In this document: in pieces, positions 1 to 64,000 of the stretch
Layout of the letters: each line of letters begins with the position of its first letter
Position numbering within the stretch: the stretch's first letter is position 1
Source: Saprospiraceae bacterium
GTDB lineage: Bacteria > Bacteroidota > Bacteroidia > Chitinophagales > Saprospiraceae
DNA: 64,000 nt
Direction of reading: 5' to 3'
Assembly: GCA_027486765.1 (NCBI GenBank)
Contig: JAIXOO010000023.1
Span: 1-64,000, forward strand
Made by a program: the position numbers and the translations under genes
Notes under the pieces: model-generated
Told to the model about the DNA's origin: nothing
The model's database searches: none
Seen by the model: the letters and a program-made list of their open reading frames with translations, nothing else

Positions 1-501
1 AGCCTGGACCCCACCGACGAAGCCACCCTCGCCAACCTAGAGCAGGTGCGCAGCGAACTCACCGACCAAATCGATCACAGCGCCGCCCCCGAATGGTGGG
101 ACTGGTTTCTGCAACCCCAATGGATCATGCGCCCCAATGCTTGGGCGATCACATTTGGTGTGTTGATCTGGCTGGGCATGGGTTTGTTTTGGTACATCCG
201 CCGCAAGCCAACTGCACCCTGGATGCCCTGGGCCGCAAGGGGAGTATTGGCACTGGCTTTTTTCGTCATGCTGGCTGCTGCCTTGAGTTATTGGCACGAT
301 CATCAAAATCCCAGCGGGGTGATTTTGAGCAAAGAAGCAACCCTGCGCATCGGTCCAGAACAAGCCAGTCCTGCGATTAGAACCCTGCACGAAGGCACCA
401 AAGTGGGCTATTTGGACAAAATCGGGAGCTGGGACAAGGTGCGTTTGGCGAATGGACAGGAGGGCTGGTTGGAAGGGAAGAGTACGGGGAGGATTAGGTG
501 A
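1..501 (+). CDS. BatE-like membrane protein with SH3 domain (5' end outside window)
   Basis: The frame is open from base 1, so only the C-terminal 166 residues are present and the start lies upstream. Two hydrophobic segments (roughly residues 54-74 and 80-98 of the visible part) are followed by a bacterial SH3-like module of about 55 residues ending in NGQEGWLEGK. Two membrane segments followed by an SH3 module is the usual end of BatE, the TPR/SH3 protein of Bacteroidota bat (aerotolerance) operons, where it is thought to be anchored in the inner membrane facing the periplasm. The TPR part would be outside the window. The BatE name is inferred from this architecture; a generic SH3 membrane protein is the alternative. 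Confidence 0.6.
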   Translation, partial: SLDPTDEATLANLEQVRSELTDQIDHSAAPEWWDWFLQPQWIMRPNAWAITFGVLIWLGMGLFWYIRRKPTAPWMPWAARGVLALAFFVMLAAALSYWHDHQNPSGVILSKEATLRIGPEQASPAIRTLHEGTKVGYLDKIGSWDKVRLANGQEGWLEGKSTGRIR

Positions 502-646
502 AAATAAATCGGGAGGGATTCCTGAGGCACATTTTGGCATCCTCAATAATAGGCTAAATGGAGCAACTACAAATAATTTCCCCCGAATCCTCCCAAATCC
601 CCTCCGAACCCACTATCTTCATGGGTCATAACCAATAACCCATTAC

Positions 647-1777
647 ATGCTGCGCTTCGGCTACGATGCCAAACGGCTTTTTAACAACTTCACCGGTTTA
701 GGCAATTACAGCCGTACCTTGCTGAAAAACTTGTCCTATTATTACCCCGACCACGCTTATTTCCTCTTTTCTCCCCGCATTGAGCGCAAGCCGGATACCA
801 AGTTTTTTACCAGCAGTGCCTCTTTCACGCCCTATAGCCCTTCGCAATACCAGCGCATATTGTGGCGGAGCTACTCGATCCGTTACGCACTGAAGCGCCA
901 AAAAATCCAGTTGTACCACGGCCTGAGCAATGAATTGCCACTGGGCATCAACAGCACCCGTATCAAATCGGTAGTGACCATTCACGATTTGGTGTTCAAA
1001 CACCGACCGGATTATTACCCCTTCATTGACCGCCAGGTGTATGACTTCAAATTCAATTATGCCTGTCAAAAAGCCGACGCCATTGTGGCCATCAGCGAAA
1101 GCACCAAGGCCGACATTGTCCATTTTTATGACATTCCACCCGAAAAAATCAAGGTGATTTACCAATCTTGCGACGAGCGTTTCATGCAGGAAAAATCACC
1201 AAAGTTGATCGAGCCCATTTTGGCCAAATACCAACTTCCCGCCGAGTTTATGCTCTACGTGGGTACCATCTCTGAGCGCAAAAACCTGCTGGGCATTGTT
1301 CAAGCCATGGCCCAATTGCCGCAAAGCATGCGCATTCCGCTGGTCGTCATTGGCCAGGGTAAAGAGTACAAAACTCAGGTGCTGGAATTTTTGCAAAAAG
1401 CGGGCCTGAAGGAGTGGGTCATTTTCACTCAGGTCAGCAACGATGACTTACCCTCTATTTTCCAAAAGGCCCGGATTTTCCTATACCCTTCGCGCTGGGA
1501 AGGTTTTGGCATTCCGGTGATTGAGGCCTTGTTCAGTCGCACTCCGGTGATCAGCTCCAAAGTGTCCTCCTTACCCGAGGCTGCTGGGCCAGCTTCGTGG
1601 CTGGTTGATCCCGAAGAACCTGCGGAAATCGCCGCAGGCATTGAGCGTATCCTCAGCGACGATGCTTTTCGGCACAACATGATCAAAACCGGGCTGGAAT
1701 ACGCCCAAAACTTCAGAGGCGAAGTGGTCACTGAAGAAATGATGGATTTGTATTCCGAACTTTTAGGCTTAGACTAG
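647..1777 (+). CDS. GT4-family glycosyltransferase (GT-B fold)
   Basis: A 376-residue protein with the N-terminal GLGNYSRTL loop (residues 17-25) that binds donor or acceptor in GT4 enzymes, and the C-terminal EGFGIPVIE motif (E285 to E293), the EX7E signature that contacts the nucleotide sugar. Length and layout match cytoplasmic mannosyl- or glucosyltransferases that build cell-surface polysaccharide. The sugar specificity cannot be read. The ATG at 647 follows a 145-base gap after the BatE-like gene, and the pentapeptide-repeat gene begins 6 bases after the stop, so the two are probably co-transcribed. Confidence 0.85.
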   Translation: MLRFGYDAKRLFNNFTGLGNYSRTLLKNLSYYYPDHAYFLFSPRIERKPDTKFFTSSASFTPYSPSQYQRILWRSYSIRYALKRQKIQLYHGLSNELPLGINSTRIKSVVTIHDLVFKHRPDYYPFIDRQVYDFKFNYACQKADAIVAISESTKADIVHFYDIPPEKIKVIYQSCDERFMQEKSPKLIEPILAKYQLPAEFMLYVGTISERKNLLGIVQAMAQLPQSMRIPLVVIGQGKEYKTQVLEFLQKAGLKEWVIFTQVSNDDLPSIFQKARIFLYPSRWEGFGIPVIEALFSRTPVISSKVSSLPEAAGPASWLVDPEEPAEIAAGIERILSDDAFRHNMIKTGLEYAQNFRGEVVTEEMMDLYSELLGLD

Positions 1778-1783
1778 TTACCT

Positions 1784-2356
1784 ATGGATGAGACTTACCA
1801 ACACAAAATCGAATTTACCGGTGAAAACTTCAGCGAAACGACCTTGCTATTAGGCGAATATGAAGCTTGTACCTTCTCCCAATGTGTATTTGCCAAAGTG
1901 GATTTGTCCAAATTCACCTTTGTGCAATGCACCTTTGTCGATTGTGATTTCAGCATGGCCAAATTGAATCAATGCACTTTTCGGGAAGTGGAGTTTCAGG
2001 CCTGCAAATTGCTGGGTTTACACTTTGACTATTGCAATCACTTTTTATTGTCCTTCACTTTTACCGATTGCACCTTGAATTACAGCGCATTTTATCAGTT
2101 GAAAATTTCCGGTACGGTATTTAAGAATTGCCAACTGGAAGGGGTAGATTTTGTGGAAACCGACCTGAGCAATACCATTTTTGACAACTGTGAGCTGAAT
2201 GCTGCCGTTTTTGAAGACAGCGTTTTGGAAGGGGCTGACCTGCGTACTGCGCACAATTTTTCAATCGATCCCAGCTTCAACCGCATCAAAAAAGCCAAAT
2301 TTTCTCGCCAAAACATCATCGGACTTTTAGGGAAATATGGTATTATCGTGGAGTAA
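1784..2356 (+). CDS. Pentapeptide-repeat protein (Qnr/McbG-like shape)
   Basis: 190 residues made almost entirely of A(D/N)LXX-type pentapeptide repeats, rich in Cys and Phe at the centre positions (CTFVDCDF, CTFREVEF, CKLLGLHF). They run from about residue 15 to 155 and form a right-handed quadrilateral beta-helix. Length and a C-terminal non-repeat tail (residues 160-190) resemble Qnr- and McbG-type proteins, which mimic DNA and protect DNA gyrase. That function is not shown here; most chromosomal pentapeptide proteins are uncharacterised. No signal peptide is visible, so it is probably cytoplasmic. It follows the glycosyltransferase by 6 bases. Confidence 0.8.
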   Translation: MDETYQHKIEFTGENFSETTLLLGEYEACTFSQCVFAKVDLSKFTFVQCTFVDCDFSMAKLNQCTFREVEFQACKLLGLHFDYCNHFLLSFTFTDCTLNYSAFYQLKISGTVFKNCQLEGVDFVETDLSNTIFDNCELNAAVFEDSVLEGADLRTAHNFSIDPSFNRIKKAKFSRQNIIGLLGKYGIIVE

Positions 2357-2398
2357 TAGCTTCTCAGCCCCCCAACTTCTCAACTCAACACCTACATC

Positions 2399-3577
2399 AT
2401 GAGCAAGCCTAAAAAATTATCCCGCCGCCAGTTCATTGAACAAACGGCGATTGTGGGTGCGGCTAGTGTAGTTGCACCGAGCCTTTTGCAAGCAAATTCC
2501 CCACAAGCACTGAAAAAAATACGCGTTAGTATAATTGGCTGTGGCAGTGTTTCGACCCAATACCTGCCCCACATCTCCAAGTCGCCCCACGTAGAATTGG
2601 TCAGCACCTGCGACATCGTTCCCGAACGGGCGCAAAAAACTGCTGAACAATACGGCATCAAACATTGGTACCCCCACATCGACCAATTGCTGGCCGGCGA
2701 ACCCTTCGACCTCCTGCTCAACCTCACCGACATGCAGGAACACGGTCGGCTCAACAAACAAGCCCTCCTGGCTGACCGCAATGTATGGAGTGAAAAGCCC
2801 ATGGCCAATACTTACGCCGAAGGCAAAGCCTTGCTTGACTTGGCCAAATCCAAAAACTTGCGCATTTGGGGTGCCCCAGCAGTAGTCAATAGTCCTCAAT
2901 TTGCCTTCATGGCCCAACAAATCCAGGCCGGAAAACTGGGCCGAATTGCCGCAGCTCACGCGCATTACGGGCATTTGGGGCCTACCTGGTCAGCATTTTT
3001 TTATGAAAAAGGAGGGGGCAGTTTGCCCGATTTGGGCGTATACAACCTGGCTACTTTGACGGGTTTGTTGGGCCCCGCCAAGTACATCACCGCCATGACC
3101 AGCATTGTGACTCCCAAACGCAAGACCGACAACAAAGGGGAAATCGACGTGGTAGCTGAAGACAATGCCGTAGTCCTCATGGATCACGGCAAAGGCGTAA
3201 TTTCCAGCGTGCAGTGTGGCTTCAACTACTTTGACCCATACGGGCATGAAGGAAAAGGCCAGGAAAAACCGACCATCTCCATTTGGGGCAGCGGCGGCAA
3301 CATGAACCTGATCGGCTACGATTGGGCACCTTTTGGGGTGGATATGGCGACACTGGAGAACGAAAAAACGGTGCGGCATGTGCCCGATCCGGGCGCTTAT
3401 GTGTGGCAAATGGGTGCAACTGTCATCTCCGAGTACATGGCAGGCGCGAGTGGCGAGCCACGTATTCAGGCGGAGCATGCTTTGCATGTGCTGGAGGTGA
3501 TTGAGGCGGCACGGAAGTCGGCGAGTACGGGGAAAAGGGTGAAGTTGGTCTCGACGTTTAGGTATCCGATTGGGTGA
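2399..3577 (+). CDS. Gfo/Idh/MocA-family oxidoreductase, Tat-exported
   Basis: 392 residues. The N-terminus has a twin-arginine signal (LSRRQFIEQ, R9-R10, then a hydrophobic stretch to about residue 32). A Rossmann fold follows, with GCGSVS at 47-52 binding NAD(P), then the family EKP motif at 132-134, whose lysine is catalytic in this family. The C-terminal half is the usual substrate-binding domain. Tat export of a folded, cofactor-loaded dehydrogenase to the periplasm is common in Bacteroidota. The substrate is probably a sugar or inositol derivative but is not determined. The gene stands alone after a 42-base gap. Confidence 0.88.
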   Translation: MSKPKKLSRRQFIEQTAIVGAASVVAPSLLQANSPQALKKIRVSIIGCGSVSTQYLPHISKSPHVELVSTCDIVPERAQKTAEQYGIKHWYPHIDQLLAGEPFDLLLNLTDMQEHGRLNKQALLADRNVWSEKPMANTYAEGKALLDLAKSKNLRIWGAPAVVNSPQFAFMAQQIQAGKLGRIAAAHAHYGHLGPTWSAFFYEKGGGSLPDLGVYNLATLTGLLGPAKYITAMTSIVTPKRKTDNKGEIDVVAEDNAVVLMDHGKGVISSVQCGFNYFDPYGHEGKGQEKPTISIWGSGGNMNLIGYDWAPFGVDMATLENEKTVRHVPDPGAYVWQMGATVISEYMAGASGEPRIQAEHALHVLEVIEAARKSASTGKRVKLVSTFRYPIG

Positions 3578-3624
3578 GCATGAGGAGTCTCACATTTTTC
3601 ATTTAAGGCTAATTTATTTTTCAA

Positions 3625-3661
3625 TTTAGTTGACAATATCAACTAAATGCCTTTACCTTTG
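3625..3661 (+). promoter_or_regulatory. Promoter and palindromic operator of the MarR gene
   Basis: Bases 3625-3647 are a perfect 9-bp inverted repeat, TTTAGTTGA and TCAACTAAA, around a 5-bp spacer (CAATA). A Bacteroidota -7 box TACCTTTG lies at 3654-3661, with a TTG at 3630-3632 inside the operator and 21 bases between them, close to the usual -33/-7 spacing. A repressor bound here would cover the -33 element. The same core recurs after the gene, at 4126-4140. This placement rules out the ATG at 3647 as the start. Confidence 0.75.
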
Positions 3662-3682
3662 TGGTATCAAACCAGCAAGCAG

Positions 3683-4108
3683 ATGAATGAGCAACCTTTC
3701 GGATTTATCGTAGCAGAAACGGTGCGGTCAATTGCCAAAAAACTAATGAGCAGACTGCGCGAGCATGGCTTTTCAATTTCCATGGAACAGATGGCTATCC
3801 TGCATTTTTTGAATACCAACAATGAACTCATTCAGCAAGACGTGGCAGACTTTACGGGTAAAGACAAGTCTGCCATCCTTCGCCAGATTGATTTTTTGGA
3901 AGAAAACAAGTACGTGGTTAGGGTGGCCGACCAGATTGACCGCAGGAAAAAGACCTTGGTAGTTACCAAAAAAGGGGCCGAACTACACCAGGATTTTACG
4001 AAGATTGACATTGAAGTAGGCCAGGAACTCATGAACGGAATCACCCCAGCAGACCTGGAGACTTTTCTTCGGGTTTTGGCCAAAATTAAGGCGAATGCTG
4101 AGGAATAA
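3683..4108 (+). CDS. MarR-family transcriptional regulator
   Basis: 141 residues from the ATG at 3683. An earlier in-frame ATG at 3647 lies inside the operator and upstream of the -7 box, so it cannot be used from this promoter. The winged helix-turn-helix core shows the recognition region IQQDVADFTGKDKSAILRQI and the wing VADQIDRRKKTLVVTKKG, typical of MarR dimers. The flanking helices would form the dimer and ligand pocket. Probable autorepressor, and a likely regulator of the TonB receptor cassette that follows, since the same operator core lies between the two genes. The ligand is unknown. Confidence 0.9.
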   Translation: MNEQPFGFIVAETVRSIAKKLMSRLREHGFSISMEQMAILHFLNTNNELIQQDVADFTGKDKSAILRQIDFLEENKYVVRVADQIDRRKKTLVVTKKGAELHQDFTKIDIEVGQELMNGITPADLETFLRVLAKIKANAEE

Positions 4109-4125
4109 TTTTTTTTGACCAAATA

Positions 4126-4172
4126 GTTGACAATATCAACGGTTGATTTTGCGTATAATATTTAAAGTCAAC
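4126..4172. promoter_or_regulatory. Second copy of the MarR operator core, upstream of the TonB receptor
   Basis: GTTGACAATATCAAC at 4126-4140 is identical to the 15-bp centre of the operator in front of the MarR gene. Further half-sites follow: GTTGA at 4142-4146 and TCAAC at 4168-4172. The position, 188 bases before the receptor ATG and after the MarR stop, suggests that the MarR protein also controls the downstream cassette. No convincing -7 box was found nearby. Confidence 0.65.
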
Positions 4173-4327
4173 TAATGTCTGCTTCGGCCAAACAACTTGC
4201 CCCATTGACTCATTTCCCTCTCCCATAAAAATGTAAACCTCGCCCTTTCAGCGTGCACTTGTGCACTTTGATGGAAGCATCACGAACCGTGCTTCTCAGG
4301 GCCATTGCTATGCATAAAATTTAATCA

Positions 4328-6637
4328 ATGGAAAAAATTAAAACATTGTTGGTGATTCTGCTGCTGGGTATGGTTACCGCTGCAAATGCACAACAAAAAT
4401 TTACCATCAGTGGCCATGTTCGTGACAAAGCGAGCGGCGAAGAGCTAATTGGCGCGAGTATCCTAGTAAAGGAATTGCCTGGGACCGGTGCCTCCGCCAA
4501 TGAATATGGCTTTTATTCCATCACGTTGCCTGCGGGGACTTATACTTTTTCCTCTTCGTATGTGGGGTATGCAGAGATCATCCAAACCATCAAACTGGAC
4601 AAAAACCAAAGTATAGACTGGAAACTGGAATTTGGAACAACACTAGATGAGGTGACCGTGAGTGCCACCAAGGAAGACGATAACCTGAGCCGGACCACCA
4701 TGGGCACCGAAAAGCTGGACATCAAAGAGATTTCCAAAGTACCCGTACTTTTTGGTGAAAAAGACGTGCTAAAAACCTTACAGTTGCTGCCAGGGATTAA
4801 GTCGGCTGGAGAAGGAAACAGCGGATTTTTCGTTCGCGGTGGCGCGGCGGATCAGAACCTGATCTTGCTGGACGAAGCTCCGGTGTACAATGCCTCCCAC
4901 CTGCTGGGTTTTTTCAGTACGTTCAACAGTGATGCCATCAAAGATGCCACCATCATCAAAGGGAACAGCCCTGCGCAATACGGCGGACGCCTGGCTTCGG
5001 TACTGGACGTCAAAATGAAGGATGGGAATGACCAAAACTACAACGTTTCAGGGGGTATCGGATTGATCAGCAGCAGACTGAGCGTAGAGGGGCCTATTCA
5101 AAAGGAAAAATCGTCTTTTTTGATTTCGGGAAGACGCACGTATGCCGATGTTTTTTTGCAGGCCAGTGAAGACTTTAAAGGCAATAGTTTGTATTTCTAC
5201 GACCTCAATGCCAAAGCCAATTACCGGCTCGATGACAAAAACCGCATTTTCCTATCGGGGTACTTTGGCCGGGATAAATTGGGTTTTGGCGACAATTTCG
5301 GGATCGATTGGGGCAACCAAACCGCAACCTTGCGCTGGAACCATATTCTGAATCCCAAACTTTTCTCCAATACTTCATTCATTTACAGCAAGTACAATTA
5401 CGACCTCAAAGTCAGCAGTGGCGGTAGCGCCTTCAACATCGACTCCGAGATCAAAGACTGGAACCTGAAACAGGAATTCCAACTGTTTTCGAATACCCGC
5501 AATTCCTGGCGCTTCGGATTCAATAGCATCCACCACACCATTACGCCCAGCCGTTTTGAGACGAGCAACAATGACGACAATACTAGTCAAATAAGCAGGT
5601 ATGGCTGGGAGAATGCCCTTTTTGTGAACAACACTTATACAGCCAGTCCCAAATTGAGCATTGATTATGGTTTGCGGCTTTCGGCCTACACCATTTTGGG
5701 TGGCGACACCTACAACATTTACGACCGAGGCATTAAAACCGACAGTGTGGTCTTGGCAAAAGGAGATTTTGGTAAAACGTATGCTTACCTTGAACCCCGC
5801 CTCTCGGCCAGTTACCGCATCAACCCGCAAAGCAGCATCAAGGGAGGCTACGCCCGCAACACGCAAAACCTGCACTTGCTGAGCAATTCCACCAGCGCCA
5901 ACCCCACTGATCAGTGGATCGGCAACAGTTACAACATCAAGCCAGAAGTCAGCGACCAGTTTAGCTTGGGTTACTTCCGCAATTTTGGCAACAACAAGTT
6001 CGAGTTTAGCGTAGAAGCCTATTACAAATCGATGCAAAACCAGGTAGACTACAAGGACGCAGCCGACATCAACACTTCGCCAGACGTAGAGAGCGAGTTG
6101 CTGTATGGCATTGGGCGTGCTTATGGCCTTGAATTGTTTTTGAAGAAAAAAGTGGGCAAATTTTCTGGTTGGCTGAGTTACACCTTTTCGCGCACCGAAC
6201 GCCAAATAGAGGGCATCAACAATGGCGACTGGTACGCGGCTAAGCAAGACCGTACCCACGATGTATCCTTGGTAGGCATTTATCAAGCCAATCCCCGGTG
6301 GTCGTTTTCGGCGGCATTCGTGTACAATACGGGCAATGCGGTCACGTTCCCCAGCGGAAAATACAACGTGGATGGCAACACCACCTATTACTACACCGAG
6401 CGCAACGGCTACCGGATGCCCGCCTATCATCGCCTGGATTTGAGTGCGACGTATGAACGCCAGAGGAAAGGCCGATTCCAAAGCTCCTGGAATTTTGGAC
6501 TGTACAACGCCTACGGACGCGAAAATGCCTACACCATCACTTTTGAGGATGATCCCGATGACGCCAGTCGTACCAGGGCTTTGCGCACGGCGCTGTTCAA
6601 ATGGGTACCGAGCGTGACCTACAATTTTAAATTCTAA
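4328..6637 (+). CDS. TonB-dependent outer-membrane receptor with carboxypeptidase-regulatory domain (cassette 1)
   Basis: 769 residues. Signal peptide 1-21, then a CarboxypepD_reg-like beta-sandwich (about 26-105, FTISGHVRDKASGEELIGA), a plug domain (about 115-225, with FFVRGGAADQNLILLDEAPV), and a beta-barrel ending in a terminal Phe (VTYNFKF), the usual C-terminal signal for BamA insertion. Such receptors take up a ligand across the outer membrane using TonB energy. The ligand is unknown. The stop is 18 bases before a DUF4249 lipoprotein, a common pairing. It is shorter than the second receptor in the window and lacks its extra N-terminal domain. Confidence 0.93.
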   Translation: MEKIKTLLVILLLGMVTAANAQQKFTISGHVRDKASGEELIGASILVKELPGTGASANEYGFYSITLPAGTYTFSSSYVGYAEIIQTIKLDKNQSIDWKLEFGTTLDEVTVSATKEDDNLSRTTMGTEKLDIKEISKVPVLFGEKDVLKTLQLLPGIKSAGEGNSGFFVRGGAADQNLILLDEAPVYNASHLLGFFSTFNSDAIKDATIIKGNSPAQYGGRLASVLDVKMKDGNDQNYNVSGGIGLISSRLSVEGPIQKEKSSFLISGRRTYADVFLQASEDFKGNSLYFYDLNAKANYRLDDKNRIFLSGYFGRDKLGFGDNFGIDWGNQTATLRWNHILNPKLFSNTSFIYSKYNYDLKVSSGGSAFNIDSEIKDWNLKQEFQLFSNTRNSWRFGFNSIHHTITPSRFETSNNDDNTSQISRYGWENALFVNNTYTASPKLSIDYGLRLSAYTILGGDTYNIYDRGIKTDSVVLAKGDFGKTYAYLEPRLSASYRINPQSSIKGGYARNTQNLHLLSNSTSANPTDQWIGNSYNIKPEVSDQFSLGYFRNFGNNKFEFSVEAYYKSMQNQVDYKDAADINTSPDVESELLYGIGRAYGLELFLKKKVGKFSGWLSYTFSRTERQIEGINNGDWYAAKQDRTHDVSLVGIYQANPRWSFSAAFVYNTGNAVTFPSGKYNVDGNTTYYYTERNGYRMPAYHRLDLSATYERQRKGRFQSSWNFGLYNAYGRENAYTITFEDDPDDASRTRALRTALFKWVPSVTYNFKF

Positions 6638-6655
6638 TTCTAAATTTCACCCGCA

Positions 6656-7447
6656 ATGAGAAACGTAGCATTGTTCTTCATCTTCATGGTGCTTTTCAGC
6701 GCCTGCGAGCAAGAAATCGAAATCGATTTGAATTCGGCTGATCCCCAAATTGTGATCGAAGGGGAAATCACCAATCAAAAAGGGCCCTACACGGTAAGGA
6801 TCTCCAAAACCGTAAATTTCAGTGCATCCAACCAATACCCGCCAGTAACAGCGGCAGTAGTGACCTTGAGTGATGATCTGGGGTTCAGCGAAAAACTTGC
6901 TGAAACGGCACCAGGTGTGTACACCACAGCCAACCTGCAGGGACAAGAAGGCAGAACGTATACCCTGAAAGTAGAGTCTGCGGGGAAAACGTACACTGCC
7001 ATATGCAAGATGCCCAATCGGGTTGAATTCAAAGGCATCAAAGCCGAAGAAATTGCCTTTGGTTTTAGTACGGACACCCTTTATTCAGCGACGCCATTGT
7101 TTGATGATCCAATCGCTTCCGGCAACAACTACCGCTTCATCCAGTACCGCAACGGCGAAAGAGATAAATCCATTACGGTATTCAACGACAATGTCAACAA
7201 CGGAAAGGCGAATGAGCGGCCCATCCTGAGTCAAGAATTTGAAATCAAGCGTGGGGATACCCTGGTCATTGAAATGCGTTGCATCGACAAACCCATTTAC
7301 GATTACTTTTTCACGCTGTCGCAATCAGCAGGGCAAGGGCCAGGGGGAGGCACTACTCCAGCCAATCCACCTAACAATATTACGGGGAATGTGTTGGGCT
7401 ATTTTTCTGCCCATACCATCCAAAGGCAAACAATTGTTGTTCGTTAA
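6656..7447 (+). CDS. DUF4249 outer-membrane lipoprotein (cassette 1)
   Basis: 263 residues with a lipoprotein signal ending LFSAC (C17), followed by the DUF4249 pattern: an Ig-like N-terminal half (IVIEGEITNQKGPYTVRISKT) and a second sheet domain with aromatic core. DUF4249 proteins are nearly always encoded next to TonB receptors of this type, and the lipoprotein probably sits at the cell surface on the receptor, as SusD does for SusC. The function is otherwise undescribed. It lies 18 bases after the receptor and before a probable terminator. Confidence 0.85.
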   Translation: MRNVALFFIFMVLFSACEQEIEIDLNSADPQIVIEGEITNQKGPYTVRISKTVNFSASNQYPPVTAAVVTLSDDLGFSEKLAETAPGVYTTANLQGQEGRTYTLKVESAGKTYTAICKMPNRVEFKGIKAEEIAFGFSTDTLYSATPLFDDPIASGNNYRFIQYRNGERDKSITVFNDNVNNGKANERPILSQEFEIKRGDTLVIEMRCIDKPIYDYFFTLSQSAGQGPGGGTTPANPPNNITGNVLGYFSAHTIQRQTIVVR

Positions 7448-7497
7448 ATATAGAGGGAATTTACCCGTTTTAAGTTGTTCAAGATTCATTTTGGTTC

Positions 7498-7527
7498 AGG
7501 GGTGGGTACTTATATCCACCTCTTTTT
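7498..7527 (+). terminator. Probable terminator after the receptor/DUF4249 pair
   Basis: AGGGGTGG at 7498-7505 and CCACCTCT at 7516-7523 can pair (one G-U) around a 10-base loop, followed by a T-rich run. It lies between the DUF4249 gene and the kinase gene, so the two halves of the cassette may be partly uncoupled. Confidence 0.55.
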
Positions 7528-7547
7528 CCCTTTAAAAGCTGCTCGAT

Positions 7548-8513
7548 ATGTTGAAGAATAGACTTTTTCAAATGGCCTTCTTATCCTCCCCGATTCTGGG
7601 TGTTTATGGGGTATTGCCGATTTATTTGCTCAACAATTGGCCATTGGCACTTGCTCTATCAGCAGTTTTCGGCCTCACCATTATCTTTTTCGGATTTTGG
7701 GTCATCAATATTTTTTTGCTAATGCATTTTAAAAACGATGCCCTAAAAAGATACTTGCCGAGTTTTGCACTTACCACTTTGCTTCATTACTTCGTATTTT
7801 TATTCGCAAAGTCACGCCCAACTTCCCCCGAGCCCAACTTTTTCTACCCTTTGATCTTCATTGTTTTCATCAATGGCATCATTTTGATCATTTGCAATTA
7901 TGTGCAACTGCGTTACGACAAAGAAATTTCGGATTTGGCTTTCAAAGAACTGGAAGTGAACAATCTGGAGGCGCAAAAACAAGTCCTGATGCAGCAATTG
8001 CAACCACACTTCTTATTCAACGCCCTGAGTACCTTGAAATCCTTGATTCAGGAAAATGCTGAAGAAGCGGAGTTTTACACGGTGAAACTCTCGGAGTTTT
8101 TGCGTTATTCCATCAAGGCCCAGACTGGAGAGCTGGTCACTTTGCAGGAAGAAATGAAATTCACCCGTGATTACCTGGATTTGCAATTGAAGCGCTTCAA
8201 TGAGGCATTGTCTTGTGAGTTTGAAATACCTGAACAATTGTTGCAGCGGCGAATACCAGCTTACGCCCTGCAAACGCTGGTTGAAAATGCCCTCAAGCAC
8301 AACCGTTTTACCGAAGAAGAGCCACTGACGATCAAGTTGGGAGTAGAAGATGAGCGGCTCAAAGTGTGGAACAACAAACAGCCAAAAATGGCTACGTCTT
8401 CAGCTGGAATTGGCCTGAGCAATCTGAATATGCGCTACAACTTGATCGCTGGAAAAGCATTGGAAATCGTGGACACCAAGCAGGCGTTTTGTGTGTCAAT
8501 CCCACTTATTTAG
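7548..8513 (+). CDS. LytS/YehU-type sensor histidine kinase (cassette 1)
   Basis: 321 residues. Four hydrophobic segments fill the first 125 residues, followed by a short coiled linker and the His_kinase domain: LQPHFLFNALSTL with H154 as phospho-acceptor, then the N box LVENALKHN (about 244-252) and a G box near GIGLSNLNMRY. This is the LytS family that pairs with LytTR regulators. There is no separate extracellular sensor domain, so the signal is probably sensed in or at the membrane. The response regulator begins 19 bases after the stop. It is AT-richer and shorter at the N-terminus than the second LytS kinase in the window. Confidence 0.92.
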   Translation: MLKNRLFQMAFLSSPILGVYGVLPIYLLNNWPLALALSAVFGLTIIFFGFWVINIFLLMHFKNDALKRYLPSFALTTLLHYFVFLFAKSRPTSPEPNFFYPLIFIVFINGIILIICNYVQLRYDKEISDLAFKELEVNNLEAQKQVLMQQLQPHFLFNALSTLKSLIQENAEEAEFYTVKLSEFLRYSIKAQTGELVTLQEEMKFTRDYLDLQLKRFNEALSCEFEIPEQLLQRRIPAYALQTLVENALKHNRFTEEEPLTIKLGVEDERLKVWNNKQPKMATSSAGIGLSNLNMRYNLIAGKALEIVDTKQAFCVSIPLI

Positions 8514-8532
8514 AGCTGTTTAAAGTAAAAAA

Positions 8533-9297
8533 ATGAAGATTGTCATCATCGAAGACGAAAAGCTGACGGCTAAAGACCTGGCCAGAACCCTAAACAAGAT
8601 TGATTCCGCTATTGAAGTGGTCGCAAGCCTTCATTCTCTGAAGCAGGCATTTGAGTTTATGCGCAGCAACCCGGAGATCGACCTGATTTTTTCGGATATA
8701 GAATTGGGCGATGGGCTGAGTTTTGAATTGTTTGAGCGGCTTAAACTCAACATTCCAGTCATTTTTTGTACTGCTTACGATAAGTACGCGTTGGAAGCCT
8801 TTCATACCTTTAGCATTGACTACATTTTGAAGCCTTTTACGCGGTATTCGGTGGAAAAAGCCTTGCAAAAGTATTTGAGCATCAAGGAAAACATGTCGGT
8901 TCCGCGCGAGGATCAATTCTTGGGCATGATTCATGCCTTGAGATCACAACTTATGCCCCAAAACCCGGCAGTATTGATTCAACAAGGGGATAAAATTATC
9001 CCATTGCATGCCAAAGACATTGCATTGTTTTACACTGAAAATGAATACAGTTTTGCCTATACCTTTGCTCAGGAAAGTTTTTTGCTCTCTCCAAGTCTGG
9101 AAGCTTTAAGTCAACAATTTAGCGCTGATTTTTTTAGAATCAATCGCCAGTTTTTGGTCAATCGCCTGGCCATCAAGGACGCCTCGCAGCACCTGAACCG
9201 CAAAATAATGGTCAATCTTAAGGTTCCTTTCAAAGCACCTATTTTGGTGGGTAAGCTCAAAGTCACAGCGTTTTTGAACTGGTGGGCAGGGAAATAA
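8533..9297 (+). CDS. LytTR response regulator (cassette 1)
   Basis: 254 residues. Receiver domain 1-120 with acidic pocket EDE at 7-9 and phospho-accepting D55 (FSDIELGD). A C-terminal LytTR DNA-binding domain (about 150-250) carries the FFRINRQFLVN motif. It is the partner of the LytS kinase 19 bases upstream. LytTR proteins bind pairs of direct repeats spaced about 21 bp; two such candidates lie upstream of the efflux operon and of the outer-membrane-like gene (14229-14267, 15558-15596), which makes these genes possible targets. Confidence 0.92.
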   Translation: MKIVIIEDEKLTAKDLARTLNKIDSAIEVVASLHSLKQAFEFMRSNPEIDLIFSDIELGDGLSFELFERLKLNIPVIFCTAYDKYALEAFHTFSIDYILKPFTRYSVEKALQKYLSIKENMSVPREDQFLGMIHALRSQLMPQNPAVLIQQGDKIIPLHAKDIALFYTENEYSFAYTFAQESFLLSPSLEALSQQFSADFFRINRQFLVNRLAIKDASQHLNRKIMVNLKVPFKAPILVGKLKVTAFLNWWAGK

Positions 9298-9302
9298 AAA
9301 AA

Positions 9303-9337
9303 GCCTGGGAACAATACAAGCTCAAATTGTCCCAGGC
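9303..9337. terminator. Bidirectional terminator between the LytTR gene and the efflux operon
   Basis: GCCTGGGAACAA (9303-9314) and TTGTCCCAGGC (9327-9337) form a strong stem, with A-rich sequence on the left and AAATAAAAAA on the right, so it can end transcription from both convergent units. Confidence 0.75.
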
Positions 9338-9408
9338 AAATAAAAAACACCCTCTCCAGGGTTAAAATGTAATGAAAAAACTACTTGCATATAGATATGA
9401 ACAACCTG

Positions 9409-10113
9409 CTAGTCAAGAAGATATGTTTTGGTGTTAAGGATTTTTCCATCAGCCAATTCAATGGTCCGATCACTGTTTTTGGCAAAATCATTGTCGTGGG
9501 TGACGGCTATGATGGTCTGGCCCATCTCCGAGCACAGTTGTTTAAAAATGTCGAATACGTTTTGCGCATTTTTGCTATCAAGATTTCCCGTAGGCTCATC
9601 ACAAAGGATGATCTTGGGGTCGTTGATCAGTGCCCGGGCAATAGAAACCCGCTGTTGTTGGCCACCGCTCAGCTTGGACGCAGGCTTGAGCGCCTGATCT
9701 TTTAAGCCAAGCATATCTAATTTCTGATAGGCCCGTTCTTCGACCTCCCGATGGCTGTATTTGCCCAATTTTAAAGCCGGGATCATCACATTTTTCAGGC
9801 AGCTGAATTCAGGCAACAAATAATGAAACTGAAAAACGAAGCCAATTGCTCTGCTGCGTATGGCGGCCAGTTCATCGGTTTTTTTACCAGTTACCTTTTG
9901 CCCCTCGATAAAGAGTTCTCCTTCGTAGGCCGTATCCATGGTGCTGAGGCAATACAGCAAGGTCGACTTGCCACAGCCACTTTTGCCTACCAGCGTTAAA
10001 AACTCGCCCGCATAGGCTTCAAAGCTCACATCGTCCAGCACTTTGAAGCGGATGGGGTCATAGAAATACTTGCCGATGGATTGGGTGCGGAGGATGACGG
10101 TCTGGTTCTTCAT
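9409..10113 (-). CDS. ABC transporter ATP-binding protein (MacB/LolD type)
   Basis: 234 residues. Walker A GKSGCGKST, Q-loop at FVFQFHYLLPEF, signature LSGGQQQR, Walker B IILCDEPTGNLDS and H-loop VTHD are all intact, so it should be an active ATPase. The LDS after Walker B and the length are typical of the MacB/LolD/FtsE group, which drive mechanotransmission rather than classical import. It begins 1 base after the permease stop and is the last gene of the five-gene efflux operon. Confidence 0.92.
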   Translation of the reverse strand: MKNQTVILRTQSIGKYFYDPIRFKVLDDVSFEAYAGEFLTLVGKSGCGKSTLLYCLSTMDTAYEGELFIEGQKVTGKKTDELAAIRSRAIGFVFQFHYLLPEFSCLKNVMIPALKLGKYSHREVEERAYQKLDMLGLKDQALKPASKLSGGQQQRVSIARALINDPKIILCDEPTGNLDSKNAQNVFDIFKQLCSEMGQTIIAVTHDNDFAKNSDRTIELADGKILNTKTYLLD

Positions 10114-10114
10114 G

Positions 10115-11350
10115 TTACTTTCGGAATATGGCTACCGGATCAATCCGCGCAGCCCGGCGGGCTGGCAAATAACCCGCACCAATGGTGATCAAAAGGCCAA
10201 AAACTGTACTGGTAATGAATACACCGGGGTCGAAATAAATGGGGAAATAATCGGCGGGGCCACCAACGTATACGCCGCTCAATATCTGGATACAAATGGC
10301 ACCCAAGATCAGTCCAAGCGCAGTACCGATAATGCCCATGATTAAAGCTTCCAGTACAAAAATGCGAATGATGTCGCGCCCGGCGAATCCAGTTGCTTTT
10401 AGGATGGCGATGTCGTCCAATTTTTGGGAAATGGTCATATTCAGGATATTGTAAATCCCAAATGCTGCCACCAGCAAAATGGCCATTGAAACGGAAGTCG
10501 ACATGATTTGTCGGATCAAGTCGCCGGCCAGAATATCCGCATAAGTGGTTTTCCAGTCTTCGACCTTGTAGCTGGTAATGGGTTGTAACAGTTGAGAATA
10601 AGCCAATGCCTCATCGGGATTTTTGATGTTGGCATAAATATCAGTGATGTAAGTTGGGCCTGCTTTGACCAATTGCTGAGCTGCGGCAATATGGAGGTAC
10701 ACCTTCGACTCGTCGGTGGCCTTGTTCTTAGTGCTGAATATGCCTACGATCTTCATGACTTTCACTACACCTGCTGAGGATACAATGGTCAGGTTGTCGT
10801 CGAGTCCCAGGTTCAGTTTATTGGCAATTCTACTGCCAACCACTACCGAACTGAGGCTGTTGCTCAAGGCATTCAAACTGCCCGCTACCATGGTCCCTTG
10901 GATGTTGAACATGGCGTCTGCTTCCACCATGTTCACCCCATTGGCTACCCCCTTGAGTTGGGTTTTTCCATTTTGATAAAACACATCCACATTGACCTGC
11001 GGCGCTGCGGAGCTGATGTAGTCTTGCTTTTTTACCTCCGCCAACAGCGCATAAGGATTGATGATGGTTCTGGAAAGAGTGGTAATCTTGGGGTTGTGGA
11101 TGATCACCACTTGCCGGGGCGATTTTGCTTCAATCAGGGGCTTGCTGATTTCGTCATCCTTGTAAATCCTAAGATGGGGAGTGACCTTGAAGATTTCGGT
11201 GCGAGAATACTTTCCAAAACCTTTCATCAGGGAATTGCTGAAAATGTACATGGCAATGCCCATGGTCACTCCCAGCGCCGCCACCAGGGTCTGGCGCTTG
11301 CGGGTGAATATGTGCGTTAAGGCTATTTCGACATTGATGTTGCTGCGCAT
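10115..11350 (-). CDS. ABC transporter permease, MacB/FtsX-type
   Basis: 411 residues with the MacB topology: one N-terminal membrane segment (about 18-40), a large periplasmic MacB_PCD domain (about 45-270), and three C-terminal membrane segments (about 285-405) forming the FtsX domain, which includes the ILNMTISQKLDDIAILKATG coupling region. It is encoded between the HlyD-type adaptor (4-base gap) and the ATPase (1-base gap). Together they form an inner-membrane motor that pushes substrate from the periplasm through TolC. The substrate is not identifiable. Confidence 0.9.
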   Translation of the reverse strand: MRSNINVEIALTHIFTRKRQTLVAALGVTMGIAMYIFSNSLMKGFGKYSRTEIFKVTPHLRIYKDDEISKPLIEAKSPRQVVIIHNPKITTLSRTIINPYALLAEVKKQDYISSAAPQVNVDVFYQNGKTQLKGVANGVNMVEADAMFNIQGTMVAGSLNALSNSLSSVVVGSRIANKLNLGLDDNLTIVSSAGVVKVMKIVGIFSTKNKATDESKVYLHIAAAQQLVKAGPTYITDIYANIKNPDEALAYSQLLQPITSYKVEDWKTTYADILAGDLIRQIMSTSVSMAILLVAAFGIYNILNMTISQKLDDIAILKATGFAGRDIIRIFVLEALIMGIIGTALGLILGAICIQILSGVYVGGPADYFPIYFDPGVFITSTVFGLLITIGAGYLPARRAARIDPVAIFRK

Positions 11351-11354
11351 GGTC

Positions 11355-12452
11355 TTACTTGATGTTTTCAGTAACGATGGTCATGTTTTCATCCAGGCCA
11401 GTCAGCACCTGCACCCAATCACTGCTGACAAAGCGCGTGGTAACAATCACTGGTTTGTCCTGGTCTTTTACCATGACCTGGTTGCCAAAATCCAGGTACC
11501 TCCGCGGGATCAGCAAGGCATTGTGCTGCGTTCCGGTGACGATATTGGCCTGAAGCTGCGTATTGACCACTTTGAATTCGAGGGGCTTGGTGAACAAAAT
11601 TTTGCAGAAAAAAGACTGACTTGCTTCATCAAAAGCAGGATAGATTTCGGCCACTTTGCCTGGATAAATCCGCTCTTTGTTGGTGTTGAGCTGCACTGCG
11701 GCCTCCTGGCCAATTTGGATTTTGCTGATGTTTCCCTCGTCTACATTGACCTTGGCATAAATGAGGTTGGGGTCTCCAATGGTGGCAATGACGTCTCCTT
11801 TCTTGACAAAGTCTCCGCGTTGCTTGAACTTTTGGTAGACTTTGCCTGAAAAGAGTGCCCGGATTTCATTGTTGCCAGACAAGGTTCGATTGACCTCCTT
11901 TTGTGATGCATTGATGATCAATTGTTGCCTAGCCTGCAACTGGAGAACCGCATAGTTCTCCAGTGCATTGGCGTAGTTGGTTTGGGAAGTTTGGTATTGC
12001 AAAAGCACGTTGTCATAATCATTGCGGGCAATGCTGTTGGCCTCCAGTAGTTTTTGATAACGAATTACTTGTATCGAATCCAGTTCCATTTTGCGCTTGG
12101 CCATCTGCGCAGTATTGCGGGCTTGCACCAGCGATGGGGCATTGAATTGGGTATTGCTTTTGGCTATATCGTACAGGGCTGCGGCACTTTCGGTATTCAA
12201 TACATTCTGAGGGTTTTCAATGACGGCCAAGGTAATTCCTGCCCGAATGAGGTCTCCTTGCTCAAAGTTGACCTTGCTTAGGTACCCATCGGTTTGTGCG
12301 GTGAGTTGATAAGTGCCGTTGGCCTCCAAAACACCCGATGCAAAAACCGTTTCGACTACATCTTTGCGGATGGGTTTGGTTTCTTCGGTGGCTTTGCCGC
12401 AAGCACCCAAGAGGGCAATCAGGATCAGACCAAGAAATAGCTGGAATTTCAT
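11355..12452 (-). CDS. HlyD/MacA-type periplasmic adaptor lipoprotein
   Basis: 365 residues with a lipoprotein signal (LIALLGAC, C18), a biotinyl-lipoyl half-motif (TDGYLSKVNFEQGDLIRAG), a long alpha-hairpin with heptad character (about 85-180), the second lipoyl half, and beta-barrel and membrane-proximal domains. This is the adaptor that bridges the inner-membrane pump and TolC. It lies 5 bases after the TolC-like gene. The lipid anchor replaces the N-terminal membrane helix of MacA. Confidence 0.9.
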   Translation of the reverse strand: MKFQLFLGLILIALLGACGKATEETKPIRKDVVETVFASGVLEANGTYQLTAQTDGYLSKVNFEQGDLIRAGITLAVIENPQNVLNTESAAALYDIAKSNTQFNAPSLVQARNTAQMAKRKMELDSIQVIRYQKLLEANSIARNDYDNVLLQYQTSQTNYANALENYAVLQLQARQQLIINASQKEVNRTLSGNNEIRALFSGKVYQKFKQRGDFVKKGDVIATIGDPNLIYAKVNVDEGNISKIQIGQEAAVQLNTNKERIYPGKVAEIYPAFDEASQSFFCKILFTKPLEFKVVNTQLQANIVTGTQHNALLIPRRYLDFGNQVMVKDQDKPVIVTTRFVSSDWVQVLTGLDENMTIVTENIK

Positions 12453-12457
12453 CGCGT

Positions 12458-13771
12458 TTACTTTGGGTTGTTGTTGAGCGCAATATTTGCCTCGGCCAGC
12501 AGCACACTGATCGTAGAGGAAATCAGGTTGTAATGGCTATTTATCAGGGCATTGTAGTTGTTCATAACCTGATCCAGGCCAATCAATCCGGCATTGTACA
12601 AGCTCAGATTTTTGGTGTAAGTATCTCGTTTTAGTCGAAATACTTCCCGATTGGTTTGGGCCTGAGATGCAGCTTTATGATAATCATTGACCAATTGTTT
12701 GGCCTCAATTTCCATTTTGCTTTGCAGGTGTTCCGTGTTCAACTTGCTTAACGCATAGTCATAACGGGTTTTACTAACTTGGGCAATGGCCTGGGATGAA
12801 GGGATATTCCAATTCAGTTTCACACCCAAAAAACTGCTGGGAATCCAGCTAACGTCCTGATCAAACAAAGTCGAGCGCGTATTGTACTGTTGACTGGTGT
12901 TTGACCAAAACAAAGACACGGTAGGTAGCAAGGCAAACCGGGCTTGGCGGTAACTCGACCAGGCCATTTTTTCTTTCATCAAACCATTGAATACTTCCAG
13001 CCGATTGGGCAGCACTGGAGCCATTCGCGGCGTTTCGACATTGTCGATGAATTGGCCAATCAAAATGGAGTCTCGATCGGGGATATCGCACAAAATTTTC
13101 AAGAAATTGTACTGTTGGATGATCAAAAACTCAACCTGTCGAGCCGTTTCCTGGCTATTCAGGTAATTGCTCTTTGCCTCGTTTACGTCCTGAGGTTTTC
13201 CAAGCCCTTGCTGGTATTTCTGGGTAGCAATCTGAAACAAGGTATCTGCAACCCTTGCATTTTGCTGGGTAGCTTTGAGTTGTTCCTGCAAATTGACAAT
13301 ATTAAAGTAGTTGGCAGCAATATTGCTTTGCAGGTTTTTCAAGGTGATGCGATTGTCAGATTGGGTAGCTTCGATGTTCAGTTTGGACAAGTGTAGGTTT
13401 TCCCAAGCTGCCAGGTTGAACAACTTTAAATCGACATACACATTTCCATTGCTCACGTACTGGATTCCACTTTGGACTTCCCGGAAAGTATCCTTTTCGC
13501 CTCCAAATACCTCGGCAGGAAACAGATTGACCGGCAGCCGGGTGTTGTTGGTGTAAGAAAAAGACGCACCGCCACCCAAGTCTGGAATCCCGGCAATAGC
13601 CGCTAATTTAGCTTGCTTGGCCTGATCAAAGCGCAGTGTGCCCGATTGGATCGATTTGTTTTTTCCGGTAGCATAAATGAGCAGGGAATCAAGATTGTAA
13701 AAAACCTGTTGCCCCAGTGCGCTAGGCTTTAGCAATACACAAAGCAAGCCAATAAGTGTTGCCACTTTCAT
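12458..13771 (-). CDS. TolC-family outer-membrane efflux protein
   Basis: 437 residues from the ATG at 13771. An in-frame start at 13801 would overlap the DUF2147 gene and spoil the signal peptide, so it was not chosen. Signal peptide MKVATLIGLLCVLLKPSALG, then two repeated OEP segments with long coiled helices (about 100-200 and 310-420). It forms the trimeric outer-membrane exit duct for the adaptor and permease encoded downstream. Confidence 0.9.
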   Translation of the reverse strand: MKVATLIGLLCVLLKPSALGQQVFYNLDSLLIYATGKNKSIQSGTLRFDQAKQAKLAAIAGIPDLGGGASFSYTNNTRLPVNLFPAEVFGGEKDTFREVQSGIQYVSNGNVYVDLKLFNLAAWENLHLSKLNIEATQSDNRITLKNLQSNIAANYFNIVNLQEQLKATQQNARVADTLFQIATQKYQQGLGKPQDVNEAKSNYLNSQETARQVEFLIIQQYNFLKILCDIPDRDSILIGQFIDNVETPRMAPVLPNRLEVFNGLMKEKMAWSSYRQARFALLPTVSLFWSNTSQQYNTRSTLFDQDVSWIPSSFLGVKLNWNIPSSQAIAQVSKTRYDYALSKLNTEHLQSKMEIEAKQLVNDYHKAASQAQTNREVFRLKRDTYTKNLSLYNAGLIGLDQVMNNYNALINSHYNLISSTISVLLAEANIALNNNPK

Positions 13772-13784
13772 GCTTAAACTGGGT

Positions 13785-14174
13785 TTATCGGATGCGGACA
13801 AGATGAAAAACCTTGGTCATGAAGAACTTTTTTCCCACCACTTCCAGGCGATTGTTGTCAGAAAAAGTAAGGGTGGCATTGATGCTTAGTTTTGCATCAG
13901 GAGGCATCATTTGGCCTTTGTAAGTGTGGCTTTGCTCATCGTATTTGAGTTGCTTAAAAATCAGGTGCCCGTTTTTGGGATTTTTGCCGTTGTCGTTGAT
14001 GACTTTGCCACTGAAGCTACCATCCTTTTCCTGATAAAATTCAATTTGGCGCGATGCGTCTTCTTCTCCCTTCCACTTGCCCAGAATGGTCTTGGTGCTT
14101 TGAGCATTTAGGCCGCTGGACAAAAGCATCAGGGCCATCATGATTTCGGTTGATTTCAAAGTTGTACCTTCCAT
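13785..14174 (-). CDS. DUF2147-like periplasmic protein, first gene of the efflux operon
   Basis: 129 residues with an N-terminal hydrophobic segment ending LNAQ. The GKWKGEEDASRQIEFYQ start and the GSFSGKVINDNGKN stretch fit the DUF2147 beta-barrel (lipocalin-like). These are small secreted proteins of unknown function. It is the promoter-proximal gene of the ABC efflux operon (13 bases before the TolC-like gene), so it may help with cargo handling, though this is inference. The upstream region carries a LytTR-like direct repeat. Confidence 0.7.
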   Translation of the reverse strand: MEGTTLKSTEIMMALMLLSSGLNAQSTKTILGKWKGEEDASRQIEFYQEKDGSFSGKVINDNGKNPKNGHLIFKQLKYDEQSHTYKGQMMPPDAKLSINATLTFSDNNRLEVVGKKFFMTKVFHLVRIR

Positions 14175-14228
14175 AGTTATTGTGTTTTCTATGACAAAGA
14201 TTCCAACTCTAATTCAGGCTGGCAATGG

Positions 14229-14267
14229 ATTTTCCGTAAGGTGGACAAATGGAGGGGTGAGGTGGAC
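14229..14267 (-). promoter_or_regulatory. LytTR-like direct repeat upstream of the efflux operon
   Basis: GGTGGAC occurs at 14240-14246 and again at 14261-14267, a 21-bp period, preceded by ATTTTCCG at 14229. The whole block is repeated with few changes upstream of the next gene (15558-15596). A near-consensus -7 box (AATCTTTG on the minus strand, 14195-14202) lies between the block and the DUF2147 start. The regulator is inferred to be a LytTR protein from the spacing only. Confidence 0.45.
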
Positions 14268-14292
14268 GTAATAATGATATTGAAAAATGGGC

Positions 14293-15492
14293 TTACGGTA
14301 CTGGCTTCTTTCTTTTGCTTGCATTCAAATACTGGTACTGGCTACTGGTTTTGCTAAAAGTCCACTGTACCCCCAAATTAGGGTAAAGTTTAAAGGAGTG
14401 CTGGTCAATAAACGTTTCGTTCACTTTCCCTTTTTGGTTTGCAAAATGATAGTCCATTTGAAAAAGCAAAGCGCTGTGTTTTGACATTTCAAATCGTGCA
14501 CCAGCACTGAAGTAGGGGTCAAAAAAGAAGCGCGACAACAGCGGCAAATCGTTTGCAGAATCAAACCCTAATCCATCTATACCTCCCGAAAAATTCGAAA
14601 AATCAATCGTTTCTTCAATCTTGGTTTTAGTAGAGGCAAAAAAAATCGCAGATAGCCCGGCGCCGGTGTAGGCTTGAAGTTTCCCGGATGTGTGAAATAG
14701 ATAATTGAGTTGGAAGGAATTTTGGACGAAAACATGAAGTTTTAATTCAGCTAAAATGGTTTGTTCGCCCCCTTCGTTAGGATCAATTTGATCAAAAATA
14801 CTGCTTTGTAATTTTTTTTGGTTGGGTACTTTGAAGCTACCCGATATCCTCGTCATCAATTGCAAATGCCTGGATAAACGATAATTGAGCAAAATACCAA
14901 GCGTGTTGATTCGATTGGGCAAATAAGCCGTGTCTTGCTCCAGGACTTTCTGTGTCTTGTGGCCAAGCAGGAAGCCCAAGCCTAACTTCCGGTATTTGAC
15001 AGTATATTTTATGTGATTTTGCTCGATGTTGGTAACATCAATTTCCCACAACCTGCTTTTGCTCCACTTTGTCAAAAGCGTTTCCAAAAAGGGTTGACCT
15101 GATACCGATTCCTTACGCTGGAAATGAGCATCGGCAAATAGACTTCTCGATTGCAGATAGGCCTCCAGCTTTGCATCGATGTTTTGTGCCAAAAGATATA
15201 TCCTTTGTTTGTCAAAGTTATGGCCTTCATCCCTGTTTAATAGGGTATTCAACACTAGCGCAATAAAGTTGCTATCCAGGTTTTCGCCAAAAAGCAAGAG
15301 GAAATGATGCTGACTTCGCCATGGTTCAGGGAGTTGCTCGACGCTTTGTAGCATTTGATTTGGCTGTATTTCAGCACTCACCACCACCACCAAAGGCAAG
15401 CGGGTATTGGGTTGGAGGATCAATTTGGAGTCTTGAGCCTGGCAGACATTGAACATACAGCAAAACAGAAAAAAAGTAAGGCTTTTATTCAT
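14293..15492 (-). CDS. Secreted protein with probable outer-membrane barrel C-terminal half, function unknown
   Basis: 399 residues, not recognised. A signal peptide ends at QA in FNVCQAQ. The first half (about 20-150) looks globular and Leu-rich (QRIYLLAQNIDAKLEAYLQ). From about 150 onward it alternates polar and aromatic residues in strand-like stretches, with the pattern of an outer-membrane barrel (YFSAGARFEMSKHSALLFQM, LGVQWTF near the end), but it lacks a terminal Phe because a Lys/Pro-rich tail follows. It shares an upstream sequence block with the DUF2147/efflux operon, so the two units may be co-regulated. Confidence 0.5.
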   Translation of the reverse strand: MNKSLTFFLFCCMFNVCQAQDSKLILQPNTRLPLVVVVSAEIQPNQMLQSVEQLPEPWRSQHHFLLLFGENLDSNFIALVLNTLLNRDEGHNFDKQRIYLLAQNIDAKLEAYLQSRSLFADAHFQRKESVSGQPFLETLLTKWSKSRLWEIDVTNIEQNHIKYTVKYRKLGLGFLLGHKTQKVLEQDTAYLPNRINTLGILLNYRLSRHLQLMTRISGSFKVPNQKKLQSSIFDQIDPNEGGEQTILAELKLHVFVQNSFQLNYLFHTSGKLQAYTGAGLSAIFFASTKTKIEETIDFSNFSGGIDGLGFDSANDLPLLSRFFFDPYFSAGARFEMSKHSALLFQMDYHFANQKGKVNETFIDQHSFKLYPNLGVQWTFSKTSSQYQYLNASKRKKPVP

Positions 15493-15557
15493 CTCCCACG
15501 TAGTTTTTCAATTCGGTCAACTGCGAAGTTCCAGGCTCTGCTACAGTTGACCCAATC

Positions 15558-15596
15558 ATTTTCCGTGGAGTGGACAATTTGGGGGGTGAAGGGGAA
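15558..15596 (-). promoter_or_regulatory. Second LytTR-like block, upstream of the outer-membrane-like gene
   Basis: ATTTTCCG at 15558-15565, TGGACAATTT at 15571 and GGGAATGTCG at 15592 repeat the block found at 14229-14267 with the same 21-bp period. A shorter relative, GGGGTGAAGGGGAT, occurs at 15829-15842. The distance to the gene start is 66 bases, against 55 in the first copy. Confidence 0.4.
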
Positions 15597-15650
15597 TGTC
15601 GTTGAATTAAGGAAATTTGCGTTGAATTTGGTTGTGTGCTTTTGCCTCAT

Positions 15651-15771
15651 AACCCCCGACCCCTGAAAGGGGAGTACAGCCTACGTGAGCTTGAAATTTT
15701 TTTGCTTTTTAACTGAAAGACAAAATCTTAAACATACGTAAAATGTACTCCCCTTCCAGGGGTCGGGGGTT
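15651..15771. repeat. 28-bp inverted repeat in a 425-base intergenic stretch
   Basis: AACCCCCGACCCCTGAAAGG at 15651 continues to 15678 and is matched by its reverse complement at 15744-15771, with one mismatch in 28 positions and a 65-base centre. C-run/G-run arms of this kind recur in intergenic spaces of Bacteroidota genomes. The rest of 15493-15917 shows no credible gene; it holds the LytTR-like block and a T-rich stretch. Confidence 0.7.
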
Positions 15772-15917
15772 GGCAGACCTCAGCACGATTTTGCACTGAA
15801 TGCACCTTTTTTTTAAGTCAATGACATTGGGGTGAAGGGGATCCGGGTTATTATTTTTGAAGGGGGAGAGCTCCTTACAGTACTTTGGTTACGTTTCTAA
15901 GCGCTTTGTGTTGGACT

Positions 15918-16781
15918 TTAAGACTCTTGCCCTTTCTTCCCAGCCACCAACGATCGCTTAAACTCCGACGGGCTTTCCCCCGCCATTTTTTTGAAAAAAC
16001 GGCTAAAATGTGCCGCCTCCCCGAAGCCCAGTTCGTACCCGATTTCCCCGGCGGGCTTGTCGGTGTAGAGCAGCAGTCGCTTGCTTTCGAGGAAGATGCG
16101 CTCGCTGATGACTTGTAAGGGTGTTTTTTCGCTATACTTTGCAAAAAGGTTGCTCAGGGTCTTGGGCGACTTGAACATCAGGTTGGCGTATTCCTGCACC
16201 TGGTGAAGCCGCTTGTAATGGTTTTCTACCAACATATTGAACTGACGAACCGTGTCCAGTTCGTTTACGGAAAGAACATCGGCGTGGGCTTGTGTTTTTA
16301 CCAGACGGGTCAGTTTGATGATGAGTCTTTTCAGCAAGACCCTCAGCATTTCTCCCTGAATATTGTCCCGGTTTTGAAATTCTTCTTTAAAAACCTCCAC
16401 CAGCAGGCCGAAGCTCCGGATATCTTTTTCATCCAAAAAAATCGGCTCGCCCTCCCGCCATCCGTAGAACAGCAGCCCGGAGCAGGACACCTCCGCATCG
16501 TGCGTGACAATGCAATAGAACTCCCTATTAAACTGCCAAATCACCGCATCCTCTGACCGTTCCAAGCGGAAGGAATGACTGACGTTGAGCGCAAAAAAAG
16601 CATTGGCAGGCACCTCGAAACGCAGCTCATCAATGGTCAGCGATTGTGCCTCGCCTCGGTTCCAGACAAGGGCATTGAACAGCTTGTTACGCTCCCTAAA
16701 AAAGTAACGGGCAAAGTCAGGTTCATCTGTCGTCATCAGAAGCTGCCCGCCAGAAGCTGGGTCGTGGTATTCGTAGCGCAT
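15918..16781 (-). CDS. AraC-family transcriptional regulator
   Basis: 287 residues. The N-terminal 170 residues form a cupin-like ligand and dimer domain, followed by a two-HTH AraC domain at about 185-280, with SPKTLSNLFAKYSEKTPLQV and the signature EIGYELGFGEAAHFSRFFKK then SPSEFK. It overlaps the OsmC gene by one base (ATGA), so the two are translationally coupled. The operon promoter has two direct half-sites 21 bp apart, repeated at two other promoters, which suggests this protein regulates all three. The inducer is unknown, but OsmC and AhpD-like partners point to oxidative or electrophile stress. Confidence 0.9.
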   Translation of the reverse strand: MRYEYHDPASGGQLLMTTDEPDFARYFFRERNKLFNALVWNRGEAQSLTIDELRFEVPANAFFALNVSHSFRLERSEDAVIWQFNREFYCIVTHDAEVSCSGLLFYGWREGEPIFLDEKDIRSFGLLVEVFKEEFQNRDNIQGEMLRVLLKRLIIKLTRLVKTQAHADVLSVNELDTVRQFNMLVENHYKRLHQVQEYANLMFKSPKTLSNLFAKYSEKTPLQVISERIFLESKRLLLYTDKPAGEIGYELGFGEAAHFSRFFKKMAGESPSEFKRSLVAGKKGQES

Positions 16782-17206
16782 CAGGCTTCTACTGTTTCTC
16801 CGAAAGGTACAGCATTTTCAATTGTCCATTCGCCCTTGATCATACGATGGACGTAACAGTTATCGGCTTCGTGGAGCAGTTCTGCCCGTTGTTCGGCACT
16901 CAGGTCGCCTTCGATTTCCATTTGCACCGTCACCGTGGTAGCGAGGCTGCGGTCGGGGTTGCGCTTTACGGACATTTCCAATTTTGCGTCCACGTCCCTT
17001 ACCGTCCAGCCTTTTTTGCGGGCGATAAAACGGACGGTAGCCACCTTGCAGGAAGCCAGCGCGGAGAGGAGGAGGTCTTCAGGCGAAAAGCCCTGATCGG
17101 TGCCCTTGCTCGTGAGGGGTTCGTCGCCCACGATGGAGTGGCGGCCGTTGGAGATGATGGACTGGTAGCCTATGGGCAAGCTCTTGATGTTGATTTTGGT
17201 TGCCAT
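16781..17206 (-). CDS. OsmC/Ohr-family peroxide-detoxifying protein
   Basis: 141 residues with the two conserved cysteines of the family, C53 in LSALASCKVATVRF and C117 in HEADNCYVHRMI, plus the SPEDLLLSAL helix before the first. OsmC/Ohr homodimers reduce organic hydroperoxides through this Cys pair. It is the first gene of a two-gene operon with the AraC regulator. Start ATG 17206; the minus-strand promoter with its -7 box TAATTTTG lies 80 bases upstream. Confidence 0.9.
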   Translation of the reverse strand: MATKINIKSLPIGYQSIISNGRHSIVGDEPLTSKGTDQGFSPEDLLLSALASCKVATVRFIARKKGWTVRDVDAKLEMSVKRNPDRSLATTVTVQMEIEGDLSAEQRAELLHEADNCYVHRMIKGEWTIENAVPFGETVEA

Positions 17207-17285
17207 GTGTAAATAGTGATGAGTGGTGAATGATGAGTGATGAATTGGCAGCTAGGAGTTTAGATTAGACTTGGTTTCGTTGACA

Positions 17286-17350
17286 CAAAATTACGCTGGA
17301 AAGGGCCTTTGTCGTTTACCAATTTTTCATAAATGCTTACCAATTTTTCC
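17286..17350 (-). promoter_or_regulatory. AraC-type promoter 1 (OsmC-AraC operon)
   Basis: On the minus strand a perfect -7 box TAATTTTG occupies 17293-17286. Upstream of it are half-site 1 at 17315-17329 (TTTACCAATTTTTC on the plus strand) and half-site 2 at 17336-17350 (CTTACCAATTTTTCC), repeated with a 21-bp period. The near half-site begins 22 bases from the end of the -7 box, as in the two sister promoters, so a bound activator could touch RNA polymerase. Confidence 0.7.
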
Positions 17351-17385
17351 CGAAGAATAAACATGAGTCACCCCGAATTTTTCAG

Positions 17386-17555
17386 AGATTACAAAGCGAC
17401 ATTTTTTTAGCACAAAGGACACAAAGGCAGCACAAAGGACACAAAGACGCGATTTTGACAAAGCAATACGCCTCGGCTTTATCTTATTTTGGATATAAAG
17501 CCTCGTCAACGTCTCACCTTTGTGTCCTTTGTGCTGCCTTTGTGTCCTTTGTGCT
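17386..17555. repeat. Long intergenic palindrome, CACAAAGGACAC family, copy 1
   Basis: AGCACAAAGGACACAAAG starts the left arm at 17409; the arm runs to 17446 and is a perfect 38-bp inverted repeat of 17518-17555, with a 71-base centre. Each arm has an internal direct repeat. The preceding AAAGCGACA at 17390 is shared with the second copy at 36440-36552. With the promoter above, this accounts for most of 17207-17611; no gene was seen there. Confidence 0.85.
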
Positions 17556-17611
17556 CATTTTTTCATTGTGATACTTGTAAATTCGGGATGACGAACTGTT
17601 TAAAAATGAAA

Positions 17612-18160
17612 TCACGCGTACACTTCCTCCAGAGGCTGCGCTACAGGGAAGTCAATCGGAATTTGGGTCACCCCATGCAGGAAGTTGGAAATGATTTTGT
17701 CGCCAATGACGATAAGGATATCTACCAGGTTGGCTTTGTTGTAGCCTGCGGCAAAGAGGTTTTCGACCACTTCGGCAGAGGGTTTGCCCCGCTTGATGGT
17801 AGCCTCTTTCACGAATTTGGCAAGCGCATCCAATTTGGCGTCAAAACTTGCCTCGCCGCTGCGGATTTCGAGAATTTGCTCGTCTGTGAAGCCATTCATC
17901 TTGCCCAAAGCAGTGTGGGCACTCAGACAGTAAAGACATTCGTTCACTTGACTCACTACTAGGTTGATGACCTCCCGTTCCTTGGCGCGTAGGGTGCTTT
18001 TGCGGTTTTGGAGGGTAAGGTAATCACCCAGCGCTGTATCGTTTAGGGCAAAGGTGGCGTAGAGGTTGGGTACAAAGCCGAGACCTTTTTGCAGGTTGTC
18101 AAAGTGGACTTGGTTGCTTTCTGAAACCTCGCTTCTGGCTGGGACGGTGAAGTGTGTCAT
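17612..18160 (-). CDS. AhpD-like carboxymuconolactone decarboxylase family protein
   Basis: 182 residues from the ATG at 18160; a TTG three codons upstream was not chosen. The AhpD motif is complete, with E74, C75, C78 and H82 in NECLYCLSAH. In AhpD and relatives the CXXC pair and His act in peroxide or electron relay reactions. A membrane segment is absent, so it is cytoplasmic. The gene stands alone on the minus strand; its promoter shares the AraC-type architecture with the OsmC operon, which supports a role in peroxide defence. Confidence 0.88.
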   Translation of the reverse strand: MTHFTVPARSEVSESNQVHFDNLQKGLGFVPNLYATFALNDTALGDYLTLQNRKSTLRAKEREVINLVVSQVNECLYCLSAHTALGKMNGFTDEQILEIRSGEASFDAKLDALAKFVKEATIKRGKPSAEVVENLFAAGYNKANLVDILIVIGDKIISNFLHGVTQIPIDFPVAQPLEEVYA

Positions 18161-18189
18161 TTTTTTCAATTTTAAGTTTGAAAGAATTT

Positions 18190-18473
18190 TGTTCGTTTTG
18201 ATGATACAAAGATAGGAGCGAAGGAGACTGAGAAGCTAGGCGATGTTTCCCAGCTATTTACCAATTGTTCCCGAATGCTAAAAAAATGTTCCTTCCGCTA
18301 ATTCTCGCCAATCGTTCAAGTCTTTTTACACACTGGCTCAAAAAAACAGGGCAATTTCGATGTATTATTTAGGCGCTTTTCTGTAGCTTTAAGCTCATTG
18401 CCGTCAATGGTTACTGCGGCAATGAGCGGGGTAGAGGAGGGAGAGTTGCGGTAGTGCAAGAGTTAGGCACAAG
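18190..18473. repeat. Left boundary repeat of accessory insert 1
   Basis: This stretch is similar throughout to 27650-27900, including the AraC promoter, a 26-base identical block at 18383-18408 and a hairpin GCTCATTGCCG (18393-18403) / CGGCAATGAGC (18417-18427). Similarity ends near GTTAGGCACAAGC (18461-18473), matched by GTTAGCAACAACC in copy 2. AT-rich accessory genes begin just beyond. No gene was seen in 18161-18544. Confidence 0.7.
18207..18271 (-). promoter_or_regulatory. AraC-type promoter 2 (AhpD-like gene)
   Basis: The -7 box TATCTTTG is perfect on the minus strand at 18214-18207. Half-sites lie at 18236-18250 (ending GATGTTTCC) and 18257-18271 (TTACCAATTGTTCC), with the conserved TTCC at 18247 and 18268, 21 bases apart. 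The 22-base offset from the -7 box is identical to the other two promoters. Confidence 0.7.
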
Positions 18474-18544
18474 CTTAATGAAGGCGCAACCAGATTGCTA
18501 ATTTGACCATCTTTAAAAAAAAGATAAACCAAAATAATCAAACT

Positions 18545-19063
18545 ATGAAAACCGTAAAACTCATAATCGTTCTTGTTTCTTTAATAATTTCGACCAGTTG
18601 TCATAAGGACAATAACGAGGAAATTAAAAACGTCAATGTAGACCAATATATTCAGCAATTAAAATCAGGTAAGTATGACTCTGCTGATCTTCCTGCATTT
18701 ACCTATCTGGACATACCAGCATTACTCGCATACAGAAACGAGACTCAAAAAATAACGAATTTCCCTCGCAATGGAATTTCATCATTTTATCAGCAAGATT
18801 GCACGCTAGGACTGTATGTTTTATGGACAATTGAATCAATTAGAGCAGTTGCGATAAGTAGTAAATATTTGATTGGACGATTTCCATCCCAAAATCCATT
18901 GTTAGAGAAAAGTGATTATAGTGAGTTATTTTTGGATACTAATGAGACACATGAAATTGCCTCAAAAGCTTATTATGACTGGTGGATAGCCAATAAGAAA
19001 AAAGAATTTAGTGAGTTTAAAAATATTGACCCATTAAAAAATACAGTTTATAAATGGCACTGA
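18545..19063 (+). CDS. Lipoprotein resembling DUF4943, function unknown
   Basis: 172 residues from the ATG at 18545; an in-frame ATG at 18503 would add a charged leader before the signal and was not used. Lipoprotein signal ending ISTSC. The body contains PAFTYLDIPALLAYRNETQ and the phrase LGLYVLWTIESIRAVAIS, which I associate with DUF4943, a small family of unknown function in Bacteroidota, though I cannot confirm it. AT-rich compared with flanking genes. It is the first gene of accessory insert 1. Confidence 0.55.
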   Translation: MKTVKLIIVLVSLIISTSCHKDNNEEIKNVNVDQYIQQLKSGKYDSADLPAFTYLDIPALLAYRNETQKITNFPRNGISSFYQQDCTLGLYVLWTIESIRAVAISSKYLIGRFPSQNPLLEKSDYSELFLDTNETHEIASKAYYDWWIANKKKEFSEFKNIDPLKNTVYKWH

Positions 19064-19093
19064 AAAATAAAAGCCTAGTGCAATACCTTGGAG

Positions 19094-19633
19094 ATGAAAA
19101 ATAACGAAAAAATCTATCTTGAGTTGAGCAAACAATTCACTGATCAGGAGATTGTTGAAGGCTACGTGTTTCCAGCCGATTTGGATGAGCTGGAAAAAGA
19201 GACTATTGAAGCAGAGTTCAGAGCCTTACGCTTAAAGGCTTTAAAAGAAAGCACTGAGGAACAAAGGTTGTTGTCGGCACTGATGCGCATGAAATTACTG
19301 ATCCAAGATTATCTCGGGCGAAGTGATTTTGAAAAAGAATTTTCATTTGCACATCAGTTAGAACAGTACATCAAACTCATTGGTCGAAACCAAAAGGACT
19401 TCGCCTCTGAGATTGATCTTCATCCAACTAAACTAAGCAGGCTTCTTAATGGAAGAGACAATCCCAATAATGAGCTGGTGTATCGATTAGAAAAACACTG
19501 TGGGAACGTCATACCCGCAATCTATTGGTGGAAGTTGTATGCCAAACAATTGGAGGACGCAATAAAAACGGATGAACTGGTAAGGAGCATCGAATGGGGC
19601 AAAGTCAAAAATAATCTAAAGTTTAGAGCTTGA
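19094..19633 (+). CDS. Antitoxin-like XRE helix-turn-helix protein
   Basis: 179 residues from the ATG at 19094; the TTG six bases earlier is less likely. The N-terminal 90 residues are helical and charged. The HTH lies at about 98-160 (YIKLIGRNQKDFASEIDLHP, then KLSRLLNGRDNP), the XRE/HigA arrangement. HigA-type antitoxins are normally next to a toxin, but neither neighbour looks like one. It may be an orphan antitoxin or a plain regulator. The base composition is AT-rich, like the rest of this insert. Confidence 0.55.
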   Translation: MKNNEKIYLELSKQFTDQEIVEGYVFPADLDELEKETIEAEFRALRLKALKESTEEQRLLSALMRMKLLIQDYLGRSDFEKEFSFAHQLEQYIKLIGRNQKDFASEIDLHPTKLSRLLNGRDNPNNELVYRLEKHCGNVIPAIYWWKLYAKQLEDAIKTDELVRSIEWGKVKNNLKFRA

Positions 19634-19793
19634 ATATAGGGCGAACAATCGCTCTCTGAAAGTTGATTCTAAGCGTCGCATTTTCGGGGAGCATAACGTT
19701 CCATGAAAGCAAAAAGACCCCGTTCTTCGATTAAAGAAAAAGAAGCAAAACTCAAAAGCCATACCTCTCGGATTCAGTTTTGTGCAAATTATT

Positions 19794-20465
19794 CTAGTGC
19801 ATTAACTCATATTTAGAAATTGCTTTTTTTATGTCAACAGTTTCATAGGCGACATCTGATTCTGCCTGATGATGTGCCATCCACACCATCGCTTGTGCCA
19901 ATTTAGCAACAGGAAGCCCAAATATTCCGCCTACCGTAAATATTTGCTCTAACCAGCCCCTTTTACCCTCGCCTCTATTGAGTAAACCAGGTCTTAATAT
20001 TGCAGTTCTACCAAAGTTCATTGACCTTACAAAATCTTCGGTTTCCCCTTTTACCCTTGTCATCCGAAAATTGCTTTTGGAGTCGGACCTATCACCAGTG
20101 ATAATTGCAAAAAATTCGACACCCGCTGATTTTGAAAATTGGGCAAAACCTGTCGCTATACCAAAGTCCACATTTTGATACTCTTCGGCTTTACTCTTTT
20201 TAAACACATCATTAAATGTAGTTCCGATGCAGCAAAAAGCAGCATTTGCACCATTCGCTATTTGGGTATCCAAAGAACCAATTTCAATCATGTTGGGCAA
20301 AATAATTTGCGTTAGTTTTGGATTTCCTTTGTGCACTGAATTTTCTCTTCGACCAATAGCAACAATTGATTCACAATTGGGTGATGCTATTAAAATATCC
20401 AAGAGCGCAGATCCTGTTGATCCCGTATGACCAATTACCAATGCTTTAATTTTTTTACTTGACAT
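19794..20465 (-). CDS. Atypical SDR / NAD(P)-binding oxidoreductase (HTATIP2-like)
   Basis: 223 residues. The Rossmann start KALVIGHTGSTGSALLDIL carries the GXXGXXG motif. The second region IVAIGRRENS and the FFAIITGDRSDSKS/RMTRVKGETED stretch fit the TIP30/HTATIP2-like atypical SDR group, where the YXXXK is replaced or modified. The exact reaction is unknown. It is the only minus-strand gene in accessory insert 1 and converges with the XRE gene; upstream it diverges from the AraC gene at 20615. Confidence 0.7.
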   Translation of the reverse strand: MSSKKIKALVIGHTGSTGSALLDILIASPNCESIVAIGRRENSVHKGNPKLTQIILPNMIEIGSLDTQIANGANAAFCCIGTTFNDVFKKSKAEEYQNVDFGIATGFAQFSKSAGVEFFAIITGDRSDSKSNFRMTRVKGETEDFVRSMNFGRTAILRPGLLNRGEGKRGWLEQIFTVGGIFGLPVAKLAQAMVWMAHHQAESDVAYETVDIKKAISKYELMH

Positions 20466-20614
20466 GTTTCTTTAGATTTAGATTATGCTGCAAAAGTAGT
20501 TTGAGTTTTACCAAAACACTTAGTTCGAAGCAAAGCAATCTGGGTACTTTTAGAAAGTAAATTGAATTTTTATAGAGATTATCTGTAGTTTTGCATGAAA
20601 AATAGAAACAAAGA

Positions 20615-21463
20615 ATGAATGTCGACATAGGCTTTAATGAAAATGTGGAAATCGAGGATTTCTTTTTAGGGCAAACAGATTTGAAAAATGATTTGATGCA
20701 ACCACTCAATGTTGGAAATAGTACACTACTGATTTGTAACTCGGGTAGGGCATTAGTTATGCTTTACAATAAAAAACATTTGTTCAAAAAGGGCGATTTT
20801 TTAATTGCAAATTGGGATATGCGCCCTGTTTTTTTAAAAGTATCCAAAGGTTTTTCAACCGATTATTTCAAAATGTCTGATGATGTATTTTATGATGTTT
20901 TTCGTAATGTATCCAGTTCGTTTTGCCAATTTACTTACAACTACCCCATTTTTAGATTAACATTCGAGCAACTTCATCAACTTAAAATATGGACTGAACA
21001 GGTATATTGGCTCAATAACAATCTTCATGGGGGGCAAAAAAAGAATTTAATGGTCAATTATCTTCAAAGCTTAATGTTGGTGATTGATGAAGAAATCATG
21101 AAAGTTTCGCAACGACTTTCATTGCCAGCGATGCCGAGACAATTAGAGATTTTGCGTGAATTTGGCGCATTATTACAACGCTATGTAAAAGAACATCACG
21201 ATGTGGCTTTTTATGCCCATAAACTCTTGATAACGCCTTATTATCTATCAACAATCACCTCAAAAGTGATGCAGGAAACTCCAAAATCATTGATAGACAA
21301 GCAGCTGATTCAGGAGATAAAAAAAGGCATCTTGTTAAACACCCCGCTAAAAATTATTGCAGACCAATTGCATTTTGAAGACACCTCTTATATGAGTAGA
21401 TTTTTCAAAAGACATGCAAGGTTAACACCTTCCGAATTTAGAGAAAAAGGCAATTTTGGCTAA
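20615..21463 (+). CDS. AraC-family transcriptional regulator (accessory insert 1)
   Basis: 282 residues with a degenerate cupin-like N-terminal half and a C-terminal two-HTH domain (about 175-280) ending in the signature IIADQLHFEDTSYMSRFFKR and RLTPSEFR. Divergent from the SDR-like gene with a 149-base gap, the usual arrangement for a regulator and its target, so the SDR may be its target. It is AT-richer than the other AraC gene, and its promoter lacks the 21-bp half-sites of that regulon. Confidence 0.85.
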   Translation: MNVDIGFNENVEIEDFFLGQTDLKNDLMQPLNVGNSTLLICNSGRALVMLYNKKHLFKKGDFLIANWDMRPVFLKVSKGFSTDYFKMSDDVFYDVFRNVSSSFCQFTYNYPIFRLTFEQLHQLKIWTEQVYWLNNNLHGGQKKNLMVNYLQSLMLVIDEEIMKVSQRLSLPAMPRQLEILREFGALLQRYVKEHHDVAFYAHKLLITPYYLSTITSKVMQETPKSLIDKQLIQEIKKGILLNTPLKIIADQLHFEDTSYMSRFFKRHARLTPSEFREKGNFG

Positions 21464-21473
21464 TAGAATTGGC

Positions 21474-21613
21474 GCAGAAGAAGAAATTCAAAAAAACCTG
21501 AATTCCAAAGGCAAATCCAAGCATTCAAAAAACGATGGCACCGCTCTCACACAGTGCCATCTTCATTTGCCAAATACTTTGATTTCCATGATTCAGCAAA
21601 CTTAACCCTCTCC
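21474..21613. repeat. Right boundary repeat of accessory insert 1, with terminator
   Basis: Closely similar to 29441-29587 over about 140 bases: GAAGAAATTCAAAAAAACCT at 21479, AGTGCCATCTTCATTTGC at 21553, and CAGCAAACTTAACCCTCTC at 21594. On the minus strand it contains a hairpin (arms 21561-21554 and 21541-21534, GATGGCAC/GTGCCATC) followed by a T-rich run, a Rho-independent terminator for the DUF4249 gene just beyond. Confidence 0.75.
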
Positions 21614-21623
21614 TAAGAGCTCT

Positions 21624-22457
21624 TTACTGGGTAACGTTTAGATATAAAGTATCGGAACTGATGGCGGTGAAAATGCCCAGTCCGTTTTTGACATTGGTCG
21701 GAGGGGATTTCAGATTGAGCGAGTTGTCACCGGAATCCTGGTACAGCAGGGCATATTCGGCGTTGATATGGTACAAAATGATCCGGTGTTGCCCATAATA
21801 TTGGAATTGCTGGCTTCTTAGTTCATAAGTGTTGTTTTGAGTTGGCTCTACCCGAAACAAGCGCGGAGGCGGTGTGATCCCCAAACCACTGAAATCAAAA
21901 ATGGGATCTGGGTCGGTTTCGGTATTCTCGACAACCAACAGGTAGTAAGATTGATCGGCATTGCTCCAATTGAATTTGACTGGATCAGGAAAATTCCTCA
22001 TCCCGCCGCTAGGGGGAAAAGAGATTTGTGGTACACTGATGGAAGTCACATCTTGCGTAAATCCGAGAGGCTTTGCCAAAACGGTGGTCTCCGCACTCAC
22101 CGGTTTACCTTTGAACTCAAATTCCAATTGGTAGGTTTGGCCTGCTTGAACGGTCAATCCATCCTTGCCACTGCGGTAAAGCCCATCGCCTTGGGGCAAT
22201 AAAGCATAACTTTTTCCTCCACTTTTGATGTTCAGGTTGAGCGCGTCCAGGTCTGCGGGATCGAGGTTCAATTCTGTATCAAAAGGTGATTTGCGGGTAA
22301 GTTGAATTTCGACTGAATTTCCTTCGAATAAATAACCTTCCACTACTGGTACATCATTGAATTCAATGCCTGTATTGTCCTCACATGAGGCAAGGCTGAT
22401 GGATAAAAGAGCCATTGCCATGCACGATTTGATATATTGGAAAATTGCTGTTTTCAT
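21624..22457 (-). CDS. DUF4249 outer-membrane lipoprotein (cassette 2)
   Basis: 277 residues from the ATG at 22457; the TTG two codons earlier was not used. The signal ends ISLASC (C25). The Ig-like N-terminal half (VPVVEGYLFEGNSVEIQLTR, then a YALLPQGDGLYRSG hairpin) and the later WSNADQSYYLLVVENTE match the DUF4249 family, as in cassette 1. It starts 13 bases after the receptor stop, so it is co-transcribed with it, and is followed by a terminator in the right boundary repeat. Probable surface-exposed partner of the receptor. Confidence 0.85.
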   Translation of the reverse strand: MKTAIFQYIKSCMAMALLSISLASCEDNTGIEFNDVPVVEGYLFEGNSVEIQLTRKSPFDTELNLDPADLDALNLNIKSGGKSYALLPQGDGLYRSGKDGLTVQAGQTYQLEFEFKGKPVSAETTVLAKPLGFTQDVTSISVPQISFPPSGGMRNFPDPVKFNWSNADQSYYLLVVENTETDPDPIFDFSGLGITPPPRLFRVEPTQNNTYELRSQQFQYYGQHRIILYHINAEYALLYQDSGDNSLNLKSPPTNVKNGLGIFTAISSDTLYLNVTQ

Positions 22458-22469
22458 GTTCAATAAATT

Positions 22470-25247
22470 TTAGAGTTTGAGGGTAAAAGTGAGATTAGGG
22501 GTGAACCCCAGGTAGTTTTTATCCACTTCAAATACCTCACCTTCATCGATTTGGTATTCCTTGTACCACACATTTTTGCGTCCGTACAAATTGAAGATCG
22601 ATAGCCCCACGCTACCCCGCTCATTACCGTCATTGCGCGGATTAAAATTGCAGGTTATCCCCACGTCAAAGCGGTGATAATCAGGGAGGCGGTTCCCATT
22701 TTTAGCACTTGTCGTGATGTAGTCTTCTTCAGTTCCGTCCAAAAGAGTAATGCTGTACCCGCCGTCCGGCGCGGTGTATGGTCTTCCCGTAGCATAAATC
22801 CAGGTAGCCGACAAATCCCAACGCCCTATCTTTCGGATCCCCACTGCTTTAAACTCATGGCTCACGTCCTGATTGGCCGGGAAATAGTCGTCGCCATAGA
22901 TGTTAATTTGATTGCGCGCCTGCCCCAGCGTATAACTCACCCAACCAGTGTACTTTCCACTCTTTTTTTGTGCCAGCAACTCAATACCCCGGGAGAAACC
23001 CTGGCCCGAATAAAAATTCTCTTCGTAGCTAATTTGCCCCGGACGCAAGGAGTAACGCAGAGAATACTCCGAGATGCCGTTCAATTTTTTGTAATAAGTT
23101 TCAGCCGAAAACAAGTACTTGGGCGTTTCGTAAGCAGCCCCCAAAATGTAATGCCAGGCGGAACTGACGGGTACATTTTGGTCATTCGACAAAATCCAGA
23201 AATCGCGACTGCCCGAAAGCAAATCTTCCCGCACCACTCGATTTGCAAACTGGTAGTACTTCCCCACGGCCGCATTCAGGCGTACCCGCGAAGTCAATCG
23301 ATAGGTCGCATTCAAACGAGGCTCGAAATAGGTCTTACCAGTAGGCTCAAAATAGGATGCCCGAATGCCCGGGGTGAGATCCAGCTTTTTATCCAAAAGA
23401 CTGATTTTATCTTGCAGGTAAAGGGCACCCAGCACGCCTTGATCCACGCGGTCCAAAACTGAAATGGTATCGTTTTGACTGAACGAATAGGCGATGTCAT
23501 AATAGGTCAGCGCCAGGCCAAAAGCCAAGGTATTGCGATCATCCAGGTCGTAGGTGAAATCAGAGCGCAGGCTCCAATCCTTAACATTGTTGGTTTCGAT
23601 CAATCCATTGCGGATTTCCCGCTCTTCCCCATCTGGATTGGTAATGGTACCCTGATTGGTGCGGTCGCGATCTGAGTAATAATTGGAAAAACTCAGTAGG
23701 GTATTGCCATACAACTTGGGTGAAAAGCGACGCGACCACTTCAAGCTGCTACCAATATTCCCATAATTGGTCAAATCGGTATTGCTAATGCCTCCACTGC
23801 GGTTGCCTCCTCCTCCAAATGCGCCAAAATCAATACTGGTGCTGTTGTCAAGGTAATCGGTGCCATTGAAAAAACTGAGGGAAAAAATATCTGCTTTGCT
23901 GGCACGCCAGGTTAATTTGCCGTTCAAATCGTAGAAATAGGAGGAAACAGTAGAGTTGAAACTAGGTCCGCCTGAGCCTCCAAAAGGCCCGCCGCCACCA
24001 CCTCCCAATTGCCGACCTAGCCCAGGCCCGCCATTTTCTTCTTCCCCTTTGAAGCGGTTAAAAATCTGATTGTAGAGTGGGCCTTTCCAGGAGCGACGCC
24101 CCGTAGCCAGGAAGGTGATTTTTTTTCCAATCGGTCCTTCGACATAGGCATTGGCACTGAGGAGGCTCAGGTCCCCTCCTCCTGAAAAACGTTTGGCATT
24201 GCCTTCCTTGCCCGTAATTTCCGTTACGCTGGACAAACGCCCTCCAAAACGGGATTCAAAGCCCCCCTTATACAATTGTAAATCCTTAAGTGCATTGTAG
24301 TTGAAGGCGGAGAAAAAACCATACAAGTGATCAACGTGGTACACCGTAAAACCATCATACAAAATCAAGTTTTGATCCGGAGTGCCTCCACGTACAAAAA
24401 GGCCAGAGGTGCTTTCATTGGCGGCAGACACCCCTGGCAGCAGTTGAAGGGAACGCATGATGTCGCGTTCTCCTACGTTCGGGAGCTTGGCTAATTGTTT
24501 GGGCGTCAACTGAACAACACTGCCGGATTCTTTGGGGCGCATCAGAGCCTCGCTTTCAGCAGTAATGGTGACTTCGTCCAACTGAAGTGAACCTTCAGCG
24601 AATAGTTCGATGATCAAATTGCTCTTGGGCAAATCGGGATTCAATTGCAACTCAAGGCTTTGGTAGCCAAGGTAGGAAATGATTAAAGTTGAAGTGTCGC
24701 TTGGTACTTTCAATAGTGTGAAGTAACCATCGCCGTTGGAGCTGGCACCAGTCGCGTTTTTTTTGATCAAAATGCTGGCAAAAGGTAGCGACTCGCCACT
24801 ACTGGCGTCTTTGACAACCCCACTGAGGGTGAAATTATTGGACTTGGCAGGACCCTGGTATTTGACCGCTGTGCTAGGTAGCCCATTCCTGAGGTTGTTA
24901 TCGCCGCGACGAATGATGTTGATGGTATTATTTTTACCATCTAACTGCCAGTTGAGTTGGAGGCGCTTGCACCAGCGGTTAAGGACTTCTTCCAATGTTT
25001 GGCTGAAAGGGCGATCCTCAATTCGAGTGCTGCTGAACAGCTTAGGGTTACCTTCAAAACGAATACCAGTCTCTCCCTGTAATTGCTTGAGTACCTCACC
25101 AAGGGTGCCTTGATAAAAACGATCTGGTTTATAGGCACGCAACAATTGTACAATGGATGTTGAATCTACACCGCCACTTTGTGCGCATAAATAGGGGCTC
25201 CCGACGAAAAAAAAGAAACTGATTATCCAGGTAAATTTTCGGTTCAT
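22470..25247 (-). CDS. TonB-dependent receptor with STN-like and carboxypeptidase-regulatory domains (cassette 2)
   Basis: 925 residues from the ATG at 25247. Signal peptide about 1-23. Then an STN-like domain (about 35-115: LGEVLKQLQGETGIRFEGNP and TLEEVLNRWCKRLQLNWQ), which in FecA-like receptors signals to an anti-sigma factor; next a CarboxypepD_reg domain (about 140-225), a plug (about 235-350, GLFVRGGTPDQNLILYDG) and the barrel. A Gly-rich loop of GGGGGPFGGSGG lies in the barrel. The STN domain is absent from the first receptor, although no sigma/anti-sigma pair is adjacent; a LytS/LytTR pair is. Confidence 0.92.
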   Translation of the reverse strand: MNRKFTWIISFFFFVGSPYLCAQSGGVDSTSIVQLLRAYKPDRFYQGTLGEVLKQLQGETGIRFEGNPKLFSSTRIEDRPFSQTLEEVLNRWCKRLQLNWQLDGKNNTINIIRRGDNNLRNGLPSTAVKYQGPAKSNNFTLSGVVKDASSGESLPFASILIKKNATGASSNGDGYFTLLKVPSDTSTLIISYLGYQSLELQLNPDLPKSNLIIELFAEGSLQLDEVTITAESEALMRPKESGSVVQLTPKQLAKLPNVGERDIMRSLQLLPGVSAANESTSGLFVRGGTPDQNLILYDGFTVYHVDHLYGFFSAFNYNALKDLQLYKGGFESRFGGRLSSVTEITGKEGNAKRFSGGGDLSLLSANAYVEGPIGKKITFLATGRRSWKGPLYNQIFNRFKGEEENGGPGLGRQLGGGGGGPFGGSGGPSFNSTVSSYFYDLNGKLTWRASKADIFSLSFFNGTDYLDNSTSIDFGAFGGGGNRSGGISNTDLTNYGNIGSSLKWSRRFSPKLYGNTLLSFSNYYSDRDRTNQGTITNPDGEEREIRNGLIETNNVKDWSLRSDFTYDLDDRNTLAFGLALTYYDIAYSFSQNDTISVLDRVDQGVLGALYLQDKISLLDKKLDLTPGIRASYFEPTGKTYFEPRLNATYRLTSRVRLNAAVGKYYQFANRVVREDLLSGSRDFWILSNDQNVPVSSAWHYILGAAYETPKYLFSAETYYKKLNGISEYSLRYSLRPGQISYEENFYSGQGFSRGIELLAQKKSGKYTGWVSYTLGQARNQINIYGDDYFPANQDVSHEFKAVGIRKIGRWDLSATWIYATGRPYTAPDGGYSITLLDGTEEDYITTSAKNGNRLPDYHRFDVGITCNFNPRNDGNERGSVGLSIFNLYGRKNVWYKEYQIDEGEVFEVDKNYLGFTPNLTFTLKL

Positions 25248-25411
25248 GTAGATGGATTTTAGCAAAAGAAGCCCACCAATTCGATGGATTCCGGGCTAAA
25301 GATGACTCATCCATGCCAATGCGTTGGTCGGCTACCTGACGCTCGAAGGCTAGTGTATACCAGGCAAACTTATGTGTAGATCAAAAGGCAAAAAGTGGAG
25401 ATGACAAAAAA

Positions 25412-26131
25412 CTATTTGAGTTTAAAATATTGCTGTAAACGTTCCCAGGCTGAATCACCGATGGGCAACTCATGCCCGGCAATGCTGAGGGATTTTTTGT
25501 TTAAAGTCTCTATTTTGTCCAATGCGACGAGGTAGGAGCGGTGAATACGGGCGAATTGGCTTGCTGGAAGCTGATCTTCAACTGCTTTTAAATTCAGACG
25601 GGTCACCAGGGGCTTTGGGGCGCCTTGCAAAAAGATTTTTACATAATCCTTCAATCCTTCCACAAACAAAACATCCTGAAAGTTCACTTTAACGAGGTTG
25701 TAATCAATGTGGATCATCATAAAATTTGATGGAGCGGGAACAGGTGAACTAGTCTCTGCTGCGGCCACCCGCAAGCGGAGTTGATGCCATTCCTGAGCTT
25801 TGGTACAGGCCTTCAAAAAGCGCTCAAAACTGACGGGTTTGACCAAATAATCCAGCGCATTGAGGTCGTAACTTTCCAACGAATAGTGTTTGTGGGCGGT
25901 GACAAAAACGATCATGGGGGGCTGTGGCAATGATTTCACAAAAGACAATCCATCCAAACCGGGCATTTGAATGTCCAGAAAAATTAAATCGGGCCGATGT
26001 ATAGAAATGGCCTGAATGGCTTCAAAGGCATTTTTACAGCGGGCTACATTTTCTACAAAAGGAATACGTTGCAAGTTGTCCTCCAATAAATCAAGGGCCA
26101 ATGGCTCGTCGTCAATAATGATACTTTTCAT
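25412..26131 (-). CDS. LytTR response regulator (cassette 2)
   Basis: 239 residues. Receiver domain with D7-D8 and phospho-accepting D53 (FLDIQMPGLDG), K near VKPVSFERF, and a C-terminal LytTR domain (about 140-237) with FARIHRSYLV. It is partner of the LytS-type kinase 17 bases upstream. A 164-base gap separates it from the TonB receptor, whose promoter it may control. Confidence 0.93.
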   Translation of the reverse strand: MKSIIIDDEPLALDLLEDNLQRIPFVENVARCKNAFEAIQAISIHRPDLIFLDIQMPGLDGLSFVKSLPQPPMIVFVTAHKHYSLESYDLNALDYLVKPVSFERFLKACTKAQEWHQLRLRVAAAETSSPVPAPSNFMMIHIDYNLVKVNFQDVLFVEGLKDYVKIFLQGAPKPLVTRLNLKAVEDQLPASQFARIHRSYLVALDKIETLNKKSLSIAGHELPIGDSAWERLQQYFKLK

Positions 26132-26148
26132 GTGGTTTGGGTAAAGGC

Positions 26149-27186
26149 TTATAAATCAATTTCGAGTTTGGCGTCAAATTCAGCATTCGATTTTTGAGTA
26201 ATCAGCATTGCCCGTTCGGGGTACAACAAAGCCAACCTTCGGCGTAAATTGGCCAATCCAAGGCCAGTAGCCGCATCTGAATCAAAGGGCTGATTTGTTG
26301 CCGTGCAGGTGTTTCTGATGTACAAAACCAGTCGTTGATCCTGTTGCAAGTACAATTCCAAAACAATACTTGGGCTGGTAACTACCTGACTGCCATACTT
26401 AAATGCGTTTTCGATCAGTGGAATCAGCAGCATGGGTGCAATCTGGTGTTGGCTCATCCCGCTGCGATCGATCTGGATCTGGAGTTGTAGGTGTGCATCA
26501 AAACGCAACTGTTGGAGTTGGATGTAACTTTCGATGTAGTCAATTTCACTTTCCAATGGAATCAAATCTTGCTCGGTTTCGTATAAAGTGTACCGCATCA
26601 GCTCCGAGAGTTTGATCAAGGAGGGCTCCAATAAATCTGATTTTTTGCGCGCTAGGGAAGTCAAACTATTCAGCACATTGAACAAAAAATGTGGACTGAT
26701 TTGTGAGCGTAAAAAGCGCAACTCCGAGCGCAGGGTCTCCGTTTCTCTTTCTTTTTGTTGTTGCTCTACCTTGCGGTGCTCCACAATAAGCCGGAACCCC
26801 ATACCCAGGGCAATCGTGGCAAAACCTGGAAAAATCAGAAAGATTCTGCTGAAACCAAAACCCATTGGGCGGGGTAAATCTGGCACGGGCATTCCAGGGA
26901 ATTCTGGTGGAGGTAAAGTACTTAAAACCAAACCCCTCAACAGCAACAACCCGAATATGCCTAACGCAAACCAGAGGTATTTCTTTTTTAAGTAAAAACG
27001 AGGCATCAGCCAATACGCGGTACCATAAAAAAGCATCAGTTGCAATAAGCTGCTCAGCCAGAATATCCCCGGCGGCCTCGGCAAACGAATTACTGCCGCC
27101 GAGCTAGGCCAGGTGGACAAAATGGGCAGGGTAAAAAAGAGCAACCAGGCCAGTATATGGTACAAGATGATGCGGCGTTGCGGCAT
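26149..27186 (-). CDS. LytS-type sensor histidine kinase (cassette 2)
   Basis: 345 residues from the ATG at 27186. An earlier TTG at 27228 is in frame but a promoter-like TATCTTTA on the minus strand (27213-27206) falls within that extension. Four membrane segments in the first 135 residues, a coiled linker rich in QKERETETL, the kinase box LRSQISPHFLFNVLNSL (H166), an N box ENAFKYG and a G box GLGLANLRRR. Same family as the kinase of cassette 1 but different sequence, so it is a paralogue, not a recent copy. Confidence 0.92.
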   Translation of the reverse strand: MPQRRIILYHILAWLLFFTLPILSTWPSSAAVIRLPRPPGIFWLSSLLQLMLFYGTAYWLMPRFYLKKKYLWFALGIFGLLLLRGLVLSTLPPPEFPGMPVPDLPRPMGFGFSRIFLIFPGFATIALGMGFRLIVEHRKVEQQQKERETETLRSELRFLRSQISPHFLFNVLNSLTSLARKKSDLLEPSLIKLSELMRYTLYETEQDLIPLESEIDYIESYIQLQQLRFDAHLQLQIQIDRSGMSQHQIAPMLLIPLIENAFKYGSQVVTSPSIVLELYLQQDQRLVLYIRNTCTATNQPFDSDAATGLGLANLRRRLALLYPERAMLITQKSNAEFDAKLEIDL

Positions 27187-27353
27187 TGCAAGTGGATTTA
27201 GCCGATAAAGATAGGGTAGTTGACTCAAAAGTAACTACCCGCTAGTCTAAGTCTCTGAAGCCAACCAAAAACATTGGACTGTATTGCTGCATCGGCGATA
27301 CCACAACCCTGTTTTTGAGTTGCACGCCATTTATGCTAAGCGGGGAAAATAGA

Positions 27354-27602
27354 TTAGCCATTTGTATTGGTTTTTTTGTTCCAGGAAATAAAGCCCCGAA
27401 CGTTCATAATCAGGAAAACAATGTTTCCGATGCCAATTCCCAAACTATTCATCAGGAAAAAACCAAGGAATATCCATAATGCATTAGCGATTGAAAAGCT
27501 GATGAACCCGTATTTGTTTTTATTGCCCAATAGATATACGGCCAACAGGCTTAAAGCCATTGCCAACCAATCAAGGGTATAATATTTTAGGAAAAGGTCC
27601 AT
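27354..27602 (-). CDS. Small four-helix-like membrane protein (PnuC-like fragment family)
   Basis: 82 residues with three hydrophobic segments (about 10-24, 29-52, 56-74) and the phrase IGNIVFLIMNVRGFISWNKK. This resembles short single-module relatives of PnuC-type transporters, but the transport role is unproven. It follows a promoter of the AraC type identical in layout to those of the OsmC and AhpD-like genes, so it probably belongs to the same stress regulon. The gene is monocistronic; 167 bases separate it from the LytS kinase. Confidence 0.65.
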   Translation of the reverse strand: MDLFLKYYTLDWLAMALSLLAVYLLGNKNKYGFISFSIANALWIFLGFFLMNSLGIGIGNIVFLIMNVRGFISWNKKTNTNG

Positions 27603-27649
27603 ATTCGAGTGTTGGTTGATCTTGAGGAATATTTTCAGCGGTTGCTTTT

Positions 27650-27900
27650 GCTACGTTTGATGACACAAAGATGGGGACAGGAAAGGGCGTAAACGTAGGT
27701 GATGTTTCCCTACAACTTACCAATTTTTCCTTTTGTGGTACTGATGAGTTGCGGAAGTAGTGGTAGTGCAAAAAACAGGATAGTGTCAATGCTGTTTTTC
27801 CCGTTTTTTTGTAGCTTTAAGCTCATTGCCGTCAATTGCAACAGCGGCAATGAGCGAGGTAGAGGAAGCAGGGTTGCGTATAATACATGTTAGCAACAAC
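27650..27900. repeat. Left boundary repeat of accessory insert 2
   Basis: Similar throughout to 18190-18473: GTTTGATGACACAAAGATGG, the AraC operator, the 26-base identical block at 27811-27836, and the hairpin GCTCATTGCCG (27821-27831) / CGGCAATGAGC (27845-27855). Similarity stops near GTTAGCAACAACC (27889-27901). TGTTAGCAAC at 27888-27897 has its inverse GTTGCTAACA at 29351-29360, just past the single gene of this insert. No other gene in 27603-27945. Confidence 0.7.
27666..27730 (-). promoter_or_regulatory. AraC-type promoter 3 (small membrane protein)
   Basis: On the minus strand the -7 box position (27673-27666) reads CATCTTTG, one base off TAnnTTTG. Half-sites lie at 27695-27709 (ending GATGTTTCC) and 27716-27730 (CTTACCAATTTTTCC), with TTCC at 27706 and 27727, 21 bp apart, and the same 22-base offset as the other two promoters. 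Confidence 0.65.
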
Positions 27901-27945
27901 CAGAAAATGGGCATTAAAATTTATTCACAAAAGCAAAAATCACGT

Positions 27946-29331
27946 ATGAAATATCCATTAATTATTTTGTTTGTCCTTTCAATGCAAGCATTATTTAGTC
28001 AAGAAACTACCCTAGATGAAGCGTATAAAAAAGATGTAATTGAAAAACTGTCTGTGTTAATGCAAGACTTCTACATCTATCCAGATATTGCAAAGAAAAC
28101 GAGCGAACATCTTAATAACCAATATAAAGCGGGGTATTTTGATAGGTGTAAAGACAATCAAAGATTTGCGGCCATCCTCACAGAGGTAGTGCAAAGTGTC
28201 AATAAGGATAAGCATATGAGGATAATGTCCAATCAACCTTATATCGCCCCAAAAAATACGCTGGAAGCAAAAGCAGAGCATCGAAGGGGGCAGATTAATA
28301 ATTACAGAAGCATTAATCACGGCTTTAATGAATTGAAGATGCTGGAAGGCAATGTTGCATATCTGGATTTAAGGATGTTTGCACCTATGGATAGAGCGAA
28401 AGAAATTGCGGATGCCTATATGAAATTGATGTCTTTAGCAGATGCAGTAATCATTGATTTAACAAAAAATGGTGGTGGAGATCCATCTATGGTCCAATAT
28501 CTTTGTAGTTATTTCTTTGCTCAGAAATTGCACTTAAATAGCCTCTATTACAGAGAAGGAGATAGAACTAAAGAATTTTGGACATTAGAAGTAGTAGGTG
28601 GTAAAAAAATGTTTGACATACCCCTATTTGTAATGATTGGTGAAGAAACATTCTCTGGAGCAGAGGAATTCTCCTATAATATGCAAACACAAAGAAGAGC
28701 CACTTTAATAGGACAAACGTCTGCAGGAGCAGCAAATCCAGGCGGAACAAGGGGCATTAACGATCAGTTGTCTGTTTTTATCCCTACCGGAAGAGCAATT
28801 AATCCCATTACTAATACTAGCTGGGAAGGAATAGGTGTGCAACCAGAAATCATTACTAAAAAAGAAGAAACATTTGATCAAGCACTCAAAGAAGCCCAAA
28901 AAGCTGCTGATCTCTTAAGGAGAAACAAACTTGAAACATACATTCAATTGCAAAGAAAACTCAACCAAAGTCTCGAAAATTTCAAGAAAGGAGAATCAGA
29001 AAATGAAATAAGTAGCTGTATTAAAAACTTAGTAGATTCCCAACTTTTCGGAGAATGGGATATTAATAATTTAGGATATGAATACATGACAAAGCTAAAT
29101 AAACCAGAAATTGGTCTATGTATTCTAAAATCCAACACTATTCATTTTCCTGCATCTCCTAATGTATATGATAGGTATGGAGAAGCTTTGAAAATAACTG
29201 GAGATTTAAAGGCCTCATTGGAAAGTTATCAAAAAGCGGTAGATATCGCATTAAAAAACAATGATGAGAATCTTACTTATTACAAAGAGGTTCTTCAGAA
29301 AATTAAAAATGAAATAAACGCAGATAAGTAG
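27946..29331 (+). CDS. S41-family serine peptidase with C-terminal TPR-like tail
   Basis: 461 residues from the ATG at 27946; upstream ATGs at 27826 and 27907 lie in the boundary repeat or precede the signal peptide. Signal peptide 1-18, an N-terminal helical domain, then the tail-specific protease fold: VAYLDLRMF, DLTKNGGGDP and FVMIGEETFSGAEEFSYNM, with S237 as nucleophile. A PDZ domain is not apparent. The last 100 residues contain a TPR-like pair (VYDRYGEALKITGDLKASLE). Usually such proteins are periplasmic peptidases. The gene is clearly AT-richer than its surroundings, consistent with transfer. Confidence 0.85.
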   Translation: MKYPLIILFVLSMQALFSQETTLDEAYKKDVIEKLSVLMQDFYIYPDIAKKTSEHLNNQYKAGYFDRCKDNQRFAAILTEVVQSVNKDKHMRIMSNQPYIAPKNTLEAKAEHRRGQINNYRSINHGFNELKMLEGNVAYLDLRMFAPMDRAKEIADAYMKLMSLADAVIIDLTKNGGGDPSMVQYLCSYFFAQKLHLNSLYYREGDRTKEFWTLEVVGGKKMFDIPLFVMIGEETFSGAEEFSYNMQTQRRATLIGQTSAGAANPGGTRGINDQLSVFIPTGRAINPITNTSWEGIGVQPEIITKKEETFDQALKEAQKAADLLRRNKLETYIQLQRKLNQSLENFKKGESENEISSCIKNLVDSQLFGEWDINNLGYEYMTKLNKPEIGLCILKSNTIHFPASPNVYDRYGEALKITGDLKASLESYQKAVDIALKNNDENLTYYKEVLQKIKNEINADK

Positions 29332-29440
29332 ATAACATGTAATAAAGGCAGTTGCTAACAAGGTACATGACGTACATGACGTACATGTCGGCTAAACGCC
29401 GCCACGCCGCATGTACTAACCGTTAAGAAAAAGAAACCTG

Positions 29441-29587
29441 CAGCAGAAGAAATTCAAAAAAACCTTGAATTGCCAAGGCAAATCCAAGCGCCAAAAAAAA
29501 CGATGACACCGCTCCCTTGCAGTGCCATCTTCATTTGCTGAAGGAAAACGGAGCGTACCCCGTTTTTAGCAAACTTAACCCTCTCTT
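29441..29587. repeat. Right boundary repeat of accessory insert 2, with terminator
   Basis: Matches 21474-21613 across its length, with an insertion (AAGGAAAACGGAGCGTACCC) near the right end. On the minus strand GATGGCAC (29529-29522) pairs with GTGTCATC (29509-29502) with one G-U, followed by a run of T: a terminator for the Kelch gene. It separates the S41 gene from the Kelch/DUF4270 operon. Confidence 0.75.
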
Positions 29588-29627
29588 ATATGTCTTAATG
29601 AATTGAAGATCAAACTAAAAAATCGCC

Positions 29628-30698
29628 TCAATCACAATCCTCCTGCTCCGCATCCGGCGAGAAAGTCCACAAATCATCAAAGCGCCCACTGCCCGCCGTA
29701 CCCGTTGTAACATAGGCCAAACTCCCAAAGCTAAACGTGATCGTAGTCGCACGTGCCGCCCCACAATCGTCGCTGAGGGGCGTATGTTCTGTCCAGATAT
29801 CCAGGGCCGGATCATAGGCCCAAATGTCGCCCAGATAATACCCACCAGTAGAGCCACCAAAGAAAAAAATGCGTTGACCTAAGACAAAAGCACTAGCCGA
29901 AATGCGTGACTCCATATCCACCTGGTCATCATCATCGTCGTCATCCCGCAGGCTTTCCACTTCCGTCCAGCTGTTTTGTTGTGGGTCAAAAGTGTAGAGG
30001 TTTTTCTGCGCCACGCCATTGCTGTTGCCAAAACCAACGTAGGCCTTGCCATTAAAAACCACCGCAGTTGCCCCTTCCCTTTTGGAGCCCCCAAAATCAC
30101 GGACGGGCGACCAGGCATCGGAGCTGCTGTCATAACTCCACATGTCAACAAGGTAATTGTCATCATAACCCGTGCCCACGTAAGCTTTATCGCCGATCAC
30201 AAAGGCAACCGCGCCGCGCCGCGCACCCCCGGGGAAATCCGCGATTTTGCGCCAACTGCGGGTAGCAGGAGTGTATTCATAAAAATCGGCGAGGTAGTCC
30301 TGGTCATTGTCGCCTAAGCCAACGTAACCTTTGCCATTGAGGGCAAAAGCCACGGCCCCGTTGCGTGCAGATCCCGGAAAACGGGCTTGGGCATCGGTGC
30401 TGAGACGTCCCAGATTGTCCCAAAATCCTTGGCTCGGGTTATAGGCCCAAAAATCACTCAAACGTTCGCCGTCCTCATCAAAGCCCAGGCCAACATAGGT
30501 GATGTCTCCAATAGTAAAACTGACAGCGGCATTGCGCCCAACCCCAGGGAAACCGGAATTGATCTGTTCCCAATCACCAAGGAGGTCTTCATCATCGTCA
30601 CCGCCTAGATCACAACTCAATGTACCTAGTCCTAGTGAGAGCAGTAGGAGCAGCAGCGTGCCCCAGGAAAAACGAGTTAAAGTCGGTTGATAAAGCAT
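29628..30698 (-). CDS. Kelch-repeat lipoprotein
   Basis: 356 residues with a lipoprotein signal ending GTLSC (C29). Six Kelch-type beta-propeller blades are marked by repeated KAYVGTGYDD/KGYVGLGDND stretches followed about 15 residues later by W (FWAYNPSQGFWDNL, FYEYTPATRSWRKI). Acidic loops (DDDDDD) recur between blades. Kelch lipoproteins are common beside DUF4270 genes in Bacteroidota; this one starts 6 bases after the DUF4270 stop and is probably its surface partner. Substrate or ligand unknown. Confidence 0.88.
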   Translation of the reverse strand: MLYQPTLTRFSWGTLLLLLLSLGLGTLSCDLGGDDDEDLLGDWEQINSGFPGVGRNAAVSFTIGDITYVGLGFDEDGERLSDFWAYNPSQGFWDNLGRLSTDAQARFPGSARNGAVAFALNGKGYVGLGDNDQDYLADFYEYTPATRSWRKIADFPGGARRGAVAFVIGDKAYVGTGYDDNYLVDMWSYDSSSDAWSPVRDFGGSKREGATAVVFNGKAYVGFGNSNGVAQKNLYTFDPQQNSWTEVESLRDDDDDDDQVDMESRISASAFVLGQRIFFFGGSTGGYYLGDIWAYDPALDIWTEHTPLSDDCGAARATTITFSFGSLAYVTTGTAGSGRFDDLWTFSPDAEQEDCD

Positions 30699-30704
30699 TG
30701 TTGT

Positions 30705-31994
30705 TTATTTAATTACGGTGAAAATTACATGCAGTTTGATGGCCTCTCGCGAAAGGCCTTGGCTGGGCAGCACCAGGCGCCCTACCTCATTGAGCCCCGT
30801 GCTGAAAACTGGGGCGTACAACAAAATCCCTTCGTAATCATCGGCGTCCTGATGGAGAATGTCGTGAACGTAATCAGTGAGGTAAATGCGAAAATTGGAA
30901 TTGCCCGTGAGGGGATTTACCGTGCGCCGCACGCTGACCGGATTGATGTCACTGGAGCTCCAGTAGGTTTCCGCCAAAGTGTTTTTGTGCGTAGGGGAAT
31001 ACACGTAGATGTTTTCCAAAGGAGACAAATCACTGCCCTGGTAACTGGTTTTGAGGGGTTGAATGTCCAAATAAGCCAGATTGACACTGATGTTGCGGTT
31101 TTGGCGGATGCTGCGCAGCGTGGGGAAATCCAGTTTGGTACAGATGCCCACCCCGGCCTGGATAAAGGTTTGGTGACTACTTTGTGCCGAAGATAGGGGA
31201 ATACCTTGCTGAGCCAGTTTACTGATGGCGGTTTTGCTGCGGTCGCTGGTCATGCGATTGAAGCGGCGCCCCGGTTTCAGCCTTATTTTCACCTCACCCG
31301 CTTCGTCCGTTTTTTGATTGTGGTAATACAAACGAACGTAGACGCTGTCCGTGGGGAAACCCATTACCGATTGGCCTTCATTGTCACCTTCTTGCATGAG
31401 CGCGAGGCCATTCAACACGTTTTCCAGCAACAAATCATCTTGCCCTTTGGCTACCTTAAACAGCGATTGCCCCAAGGCATCTGGCAACCGAATGTTGAAT
31501 CGTTTACTGCGCGTTGTGCGGGTGTTGAAGCTGGCACTGCCAATTTTGTTGAAGGTGCCCGGTGCCGGAGAATCATTGAAATAAAAGGTTTCATCTTCCA
31601 GTTCGGTTTCCAGCGTGTACACGGCCAGCCTTTGCAGATGATCGGTAGCTGGGTATTCATAATCGTGCCGCAAGGAGAGGCTCAAAGAGTCGAAGCGCAA
31701 ATCGTCGTCGTCATCAAGAGAAAAATCACCGAGTGTGTCGGTATTAAAAAAACATTGAGCTCTGATGTTGCCGAGGTACGGATCGTGATAAGCCCCGGCC
31801 AATAAACGACTACCATTGGTGGTGTAGAGGGAATCGAGCAACAAACTGGCCGATTCAACGCTCAGGCTATCAATTTCTTGCACCTGAGTGTTGTCTTCAT
31901 CGATCAAATCCTCGCCAATGATGGAACTCTGTTGGCAGGCAGCAAAGCAAATGGCCAAGAAGGTAAAAAGTAGTAAGTCGGTTAAATTTCTCAC
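30705..31994 (-). CDS. DUF4270 outer-membrane lipoprotein
   Basis: About 429 residues. The exact start is uncertain: a GTG at 31994 gives a good lipoprotein signal (RNLTDLLLFTFLAICFAAC), while a TTG at 32000 is the only earlier choice and there is no in-frame ATG. The mature part has the DUF4270 pattern (GEDLIDEDN near the N-terminus, then LLAGAYHDPYLGNIRAQ and a long run of beta strands). DUF4270 is a large Bacteroidota family of unknown function. It heads a two-gene operon with the Kelch protein. Confidence 0.82.
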   Translation of the reverse strand: MRNLTDLLLFTFLAICFAACQQSSIIGEDLIDEDNTQVQEIDSLSVESASLLLDSLYTTNGSRLLAGAYHDPYLGNIRAQCFFNTDTLGDFSLDDDDDLRFDSLSLSLRHDYEYPATDHLQRLAVYTLETELEDETFYFNDSPAPGTFNKIGSASFNTRTTRSKRFNIRLPDALGQSLFKVAKGQDDLLLENVLNGLALMQEGDNEGQSVMGFPTDSVYVRLYYHNQKTDEAGEVKIRLKPGRRFNRMTSDRSKTAISKLAQQGIPLSSAQSSHQTFIQAGVGICTKLDFPTLRSIRQNRNISVNLAYLDIQPLKTSYQGSDLSPLENIYVYSPTHKNTLAETYWSSSDINPVSVRRTVNPLTGNSNFRIYLTDYVHDILHQDADDYEGILLYAPVFSTGLNEVGRLVLPSQGLSREAIKLHVIFTVIK

Positions 31995-32319
31995 ATTCAA
32001 TTATTTTTGTGATAAATACTAAGCATAGAATCTCCAGGCTGAGCAGCGGGTCAAAGCTGTCAGGTTACAAGAGCACGTTCGCAGCATGCTCCAAAATGGC
32101 ATAGCAATTCCAGGAGCTGGCAGGTCAATACCTACGCGCCGGGCATGGCAATACCAAATGACATTTTGGAGAGGGGTGGCGGACTAAAATAAGATCGCCG
32201 TATATTGAGCTTGTGAGAGTCTGGGGTGTTTGGGGGTAAAGATGGAATAAGGTGCTACTCTGGTTGTATGGAAATTTGTCAGATGCGTTACATTTTTTTG
32301 TAGGGATAAATAAAAAAAC
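31995..32319. other. Divergent intergenic region, no gene seen
   Basis: Contains the promoters of the DUF4270/Kelch operon (minus) and of the PqqB-like gene (plus), neither with a clean -7 consensus. CTCCAAAATG at 32089-32098 is inverted as CATTTTGGAG at 32162-32171. No open frame here looks coding. Confidence 0.5.
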
Positions 32320-33255
32320 ATGAAAACACTTTTTATAGTTTTGATTTTCAATGCTTTATTGTTGTTGTCGATGCAGCCGAATTTTACAGATTCACCTGCA
32401 ATAATTGTTTTGGGCACCATCCAGGATGCGGGATCACCCCATGCGGGCTGCACGAAAGACTGTTGCGCAACCCTTTTTTCAAAACCTGATCCCACCCGAA
32501 TGGTGGTCTCCCTTGGTTTGATCGACCCACTGAATAAGCAGAATTACCTATTTGAAGCCACCCCGGATTTGCCTCGTCAAATGAAATTGCTCAAAACATA
32601 CAGCCCTTTTCGACAGGAGGAAACCCCCAATGGGATTTTTCTAACTCACGCCCACATTGGCCACTACAGCGGACTGATGTACCTGGGCCGGGAAAGTATG
32701 AATGCCAAATCCACTCCCGTATACGCTATGCCCAAAATGCAGGAGTTTTTAGAAAAAAATGGCCCCTGGAGCCAATTGATCAGCTTGAAGAACATTGCGA
32801 TACAAGTACTAAAAAAACAGGAACCCCAGCGTTTGTCTGCCAATCTTCAGGTTACCCCTCTGCAAGTGCCGCACCGGGATGAATTTTCCGAAACGGTGGG
32901 CTATCGAATTGAAGGCCCTAATAAATCGGCTTTGTTTATCCCCGATATCGACAAATGGGAGCGCTGGTCACTGGACATTGTGGCCGAGATCAAAAAGGTG
33001 GATTACGCTTTTTTAGACGCTACTTTTTACGACAATGCAGAACTCAATTACCGCAACATGTCCGAAATTCCCCATCCTTTTGTGGTGGAAAGTATGCAGC
33101 GTTTTAAAGATCTTTCGGCTGCAGAAAAGCAAAAGATTTACTTCATTCACCTCAATCACACCAATCCTTTGCTGAACCCGAAGAGCCCGCAACTGAAGGA
33201 GCTGAAGAAAAATGGGTTCCAGGTTGCCCACTTTCGGCAAATTGTTCATCTTTAG
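32320..33255 (+). CDS. PqqB-like metallo-beta-lactamase-fold hydrolase
   Basis: 311 residues with a short hydrophobic N-terminus (about 1-19). The stretch VLGTIQDAGSPHAGC and the metal motif THAHIGH (H110, H112, H115) are typical of PqqB-type MBL proteins, where the canonical HXHXDH is modified. A Cys-rich pair (C44, C48, C49) precedes it. No pqqA, C, D or E is in the window, so a PQQ role is not supported; Bacteroidota often carry this protein as a stand-alone secreted hydrolase of unknown substrate. The sialate esterase gene follows after 32 bases. Confidence 0.8.
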   Translation: MKTLFIVLIFNALLLLSMQPNFTDSPAIIVLGTIQDAGSPHAGCTKDCCATLFSKPDPTRMVVSLGLIDPLNKQNYLFEATPDLPRQMKLLKTYSPFRQEETPNGIFLTHAHIGHYSGLMYLGRESMNAKSTPVYAMPKMQEFLEKNGPWSQLISLKNIAIQVLKKQEPQRLSANLQVTPLQVPHRDEFSETVGYRIEGPNKSALFIPDIDKWERWSLDIVAEIKKVDYAFLDATFYDNAELNYRNMSEIPHPFVVESMQRFKDLSAAEKQKIYFIHLNHTNPLLNPKSPQLKELKKNGFQVAHFRQIVHL

Positions 33256-33287
33256 CTCCTTAAAATGGTCAAAAACTGAAGTATATC

Positions 33288-34673
33288 ATGTCACAACAAC
33301 TACTCAAGTATTTTTCTACATTCTGCCTTTTGGTGTTGGCTCAACTCTCTTGGGCGGTATCACTACCAGCCGTATTTTCCGACAATATGGTTTTGCAACA
33401 AAACAGCGATCTGATCATTTGGGGTTGGGGAAAGCCGCAGGAAAAAATCAGCATCAACACCCCTTGGGATGGCAATACCCTCAATACCGAAGCAACCAAT
33501 CAAGGCACTTGGGCGGTATTTGTCAAAACGCCCAAAGGCAGCATGACACCCTACAATCTTACCATCAAGGGTTACAATGAGATCGTACTCAAAAATGTAC
33601 TGATTGGCGAGATTTGGCTTTGTTCGGGACAGTCCAACATGGAATGGTCGGCCAATATGGGCATCAACAGCGCGCAAGACGAAGTCAAAAAAGCGAACTA
33701 CCCGAACATCCGTTTTTTTTCGGTGATCCACCGCACTGCCACTGCGCCTCAAATCGACCTGGAAGGACAATGGGCTGAATGTAGCCCAGCCAGCATGCAA
33801 AACTTCAGTGCTGTCGCCTATTTTTTCGCCCGCAAATTACAAGCCGATTTAAAAGTCCCCATTGGCATGATCAATTCCAGTTGGGGTGGTACTCCTGCCG
33901 AATGTTGGATGCCGACAGAAGCCTTTGAAGGCAATGACCTGATCAGCACTGCGGCCAAAAAATTGGAATCCGTACGTTGGGGCCCCACCGAAATTGCCCG
34001 CATCTACAACGCCATGATTGAGCCCATTACCAAATTCAAAATTGCCGGAGCTTTATGGTATCAAGGTGAATCCAACGTGACTACTGCCTATGCCTACAAA
34101 GAAACCATGACTGCATTGATCACCAGCTGGCGCAAAAAATGGGGGCAGGACTTCCCATTCTATTATTGCCAAATTGCGCCTTATACCTACGGGAATCCTG
34201 CCGAAGGTGCCGCCCTACGCGATGCCCAACGCCGCACCCTCACCGTACCCAATACTGGCATGGTTGTAACCAGCGACATTGGAGATACCACCGATATCCA
34301 CCCCCGCAACAAGCAAGATGTAGGGCTCCGCCTGGCCAACCTGGCTTTGGTGAAACATTACAAAGCCAGCAATGCCGTAGTCGCAGGGCCACTTTACCTC
34401 AACAGTCGGGCGCGTGCCGGTCAAATGTTGGTTTATTTCGCCAATGCTGAAGGTTTGAATGTTAAAGGAGACAAAATCACTCACTTTGAACTGGCTGGTG
34501 AAGACGGCGTTTTTCATCCCGCTGAAGCCAAAATCACCAAAGAGAACATCGTAGAAGTGCAATCTGAAAAGGTGACCCGCCCAACGATGGTACGCTACGC
34601 CTGGGGCAATACCGCTACGCCCAACTTGTTCAATGGGGCGGGACTGCCGGCTTCGTGTTTTAGCTCAAAATGA
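33288..34673 (+). CDS. Sialate O-acetylesterase-like SGNH hydrolase
   Basis: 461 residues with a signal peptide (about 1-23), a jelly-roll or Ig-like N-terminal part, and an SGNH hydrolase domain: block I LCSGQSNMEW (S116), an SSWGGTPAECW block, a YQGESN block, and DIGDTTDIHPRNK carrying the catalytic Asp and His. This set defines the SASA family, which removes acetyl groups from sialic acid or other glycans in the periplasm or outside. It suggests host-glycan or polysaccharide use. The gene is followed by a large intergenic palindrome. Confidence 0.9.
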   Translation: MSQQLLKYFSTFCLLVLAQLSWAVSLPAVFSDNMVLQQNSDLIIWGWGKPQEKISINTPWDGNTLNTEATNQGTWAVFVKTPKGSMTPYNLTIKGYNEIVLKNVLIGEIWLCSGQSNMEWSANMGINSAQDEVKKANYPNIRFFSVIHRTATAPQIDLEGQWAECSPASMQNFSAVAYFFARKLQADLKVPIGMINSSWGGTPAECWMPTEAFEGNDLISTAAKKLESVRWGPTEIARIYNAMIEPITKFKIAGALWYQGESNVTTAYAYKETMTALITSWRKKWGQDFPFYYCQIAPYTYGNPAEGAALRDAQRRTLTVPNTGMVVTSDIGDTTDIHPRNKQDVGLRLANLALVKHYKASNAVVAGPLYLNSRARAGQMLVYFANAEGLNVKGDKITHFELAGEDGVFHPAEAKITKENIVEVQSEKVTRPTMVRYAWGNTATPNLFNGAGLPASCFSSK

Positions 34674-34776
34674 GGTAGAGGAAGGTTGAGAAGGTTGAGG
34701 CTACCGCGAGCGACTTGGAGGAGTACAATGTCAACATCGCTCGCGGCAGCCTCAACCTTCTCAACCTCCCTCTACC
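34674..34776. repeat. Intergenic palindrome, CTACCGCGAGCGA family, copy 1
   Basis: The left arm 34674-34713 and right arm 34737-34776 are 40 bases each and pair with two mismatches, around a 23-base centre. The inner 13 bases CTACCGCGAGCGA, or a one-base variant, are shared with copies at 41954-42034 and 54581-54646. It lies between the SASA gene and the monooxygenase and shows no open frame of its own. Confidence 0.85.
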
Positions 34777-34861
34777 ATCTAAACCCCTCAACTATGTTAA
34801 ACTTTCCCCCTCCTCTAAACTTCACCCCCTTTTGTTCGTCTTATTCCTAAAGCCCATCATT

Positions 34862-36421
34862 ATGCAGCAGAAAATACTCCTTACGTTTTTATTGGTTCTG
34901 ATTGGATGGGGCGCAAGCTCGGCGCACAATCCAGTGTGGACCTTGGATATTGCACCAATCCTGTACAAACACTGTACCCCGTGCCATCGCGAAGGTGGCT
35001 TGGCACCCTTCCCGCTGGTGAGTTACGAAGACGCCTATTTCAATCGTTTTTCAATTGAATACTCGGTTAAAACCGGGAAAATGCCGCCTTGGCCGCCCGA
35101 TCCCACCTATAGTCGTTTTGCCCACGAGCGCCTGATGAGCGCCGATGAAATCCACCTGATCCAGGAATGGGTGGCTGGTGCCGCCTCCTATGGCAATCCC
35201 AAAGATGCCCCCAAAACCCCTGAATACATTACCGCTCCGGTGATCAGTACACCAGAGTTGAGCTTAGAAATTCCGGAATACACCATTTCTGGGGAAAAGG
35301 ATGTATACCGCTGCTTCCCCATTGCGAGTGGGGTGAATGTCAACAAATACATCACCGCTTTTGAATGTGTACCTGGCAATGGGGAGGTTGTGCACCACGT
35401 ATTGGTGTATGCAGATACGGCCAAAACAGTTTTGAGCCTGGATGCCCGCGATCCAGGGCCGGGTTATACCAGTTTCGGCGGGGTAGGATCTCAATCGGCG
35501 GTACAAATTGGTGCCTGGGTTCCCGGCAGTCTTCCCACTTTTTACCCCAAAGGGATGGGGCAATTGTTGCCTAAAAATGCGACCATCATCCTGCAAGTAC
35601 ACTACGCTCCAGGTTCAAAAGGGAAAACCGATCGAACCCGCTTCATCGCACGCCTGGAATCGGGACCGATGCGGCGATTGGAGACACTACCTTTGCTCAA
35701 CCACTTTTCGTCGCTGACCAATGGACCGCTCGTTTTACCGGCCAATCAGGTAAAAACCATTAAATCACAATTGAAAGTTCCAGTTCAAGGTACCGTGATT
35801 GCCGTAGCACCACACATGCACTTATTGGGTAAATCCATCAAGGTTTGGGGCATTACCCCCAAAAAAGATACCCTAAAAGTCATCCGCATCAACAACTGGG
35901 ATTTTCACTGGCAAGGATTTTATTTGTTTCCCAAAGCAATGGTGATTCCGGCAGGTACTACCGTGTATGGCGAAACGGTATACGACAATACCAACAACAA
36001 CTTTAGCAACCCGAACACACCGCCCAAAGAAGTGCGGGTAGGGGAGGGCACTACCGATGAAATGATGTTGGTCTATTTCACCTTCACCGCGTACCAGCCC
36101 GGGGACGAAAACCTGATCCTGGCCCCTGAGGTAGTGACCGACAGCCGGGAAATCAAATTGGAAGAACTGGAGCTCAAAATAGCGCCCAATCCAGTCCAGT
36201 CCAAAGCCCTCATCTCTTTTACCATCAAAGAGGCCGAACCCATCTGGCTGGATGTGTTTGATGTACAGGGGCGTTGGGTGCAAAGTTTGGCGACCAATCA
36301 AAGTATGGCTGCGGGGGAGAATCAAAAAGAGTTGGATTTGAGTGGTTTGCAGAGTGGGGCGTATTACCTGCGTTTGCGGACGATTAGGGGGTATGCTTCG
36401 AGTCAATTGGTGAAATTGTAG
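34862..36421 (+). CDS. Secreted cytochrome c / copper type II monooxygenase fusion with T9SS domain
   Basis: 519 residues from the ATG at 34862; a reading frame extending back to 34715 crosses the palindrome and lacks a signal at its front. Signal peptide about 1-21. A cytochrome c haem motif HCTPCH (C38, C41, H42) follows. Residues about 130-420 form the peptidylglycine-monooxygenase-like domain: VVHHVLVYAD (H178-H179), HYAP (H248), PHMHLLG (H318, H320) and EMMLVYF (M401 or M402), the CuH and CuM ligand set. The last 75 residues (IAPNPVQSKALISF to SSQLVKL) are a T9SS type A sorting domain, so the protein is secreted or surface-attached. The haem may deliver electrons to copper. Confidence 0.85.
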   Translation: MQQKILLTFLLVLIGWGASSAHNPVWTLDIAPILYKHCTPCHREGGLAPFPLVSYEDAYFNRFSIEYSVKTGKMPPWPPDPTYSRFAHERLMSADEIHLIQEWVAGAASYGNPKDAPKTPEYITAPVISTPELSLEIPEYTISGEKDVYRCFPIASGVNVNKYITAFECVPGNGEVVHHVLVYADTAKTVLSLDARDPGPGYTSFGGVGSQSAVQIGAWVPGSLPTFYPKGMGQLLPKNATIILQVHYAPGSKGKTDRTRFIARLESGPMRRLETLPLLNHFSSLTNGPLVLPANQVKTIKSQLKVPVQGTVIAVAPHMHLLGKSIKVWGITPKKDTLKVIRINNWDFHWQGFYLFPKAMVIPAGTTVYGETVYDNTNNNFSNPNTPPKEVRVGEGTTDEMMLVYFTFTAYQPGDENLILAPEVVTDSREIKLEELELKIAPNPVQSKALISFTIKEAEPIWLDVFDVQGRWVQSLATNQSMAAGENQKELDLSGLQSGAYYLRLRTIRGYASSQLVKL

Positions 36422-36439
36422 GGTTTCACGGAGGTTTTT

Positions 36440-36552
36440 TTCCCAAAGCGACACTTTTTAGCACAAAGGGCACCAAGGAGGGCACAAAGGGCACAAAGTT
36501 AGACGTAGACGATCTTTGTGTCCTTTGTGCCCTCATTGGTGTCCTCTGTGCT
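36440..36552. repeat. Intergenic palindrome, CACAAAGGACAC family, copy 2
   Basis: Arms 36460-36498 and 36514-36552 (39 bases each) are inverted copies with four mismatches, all allowing G-U or A-G pairs. The flank CCAAAGCGACACTTTTTAGC is nearly the same as in copy 1 at 17386. It occupies the gap between the monooxygenase and M24 genes. Confidence 0.85.
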
Positions 36553-36636
36553 AATTTTTATGTTGATAATGAAACTTGGAGATGATCCTTGATTTCCACT
36601 AAAACCTTTATTTTGCCCCCTCAACCTACACGCATC

Positions 36637-38025
36637 ATGACCATCAACCTGAACACCGTTGAACTGCCAAACTTTGGCATGCCCTCCACTGAACCAAGCC
36701 TGAGCCAGGCCATTTACGAAGCGCGCATCGCCAAGTTGCGCCAAAAAATGCAGGTCGAAGCCCTCGATTTTGTCATCGTTTATGGCGATCGTGAGCACAA
36801 CGCCAACACCACTTACCTTTGTGGCTACGATCCACGTTTTGAAGAAAGTTTGTTGATTATTGGCAAAACGGGCACACCCCATTTGTTGCTGGGCAACGAA
36901 GGTTGGGGCTACGCTGAATTGGCGCCACTGCCAGTACAACGGGTTTTGTTTCAGTCCCTGAGTTTGATGGGGCAAGACCGCCTGTCGGGGGTATCGCTGA
37001 GTCAGGCCTTAAAGGATGCCGGAATTGATGCCGAGAGCACCATCGGGGTAGCGGGTTGGAAATATTTCTCCGCAGCCGAATTCGCTGAGCCAGACTATTG
37101 TTTTGAAACCCCTTCTTACTTGATCGACACCTTACGCAAGCTCAGTGGCAACTACCGTCAGGTGCGCAATGCCAATGCCTTGCTGATGAACCCAGATGAT
37201 GGGCTGCGCATCTTGAACGAAGCTGAACAATTGGCCTTGTTTGAATTTGCGGCCTGCCATACCTCCACTGGCCTCAAAAATGTGCTCTTCAACATGCAGC
37301 CGGGCATGACCGAAATGCAGGCTACCACCCTGATGCAACTCAACGGCTTCCCCTTGGGAGCACATACCATGCTGACCAATGGCCCACGTGCGGCTTACGG
37401 TCTGCCGAGTCCTTCCATGAATACGCTTAAAGTGGGTGAACCTTTCACCATGGCCATGTGCCTCTGGGGTGGCTTAAATGCCCGGGCGGGTTGGTTGGTG
37501 CACGATGAAACCGAATTGCCGGATGGGGTAGGGGATTACCTGCAAAAACTGGCTATCCCATATTTCCGGGCCATCGTCAAATGGTACGAACACATCGGCA
37601 TCGGGGTGCCTGCTGGAGAATTGTACGACCTCATCCACGGCGAAATAGGCGATCCATTTTTTGGGGTAAAACTCAATCCTGGGCATTTCATCCACATCGA
37701 CGAGTGGGTGCATTCGCCAGTGTTTAAAGGCTCGGAATTGAAATTCAAATCCGGAATGGCTTTGCAAGTGGATGTAATTCCTGGTACCGGTACGGCTTAC
37801 CACACTAGCAACATTGAAGATGGGATTGCGCTGGCCGATGAGGCACTACGTGCTGAATTGGCGCAGAAATTCCCGGAAATGTGGCAACGGATTCAAGCGC
37901 GGCGGAAATTTATGGCGGAGGTGATTGGCATAAACTTGAAACCAGAGGTGTTGCCGTTTAGCAATATTCCGGCGTATTTGCCGCCGTATATGTTGAGTCC
38001 GGGGAGGGTGTTGACGGTGCAATAA
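36637..38025 (+). CDS. M24 (Xaa-Pro peptidase) fold protein with altered metal ligands
   Basis: 462 residues from the ATG at 36637; an in-frame ATG at 36589 adds an unlikely extension. The pita-bread fold is suggested by ALYxxxMxPGMTE-like sequence (FNMQPGMTEMQATTLMQ), LNPGHFIHIDEW and VDVIPGTGTAYHTSNIEDGI. However, the two aspartates normally found in the central DXXXXXXXGYXXD stretch are replaced (AMCLWGGLNARAGWLVHDE), so normal two-metal catalysis is doubtful. A creatinase-like activity without metal is possible. No signal peptide, so cytoplasmic. It ends at a bidirectional terminator. Confidence 0.75.
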   Translation: MTINLNTVELPNFGMPSTEPSLSQAIYEARIAKLRQKMQVEALDFVIVYGDREHNANTTYLCGYDPRFEESLLIIGKTGTPHLLLGNEGWGYAELAPLPVQRVLFQSLSLMGQDRLSGVSLSQALKDAGIDAESTIGVAGWKYFSAAEFAEPDYCFETPSYLIDTLRKLSGNYRQVRNANALLMNPDDGLRILNEAEQLALFEFAACHTSTGLKNVLFNMQPGMTEMQATTLMQLNGFPLGAHTMLTNGPRAAYGLPSPSMNTLKVGEPFTMAMCLWGGLNARAGWLVHDETELPDGVGDYLQKLAIPYFRAIVKWYEHIGIGVPAGELYDLIHGEIGDPFFGVKLNPGHFIHIDEWVHSPVFKGSELKFKSGMALQVDVIPGTGTAYHTSNIEDGIALADEALRAELAQKFPEMWQRIQARRKFMAEVIGINLKPEVLPFSNIPAYLPPYMLSPGRVLTVQ

Positions 38026-38070
38026 TCAAAAAAGGGCACATTCTCATCGTGGAATGTGCCCTTTTTTGAT
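38025..38070. terminator. Bidirectional terminator between the M24 and lepB genes
   Basis: ATCAAAAAAGGGCACATTC (38025-38043) is the perfect inverse of 38052-38070, with an 8-base loop. A-tract and T-tract flank the GC stem on either side, so it ends transcription for both convergent genes. Confidence 0.93.
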
Positions 38071-38083
38071 CAGTTGGAAAATC

Positions 38084-39679
38084 TTACCGATTCCCCGCCG
38101 ACATAAAGATCCGCCGCCAGTTGATCCCCTTCGCGAGGCTTCCTTCCTTCAGAGAGAACCAAATCAGCAGTGGTTTCCCCACCACATGGTCTTCAGGAAC
38201 AAAACCCCAGTAGCGCGAATCTTCCGAGTTGTGGCGGTTGTCCCCCATCATCCAGTAATAATTCTGCTTGAAGGTATAGGTCTTGGCCTCTTTGCCATTG
38301 ACGTAGAACTTGCCATTGCGTTCCGCAAAATCGTTCCCTTCGTACTTGCCAATCACCCGGCGGTAAAGGGCAATGGATTCGGCGTTGAGCGCAATGGTTG
38401 CACCTTTTTTAGGAATGTAAATCGGTCCGAAGTTGTCCAGATCCCAGCTGCCAAAATGGGCGGTATCGTAAGGAAACAACCGACTTTGAGTCCGACTCAT
38501 ATCGACGTGCTCAATTACGATGTTTTTATCCATCGCTTTGAGCTTGTTCTTTTGTTCGTTGTTCAGAATCAGCATCATGTTGGCACTGCCACCACTAACT
38601 CCTTGCAGTTGATCCTCCGCAGAAATGCCCCAATCGCTGAACTGTTGGGTGTTGATGCCTGCTCCCGAAGGGTTGTACACCTGATACATGTATTGCAAGT
38701 ACTTGGGATTGGCACCAGGTTTTCCATTGATGTAGACCTGGCGATTGCGGATTTGCAAGGAATCACCAGCCAAACCAATACAACGTTTGATGTAGTGGTC
38801 CATTTTGTCCATTGGGCGCGTCACCAATGGGGCTTGTCCGATGCTGATCATGGAGCTGGGCTCGGGAGGGATACTTCCTCGCCGCGCATCGTAAATGCTC
38901 CAGGTACGATTGGGGAAAATATACACACTATCACCTTCTGGGTAGTTGAATACGACCGGGTCGTTGTGATCGATGCTTTCAAATGCCCTCAGTCTATTGT
39001 ATTTGAGCTTGGGTTTTTCCAGGTAAGATTCGGTGTTGAGGATCGGGATGCGGTTGTGCAACAATGGCACCATGGCCACCGTTTGCGGCATCCGCAGGCC
39101 ATAGCTGGGTTTGCTCACAAACAAAAAGTCACCTACCAACATCGAACCTTCCATCGAAGAGGTTGGAATCACGTAAGCTTCGATCAAAAACATCCGAATA
39201 AAAGCTGCCGCAAAAACGGCAAAAATGATGGCTTCAGCCCATTCACGGATGCCTGACTTTTGATAAGGATTTTCGGACAACAGTTTTTTGTGCTGCCGTT
39301 CGTTGGTACGCGATTCGTGCAATTTATGGCGGTATTCCCGCTCCTTGGGCAAAATTGGCCCTTCGTATTTGTCCGTTTTATTGGTGCCCAAGTACAGGAA
39401 ATAAAAGGGGGCAAACAAGACTGCCAGGAAACTATGGTAAAATTTGAGTTTACCAAAAGAACGTGCCATGTCCACCGCCAAACCAGCATAGATGAAGATG
39501 TTGACGATTGGTAACAAGAGAAAAATGGCGTGGGTGGCTTTGCGCCCCACTAGTTTACACCAAACAACAAAGTTGTATCCAGGAACCAGACCTTTCCAAG
39601 CTGCTTCTCCACATTTTTGAAAAATGAAGTATAAACTTACACTCAACAATACGTAACTCAATACAAAAAACAGGATCAT
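38084..39679 (-). CDS. lepB: Signal peptidase I
   Basis: 531 residues with several N-terminal membrane segments (about 1-20, 45-65, 75-95 and near 145). The catalytic serine lies in TSSMEGSMLVGD (about residue 175) and the lysine in YIKRCIGLAGD (about residue 300). The later MGDNRHNSEDSRYWGFV is the family's box E. The enzyme cleaves Sec signal peptides at the periplasmic face. The long spacing between Ser and Lys boxes and the long N-terminal part are typical of Bacteroidota forms. Monocistronic. Confidence 0.95.
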   Translation of the reverse strand: MILFFVLSYVLLSVSLYFIFQKCGEAAWKGLVPGYNFVVWCKLVGRKATHAIFLLLPIVNIFIYAGLAVDMARSFGKLKFYHSFLAVLFAPFYFLYLGTNKTDKYEGPILPKEREYRHKLHESRTNERQHKKLLSENPYQKSGIREWAEAIIFAVFAAAFIRMFLIEAYVIPTSSMEGSMLVGDFLFVSKPSYGLRMPQTVAMVPLLHNRIPILNTESYLEKPKLKYNRLRAFESIDHNDPVVFNYPEGDSVYIFPNRTWSIYDARRGSIPPEPSSMISIGQAPLVTRPMDKMDHYIKRCIGLAGDSLQIRNRQVYINGKPGANPKYLQYMYQVYNPSGAGINTQQFSDWGISAEDQLQGVSGGSANMMLILNNEQKNKLKAMDKNIVIEHVDMSRTQSRLFPYDTAHFGSWDLDNFGPIYIPKKGATIALNAESIALYRRVIGKYEGNDFAERNGKFYVNGKEAKTYTFKQNYYWMMGDNRHNSEDSRYWGFVPEDHVVGKPLLIWFSLKEGSLAKGINWRRIFMSAGNR

Positions 39680-39790
39680 GCTGTGCGTAATTTGTGTGAA
39701 TGATGGTGCTCTTTTTGGAGAACGCCCAAATATAAGGCTTTCGAGGTTAGTAGCGAAACCTTATTGAAAATTACAGCCTTGAAACAAATA

Positions 39791-41017
39791 TTAAGCAGGT
39801 TGTAAATCAATTAACGTCACTTCAGGTAAAATACCTACCCGACCAGGATACCCCAAAAAGCCCAGGCCGCGATTGACGTACAAAAATTGCTCACCTTGCT
39901 GATATAGGCCCGCCCATTGTTTGTACATGAATTGAGCGGGGCTCCATCTAATCCAACCTGGAATTTCGACACCAAACTGAAACCCGTGGGTGTGCCCTGA
40001 AAAAGTAACGTGAATGTCCTTAAATTCTGGTACAATCTGAACATCCCAATGCGAAGGGTCGTGTGAAAGCAATAGTTTGACATTGACCCCATCCGATCCC
40101 TGGTGTGCATCCGCCAAACGACCCATTTTGGGAAACTGGGGCAAAGCAGAGTAGTTTTCAACGCCAATGACCGCTATTTTTTCATCATTGATGTCGAGGA
40201 TGCGGTGCTCGTTCATCAACAAATTCCAACCTAGTTTTTTGTGAATGCCTTTGAGGGTTTCCAAGTTGGCCTCCTTTTCTTCCGCATTTTTCCAATTATG
40301 GTAGTCGCCGTAATCGTGGTTTCCTAAAACCGAATACACGCCATACTTGGCTTCAATTTTGTCAAAAACATCCATGTAATCCGCCATTTCATCGGCGTGG
40401 TCGTTGACCAAATCACCGGTAAAAAAGACCAGATCGGGCTTTTGGGCATTGATGATGTCAATGGCGTTTTTTACCGGATCCTTAAAAGTGAAACTCCCTG
40501 AGTGGATGTCCGAAATTTGTACAATTTTTAACCCTGCCAACTTGGGTGACAGGCCTTTGATGCCAATCGTTTGCTGAAACAACTTGTACCGATAGGGATT
40601 GCGGAGGATGCCGTAAGACAGGGTGAAGAAAGGGATTGCGCCCAAAAACACGCCCATTTTACTCAAAAACTTGGAGCGACCAATGTCAAAATCAGGATCC
40701 CCATTCACCCGTTGAGCGACCCAAATCGTCAGGCGGCGCAAGTCATCGATGAGCAACATGGGCAAAATCAGAAACTTGGAAATGTAGATGATAAAAACCA
40801 CAGTCCGGGAGTAGGTCTCCATATTTTTGCTCCAGCCATCCGCCCAGCCCCAATAATGGGCCAGCAGGTAAAATACGCTGAACGCTGTAAGGCCCCAAAA
40901 AAAGCCGTAGGCAATATTTTTTGCCAACATCGACCAGTCTTGCATAATCAGCTTAACCGCTTGAAAACTATAAAAGTCGATGAGCAATAAAACAAGGATG
41001 AAGATGGTGAATCGCAT
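39791..41017 (-). CDS. Membrane-anchored metallophosphoesterase
   Basis: 408 residues. Three or four N-terminal membrane segments (about 5-25, 30-55, 72-95, 118-140) precede a calcineurin-like catalytic domain: VQISDIHSGSF (metal ligands D and H), FFTGDLVNDH (D), LGNHDYG (N, H), LLSHDP and FSGHTHGFQFG (H, H). All ligands are present, so it should be active. Related YkuE/LpxG-like enzymes act on lipid or peptidoglycan-linked substrates; here the substrate is unknown. Divergent from kdsA. Confidence 0.9.
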   Translation of the reverse strand: MRFTIFILVLLLIDFYSFQAVKLIMQDWSMLAKNIAYGFFWGLTAFSVFYLLAHYWGWADGWSKNMETYSRTVVFIIYISKFLILPMLLIDDLRRLTIWVAQRVNGDPDFDIGRSKFLSKMGVFLGAIPFFTLSYGILRNPYRYKLFQQTIGIKGLSPKLAGLKIVQISDIHSGSFTFKDPVKNAIDIINAQKPDLVFFTGDLVNDHADEMADYMDVFDKIEAKYGVYSVLGNHDYGDYHNWKNAEEKEANLETLKGIHKKLGWNLLMNEHRILDINDEKIAVIGVENYSALPQFPKMGRLADAHQGSDGVNVKLLLSHDPSHWDVQIVPEFKDIHVTFSGHTHGFQFGVEIPGWIRWSPAQFMYKQWAGLYQQGEQFLYVNRGLGFLGYPGRVGILPEVTLIDLQPA

Positions 41018-41077
41018 TTTGCTTAATTATGAACGGGTATTGAACACTCGTTTAACACTAGAATAGGACAAAGGGAT

Positions 41078-41097
41078 TAATTTTGCGTGTAAATTTG
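41078..41097 (+). promoter_or_regulatory. Probable kdsA promoter (two -7 boxes)
   Basis: TAATTTTG at 41078-41085 and TAAATTTG at 41090-41097 both match TAnnTTTG, 25-45 bases before the kdsA ATG. No convincing -33 TTG is at the usual distance. Confidence 0.5.
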
Positions 41098-41122
41098 CGT
41101 TTTCTTAGACCATAAATCAAAT

Positions 41123-41938
41123 ATGCTGGACAAAATACCCAATCTTAAGCATCTGGACAGTGGAAACTTTTTCCTCATTGCTGGCCCTTGCGCCATCGAG
41201 GGTGAAGACATCGCCTTTGAGATTGCTGAAAAAGTACACCAATTGTGTACTCAATTTCAAATTCCCTACATCTTTAAAGGCTCTTACCGCAAAGCCAATC
41301 GTTCGCGCCTCGATTCCTTTACCGGGATTGGCGATGGACAGGCACTGGAGGTGTTGAAAAAAGTAGGCCAACACTACGGCATTCCTACCATCACCGATAT
41401 TCACACCGATGAAGAAGCGGCACTGGCTGCAGAATACGTCGATGTGTTGCAAATCCCGGCCTTTTTATGCCGCCAAACTAGTCTTTTGGTCGCTGCCGCC
41501 GATACGGGTAAGGTCGTGAACGTCAAAAAAGGACAGTTCATGAGTGCGGAAGCCATGAAGTACGCGGTGGATAAAATTAGGCAATCGGGCAACGAAAAAA
41601 TCATCCTCACCGAACGCGGCGTAACCTTTGGCTACCAGGATTTGGTGATCGATTACCGTGGGCTGCCCGTGATGCAATCTTTCGGGGTGCCCGTCGTTTT
41701 GGATTGTACTCACTCACTCCAACAACCCAATCAAGACAGTGGTGTAACGGGTGGCCGCCCTGCCCTCATCGAAACGGTAGCCAAAGCGGCCATTGCTGTA
41801 GGGGTAGATGGTTTGTTCCTGGAAACCCATCCACGCCCGTCTGAAGCCAAATCCGATGCGGCAAATATGTTACCTTTGGAACGCTTGGAAGCGATGTTGG
41901 AAAAATTGGTGAAAATCCGCAAAGCTATTATAGGTTGA
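41123..41938 (+). CDS. kdsA: 3-deoxy-8-phosphooctulonate synthase
   Basis: 271 residues. The N-terminal FFLIAGPCAIEG, the KGSYRKANRSR loop, the TDIHTDEEA strand, ERGVTFGY and the C-terminal ETHPRPSEAKSD are the KdsA/DAHP-synthase class I fold and its KDO8P signature (KANRS). The enzyme joins phosphoenolpyruvate and arabinose 5-phosphate in KDO synthesis for lipopolysaccharide. The rest of the KDO pathway is not in the window. A palindrome follows the stop. Confidence 0.96.
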   Translation: MLDKIPNLKHLDSGNFFLIAGPCAIEGEDIAFEIAEKVHQLCTQFQIPYIFKGSYRKANRSRLDSFTGIGDGQALEVLKKVGQHYGIPTITDIHTDEEAALAAEYVDVLQIPAFLCRQTSLLVAAADTGKVVNVKKGQFMSAEAMKYAVDKIRQSGNEKIILTERGVTFGYQDLVIDYRGLPVMQSFGVPVVLDCTHSLQQPNQDSGVTGGRPALIETVAKAAIAVGVDGLFLETHPRPSEAKSDAANMLPLERLEAMLEKLVKIRKAIIG

Positions 41939-41953
41939 GGAAGGTTTAGGGAA

Positions 41954-42034
41954 GTTGAGAAGGTTGAGGCTACCGCGAGCGATTTTGACAAAGTCTTTGC
42001 CTAAGTCGCTCGCGGTAGCCTCAACCTTCTCAAC
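41954..42034. repeat. Intergenic palindrome, CTACCGCGAGCGA family, copy 2
   Basis: Perfect 29-bp inverted repeat, 41954-41982 and 42006-42034, with a 23-base centre. GGTTGAGAAGGTTGAGG-like direct repeats extend on both sides (CTCAACCTTCTCAACC several times). It fills the gap between kdsA and the small secreted protein gene. Confidence 0.88.
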
Positions 42035-42066
42035 CTTCTCAACCTTCTCAACCCAAATATCAACTT

Positions 42067-42492
42067 ATGAAAAAATTGCTGCTAGCCTGTGTTCTTTTTG
42101 CGTTGCCGCTGCTGATCCATGCCCAGATCAAGCGCACGATTCACGAAGTGATCGAGGTGTCGGATAGCATCCAAACCCTCACTTTTGAATTTTATGATTC
42201 GCTCAAAGTACAAACCTGGCCCAGCAATTCGATCATGTTGGAAATTTTTGTGATCCACAAGGAAAACAGCACCGATAGTGTACTCAAGGGCTTGATCGAA
42301 CAGGGGCGGTACCGTTTGGATCCCGTGAAATCGGTGGATCGTTTGCATGTCAAGTTTGACTTGCGCAACCGGGGCATTTTGAACACCCTCACCAGTGGCG
42401 AAATACCCGAAGAAGTCAGCATCAATATTTTTATCCCTGAGGATTTTGTCGAGGGTCAAAAAGGGGAATGGACCCGAAAAAAAACGCCGTAG
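42067..42492 (+). CDS. Small secreted protein, function unknown
   Basis: 141 residues with a signal peptide ending LLIHAQ (about 1-20). The mature part is predicted beta-rich: it opens with IHEVIEVSDSIQTLTFEFYD, and the later HVKFDLRNRG and SINIFIPEDF resemble the DUF4097-like or autotransporter-adhesin-like strand pattern, though without clear repeats. A Lys/Arg-rich C-terminus (GEWTRKKTP) extends to a palindrome. It may act in the envelope. Not recognised as a named family. Confidence 0.5.
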   Translation: MKKLLLACVLFALPLLIHAQIKRTIHEVIEVSDSIQTLTFEFYDSLKVQTWPSNSIMLEIFVIHKENSTDSVLKGLIEQGRYRLDPVKSVDRLHVKFDLRNRGILNTLTSGEIPEEVSINIFIPEDFVEGQKGEWTRKKTP

Positions 42493-42547
42493 GGGCAACC
42501 CTTGCGGTTGCCCTGGCCCGATAAAGGGCAACCGAAACGGTTGCCCC
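42492..42547. repeat. Two GGGCAACC hairpins before the FAD oxidoreductase gene
   Basis: GGGGCAACC (42492-42500) pairs with GGTTGCCC (42506-42513), and GGGCAACC (42526-42533) with GGTTGCCC (42539-42546). The first begins within the stop codon of the upstream gene. A related GGGCAGCC/GGCTGCCC hairpin is at 56106. Confidence 0.75.
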
Positions 42548-42560
42548 AACAACCCATCAC

Positions 42561-44129
42561 ATGTTACACGAATTCGATATAAAAATGCTGCCCGCCGAAG
42601 CCAAAGACGAAACGGCCATCCGGCGCAAAGCAGCCAGTAAGTTAAATTTGCGGGAAGATCAAATCCAGGACTTACGCGTGCTGCGCCGCTCGGTAGATGC
42701 GCGGAGCAGCCAGCCCATTTTTTTGCTGCGCGTAGCCGTATATGTTGGCGAAGCGTATGAGGCCGAACCTGCCATCCTAGCCCAACTCAAATCGGTTGCC
42801 GATCGCCCCGCCGTGATCATTGTAGGCGCAGGCCCAGCGGGATACTTCGCGGCGATGGAATTGATTGAGCAAGGTTTGAAGCCCATCGTGCTGGATCGGG
42901 GCACCGATGTGCGCACCCGCCGACGGGATTTGCGGGCCATCCAGCAGTTTGGCCAAGTCAATCCCCATTCCAATTATTGCTTTGGCGAAGGAGGTGCCGG
43001 TACTTATTCCGACGGCAAACTCTATACCCGCTCCCACAAACGTGGCACCATCGACAAGGCCATGCAACTGCTGGTGGAACATGGAGCCTCTTCCGAAATC
43101 CTCGTTGACGCCTACCCACATATTGGTTCCAATAAATTGCCCAATATCGTGGCCAACATCCGGGCTACCATTGAGCACTACGGTGGGGAAGTGCATTTCG
43201 ACAGCTATGTCACCGATTTTATCCTGCACCAGGGGCAGATGTTGGGCGTAGTGGTCAATGAACAGCAAGAATACCGCGGGGAGGCCGTCATTTTGGCCAC
43301 TGGCCACTCTGCCCGCGACATTTATTACCTTTTGCACCGCCATCAGATTGCCATCGAAGCCAAACCCTTCGCCTTGGGTGTCCGCATTGAACATTCCCAA
43401 CAGCTGATCGATCGCATCCAATACCACCTGCCCGAGCGGGGCGAACATTTGCCTGCGGCCAGTTACAAGTTGGTCACCCAGGTAGCTGGACGAGGAGTTT
43501 TTTCATTCTGTATGTGCCCTGGTGGCCTGGTGGTACCTGCTGCAACCGCGCCTGGAGAAATCGTGGTGAATGGCATGTCCTTATCCCGTCGCGATTCGCC
43601 ATACGCCAACTCGGGTACTGTAGTCGCCATTGAAATGGAAGACCTGTTGCCCTTCGCCCAGCACGGCGTTTTTGCAGGCCTGGAATTCCAACGCAGTGTG
43701 GAACAAGCCATGTTCAAATTTGGCGATGGCAGCCAAAAAGCGCCAGCGCAACGTTTGACCGATTTTGTCAAAGGAAAAATATCGAGTGCCTTACCGGACT
43801 CTTCCTACATCCCGGGTTTAGTGCCTGCGCCCTTGCATGAGTTGCTCCCCGCAGCCATCTACAATCGCCTGCAACAAGGAGTTGCGGATTTTGGCCGCAA
43901 AATGAAAGGTTATTACACCGAAGACGCCAATGTGATTGGTACCGAAAGCCGGACCAGCTCTCCGATTCGCATTCCACGCAACGCCGAAACGTACATGCAT
44001 GAAGGGGTGCAGGGCTTGTTCCCTTGTGGCGAAGGCGCGGGGTATGCCGGTGGGATCATTTCAGCAGCGATGGATGGGCAAAATGTGGCGAAGGGGGTGA
44101 AGGTGTTTGTGGGAGGAGGCTTTAAATGA
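42561..44129 (+). CDS. FAD/NAD(P)-dependent oxidoreductase
   Basis: 522 residues. The first 85 residues are a small domain seen in this family, then the FAD Rossmann motif VIIVGAGPAGYFAAMELIE, the second FAD contact (GGAGTYSDGKLYTRSHKRG) and VILATGHSARDIY. The C-terminal GLFPCGEGAGYAGGIISAAM is the FAD-binding end. This is the family of uncharacterised large FAD-dependent dehydrogenases found widely in bacteria, annotated without a known substrate. It is separated from the small secreted gene by two hairpins and from ppdK by a terminator. Confidence 0.88.
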   Translation: MLHEFDIKMLPAEAKDETAIRRKAASKLNLREDQIQDLRVLRRSVDARSSQPIFLLRVAVYVGEAYEAEPAILAQLKSVADRPAVIIVGAGPAGYFAAMELIEQGLKPIVLDRGTDVRTRRRDLRAIQQFGQVNPHSNYCFGEGGAGTYSDGKLYTRSHKRGTIDKAMQLLVEHGASSEILVDAYPHIGSNKLPNIVANIRATIEHYGGEVHFDSYVTDFILHQGQMLGVVVNEQQEYRGEAVILATGHSARDIYYLLHRHQIAIEAKPFALGVRIEHSQQLIDRIQYHLPERGEHLPAASYKLVTQVAGRGVFSFCMCPGGLVVPAATAPGEIVVNGMSLSRRDSPYANSGTVVAIEMEDLLPFAQHGVFAGLEFQRSVEQAMFKFGDGSQKAPAQRLTDFVKGKISSALPDSSYIPGLVPAPLHELLPAAIYNRLQQGVADFGRKMKGYYTEDANVIGTESRTSSPIRIPRNAETYMHEGVQGLFPCGEGAGYAGGIISAAMDGQNVAKGVKVFVGGGFK

Positions 44130-44177
44130 TCAGGCAATCAGCAATAGCTCGATAATCATACCTCAAATCAAATAAAA

Positions 44178-44210
44178 ACCCACCCGAAGGTTCCAAACCT
44201 TAGGGTGGGT
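44178..44210 (-). terminator. Terminator of ppdK
   Basis: ACCCACCC (44178-44185) and GGGTGGGT (44203-44210) with AAGGTT/AACCTT inside form a strong stem. On the minus strand the T run TTTTTAT follows, so it terminates ppdK; the FAD gene converges here, too. Confidence 0.8.
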
Positions 44211-44256
44211 CAGTGAAGTCCAAATACTCAGCCCTTCAGAGCCAAGTCTCGCTATT

Positions 44257-47028
44257 TCATCCCACAGCCTCCAACTCCGGCTGCTGCTTCAGTTCCACCT
44301 TTTTCGGAGCTTCCTTGATCGCTGCCTGCGTCGCCGCCAAGCGTGCGATCGGCACCCGGAATGGAGAACAACTCACGTAGTCCAAACCACTCCGGTGGAA
44401 GAACTCAACCGAAGCCGGGTCACCGCCGTGTTCGCCACAAACCCCAAGTTCCAGGTCTGGCCGAACCGAACGACCTTTTTGCACGGCCATTTGTACCAGC
44501 ATGCCTACCCCTTTTTGGTCGATAGACTGGAATGGATCCTTTTCGTAGATGCCGTTTTTCAGGTAATGAGGCAGGAATTTCCCTGCGTCATCACGCGAGA
44601 AGCCCAAGGTCAATTGCGTAAGGTCGTTGGTGCCAAAAGAAAAGTACTCGGCCTGACTGCCCACGCTATCCGCGATCAGTGCTGCCCGTGGAGTTTCGAT
44701 CATGGTACCAACCAGGTAGTGGACCCTATCTTTACGCTCCGCAAAAACCATCTCTGCGGTACGTCGAATGACTGCGGCCTGCGCATTGTATTCGCGAACC
44801 GTACCAATCAGTGGAACCATGATTTCCGGTTTGACGGTAATTCCTTTGGCTTGTATGTTCAGTGCGGCCTCAAGGATGGCCCGGGTCTGCATTTCTGTAA
44901 TTTCGGGATAAGTGATTCCCAAACGGCAGCCCCGGTGGCCCATCATTGGATTGAATTCTTCCAATTCTTCGACGCGCATCTTGATTTTGCCCAGCGAAAC
45001 CCGCATTTCCTGTGCCATCACCTGTTGGCTGGCCTCATCGTGCGGTACAAACTCGTGCAGTGGTGGATCGAGCAAGCGAATGGTAACAGGCAGGTCGTGC
45101 ATTTCGCGGAAGATGGCTTCAAAGTCGCTGCGCTGCATCGGCAGTAGTTTGGCCAGGGCTTTGCGGCGACCAAATTCATCGTCGGCCAGAATCATTTCCC
45201 GCACCGCACGGATCCGGTCTCCCTCAAAGAACATGTGTTCGGTTCGGCAGAGCCCGATACCCGTAGCCCCAAATTCGCGAGCGATCAAGGCTTCCTCGGG
45301 CGTATCGGCGTTGGCCCGTACCTCCATGCGGCGGTATTTATCAGCGAGGGCCATGAGCATACCAAAGTCGCCACTGAGTTCAGCATTTTTGGTGGTTATT
45401 TGTCCATCGTATACTTCACCAGTAGAGCCATTGAGTGAAATCCAGTCCCCTTCGTGCCAGGTTTGCCCATCGATGGTCATCGTGCGGTTTTTGTAATCGA
45501 CGTGGATGGCACCCGCCCCCGAAACGCAGCATTTACCCATTCCACGAGCCACTACGGCAGCGTGTGAAGTCATACCACCACGGGCGGTGAGGATGCCTTT
45601 GGCCACGCTCATGCCCCGCAGGTCTTCGGGCGAGGTTTCCAGGCGTACCAAAATGACGGACTGACCATGTTTGGCCCATTCTTCGGCATCTTCGGCAAAA
45701 AAGACAATTTGACCCGTGGAGGCGCCGGGTGAGGCAGGGAGGCCACGGGCCAATACCTGTGCATTTTTCATGGCCTCGGTGTCAAAAATTGGGTGTAGCA
45801 ATTCATCCAGACGATGGGGATCTACCCGCAGCAAGGCCGTTTTTTCATCAATCATCTCTTGCTCCAACATTTCCATGGCAATACGAACCATAGCGGCGCC
45901 GGTGCGTTTGCCGTTGCGGGTTTGCAACATCCAGAGTTTTCCTTCCTGGATGGTGAATTCTACGTCCTGCATGTCTTTATAATGGTTTTCGAGCTTTGTT
46001 TCAGCTTCGACCAACTGTAAATACACTTCAGGCATTATTTCTTCCAGGGAAGGGTAATTGTTGCGACGTTCTTCTTCGCTGACACAAGCCAGTTGAGCCC
46101 AACGACGGGAGCCCTCCAGCGTAATCTGCTGCGGGGTACGAATCCCTGCTACGACGTCCTCTCCCTGGGCATTGACCAGGAATTCGCCGTTGAAGAGGTC
46201 TTCGCCAGTACCTGCATCGCGGGTGAAAGCTACGCCAGTTGCACTGGAATCGCCCAGGTTACCAAAAACCATGGCTTGTACGTTGACCGCAGTGCCCCAG
46301 GATTCGGGGATGTCATTCAATTCGCGGTAAACCTTGGCCCGGTTGTTGTTCCAACTTTCAAAGACAGCGAGTACGGCGCCCCAGAGTTGTTCCCAGGGAT
46401 CGGTAGGGAAATCGCGGCCCAAACGTGCGCGGATCAAAGATTTAAAGCGTTGAACAAGTTCACGCAAATCATTGGCATCCAAATCAGTATCTAGTATAAC
46501 GCCGCGCTCATCTTTGAGCATCTCAATGATGACTTCAAAGGGGTCATGGTCTTCTTTGGAAACGGGTTTTAGCCCCATCACCACATCGCCGTACATTTGT
46601 ACAAAGCGGCGGTAGGAGTCCCAGGCAAAACGTTCATTGCCCGTTTTGCGGGCCAGCCCTTCCACTGCACGATCGTTGATGCCCAGGTTCAGGATGGTAT
46701 CCATCATACCTGGCATGGAGGCACGGGCACCCGAACGCACGGACAAAAGGAGCGGATCGTCGTCGTTGCCAAAGGTTTTCCCCATTTCTTTTTCCAGCAA
46801 GGCAACTCCCGCTTCAACCTCAGCTTTGACGAGGTTCAATACGTAGTCCTTGCCTTTTTTGGTGTATTCAGTACAGGCTTCGGTCGTAATGGTAAATCCG
46901 GGGGGAACCACAATTCCCAAGCGGCACATTTCGGCTAGGTTGGCGCCTTTTCCACCGAGTAAATTCTTCATGGAGGCTTCGCCCTCCGTCCTGGAGGCGC
47001 TGAAGACGTAGACATACTTCTGTTGCAT
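44257..47028 (-). CDS. ppdK: Pyruvate, phosphate dikinase
   Basis: 923 residues. N-terminal ATP-grasp domain (GGKGANLAEM near residue 27), the swivelling phospho-histidine domain with GGMTSHAAVVARGMG (H489), and a C-terminal PEP/pyruvate TIM barrel with GIGLCRTEHMFF, GTNDLTQL and GVCGEHGGDP. All main motifs are intact. The enzyme interconverts pyruvate, ATP and phosphate with PEP, AMP and pyrophosphate, allowing gluconeogenesis or reversible glycolysis. Slightly longer than the bacterial norm (about 880-900). A large inverted repeat lies 29 bases before the start. Confidence 0.97.
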   Translation of the reverse strand: MQQKYVYVFSASRTEGEASMKNLLGGKGANLAEMCRLGIVVPPGFTITTEACTEYTKKGKDYVLNLVKAEVEAGVALLEKEMGKTFGNDDDPLLLSVRSGARASMPGMMDTILNLGINDRAVEGLARKTGNERFAWDSYRRFVQMYGDVVMGLKPVSKEDHDPFEVIIEMLKDERGVILDTDLDANDLRELVQRFKSLIRARLGRDFPTDPWEQLWGAVLAVFESWNNNRAKVYRELNDIPESWGTAVNVQAMVFGNLGDSSATGVAFTRDAGTGEDLFNGEFLVNAQGEDVVAGIRTPQQITLEGSRRWAQLACVSEEERRNNYPSLEEIMPEVYLQLVEAETKLENHYKDMQDVEFTIQEGKLWMLQTRNGKRTGAAMVRIAMEMLEQEMIDEKTALLRVDPHRLDELLHPIFDTEAMKNAQVLARGLPASPGASTGQIVFFAEDAEEWAKHGQSVILVRLETSPEDLRGMSVAKGILTARGGMTSHAAVVARGMGKCCVSGAGAIHVDYKNRTMTIDGQTWHEGDWISLNGSTGEVYDGQITTKNAELSGDFGMLMALADKYRRMEVRANADTPEEALIAREFGATGIGLCRTEHMFFEGDRIRAVREMILADDEFGRRKALAKLLPMQRSDFEAIFREMHDLPVTIRLLDPPLHEFVPHDEASQQVMAQEMRVSLGKIKMRVEELEEFNPMMGHRGCRLGITYPEITEMQTRAILEAALNIQAKGITVKPEIMVPLIGTVREYNAQAAVIRRTAEMVFAERKDRVHYLVGTMIETPRAALIADSVGSQAEYFSFGTNDLTQLTLGFSRDDAGKFLPHYLKNGIYEKDPFQSIDQKGVGMLVQMAVQKGRSVRPDLELGVCGEHGGDPASVEFFHRSGLDYVSCSPFRVPIARLAATQAAIKEAPKKVELKQQPELEAVG

Positions 47029-47056
47029 AGCTTGACAAATGATGTAGTCTGATTCA

Positions 47057-47170
47057 GGGGCGAAAAAAATAAATTGTTCATTTTGCCAAAGGATTAGATA
47101 AGTAAACGTTTCATTTCAAGTGTCTTATCTAATCCTTTGGCTCAAGAAAAATGAACATTTATTTTTGCCC
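47057..47170. repeat. Large imperfect inverted repeat upstream of ppdK
   Basis: Inner arms CCAAAGGATTAGATAAG (47086-47102) and its inverse (47124-47140) are perfect over 17 bases. Outer arms 47057-47084 and 47146-47170 (GGGGCGAAAAAAATAAATTG and its inverse) pair with a few mismatches and one indel. The total is about 114 bases and ends in GGGGC/GCCCC. It could be a miniature transposon-like remnant or a cis-regulatory hairpin in the ppdK leader. Confidence 0.65.
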
Positions 47171-47310
47171 CACTATTAATGATATCGATGTCTAAGCTAT
47201 GAGGTTTACAAATCTTAAAAAAGGAGGGATGTCATGCGGAAAATTGAATAAAGTCAGTACATTGTCCAAGTAACCTTTTGTTCATAAAGTCTAATGACCA
47301 AATCCTCGAC

Positions 47311-47730
47311 ATGAAAGCCATTATGGACCTCATCGGTCGCATGTGTATCTCGCTGATTTTTTTCTATGAAGCCTACGACTCCATCATGTATGCCAAGGCA
47401 ACCAAGCAAATGATGACCGATTATGGCTTGGTGTGGCGACAAGATTTACTCTTTTATGGCGCTGTAGTGGCCTTGGTTTTGGGTAGTATTTTGGTGCTGA
47501 TTGGGTATCGGGCCAGTTTGGGTGCTTTTTTGTTGCTGGCCTATTGGATTCCTGTTACCCTTATTGTACATTCGTTCTGGAATGATGCGCCAGAATTGCG
47601 CCGGATGGAATCCATTCACTTTATGAAAAACGTCGCCATTACTGGAGGCCTCCTTTCGGTACTGGTCAATGGGAGTGGAAAAATCAGCATTCGCCGCTTG
47701 TTTGCTACTTTTCGGGTACGGAATGCATGA
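47311..47730 (+). CDS. DoxX-family membrane protein
   Basis: 139 residues from the ATG at 47311; a TTG at 47278 adds an N-terminal extension without support. Four membrane helices (about 5-22, 44-62, 67-85, 103-120) with the phrase RMCISLIFFYEAYDSIM and WNDAPELRRMESIHFMKNVAITG, the DoxX/SURF4-like pattern. The role is unclear; some members accompany thiosulfate or quinone oxidases. Followed by a probable terminator and the LytTR gene. Confidence 0.75.
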   Translation: MKAIMDLIGRMCISLIFFYEAYDSIMYAKATKQMMTDYGLVWRQDLLFYGAVVALVLGSILVLIGYRASLGAFLLLAYWIPVTLIVHSFWNDAPELRRMESIHFMKNVAITGGLLSVLVNGSGKISIRRLFATFRVRNA

Positions 47731-47743
47731 ATAGTCGGTTCAG

Positions 47744-47793
47744 ACAGAGAAATTTATTTTTTTCATATATAAAACCCTTTTCTCTGTTTTTTT
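47744..47793 (+). terminator. Probable terminator after the DoxX gene
   Basis: ACAGAGAAA (47744-47752) pairs with TTTCTCTGT (47779-47787), then a T run. The 26-base loop is long. A TATCTTTA resembling a -7 box for the LytTR gene begins about 47795. Confidence 0.45.
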
Positions 47794-47865
47794 GTATCTT
47801 TACGAGTACCCGATCGGTTGTTAATCGTTCATTCAGGATATTTACTTCTAAAAAAAGCGACAAAC

Positions 47866-48633
47866 GTGATTAAGGCAATAATCGTTGAAGACGAGATTAA
47901 AGGAAGGAATAATCTCAAGAATTTGCTCAAACAACACTGCGAGCAGGTTGAAATCATTGGGGAAGCCGGAACCAACTCCGAGGCTTTGGTGCTGTTGTCG
48001 GATGAGACAATTGAGCCAGATGTCGCCTTTTTAGACATTAGTCTTCCCGACGGACTGATATTTCAAATGCTCAGTCAGTTGGAAAATTTAGATTTTGAGA
48101 TTATATTTGTCACAGCTTACGAAGAGTACGCCATCAAAGCCTGTGAATACAGCTCGATTGGCTACATTCTAAAGCCGATTGATCCCGACGCGCTAAAAGA
48201 AGCCGTCAGCCGGATTCGTATCCGTACCCGCAATCAAATGGATAAGCGACTGGAAATTTTCAGCGCTTATTACAACAACCCCAATGCTTTTTCAAAAATG
48301 AGCATTTCTGCTGTAGACGGCATCTACTTTGTCAACATCAAGGACATTGTACGCTTCGAAGCAGAAGACAATTATACCCACATCTACCTCAGCGGCAGTG
48401 AAAGAATCACTGCATCCCGCACAATCAAATCCTACGAAGATTTGTTAGCTCCCTTCAATTTTTACAGGGTACACAAACGCCATGTAATCAATTTGAACTA
48501 CATGCGTAAGTTTGTGAAAGGGGAAGGAGGCTTCGTGATTATGGATGACAACATCAAGATCGAAGTTTCCCGTCGGCGCCGACCTGCATTTATGGAACAA
48601 CTCCGTAGATTACAGGAAGGACCGGTACAGTAG
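47866..48633 (+). CDS. Orphan LytTR response regulator
   Basis: 255 residues from a GTG at 47866, where IKAIIVEDE begins; an earlier TTG at 47818 is less likely. Receiver with EDE near the N-terminus and phospho-Asp in VAFLDISLPDGL, then a LytTR DNA-binding domain (about 145-250) with FYRVHKRHVINLNYM. No kinase is adjacent, unlike the two other LytTR genes here, so its partner is elsewhere. The next gene downstream encodes a double-glycine-leader peptide; LytTR regulators control many peptide-based signalling or bacteriocin systems, which makes the peptide gene a candidate target. Confidence 0.9.
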   Translation: MIKAIIVEDEIKGRNNLKNLLKQHCEQVEIIGEAGTNSEALVLLSDETIEPDVAFLDISLPDGLIFQMLSQLENLDFEIIFVTAYEEYAIKACEYSSIGYILKPIDPDALKEAVSRIRIRTRNQMDKRLEIFSAYYNNPNAFSKMSISAVDGIYFVNIKDIVRFEAEDNYTHIYLSGSERITASRTIKSYEDLLAPFNFYRVHKRHVINLNYMRKFVKGEGGFVIMDDNIKIEVSRRRRPAFMEQLRRLQEGPVQ

Positions 48634-48704
48634 GTACAAAAAATGGAATTTTTTCATTTTTTTTTACCTCGAAAAATCTCCTGAAAACTTAATTTTGGCA
48701 GGGT

Positions 48705-48750
48705 TTGTAGCTTGCATACAAGGTGGCGTCTTGTAGTTGTCTATACAACT
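48705..48750 (+). promoter_or_regulatory. Tandem palindromic elements upstream of the peptide gene
   Basis: TTGTAGCTTGCATACAA (48705-48721) and TTGTAGTTGTCTATACAA (48731-48748) are near copies, 26 bp apart, each with TTGTA and TACAA at the ends. The second includes AGTTGT-CTAT-ACAACT (48735-48750), a perfect 6-bp palindrome. They sit between the LytTR gene and the peptide, 105-150 bases before its ATG. Confidence 0.55.
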
Positions 48751-48854
48751 TCAGGACAAATTGACGTTTATTACTTGGTACTTTGGGGTAGTGTTCTTAA
48801 CTTTCGCAATAGGAACCGATTTAAGCAATTTTTTATCCCATAAAACGCACTCAT

Positions 48855-49004
48855 ATGGGAAAACCAAAAGATGAAAAAAAGAACCTGGACGACCTGAAAA
48901 AAGACCTTAAAACCGTCAAGAAAGAGGATATGAAAAAGATCACTGGCGGTAAAAAGGATGGGAAGAACTGGAACAATGGCTGTGGGGGAATTATCCCGCA
49001 ATAG
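48855..49004 (+). CDS. Double-glycine-leader small peptide (putative RiPP/bacteriocin-like precursor)
   Basis: A 49-residue reading frame too short for routine calling. It opens MGKPKDEKKNLDDLKKDLK and continues through VKKEDMKKITGG (GG at residues 31-32) to a 17-residue core, KKDGKNWNNGCGGIIPQ, with a single Cys. A long Lys/Asp/Glu/Leu-rich helical leader ending in a GG cleavage site is typical of peptides exported and trimmed by C39-peptidase ABC transporters. The core is basic and Gly/Asn-rich. No transporter, modifying enzyme or immunity gene is adjacent, so export would use a pump encoded elsewhere. A strong terminator follows 39 bases later. Candidate role: secreted signal or bacteriocin. 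It has not been named here because it was not recognised. Confidence 0.65.
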   Translation: MGKPKDEKKNLDDLKKDLKTVKKEDMKKITGGKKDGKNWNNGCGGIIPQ

Positions 49005-49043
49005 ACTACGTTTCAAATGTCCGAACGCTGTTCTTACCAACGG

Positions 49044-49080
49044 AAAAACCTCCTGCAAACATTTGTTACAGGAGGTTTTT
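49044..49080. terminator. Bidirectional terminator after the peptide gene
   Basis: AAAAACCTCCTG (49044-49055) and CAGGAGGTTTTT (49069-49080) form a perfect 12-bp stem with A and T tracts. It serves both the peptide gene and the convergent T9SS gene. Confidence 0.92.
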
Positions 49081-49109
49081 CTATTTCACATGGATAGAAT
49101 AACGACTAT

Positions 49110-50783
49110 TTAAAGCTTGACAAAAGATGCGCGTTGTCCGTCTTGGGTAATGAGCCAATAACGACCTACCCCCAGCGCTTGTACGTCTAATTCGCTACGC
49201 GTGGTACTTTCTTGTACCATCCGGCCCACTGCATCATAGATGCGGATGCGGGTTGCTTCGTTCAAACCCATCAAATAGAGTTTTTCTCGCACCGGATTTG
49301 GAAAGAACTGCAATTCTCGGTAAGCAATATCTCTGGTTGAAGTCATGGTGCTTACCGTGAGGTTGATTACCTTACTTTCCTTCGGTTCATCGATGTCGTC
49401 CCAGGTTTTTGCTTTCAATTTGTGGACTCCCAAGGGCAGATTATTGAGTGTGATGGCGTAAGGGGGCTGTCCGTCCTCACCCACTTTTACATCATTCAGG
49501 TAAAGCTCTACTTTGATGATTTCCCCATCGGGGTCATTCGCATCTAACTTGACTGTTAAGGGCCTGCTCTGTAGAATTGTGGTGTCTTTGGTCGGGTTTT
49601 GGAAGAGTAGATTGGGGGGGGCATTGACAATGACCGCTACGGGAGACGATGTACTGGATGCACCAAAGTTGTCAAAGGCTTTGGCCGCATAAATGTAGCC
49701 CCCCGAGCTTAAATTGTTGATAATGAAGGTAAAAGGAGAATCGTTGTCCTCTCCTAGTTTTTCACCGTTTTGCCAAAATTCCACTCGACTTACCACGCCA
49801 TCAGCGTCACTAGTGCTCACTTGTAGGGTCAGTACACTACCGGGAGTGTATTTTGCCCCGGTACTGGGACTGGCAATGGCCACAATGGGTGGAGCGTTGA
49901 TGACAAAATTGAGGGGACTAGAAGCAGCAATACCGCCCAAATCATCCGTAGCTCGCGCAAAAAAACTGTAATTGCCATAAGTATTGCCAGCGTATTCGTA
50001 TTCGTAAGGTGCGATGCTGTCTTCCCCTACCTTGGCATTGTTCAGGTAAAACTCCACCTTTTTTATACTGCCATCGGGATCGGTGGCACTTACCTCAAAG
50101 TTAAGGGTAGAAAACAATGGATAAGTGTTGCCATTCTGAGGGCCACCGACCTGAACCACTGGCACTGCATTGACCAGAACGGCGGCAGGTGTAGATATGC
50201 CCGAGCCACCTCGCGAGTCAAAAGCTTGAACTGCAAAAAAATAAGGTCCGGGCGTCAGGTTGCTCAAAGACAAGGAATAAGGGGCAATAGAGTCTTCTCC
50301 TACCACAATCCCATTTTGCAAAAATGCGACCTTGGTGATTCTGTCGTCGGTATCACCTACTCTGGCCAGTAAGATCAAATTTGCAGTGCCTTGGAAAATG
50401 CTGTTGTTGGTTGGAGTGCTCAAAAAAGCAAATGGTTGAGCATTGACAGTAACGGAAATTGCGGTAGAGACTTTGGAAGCCCCCTTGTTGTCGAAAGCTT
50501 TAGCAGTAAAGCTGTATACACCCGGAGGCGTAAACCCTAGCTGGTAATCAAAGGGTGCATCACTAGCCTCGCCGATTAGTTGCCCATCCTGGTAAAATTC
50601 TACTTTGTCGATGGTTCCATCTGGATCGTTGGCATTGGCTGTGAGGCCGATGGTTTGACCCTGCTGGAAAATGGTACCATTGGCAGGAGCAATCAGTGTT
50701 ACTGTAGGCGTAAGGTTTTGAGCATGACATAAATAGACGCATAATAGTGCTGGGAACAGTGCACTAAAGTTCTTGGTGTGCAT
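49110..50783 (-). CDS. Secreted protein with five Ig-like repeats and T9SS sorting domain
   Basis: 557 residues. Signal peptide about 1-21. Five tandem Ig-like (Big/cadherin-like) repeats of about 90 residues fill 25-480; each carries NDPDGTIDKVEFYQDGQLIGE-like and APFDYQL then YSFTAKAFDNKGA sequence. The last 75 residues (FFPNPVREKLYLMG to RASFVKL) are a T9SS type A domain. The protein is exported to the surface or secreted, and the repeats suggest adhesion or an architectural role without catalysis. It converges with the peptide gene. Confidence 0.9.
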   Translation of the reverse strand: MHTKNFSALFPALLCVYLCHAQNLTPTVTLIAPANGTIFQQGQTIGLTANANDPDGTIDKVEFYQDGQLIGEASDAPFDYQLGFTPPGVYSFTAKAFDNKGASKVSTAISVTVNAQPFAFLSTPTNNSIFQGTANLILLARVGDTDDRITKVAFLQNGIVVGEDSIAPYSLSLSNLTPGPYFFAVQAFDSRGGSGISTPAAVLVNAVPVVQVGGPQNGNTYPLFSTLNFEVSATDPDGSIKKVEFYLNNAKVGEDSIAPYEYEYAGNTYGNYSFFARATDDLGGIAASSPLNFVINAPPIVAIASPSTGAKYTPGSVLTLQVSTSDADGVVSRVEFWQNGEKLGEDNDSPFTFIINNLSSGGYIYAAKAFDNFGASSTSSPVAVIVNAPPNLLFQNPTKDTTILQSRPLTVKLDANDPDGEIIKVELYLNDVKVGEDGQPPYAITLNNLPLGVHKLKAKTWDDIDEPKESKVINLTVSTMTSTRDIAYRELQFFPNPVREKLYLMGLNEATRIRIYDAVGRMVQESTTRSELDVQALGVGRYWLITQDGQRASFVKL

Positions 50784-51106
50784 AAAATTTGTTTTTGGTT
50801 TGAGGTCAGGAGATAAGGGGTCTCGTGCCTCTTTGTCATAAATCTATGACGCAATTTACAACAGAAAATTAGAACCTTAAATAGTTGAATATTTTGTATG
50901 AGAGAAAAAATAAAAAACTAATTGATAAGTAATAGAGTATGAGGTAAACAGAAGAGATATTGACAAAAAAAGAATGTGTTTAGGTCAAATGCAAAGTGCG
51001 TAGTATATTTGCAAGCAGCGCATGTTGTCTCCCGGCCGTTTTGAAAATATTGAAGCCAAGGAGGCCAGTCATTGGCTGGTAGCAAATAACCCAAAAATGA
51101 ATATTT
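50784..51106. other. Intergenic region with one probable promoter
   Basis: AT-rich, no gene seen. TATATTTG at 51004-51011 matches the -7 box and would serve the lipoprotein gene at 51107; a matching -33 element is weak. The left end holds the leader of the T9SS gene. Confidence 0.55.
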
Positions 51107-51901
51107 ATGCTCGCTTATGTATCAAAAATGGTGCCCCTGTTGTGCCTCTTGCTGGTGATGCAAGCGTGCAATACGGACAAAACCGAAGCTCCGGTTTTGG
51201 ACACAGAAATTGCGAAAGAGTACGAATTGGACTTATGGGAAACCTTGGACAACAACACCCGGACCTTCCAAATTCGGGCCAATACCATCCAAAGCCAGGA
51301 CTGTCTGAACTACTACATCGAAAGTTCGATCAGCCGCAAAGGCAGTAATTTTGAAATCAACTTGGGTAAACCCCAAATTCCCAGCGTATGTGAACGCGGC
51401 ATCGGCACCGCCAAATCCACACTTGACCTGGGAATCATTTCCAACGGAACCTATAACCTCACCGTCAAACTTGGGCAAATTGTGCCCAGTGCCGGGCGCT
51501 TGGTGGTCAGTAATGGTAGTTTTTATTTGTCAATCCTAAATCCAATCGGTTTTCGGATGACTCGCAACAACTTATTGCGGGTACCCGACAACACCATCTG
51601 GGGCTACATCGGTTACGATGCGAATGTCTTACCCGTGGTTACGCAGTTTTTTACCGATCTGGCGGGCATCAGCCAAAATATTGATTTGCCCAAAGGCTAC
51701 TATGGTCATTTTAACTTATTGGAAAGTGGTGCCATCGAATTGGGCAATGCACAAATAGCTACCGACCGCCCCATGCAGCCCATTTTGCGGCGCTTTCAAG
51801 CCAATGAAAAAGACTTAGAAAAATTGATTCAAACCTATCGGGAAAAATATGGGCAATCCGTCCTGATTCGCTTGCGCAATACGGCGGGTAAGGAATATTA
51901 A
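51107..51901 (+). CDS. Lipoprotein, function unknown
   Basis: 264 residues with a lipoprotein signal ending LVMQAC (C21); an ATG at 51128 would give a shorter signal and cannot be excluded. The mature part is beta-rich (IGTAKSTLDLGIISNGTYNLTVKLG, SNGSFYLSIL) and ends in a helical tail (NEKDLEKLIQTYREKYGQS). It resembles no family I recognise. Its last codons overlap the 3' end of the convergent NrtR-like gene by four bases. Confidence 0.55.
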   Translation: MLAYVSKMVPLLCLLLVMQACNTDKTEAPVLDTEIAKEYELDLWETLDNNTRTFQIRANTIQSQDCLNYYIESSISRKGSNFEINLGKPQIPSVCERGIGTAKSTLDLGIISNGTYNLTVKLGQIVPSAGRLVVSNGSFYLSILNPIGFRMTRNNLLRVPDNTIWGYIGYDANVLPVVTQFFTDLAGISQNIDLPKGYYGHFNLLESGAIELGNAQIATDRPMQPILRRFQANEKDLEKLIQTYREKYGQSVLIRLRNTAGKEY

Positions 51902-52635
51902 CTACTCAGTTCTGCCGTTGTCTTTTTTTTGATTGGCGTCTCTTTCAATTCAAAATTGAATCCCTGCTCCACCAGCTTATTGTAGCGCTTGCGGTCGAAT
52001 TTGTACAATTTGGCGGGTCGATGGGCAACTCCTTCCTGCGTTTCATCACAATCCACGAGCAAATTCATGGACAAAATCTTTTTGCGAAAATTTCGCTTGT
52101 CAAGCGGGCTACGCAAAATGGCTTCATAAAGGTGCTGTAACTCCGTTAAAGTAAATTTAGGTGGCAACAATTCAAAACCAACTGGCCGGGTTTTGACCAA
52201 CCACTTCAATCGTTGCAGGCAGGATTCTAAAATGGTATCGTGATCAAAGGCGAGGTGCTGCAAACCATTGACCGTATGCCATTGTGCTTGTAAGGCAATG
52301 GAAGAAGGCTGAATGATGTAATTGTCGATTTTGATCAGCGAAAAATAAGAAACGGTAATGACCCGCCCGAAAGCGTGGCGATTGACCGAACCAAAGGCGT
52401 GTACTTGCTCCAGGTAGACGTTGGTAAGCCCAGTCAATTCTGACAAAACTCGTTTTGCTGCAGCGTCGAGATCTTCTTCAGTTTTTACAAAATAGCCTGG
52501 TAAGGCCCATTCCCCGATATGTGGTTCCTCCCCCCGTTTGATCAGCAAAACCTTTAAATCCCCTTCGTCGAAACCAAAAATAACGTTGTCTACAGTGAAG
52601 GCTGATTTGAAATAATTGTCAAAATTTGTCGCCAT
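51898..52635 (-). CDS. NrtR-like regulator with degenerate Nudix domain
   Basis: 245 residues. The N-terminal Nudix-type domain (about 15-150) keeps the fold (LKVLLIKRGEEPHIGEWALPGYFV) but the Nudix box lacks its glutamates (AAAKRVLSELTGL instead of REXXEE), so hydrolysis is unlikely. A winged-helix domain follows (about 160-225: FTLTELQHLYEAILRSPLDK, FRKKILSMNLL). This is the NrtR/AraR architecture, where the degenerate Nudix domain binds a nucleotide-sugar or ADP-ribose effector. The effector and target are unknown; a palindrome lies upstream at 52719. Confidence 0.8.
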   Translation of the reverse strand: MATNFDNYFKSAFTVDNVIFGFDEGDLKVLLIKRGEEPHIGEWALPGYFVKTEEDLDAAAKRVLSELTGLTNVYLEQVHAFGSVNRHAFGRVITVSYFSLIKIDNYIIQPSSIALQAQWHTVNGLQHLAFDHDTILESCLQRLKWLVKTRPVGFELLPPKFTLTELQHLYEAILRSPLDKRNFRKKILSMNLLVDCDETQEGVAHRPAKLYKFDRKRYNKLVEQGFNFELKETPIKKKTTAELSS

Positions 52636-52718
52636 TTTTTTTGATAAAATTGTTGCAGTACAGTTTGGCCAAACAAATTATAAAACCTTCACAGGAAAAC
52701 CAAATAAAGACAAGGTAA

Positions 52719-52739
52719 TTAGTGTAAAAAATGCACTAA
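52719..52739. promoter_or_regulatory. Palindrome upstream of the NrtR-like gene
   Basis: TTAGTG (52719-52724) and CACTAA (52734-52739) flank a 9-bp AT-rich centre, 84 bases before the NrtR-like start. A candidate autoregulatory operator. Confidence 0.4.
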
Positions 52740-52768
52740 CTAACTGTAGGCGGTTTTTTAGCGTTTGT

Positions 52769-53452
52769 TTAATTGGCAAATTTATAGCCAACTCCACGAA
52801 TGGAATGAAAATGGCGTGGATTTTTGGAGTCACCTTCAAAATTACGCCGGAATTTTAGAATGAAGTTGTCGATAGTCCGGGTGCTGGGATAAACGTCATA
52901 GCCCCAGACCGACTGCAGGATTTGTTGCCGAGAAACCACTTCATTGCGGCGATCAATCAGCAATTTTAAGAGCATGGCTTCCTTTTTGGTCAACACAAAA
53001 CGCCCCAAGATGCCATCTGCTTCAAATGTGATAAAATTGATGCGATTGGTTCCGAATTCAAAAATTTCGGGGGTGTTTTCCGGTGATTTGCTGGTGCGTT
53101 TGATCAAGTTGTTGATGCGCAGCAGTAATTCTTCGAGTACAAAGGGTTTGGTGAGGTAGTCGTCGGCACCTTTTTTTAACCCTGAAATGCGGTCACCTAC
53201 GGCATCCTTGGCGGTTAGAAAAATAACGGGAACCTCCATATCGGTCAGCCGTATTTGTTCACAAATTTGAAAACCGTCAATTTCAGGCAACATCACATCA
53301 AGGAGAATGAGATCAAAATGCTGTTCTTGAAAATAACGGATGGCGTCTTTCCCGTTTCCGGTCGCTACTACTTCAAAATTTTCCAACTCAAGGTTTAGCT
53401 TGACGACCTCGCGGATGTTTTCTTCGTCTTCAACAAGAAGGATACGCATCAT
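52769..53452 (-). CDS. OmpR/PhoB-family response regulator
   Basis: About 228 residues, from ATG 53452 or 53449 (MMRILLVEDEE); the TTG at 53470 was not used. Receiver domain with DLILLDVMLPEIDG and K in YLTKPFV, and a C-terminal winged helix with SVWGYDVYPSTRTIDNFILK. It pairs with the sensor kinase at 53539 (87-base gap, same strand, transcribed first). The regulated process is unknown. Confidence 0.92.
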   Translation of the reverse strand: MMRILLVEDEENIREVVKLNLELENFEVVATGNGKDAIRYFQEQHFDLILLDVMLPEIDGFQICEQIRLTDMEVPVIFLTAKDAVGDRISGLKKGADDYLTKPFVLEELLLRINNLIKRTSKSPENTPEIFEFGTNRINFITFEADGILGRFVLTKKEAMLLKLLIDRRNEVVSRQQILQSVWGYDVYPSTRTIDNFILKFRRNFEGDSKNPRHFHSIRGVGYKFAN

Positions 53453-53538
53453 GGTGTAAATTTTTTTCAATGGGTAGAAAATGGCTACCCAAGACTACGA
53501 AATTCCTGGGATATATAGTTTTTTTTATACTGCTAATT

Positions 53539-54546
53539 TTACATGACTGGCAATAGAATCTCAAACACGGTTCCCTTGGGATCGTTGTCATGTACACTGA
53601 TTCGTCCCGAATGCGCCCGAACAATTTGATCAACGATGTACAAACCCAAGCCAGTGCCCTTGGCCGTGCGGGTATCTTCATTGCCCACGCGGTAAAATTT
53701 CTGGAAAATTTGTTTCTTTTCCTTTTCTGGAATCCCTACACCTTGGTCCTTGATCTCGAGTTTGATTTGCCCGTCTTCCATCATGCTCAAGTGGGTTTCG
53801 ATGTTGGCTTTGCCACCGTTGCCGGAGTATTTTACCGCATTTTCCAGTAGGTTGAGTACCACCGAGATCATTCCCATCTTATCCCCTTGGAAATAAGGCA
53901 TTTCGCCCTCTTGTTTGAAGGCAAAGGCGGCATCGGGATATTTATCGCTCAGCTTGGCAATGATTTCTTCCAACAGCTCGTGTAAATCGAGGGGCTCTTT
54001 ATTGGCCTGATAAGTCGATTCCAATTTTGCGGAAAAGAGCAGGTTGTTGACCAAAGTATTGAGGCGTTCGGTTTCCTTGAGCGCATTGCCTTGCAGCTGG
54101 GTCGTTTTTTCCCTGGGCAATTCTCTTTTCAGCAGCGTTTCCAGCACCAAGCGTATGGACGCGATGGGTGATTTCAACTCATGGGTGATAGACAACAAAA
54201 AATTCCGACTCTGCTGGGACGCAATCATTTCTTTGTTGTACCCCCGATTGATCAGGTATACCCCAACTACCAAGCTCATCACAAAAACGACCGCCTCACC
54301 CACGATCATCCATTCCTGGCGGGTGTAGTGTTTAGACAAACTTCCGTATTGAGCACTGGCCAGAAACTGGGCATCATTTTTGATGATGCCCTCCGCAATC
54401 ATGCCCATCTTCATCAACTGGCTTTTGGCTTCAAAGGCATCGCGGTTTTTGGTAAACAACAATACCGTCCACCAGGTGAATGCCATCATCATGTAGGCGA
54501 TCACGAGGTAAGAGAGGAAGCGGAGGCGGATGTTTTGTTTTTCCAT
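53539..54546 (-). CDS. Sensor histidine kinase
   Basis: 335 residues with two membrane helices (about 10-32 and 82-100) enclosing a short periplasmic region, the HisKA box SITHELKSPIASI (H122) and an HATPase domain with N (LENAVKYSGNG), G1 (DQGVGIPEKEK), F and G2 (GTGLGLYIV) boxes. Partner of the OmpR-type regulator. The small external domain suggests sensing of an envelope or membrane signal. The upstream side holds a palindrome. Confidence 0.93.
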   Translation of the reverse strand: MEKQNIRLRFLSYLVIAYMMMAFTWWTVLLFTKNRDAFEAKSQLMKMGMIAEGIIKNDAQFLASAQYGSLSKHYTRQEWMIVGEAVVFVMSLVVGVYLINRGYNKEMIASQQSRNFLLSITHELKSPIASIRLVLETLLKRELPREKTTQLQGNALKETERLNTLVNNLLFSAKLESTYQANKEPLDLHELLEEIIAKLSDKYPDAAFAFKQEGEMPYFQGDKMGMISVVLNLLENAVKYSGNGGKANIETHLSMMEDGQIKLEIKDQGVGIPEKEKKQIFQKFYRVGNEDTRTAKGTGLGLYIVDQIVRAHSGRISVHDNDPKGTVFEILLPVM

Positions 54547-54580
54547 TGTAAAAGTTTAAGTGGTTTAGGGAGGTTTAGGG

Positions 54581-54646
54581 AGGTTTAGGCTACCGCGAGC
54601 GACTTAGACAAGAACGTGTCTAAGTCGCTCGCGGTAGCCTAAACCT
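54581..54646. repeat. Intergenic palindrome, CTACCGCGAGCGA family, copy 3
   Basis: Perfect 30-bp inverted repeat, 54581-54610 and 54617-54646, with a six-base loop (AGAACG). Related copies are at 34674 and 41954. AGGTTTAGGG direct repeats extend to the left and CTCAACCTTC to the right. It lies between the kinase start and the hemL 3' end. Confidence 0.9.
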
Positions 54647-54668
54647 TCTCAACCTTCCTCAACTTTCC

Positions 54669-55976
54669 TCAACCAAAAACGATATCCAAAGCAGCCTTAA
54701 ACTGCTCAGCTGCTTCGGCCAAGTCAGCGTCAGTGTGTGCAGAAGATACAAAACCTACTTCGTAACCTGAAGGCCCCATATACACGCCTCTTTTGAGCAA
54801 TTCCAGGTGTAAAACTTTGAAATGGCTCATGCTGGCTGGATCAATTTGCTCGGCGGCAATGATGCGTTCGGTAGCAAAAGCTACCCAAAAAATGGATCCA
54901 ACGTGAGGAAAGGTGACTGGGTAACCCTTGCTGGTGGCGTAATCCTGAATGGATCCCACAAAAGCAGCGGTTTTAGCACTCAGCGTCTCGTAAAAACCAG
55001 GCTCCAGCAATTGCTTCAAGGCGGCATACCCTGCGGCCATGGCCACCGGATTCCCGGATAGTGTCCCCGCCTGATACACTGGCCCATCCGGCGCAATGTT
55101 GCTCATGAGCTCGGCACTGGCAGCATAGGCACCAACTGGCATCCCGCCACCGATGATTTTACCAAAAGTGAGGATATCTGGTTTGATGCCGTAATAACCA
55201 GCCGCGCCTTCAAACCCGACCCGGAAACCAGAGATGACTTCGTCGAAAATCAGCAGCACATTGTGCTTATAAGCCTTTAAACGCAGGCATTCCAAAAAAG
55301 ATGGGTCTTGCAGCAATAGGCCATTGTTCGCGGGGATAGGCTCCACAATGATACAGGCTATGTTGTGTCCTTCTTGCTGGAGGGTTTCTTCCAGCTTTTC
55401 CCGATCGTTGAGCGGCAACACGATGGTCTCCTGCGCAAAAGCCTCGGGAATACCCGCCGAAGTACTTTCCCCAAAGGTGATCAAACCAGAGCCTGCCTTC
55501 ACCAGCATGGAATCAACGTGCCCATGGTAACAGCCTTCAAATTTGATGACCTTCGTTTTACCCGTTGCGCCGCGCGCCAGCCTAAGTGCTGACATCACTG
55601 CCTCAGTTCCTGAACTGACAAAACGCAGTTTTTCGATGTAGCGGTGGTTGTCAATGATGAGACGACCCAATTCAATCTCCAGTCGGGTAGGAGCTCCAAA
55701 GGAAGTGCCCTCGGCGACTGCTGCATAAATGTGTTCCCGGATTTGAGCATTGTTGTGCCCCAAAATTAGTGGCCCCCAGGAGCCACAAAAATCAATGTAT
55801 TGCTGGTCATCTTCGTCCCAGATGTGGCAGCCATCTCCTTTTTTGATAAAAATAGGAGTGCCAAAAACCGACTTAAACGCCCGCACGGGAGAGTTTACCC
55901 CCCCGGGGAATAATTTTTTAGCCTCAGCAAAAAGTGCTGTCGAAACAGTACGCTTGTGATCGAGGAGAGTTTCCAT
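54669..55976 (-). CDS. hemL: Glutamate-1-semialdehyde 2,1-aminomutase
   Basis: 435 residues of the aminotransferase class III fold. The N-terminal FPGGVNSPVRAFKSVFG, the SSGTEAVMSALRLARGAT strand, IFDEVISGFRVG and the PLP lysine in TFGKIIGGGMPVGAY (K273) are specific for HemL. The enzyme converts glutamate-1-semialdehyde to 5-aminolevulinate in the C5 haem pathway. The neighbour DUF3365-like haem protein fits the context of haem use, but other hem genes are not here. Confidence 0.96.
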   Translation of the reverse strand: METLLDHKRTVSTALFAEAKKLFPGGVNSPVRAFKSVFGTPIFIKKGDGCHIWDEDDQQYIDFCGSWGPLILGHNNAQIREHIYAAVAEGTSFGAPTRLEIELGRLIIDNHRYIEKLRFVSSGTEAVMSALRLARGATGKTKVIKFEGCYHGHVDSMLVKAGSGLITFGESTSAGIPEAFAQETIVLPLNDREKLEETLQQEGHNIACIIVEPIPANNGLLLQDPSFLECLRLKAYKHNVLLIFDEVISGFRVGFEGAAGYYGIKPDILTFGKIIGGGMPVGAYAASAELMSNIAPDGPVYQAGTLSGNPVAMAAGYAALKQLLEPGFYETLSAKTAAFVGSIQDYATSKGYPVTFPHVGSIFWVAFATERIIAAEQIDPASMSHFKVLHLELLKRGVYMGPSGYEVGFVSSAHTDADLAEAAEQFKAALDIVFG

Positions 55977-56104
55977 CCTTTATTTTTATTAACTTGCTAC
56001 AAATGTAACAAAAGCAACAGCAATTGTTCAAACCCCTGCACAGGTGTGACGGAGAAATGAGAAAGAATGGGTGTGGGTGTGAAGTGTGATGGTGTGGGTG
56101 TGTT

Positions 56105-56262
56105 GGGGCAGCCCTATGTGGCTGCCCTGTTGTGAAGGTGGGGGTGTTGGCCTTCCACCGTCCAAGTACCTCGCCAACCCACGGATTTATCCGTGGGAGG
56201 CCACCTACGACCCCAACCCACGAATTTATTCGTGGGAAAAAACCCGTGGGATAATCCGTGAT
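56105..56262. repeat. Cluster of short hairpins between hemL and the haem protein gene
   Basis: GGGCAGCC (56106-56113) and GGCTGCCC (56120-56127) form a hairpin. CCCACGGATTTATCCGTGGG (56178-56197) and CCCACGAATTTATTCGTGGG (56217-56236) are perfect palindromes, with a related but non-palindromic copy at 56242-56262. A GT-rich run precedes them. The region 55977-56321 holds no gene. Confidence 0.75.
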
Positions 56263-56321
56263 CCACATCACCAAAAACAAACCCCAAAAGCGCAAACTTT
56301 GGCACCATAAAATCATCCCTC

Positions 56322-56927
56322 ATGGCAACAGCTCACACATTCAAACTTTGGTTCCTCGCAGGCAGTACCTTCCTGCTCCTGCTCAGCGCTTGTACAACTA
56401 CCCAAACACCTGCTGAGCTCAGTGAAAAAGAGCAAAAGGACTATCTGCAAAAGGGGCAAATGCTAGCACAACAATCCTTTGCAGCCTTGAGCGGTCGACT
56501 GATGAGCGCCATTGAAACGGGCGGTGTTCCGCATGCCATCCAATACTGCCACACTGCGGCCCTGCCATTGGTAGACAGCCTTTCCAAAGCTTATAAAGCT
56601 AACATTCGTCGCACCAGCCTCAAAGTGCGCAACCCCCAGGATACGCCACTAGATTGGGAAAAAAACATCTTGCAAAGTTACCAGCAGGAACTAACCGCAG
56701 GAAAACGCCCAACTCCCCTGGTTAAAGTACTGGACAAAAAACGCATCGCCTTTGCCGCACCTATATATATGGCGCAACCCTGCCTCAAATGCCATGGCAA
56801 ATTGGGAGAGACCCTCAACGAACAGCATTACGCCGCAGTAAAAAAACTATACCCAGCTGACCAAGCGATCGGCTATGTGGATGGGGAATGGCGAGGGATG
56901 TGGAGCATCACTTTTTTTAGAAAATAA
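56322..56927 (+). CDS. DUF3365-like c-type haem lipoprotein
   Basis: 201 residues with a lipoprotein signal ending LLLSAC (C24) and a single c-type haem motif CLKCH (C154, C157, H158). The body contains QYCHTAA (C76, H77), GKRPTPLVKVLD, and the DUF3365/Tll0287-like fold, a small haem sensor or electron-transfer domain. Probably anchored to a membrane facing the periplasm. The next gene begins 13 bases after its stop and may be co-transcribed. Confidence 0.8.
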   Translation: MATAHTFKLWFLAGSTFLLLLSACTTTQTPAELSEKEQKDYLQKGQMLAQQSFAALSGRLMSAIETGGVPHAIQYCHTAALPLVDSLSKAYKANIRRTSLKVRNPQDTPLDWEKNILQSYQQELTAGKRPTPLVKVLDKKRIAFAAPIYMAQPCLKCHGKLGETLNEQHYAAVKKLYPADQAIGYVDGEWRGMWSITFFRK

Positions 56928-56940
56928 AAGTCATCAGACC

Positions 56941-57537
56941 ATGAAATCATTTTGGGACGAGCGCTACGCAGCGCCAGAATACGTTTACGGCGAAACACCC
57001 AACGCATTTTTCAAATCACAACTCGAAAAGCTGAGCCCCGGCCTTTTGCTTTTGCCCTGCGAGGGTGAAGGCCGCAACGCCGTTTTTGCAGCGCAGATGG
57101 GTTGGGCCGTAGCGGCCTTTGACCAAAGTGAGATGGGGCGCGACAAAGCATTGCGCCTGGCTGAACACAGGGCTGTTCAGATCAACTACCAAATTTGCGA
57201 TTGGAGTGAAGCCAGTTACCCAGCGGAATCCTTCGACGCCATCGCGCTCATTTTTGCCCACTTACCCGCGGCCATTCGCGCCGCGGCCCAACAACAATTG
57301 ATCCCTTACCTCAAACCCGGTGGAATGCTCATTTTGGAAGGATTTAACCCCCAACAATTGCAATACCAAACGGGTGGGCCCAAAGACCCAACCATGTTGT
57401 TTACTGAGGCCATCCTACGGCAGGATTTTGCTGAGCTGGAACTGTTGGAGTTGTATGAGACTGAAGCGGAATTGGATGAAGGGCCTTACCACAGCGGCAG
57501 GGCGGCAGTGATAAGGCTGGTGGGACGGAAGAGGTGA
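56941..57537 (+). CDS. TehB-like class I SAM methyltransferase
   Basis: 198 residues from the ATG at 56941; the earlier ATG at 56875 lies inside the upstream gene. The SAM-binding start LLLPCEGEGRNAVFAAQMG (motif I EGEGRNA) and the DQSEMGRDKALRLAE region match the TehB/tellurite-resistance and thiopurine-like methyltransferase group. The DAIALIFAHLP and GGMLILEGF motifs follow. The substrate is unknown. Follows the haem lipoprotein by 13 bases. Confidence 0.85.
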   Translation: MKSFWDERYAAPEYVYGETPNAFFKSQLEKLSPGLLLLPCEGEGRNAVFAAQMGWAVAAFDQSEMGRDKALRLAEHRAVQINYQICDWSEASYPAESFDAIALIFAHLPAAIRAAAQQQLIPYLKPGGMLILEGFNPQQLQYQTGGPKDPTMLFTEAILRQDFAELELLELYETEAELDEGPYHSGRAAVIRLVGRKR

Positions 57538-57569
57538 CACACTGACTCTCCCTTGTCATTGATTATCCC

Positions 57570-59006
57570 TCACTCAGTCTTGCTTTGCGCTTTTTTATTC
57601 ATTTCAATGATCTTGTCCATCACGAGTTCTAATTGATCTGCTGGAACCTGCTTGGATAAAATTTCTTTCTGTTGGTTCAAAATGTAGACCTGTGGGGTGG
57701 TTTCGAGGTTGTACAACCCAAAGTATTTGCCACTTGGATCAGTGGCATTAAACCACTCAGGCATCTGGTTTTCTTGCAGGTATTTGGCGCAGTTTGGCTG
57801 TTCCTGCGTCGGTTTTACACAAATGGCTACCAAGGTGATGCCTTGGGAGGCGTATTTTTCATAAAATTTTTTCACCGCTGGTAGAGATTCCGTGCAGTGG
57901 CTACAATCGTAACGCCAAAAGAAAAGTACGGTGTAAGGAGACTGGATTTGATGCAACTGCGTACGCTGCCCCTTGCGTTCGAGGCTGATGTCTGGTGCGA
58001 TTTTGCCAATCAGTAATGGTTTTAGTTTTTTTGCATTGGTGCTCAATTTCGCGAGTTGATCCGCAGATATCCAGGGCGTTTTTCCCGAGTTGTAATATTT
58101 TTCTACCAAATGAACGTAAACTGCATCCATTCCTACAAAATTTGAAGCAGCAAAACTGTTGAGGAAGTGGACGAGGTAAAATTGAAAAGTTTCGGGCGCT
58201 TTGCTCATTTGGGACAGGACAGTATCGATTGCCCGACAAATGGAATCGGGATGCTGAGGCGTCAATGTGCGGATGAAGTAGTCAACTTTTTCAAATAGAA
58301 AGGGTGTTCGCAGTAGGGTAGAGTCACCCAAGGGCAAGTAATCAAAGTAATGCTGACGGGTCCAAATCCAAAGTTGGTTCGACTTTTCAAGGCTATCCAA
58401 TTTAGCGAAGGATTCAAGTGGAGGTGTTGGATGCAAATTTGCGCCAATGATGGTAGCTGCATAAGTACCTATATTTTTTTGCACCCATTTTTTTTGAGCC
58501 TGCGCTACGTTTGTATTTAATTGCTGCCGCTTTAGTTCGGCCTGAGTTCGGGACGTTTTTTTTATTTCCGACTGTTTGATCATTTCAGAGATCCCTTCTG
58601 CTTTCGCTTGCTGTTTTCGCAGGTAACGGAGTTGGGCATAAAAAAGTGCATTTTCTGGACTTCCTTCAATTTTGACGTATTCCTTCAATTTTTCTTGGTT
58701 TGTTTGAATCGAAAAAAATTGTTCCCGAGGCGTAACCAGGATTTGGAAAAAATCATTTTCAGGTGGTAAGACAACAAAGTAAACTCCTGTTTTCAGGGGT
58801 TGAGCACCACTAAACACAAAAGTATTGGCAGCAATGGCCTCGGCGGTATCCAGAACGTATTGTTTGTCGCCGAGGTAGTATCCAAGGTAAAGCTTCGGGC
58901 CTGAAAACCCGGCAATGGTTACTTTAATGCGGTAAGCAGGATTCATAGCTCCGCCTTCTGTATGCAGCATGAGCAACATACAAGTCCAAAAAATTAATGC
59001 TTTCAT
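57570..59006 (-). CDS. TlpA-family thioredoxin-fold protein (DUF4369/DUF5106-like N-terminal part)
   Basis: 478 residues, secreted (signal about 1-20). The N-terminal region (25-120) resembles DUF4369 and the middle (130-320) DUF5106. The C-terminal TlpA/AhpC-TSA thioredoxin domain has FFWRYDCSHCTESLP (CSHC about 367-370) and the cis-Pro TTPQVY. Usually these are periplasmic thiol-disulfide proteins. It starts one base from the stop of the anti-sigma-like gene, so it is co-translated with it. Confidence 0.85.
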   Translation of the reverse strand: MKALIFWTCMLLMLHTEGGAMNPAYRIKVTIAGFSGPKLYLGYYLGDKQYVLDTAEAIAANTFVFSGAQPLKTGVYFVVLPPENDFFQILVTPREQFFSIQTNQEKLKEYVKIEGSPENALFYAQLRYLRKQQAKAEGISEMIKQSEIKKTSRTQAELKRQQLNTNVAQAQKKWVQKNIGTYAATIIGANLHPTPPLESFAKLDSLEKSNQLWIWTRQHYFDYLPLGDSTLLRTPFLFEKVDYFIRTLTPQHPDSICRAIDTVLSQMSKAPETFQFYLVHFLNSFAASNFVGMDAVYVHLVEKYYNSGKTPWISADQLAKLSTNAKKLKPLLIGKIAPDISLERKGQRTQLHQIQSPYTVLFFWRYDCSHCTESLPAVKKFYEKYASQGITLVAICVKPTQEQPNCAKYLQENQMPEWFNATDPSGKYFGLYNLETTPQVYILNQQKEILSKQVPADQLELVMDKIIEMNKKAQSKTE

Positions 59007-59614
59007 TAGTTTGTTGTCTTTAGTTTGATGACGTGATGGGGAAAATTGGTGGAATCCATAGTGGGGCGAAGCAAGTCAAAAGATTGTTCCTTAACCCATT
59101 GTGCATCGATACTTGCCCCGTCTTGGTTCGCGTCGGTATAAATTCCTTGATCCCATAAAAAGGCGAAAATTATCGTATTGGAATCAGGTATTGAAATGAC
59201 AGGAAGATCCGGTTCAAATGCATTGATTGCCAGAAGCTCCTCAATGGATTTGATCGGAATTGGGTTTTGCTTGTTCAACTGTTTTTCCAGTTTATGTTTC
59301 AGGGCGGGTTCAATTGCGATAAAATGAACTCGGCCTGTTGCATCTGCGATGGGCTGCTGATCAAGTTGCCTTTTCTCAGGGCTGTTATCTTTAGTGTTTT
59401 CGGGCGAAGTTTGATCAGTAGAAAATCCTGTAAGAAGCAATACTAGCACCACCATCAAGCAAACCAAAGGGCGAACCAAGCCTCGGGGTGGATTCATTTT
59501 TTCAGTGACCTTCTCCCACATTCTTTCTTCCTCCCAGGCCGGATAAAGATTACCCGCCTCTGAGGCTTCCAGCCGCTTTGCTAGCGGTTCCGAAAACTCA
59601 TTTTTGGAAATCAT
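59006..59614 (-). CDS. Anti-sigma-like single-pass membrane protein
   Basis: 202 residues from the ATG at 59614 (MISKNEFSEPLAKRLEAS), which overlaps the sigma gene by 17 bases; an earlier start would double the overlap. A cytoplasmic N-terminus of about 50 residues (with WEEERMWEKVTEKM) precedes one membrane helix (about 56-75), followed by a periplasmic domain (about 80-200). No zinc-binding HXXXCXXC is seen. The position and topology suggest an anti-sigma factor for the ECF sigma gene. Confidence 0.6.
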   Translation of the reverse strand: MISKNEFSEPLAKRLEASEAGNLYPAWEEERMWEKVTEKMNPPRGLVRPLVCLMVVLVLLLTGFSTDQTSPENTKDNSPEKRQLDQQPIADATGRVHFIAIEPALKHKLEKQLNKQNPIPIKSIEELLAINAFEPDLPVISIPDSNTIIFAFLWDQGIYTDANQDGASIDAQWVKEQSFDLLRPTMDSTNFPHHVIKLKTTN

Positions 59615-60146
59615 GCCAGTATAGTTTTTTGATTTTGCATTGTAAAAGAGCCTTGGCCTTGCTGAGTTGTGATTTGGAAGTGCCTTCTGAAATCTCCAAC
59701 AACTTTGCAATTTCTGGGTGGCTGTAGCCCTCAATTACGGCCAGATTGAATACGGTGCGGTATCCTGGCGGCAAGGCTGCAATCAGGTTGAGTATTTCAG
59801 CCGCACTCAAGTCGTCCAACTGCTCTTCAATACCCGTAGCGTACTGAGGCAATTCACTCAACTCAGCCCAAGTCCATTTGTAGCGCTCCCGCAAAATGCC
59901 CAAAGCCTCATTCACTACAATCCGGCGCAACCATGCTTCCAGTTTAGCCACGGAATCGAACTGACACTTGGCCATTTCTCGAAAAGCCTTGGCAAAACCC
60001 TGCGCCACAGCATCTTCCGCCGCCATCCGCTCATGCAAATAGCGCCAAGCCACCTTAAACAACAGCTCACCATAGGCCGCAAAGACCTTCCGTTGGGCTG
60101 ATGTTTCACCGTTTTGGCATTGTTCAATGATGGCTTGGGTAATCAA
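59598..60146 (-). CDS. ECF-type RNA polymerase sigma factor
   Basis: 182 residues beginning at a TTG (60146), as no ATG is available. Region 2 (about 25-90) has FKVAWRYLHERMAAEDAVAQ and region 4 (about 120-170) NLAVIEGYSHPEIAKLLEISEGTSKSQLSKAK with the HTH. It heads a three-gene operon: sigma, membrane anti-sigma-like, TlpA-like. The release signal may be a redox or envelope stress, which is inference. Confidence 0.9.
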   Translation of the reverse strand: MITQAIIEQCQNGETSAQRKVFAAYGELLFKVAWRYLHERMAAEDAVAQGFAKAFREMAKCQFDSVAKLEAWLRRIVVNEALGILRERYKWTWAELSELPQYATGIEEQLDDLSAAEILNLIAALPPGYRTVFNLAVIEGYSHPEIAKLLEISEGTSKSQLSKAKALLQCKIKKLYWHDFQK

Positions 60147-60220
60147 GTGTTGGTTTTACAGGGATAATGGGATTTGGAGGCAAAGGGTTGCCTGGGGCAA
60201 GTTAATTTTATTACTATTTT

Positions 60221-60976
60221 TTACCCAAAATTCCCATTCAAATAATTCGCCGTCAATTCCATTTGCGGTGCATCAAACAACTGCCTCGTCGGTGCAAACT
60301 CAATCACCTCTCCAAAGTACATAAACGCAGTCAAATCCGCTACCCGTTGCGCCTGTTGCATGTTGTGAGTCACGATGACAATGGTGTATTCTTTTTTTAA
60401 CTCCAGCATCAGGGCTTCAATTTTAGCCGTGCTGATAGGGTCCAGCGCAGAGCAAGGTTCGTCCATAAGCAACACTTCCGGTTGTACAGCCACTGCGCGG
60501 GCAATGCACAAGCGCTGTTGTTGGCCCCCGGAGAGGGAGAGGGCCGATTTGTCCAGATCATCCTTTACTTCTTCCCAGAGGTAACTGCTCCGCAGGGTGC
60601 GCTCTACGATGGCGTGCAATTTGTGCTTATCGTTTTCCCCTGCAATTTTTAAACCATAAGCAATGTTGTCAAAAATGGATTTGGGAAAAGGATTGGGCTT
60701 TTGAAACACCATCCCGATCTTGCGCCGAACGGCTACCACGTCTTTGCCCGGCGCGTAAATGTCATCGTCATCCAGCAAGATTTTACCTTTTACCTTTGCT
60801 TCCGGATTCAGATCATGCATCCGGTTCATGGCGCGCAATAGGGTTGATTTTCCACAACCGGAAGGGCCAATCAAGGCCACAATGTTGTTTTCAGGTATAT
60901 CCAGGTTGATCCCCTTCAACACTTCTTTCGTCCCATAGTGCAAATGTAGGTCGCGCACCGCCAATTTCGTTTTCAT
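60221..60976 (-). CDS. pstB: Phosphate ABC transporter ATP-binding protein
   Basis: 251 residues. Walker [10 protein letters not shown], signature LSGGQQQR, Walker [14 protein letters not shown] and H-loop VTHNMQQA are complete, and the SALDP is diagnostic for PstB. Energises high-affinity phosphate uptake. Overlaps the pstA stop by four bases (ATGA) and closes the pstSCAB operon; no phoU follows. Confidence 0.96.
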
Positions 60977-61833
60977 ATCCGGGCTTTATTAAAATTTCGG
61001 TAACGGTACCGAATGATGAAGGCAATGATGTTCAACACAAAAACCAAACTCAACAAGACCAGTGCGGTACCATAAGCCAGGGGGCGCACTTCCTCAATGG
61101 CGTGGTGCTGGGTGGACAAAATGTACAGGTGATAAGGCATGGCCATGAAAGAGTCGGATACGCTGGCTGGCAAATAGCGCAGGTAAAAAGCCACTCCTGT
61201 AAACAGAATCGGAGCCGTTTCTCCTGCCGCCCTGGATAAACCTAGAATCGAACCCGTTACAATACCTGAAACAGCACTAGGCAACACATTGGTCCAGATG
61301 GCTTCCCATTTGGTCGCACCTAAGGCCAGGGCACCCTCGCGGTAGGAATGAGGCACGTTTTTGAGCGCTTCTTCGGTCGTCGTGATGATGTAAGGCAAAG
61401 TCAAGAGGCCGAGGGTAAGCCCCGAAGACAACACTGAAGACCCCAAACCCATGCCTTGTACAAATACCGCCACCCCGAACAAACCATAAATGATCGAAGG
61501 AACGCCCGCCAGGTTGCGGATGGAAGCCCGAATGAGTCGATTCACGGTATTGTCATTAGCATATTCGCTCAGGTAAATGGCCGTGGCAATCCCCATCGGA
61601 ATGGCGAAAATGGTAGTGACCAGGGTAACAAAAATGGTACCCATAATGGTGGGGAAAATCCCTCCCAAGGTCATCCCCTTCCGTGGATAATCAAAAAGAA
61701 AACCTGAGTTAATTACTCCACTACCTTTGGAAAACACCTCCCAGAGGATGATGCCCAAAAACAGCAGAACCAGCAAAACAAAAAAACGGAGGGTATTCAG
61801 CCCCAAGCGCTGTTGCAGTGAATTTTGTCTCAT
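60973..61833 (-). CDS. pstA: Phosphate ABC transporter permease
   Basis: 286 residues with six membrane helices and the MetI-type EAA loop ([21 protein letters not shown]). The [14 protein letters not shown]-like region appears here as [14 protein letters not shown]. It begins two bases after pstC and overlaps pstB by four bases. Confidence 0.95.
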
Positions 61834-61835
61834 GA

Positions 61836-62717
61836 TTATAACTTATAGCGGTAACGCCCGGCCAGGTTTTCAGCCAACAGGTTGACCACCAAGCTGATCA
61901 AAAACAATAGGGCACCAACCGCGAACAAACTGTAATAGTGGGTAGTGCCATACGGTACCTCGCCCAGTTCAATGGCAATGGTGGCCGTCATGGTCCGCAC
62001 CGGGTCGAAAAACCCCCGCGGCATGGCCAGGGCATTGCCGGTTGCCATGAGTACGGTCATGGTTTCACCAATTGCGCGGCCCATGCCCAAGATGATGGCT
62101 GCAATAATGCCGGAGTAAGCCGCAGGCAATACTACCTTTATTAAGGTTGTCCATTGGTTGGCGCCAAGGGAATACGAAGCTTCTTTAAAACTATTCGGAA
62201 CTGACCGAATCGCGTCTTCCGCTACCGTGATGATGGTGGGCAAAGACATGACTGCCAGCAAGATGGCACCATTGAGTGCAGTCAATCCATTGCTCAAACC
62301 AAAGACCCTGGCAATAAATGGACCTACCATCACAATGCCGATAAAACCAACCACCACCGATGGGATGGCCGCCAAAAGTTCGATTACGGGTTTAAGAATG
62401 AGTCGCGTTTTTTCGGTGGCGACCTGCGCGAGGTAGGTTGCCGCACCCACCCCGAGCGGAACGGCGAGGAGCATGGCCCCCAAGGTGACTAAAAAGGTAC
62501 TTGCCAGCATGGCCAGGATGCCGTAACTGGGCTCCCCATAAGCAGAGGGGTTCCAATTGCTGGTAAAAAAGAACTCTGCCAAACTGATGTGGGCAAATGC
62601 TTTGACCCCATTGAAAAGCAACATCCCAAATATGCCGAGCAAAACCAATACCGAAGTGGCCGCAGCGCCAAAAAATAGCCATTTGATGGCCCGATCAATG
62701 AAGTGTCGCTTTTGCAT
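61836..62717 (-). CDS. pstC: Phosphate ABC transporter permease
   Basis: 293 residues from the ATG at 62717 (MQKRHFIDR); a TTG two codons earlier is not needed. Six membrane helices, the EAA loop KEASYSLGANQWTTLIKVVLP, and GRAIGETMTVLMATGN, which is shared with PstC. It overlaps the end of pstS by 23 bases, so translation is coupled. Confidence 0.95.
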   Translation of the reverse strand: MQKRHFIDRAIKWLFFGAAATSVLVLLGIFGMLLFNGVKAFAHISLAEFFFTSNWNPSAYGEPSYGILAMLASTFLVTLGAMLLAVPLGVGAATYLAQVATEKTRLILKPVIELLAAIPSVVVGFIGIVMVGPFIARVFGLSNGLTALNGAILLAVMSLPTIITVAEDAIRSVPNSFKEASYSLGANQWTTLIKVVLPAAYSGIIAAIILGMGRAIGETMTVLMATGNALAMPRGFFDPVRTMTATIAIELGEVPYGTTHYYSLFAVGALLFLISLVVNLLAENLAGRYRYKL

Positions 62718-63618
62718 AGGCAAGGTTTAGCGCCTGTTTATTTTGTTGCCAATAAATTTCACTTACCGGGAAGTACCCATTTTGTTTGACCAGTGCTTGT
62801 CCCTCGGGGCTTAGGCAAAATTGTAGGTAGCGTTGCAGTTGGCCGGTCGGTTTGCCGTTGGTGTACTGAAACAAGGGCCGAACGATGGGATAAAAGCCAC
62901 TGTCGATGTTTTTTAGCTCGCTTGGCAAATAGGGGGTGCTCTTGGCGTTTCGGCTGATGGCCAGTACTTTGACGCCTTTGCTCTGGGCACCATTTTTGTC
63001 CAAAATGTAGCCAACCCCCACGTAGCCAATGCCATGAATGTCGTTTTTGATGGCTTCTACGATCTGGGCCGTGCCATTCATCTGTTTGACTTGATTGCTG
63101 TATTCTGCATGCACAATACTGTCCCGGAAATAGACATAAGTGCCCGAGTTGCTTTGGCGGCCATACAGCGAAATACCTTCATCGGTCCCCCCTAGTTCTT
63201 TCCAGTTTTGAACGTCCCCCCGGTAAATCGCCCCCAATTGTTGTAAGGATAAATTTTGAACCGAGCATTGCGGGTGCACCACAATCGCAATGGCATCCAT
63301 GCCCAAAACAGTTGCCACCGGGTTTACACCCTGAATGTGAGCCAGGGCTATTTCTTCGGCCTTCATTGGGCGAGAGGCATTGGCAATGCTGGTTTTTCCA
63401 TTGATCAAAGCAGCAATACCAGCCCCGGAGCCGCCACCCGTGACGGCAATCGAGATGTTGGGGTCGGTGGCCATGTAGGTTTCGGCCAGGGTAAGCGCCA
63501 GGTTTACTTCGGTATCGGAACCCTTGATCATCAGGTTTTCAACGTGGCGGTGATTCGAGTTGCAGGAAAAGGCAAAAATAGCCCCACCGATCAGGATAGT
63601 ATGGATGTATTTAGACAT
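62695..63618 (-). CDS. pstS: Phosphate-binding lipoprotein
   Basis: 307 residues with lipobox AFSC (C19). The phosphate-binding segments are KGSDTEVNLALTLAE, TGGGSGAGIAALINGKTSIANASR, and GRQSNSGTYVYFRDSI, all conserved in PstS. It captures phosphate in the periplasm for PstCA. First gene of the operon. Confidence 0.95.
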   Translation of the reverse strand: MSKYIHTILIGGAIFAFSCNSNHRHVENLMIKGSDTEVNLALTLAETYMATDPNISIAVTGGGSGAGIAALINGKTSIANASRPMKAEEIALAHIQGVNPVATVLGMDAIAIVVHPQCSVQNLSLQQLGAIYRGDVQNWKELGGTDEGISLYGRQSNSGTYVYFRDSIVHAEYSNQVKQMNGTAQIVEAIKNDIHGIGYVGVGYILDKNGAQSKGVKVLAISRNAKSTPYLPSELKNIDSGFYPIVRPLFQYTNGKPTGQLQRYLQFCLSPEGQALVKQNGYFPVSEIYWQQNKQALNLAYAKATLH

Positions 63619-63632
63619 GGTGCGGATTCACA

Positions 63633-63694
63633 TTTGCCGTAAGTTAGGGGCAGCGTGTCAACTCCAGGTTAAGGAAGGGTTATCTTACGGTAAA
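63633..63694. promoter_or_regulatory. Inverted repeat in front of pstS
   Basis: TTTGCCGTAAG (63633-63643) and CTTACGGTAAA (63684-63694) are inverted with one mismatch, 40 bases apart, just upstream of the pstS start on the minus strand. It may be a control element for phosphate starvation. No close Pho box is seen. Confidence 0.4.
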
Positions 63695-63948
63695 TTGATG
63701 AAAGTCATTGGCTTGGGCAATGAATGTTTCTGGTAACTGGTCGGGAAGGTCATTGCGGGAGATGATCTATTTCTGTGAAAAATACTTCAGGGCAAAATCG
63801 TGGAAAAATTTACTCCTAGTCAAACATATTAAAAAAATAAAGAGTAGAGATTATTTTAGTTAACAACTGATGGAGGGATTTAATCCAAAGATCAGATTTG
63901 CTTAATATTCAAAACGCTTTTGCTCCCTAATTTCACCGGACGAAAGAC

Positions 63949-63970
63949 CGTAGGCGCGGCCACGCCTACG
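63949..63970. repeat. Short hairpin CGTAGGCG/CGCCTACG near the window end
   Basis: CGTAGGCG (63949-63956) and CGCCTACG (63963-63970) form a perfect 8-bp stem with a six-base loop. The rest of 63695-64000 contains no gene. Confidence 0.6.
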
Positions 63971-64000
63971 ATCAGGTGTTATCAATCAAAATGCTCAATT

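Follow-up and report, generated by a model that had tools for sequence, protein, structure and literature searches.

Several bacterial systems that couple small peptides to gene regulation resemble parts of the locus described here. In the ComC-ComAB-ComDE and Blp systems, a double-glycine pheromone and a C39 exporter are combined with LytTR two-component systems that have a membrane sensor. In the RRNPP systems (Rap, Rgg, NprR, PlcR, PrgX), a small propeptide gene adjoins that of a cytosolic TPR receptor. A published account of these features (PMC10075063) gives a propeptide of 10-100 residues and a TPR receptor of 250-500 residues encoded by direct neighbours, with secretion of the propeptide by Sec or PptAB and its subsequent re-import; peptide signalling via cytosolic TPR receptors is described there for Bacillota. 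The DNA analysed in this study, a stretch of 64,000 nucleotides from a Saprospiraceae bacterium hereafter called the window, contains a locus that combines features of the RRNPP and ComCDE types, its parts being known and their combination new to the literature searched. Full-text literature searches, in which subscription papers and preprints lay largely outside the scope, returned no description of a regulator/peptide/TPR-kinase locus. The proposed three-gene unit would consist of a LytTR response regulator, a double-glycine peptide and a cytosolic TPR histidine kinase. From sequence and a structure model, we suggest with somewhat less than even confidence that it may work as a peptide-controlled two-component system in which the TPR kinase reads the tail of the peptide in the cytosol and a C39 transporter exports the peptide.

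The peptide gene is a frame of 49 codons on the forward strand (48855-49004), whose whole product is MGKPKDEKKNLDDLKKDLKTVKKEDMKKITGGKKDGKNWNNGCGGIIPQ. Its Lys/Asp/Glu-rich leader (residues 1-32) ends in ITGG (residues 29-32) and is followed by the 17-residue core KKDGKNWNNGCGGIIPQ, which contains a single Cys, in line with an earlier examination of the letters alone (the sequence-only reading), which had suspected an overlooked gene. The core closes with the tail CGGIIPQ. When 60 relatives were compared, four genomes of the genus, including that of the window, encoded the same peptide (100% identity), and a fifth one with 90% identity. Pairwise comparison of its codons in the four congeners revealed 1-5 synonymous and 0 non-synonymous differences, so that the decay of the frame between relatives that was looked for is absent; the fifth congener differs from the four by 6 non-synonymous and 16-19 synonymous changes (pN 0.05, pS 0.58-0.69). 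A profile of 16 sequences matched 165 of 398 Saprospiraceae-type genomes at E <= 1e-3 and 177 at E <= 0.1, with one match in most of them, and both glycines of the leader are invariant in alignments A1 and A2, which bears out the expectation of a leader conserved in homologues. At the level of the order (298 genomes), 45 matches were obtained and all 45 fell within the same family, and at the level of the class (295 genomes) only three weak matches (E 4.7e-4 to 7e-4) were found besides the own genome. A chance open frame was ruled out because the changes are synonymous only and conservation extends across the family, and these comparisons establish the 49-codon frame as a genuine gene, conserved well beyond chance. 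The gene keeps its place across genera though the window copy lies below every NCBIfam and Pfam cut-off, the nearest leader model being NF047798 with 14.2 bits against a cut-off of 23.5. One genome (G036) has the peptide gene twice (L043 and L044), both copies being strong; one has an adjoining LytTR regulator and the other has none, and the kinase of this genome is located on a third contig.

The DNA flanking the frame is also structured. A 5' block directly before the ATG (48763-48854, forward strand), defined by the alignment of four species, is identical in 91 of 92 columns, compared with 72 of 108 in the preceding block, and is the probable promoter and leader of the gene. Of the two tandem palindromes that had been reported upstream, both are there; the second, a hairpin of 6+6 bp (48728-48757), retains its pairing in a congener whose two arms have both changed, in an alignment judged by eye, whereas the first, TTGTA-N7-TACAA (48705-48721), is visible in the sequence and weak in its fold. 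The stretch containing both dyads has a fold z of -1.9, with 12 of 200 shuffles folding as well. A search with the stretch 48690-48854 for further regulon sites in three genomes (G000, G002 and G004) gave nothing better than E 0.17. Behind the frame, the alignment reveals a conserved 3' untranslated block, GTCCGAACGCTGTTCTTAC (49019-49037, forward strand), and the strong terminator of its own that had been attributed to the gene is found at 49042-49082, also on the forward strand: the fold of 49005-49085 (-23.9 kcal/mol, z -4.42) is dominated by this intrinsic terminator hairpin and is equalled by 0 of 200 shuffles. The near identity of the 5' block would also fit a frame that is not a gene and forms part of a regulatory RNA or of the leader of a downstream gene. 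This explanation is extremely improbable, given that the changes among congeners are synonymous only, that the protein is conserved across genera and that no Rfam family scored above its gathering score.

The peptide consists of two modules, the double-glycine leader and a C-terminal tail with the consensus C-G-G-hydrophobic-hydrophobic-P-Q. Among 72 distinct peptides, position -2 is Pro in all 72 and position -1 is Gln in 67, His in 4 and Leu in 1, while Gly occupies position -6 in 68 and Cys position -7 in 57, the Cys being replaced by Leu, Trp or Ser in some peptides. Two loci of genus g62 (L149 and L154) were left out of these counts; their divergent GG peptides, of 69 and 67 residues, end in FGGTIPQ and LGSTIPL, respectively, and the 76 peptides counted for length have 45-64 residues. 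The flanks fetched for L149 and L154 contain neither regulator nor kinase, and both genomes carry the kinase elsewhere, as in the genus of the window.

Upstream of the peptide gene, the LytTR gene noticed at the outset was identified as a response regulator (47866-48633, forward strand, GTG start) with a receiver domain, whose phospho-acceptor region is DVAFLD, and a LytTR DNA-binding domain (Pfam Response_reg 1.8e-14, LytTR 3e-19). Gene order was surveyed at 78 loci of 77 genomes, chosen from the 177 genomes with matches and exclusive of the window's own locus, with adjacency defined as a same-strand LytTR regulator ending <=700 bp upstream or a kinase starting <=700 bp downstream. The regulator adjoins the peptide upstream in 70 of 77 informative loci, so the synteny with the LytTR gene is widely kept; the kinase adjoins it downstream in 63 of 77, and both genes flank it in 58 of 76. 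The order in the relatives is thus LytTR regulator, peptide and a histidine kinase of ~640 residues. The description of the regulator as an orphan without a kinase is true locally in the window but does not apply to the relatives, in which its likely partner, the TPR kinase, lies directly behind the peptide.

The ten neighbour clusters found most often at the 78 loci are headed by the regulator (66 loci) and the kinase (62). An Ion_trans channel occurs at 42 loci, a penicillin-binding protein at 24, a FAD-enzyme-like protein at 23 and a DoxX relative at 22. Each of the last four clusters is present at 6-8 loci; they encode a SurA-like foldase, a DAHP synthetase, a short-chain dehydrogenase and a protein that matches nothing in Pfam. 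Of the eight clusters other than regulator and kinase, six were scanned in Pfam, one was assigned to DoxX by Pfam and one was judged FAD-enzyme-like by eye. The Ion_trans channel is found near the regulator, mostly on the opposite strand (e.g. L033:9427-10320). No radical SAM, lanthionine, other peptide-modifying or immunity gene was recognised among the ten clusters, a result that bears on the possibility that the peptide is a bacteriocin or a modified RiPP under two-component control. The Cys present in 57 of 72 tails would suit such a product, as would a leader resembling Bacteroidetes GG leaders: TIGR04149 is matched weakly by 16 of 40 members (best 2e-4; the window peptide is not among the matches at E 0.1) and NF047798 by 3 of 40. 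By these weak matches, the families behind the two models resemble the present peptide in the type of leader. The peptide differs from them in its fixed C-terminal tail and in its link to a TPR kinase, and no radical SAM enzyme was recognised in the clusters that most often neighbour it. Most genomes contain a single profile match, and some tails have Leu, Trp or Ser instead of Cys. Further, the conservation of the tail across genera argues against a bacteriocin, and together with the missing modification and immunity genes among the commonest clusters it makes this explanation very unlikely and speaks against the antimicrobial role that the sequence-only reading had offered as one of its two options. 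The other option, a putative signalling role, is favoured.

In the genome of the window, the kinase was found away from the window's contig, on contig C27 (7979-9898), in agreement with the proposal that kinase genes would lie elsewhere in the genome. It shares 72% identity with the copy of G004, which adjoins the peptide, and has kept the NPHF, ENAIEHG and DxGxG motifs of catalysis intact. The congeners G002 and G003 have the kinase on the contig of the peptide at a distance of about 17 and 20.6 kb (17-21 kb), and no kinase match was obtained in G001, whose assembly is 86% complete. Because pst genes occur near the end of the window's contig and pst genes also lie beside the kinase in G002, the kinase of the window's genome is probably located just past the contig break. 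In the genus of the window, the kinase would therefore seem to have moved away with its catalytic motifs retained. Across the 398 genomes, the kinase is present in 157 of 165 genomes with the peptide versus 47 of 233 others (Fisher 2.8e-56, phylogeny ignored), 12 weak peptide matches (E 0.0025-0.073) being scored as peptide-negative.

The kinase of G004 illustrates the domain layout, with TPR repeats (Pfam TPR_12 4.5e-19) followed by His_kinase and HATPase_c domains in ~640 residues. In 60 adjacent copies, the maximum of 19-residue hydropathy was 0.66-1.71, with 1 of 60 above 1.6. These low maxima indicate that the kinase looks soluble, and the hydropathy scan together with a structure model of the copy at locus L160 points to a cytosolic protein with no evident transmembrane segment. 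A search starting from the kinase, in which the kinase alignment alone was run against named genomes and 80 loci were kept, recovered the soluble TPR type in 27 loci (one of them, L173, cut by a contig end), with a profile-recognised peptide just upstream of 18 of the 27 and no peptide-profile match at E 0.1 in the remaining loci of the 80 scanned. This search is not an independent sample because the kinases used as query had been taken from peptide loci and several of the named records are themselves surveyed genomes. Ranked by kinase score, a peptide was recognised by profile at 18 of 20 kinases with >=696 bits (L163 and L169 being the high-scoring kinases without one) and at 0 of 7 with 509-617 bits. 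The latter group consists of L175, L177, L178, L180, L182, L183 and L186. At L175, a GG-less frame with the tail FCGMPTPQ lies upstream of the kinase, and at L180 a LytTR regulator too distant for the regulator profile is situated just upstream. Hydropathy maxima were 0.7-1.6 in the 27 soluble-type kinases and 1.2-3.4 in the 53 more distant ones, 52 of which reached at least 1.6. LytS-type Bacteroidota kinases have the kinase domain and a LytTR-type partner in common with the kinase described here and differ from it by their hydrophobic segment.

In the L160 model (mean pLDDT 86.5), nine helical pairs (residues 12-367) are predicted to form a TPR superhelix, mostly at pLDDT >=90, which continues through a long helix into the kinase domain. 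Its closest solved folds are those of peptide-bound LGN (Z up to 27.2), followed by, among others, RapI (Z 24.8), NprR (Z 23.8) and RapF with its inhibitory peptide (Z 23.5), and the sequence profile of the kinase also matches the Rap-type phosphatase 6t3h (2.7e-7). TPR folds are common, and likeness of fold reveals neither ligand nor function. Docking was attempted by modelling the L160 peptide and kinase as one chain with the two stops read as Gly. In this read-through chain, the leader formed two short helices (pLDDT 56-69) and the core and tail were disordered (pLDDT blocks 37 and 26) without docking, the free C-terminus being masked and the alignment shallow. The comparison of tail distances with TPR distances revealed no covariation beyond phylogeny (partial r 0.04, 57 loci). 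The read-through model and the covariation test thus gave no support for direct binding of the tail to the TPR domain.

The resemblance to RRNPP systems extends to a small propeptide gene that adjoins the gene of a receptor with TPR repeats, predicted to be cytosolic. At 49 residues the propeptide is within the range of 10-100, direct neighbourhood is observed in the 63 of 77 loci mentioned above (the window's own genome deviates, with the kinase on another contig) and the modelled fold of the kinase matches RapI, RapF and NprR. In contrast, the receptor has ~640 residues because it includes a histidine kinase and so falls outside the range of 250-500; further differences are the LytTR regulator as partner, assigned by adjacency, the double-glycine leader and the Bacteroidota host.

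A C39-peptidase ABC transporter elsewhere in the genome had been suggested as the exporter, and two were found, on contigs C148 and C241. The C148 transporter lies beside an HlyD-type gene (Pfam HlyD_3) on a 6-kb contig with no local GG frame, whereas a GG-like small frame occurs near that of C241; the former may be the better candidate exporter for the window peptide. The small frame of contig C241 (L047:9958-10137, reverse strand) has the GG-like leader MKKVKDNELTELTGG..., and the C39 transporter there also has a neighbour with a thioredoxin-like domain. C39 domains (E <= 1e-6) are present in 162 of 165 peptide genomes and in 88 of 233 others (Fisher 1.7e-41, phylogeny ignored). Synteny and co-occurrence link the peptide gene with C39 transporters as well as with the kinase and the regulator. 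With ComCDE and Blp, the locus shares a double-glycine propeptide, a C39 exporter in the genome and a LytTR response regulator next to the peptide; it differs in that the membrane sensor is replaced by the TPR sensor of a kinase that, judging from the hydropathy of 60 copies and the model, is soluble, that the exporter is outside the locus and that the tail is conserved across genera.

The two modules can be separated in divergent relatives. In 47 kinase-bearing genomes without a profile match (40) or with a weak one (7), the region upstream of the kinase was inspected, and 28 were found to carry a small, divergent frame whose tail is similar, ending in Pro-Gln or Pro-His in 27 of them. The remaining 19 genomes have no such peptide upstream of the kinase, five of these regions (L249, L282, L283, L285 and L286) being cut by contig ends and another, L276, having a GG frame with a different end. 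At L261 (genome G072), two tandem GG frames precede one kinase and end in STGGIVPQ and AAGSVFAPQ. The leader GG is kept in 21 of the 28 frames and gone in seven, namely those of G374, with Gly-Thr-Gly instead, of G105 and G194 (genus g101) and of G029, G156, G227 and G273 (genus g26). The peptide of G273 does contain GG, within a Gly/Ser/Thr-rich stretch unlike a leader. In genus g26, the tail YCG/FCG-xx-TPQ is kept beside the kinase and the leader GG is lost, and no C39 match was found in the four genomes examined (95-100% complete). Kinase-bearing genomes without a C39 match number nine in total, and only in the four of g26 has GG been lost while the tail persists; G186, G210 and G252 (71, 97 and 93% complete) contain a profile-matched peptide, and G014 and G275 have no peptide at the kinase. 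G105 and G194 have lost GG yet possess C39. In genus g26, GG would thus go with the exporter and the tail with the kinase, although this one lineage probably represents a single event. Retention of the tail without leader or exporter in this genus favours a cytosolic role.

These observations bear on two further explanations. According to the first, C39 exports the mature core of 15-20 residues, an oligopeptide permease takes it up again after trimming, and the cytosolic TPR kinase thereby monitors cell density; this would be the manner of RRNPP systems, except that a kinase stands where these have a phosphatase or a DNA-binding domain. Such an export-import pheromone would be in line with a TPR-built, apparently cytosolic receptor whose modelled fold is like those of NprR and the Rap receptors, with the co-occurrence of C39 and with the adjacency of propeptide and receptor genes. 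Pheromone types are usually diversified, and the conservation of the tail over many genera argues against a strain-specific pheromone, as does the retention of tail and kinase in g26 without GG and without C39; we therefore regard this explanation as unlikely. According to the second, the kinase responds to some other input, and the peptide is an output that the regulon makes for export (a surface, matrix or envelope-active peptide, for instance) and whose position is incidental. The co-occurrence with C39, the separate terminator, the highly conserved 5' block and the location of the peptide apart from the kinase in the window's genus, L149 and L154 can all be accommodated in this way, but the persistence of the tail in g26 despite loss of the export leader and the co-occurrence of peptide and kinase (in 157 of 165 genomes with the peptide) are not readily explained by it, and its probability is likewise low.

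In the preferred mechanism, that of a kinase reading the tail inside the cell, the leader would deliver the peptide to the C39 transporter encoded elsewhere, to be cut at GG and exported, and the TPR superhelix of the kinase would recognise the conserved tail in the cytosol. Once bound, the tail would alter the phosphorylation state of the LytTR regulator. The peptide gene is probably among the genes that this regulator controls. The tail could reach the kinase before export or after re-import, with an effect of either sign. Because the tail would be read inside the cell while C39 exports the peptide, the kinase would sense the cytosolic pool of the peptide, that is, synthesis minus export. 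A soluble tail-reading TPR kinase with a C39 drain could accordingly act as a sensor of the balance between synthesis and export, or of population density if the peptide is re-imported, a function that we propose with considerable doubt. If true, a peptide receptor of the RRNPP kind would exist outside Gram-positive bacteria and occur in much of the Saprospiraceae, it would be the first fused to a histidine kinase within the literature searched, and the logic of peptides and TPR receptors would be extended to Gram-negative environmental bacteria. The locus would unite two separate designs, the two-component systems of GG peptides and the TPR receptors, and the tail, with seven residues and a free C-terminal Gln, provides a ready short candidate ligand.

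Upstream of the regulator, the window also encodes a DoxX-family membrane protein (47278-47730, forward strand; Pfam DoxX 5.8e-10). A DoxX relative is found upstream in 22 of the 78 loci, and the gene is probably outside the peptide unit. It is preceded by nested inverted repeats (47066-47166), of which the inner arms (47085-47102 and 47124-47141) are 18 nt long and perfect and the outer arms (47066-47084 and 47148-47166) are 19 nt long and 84% matched.
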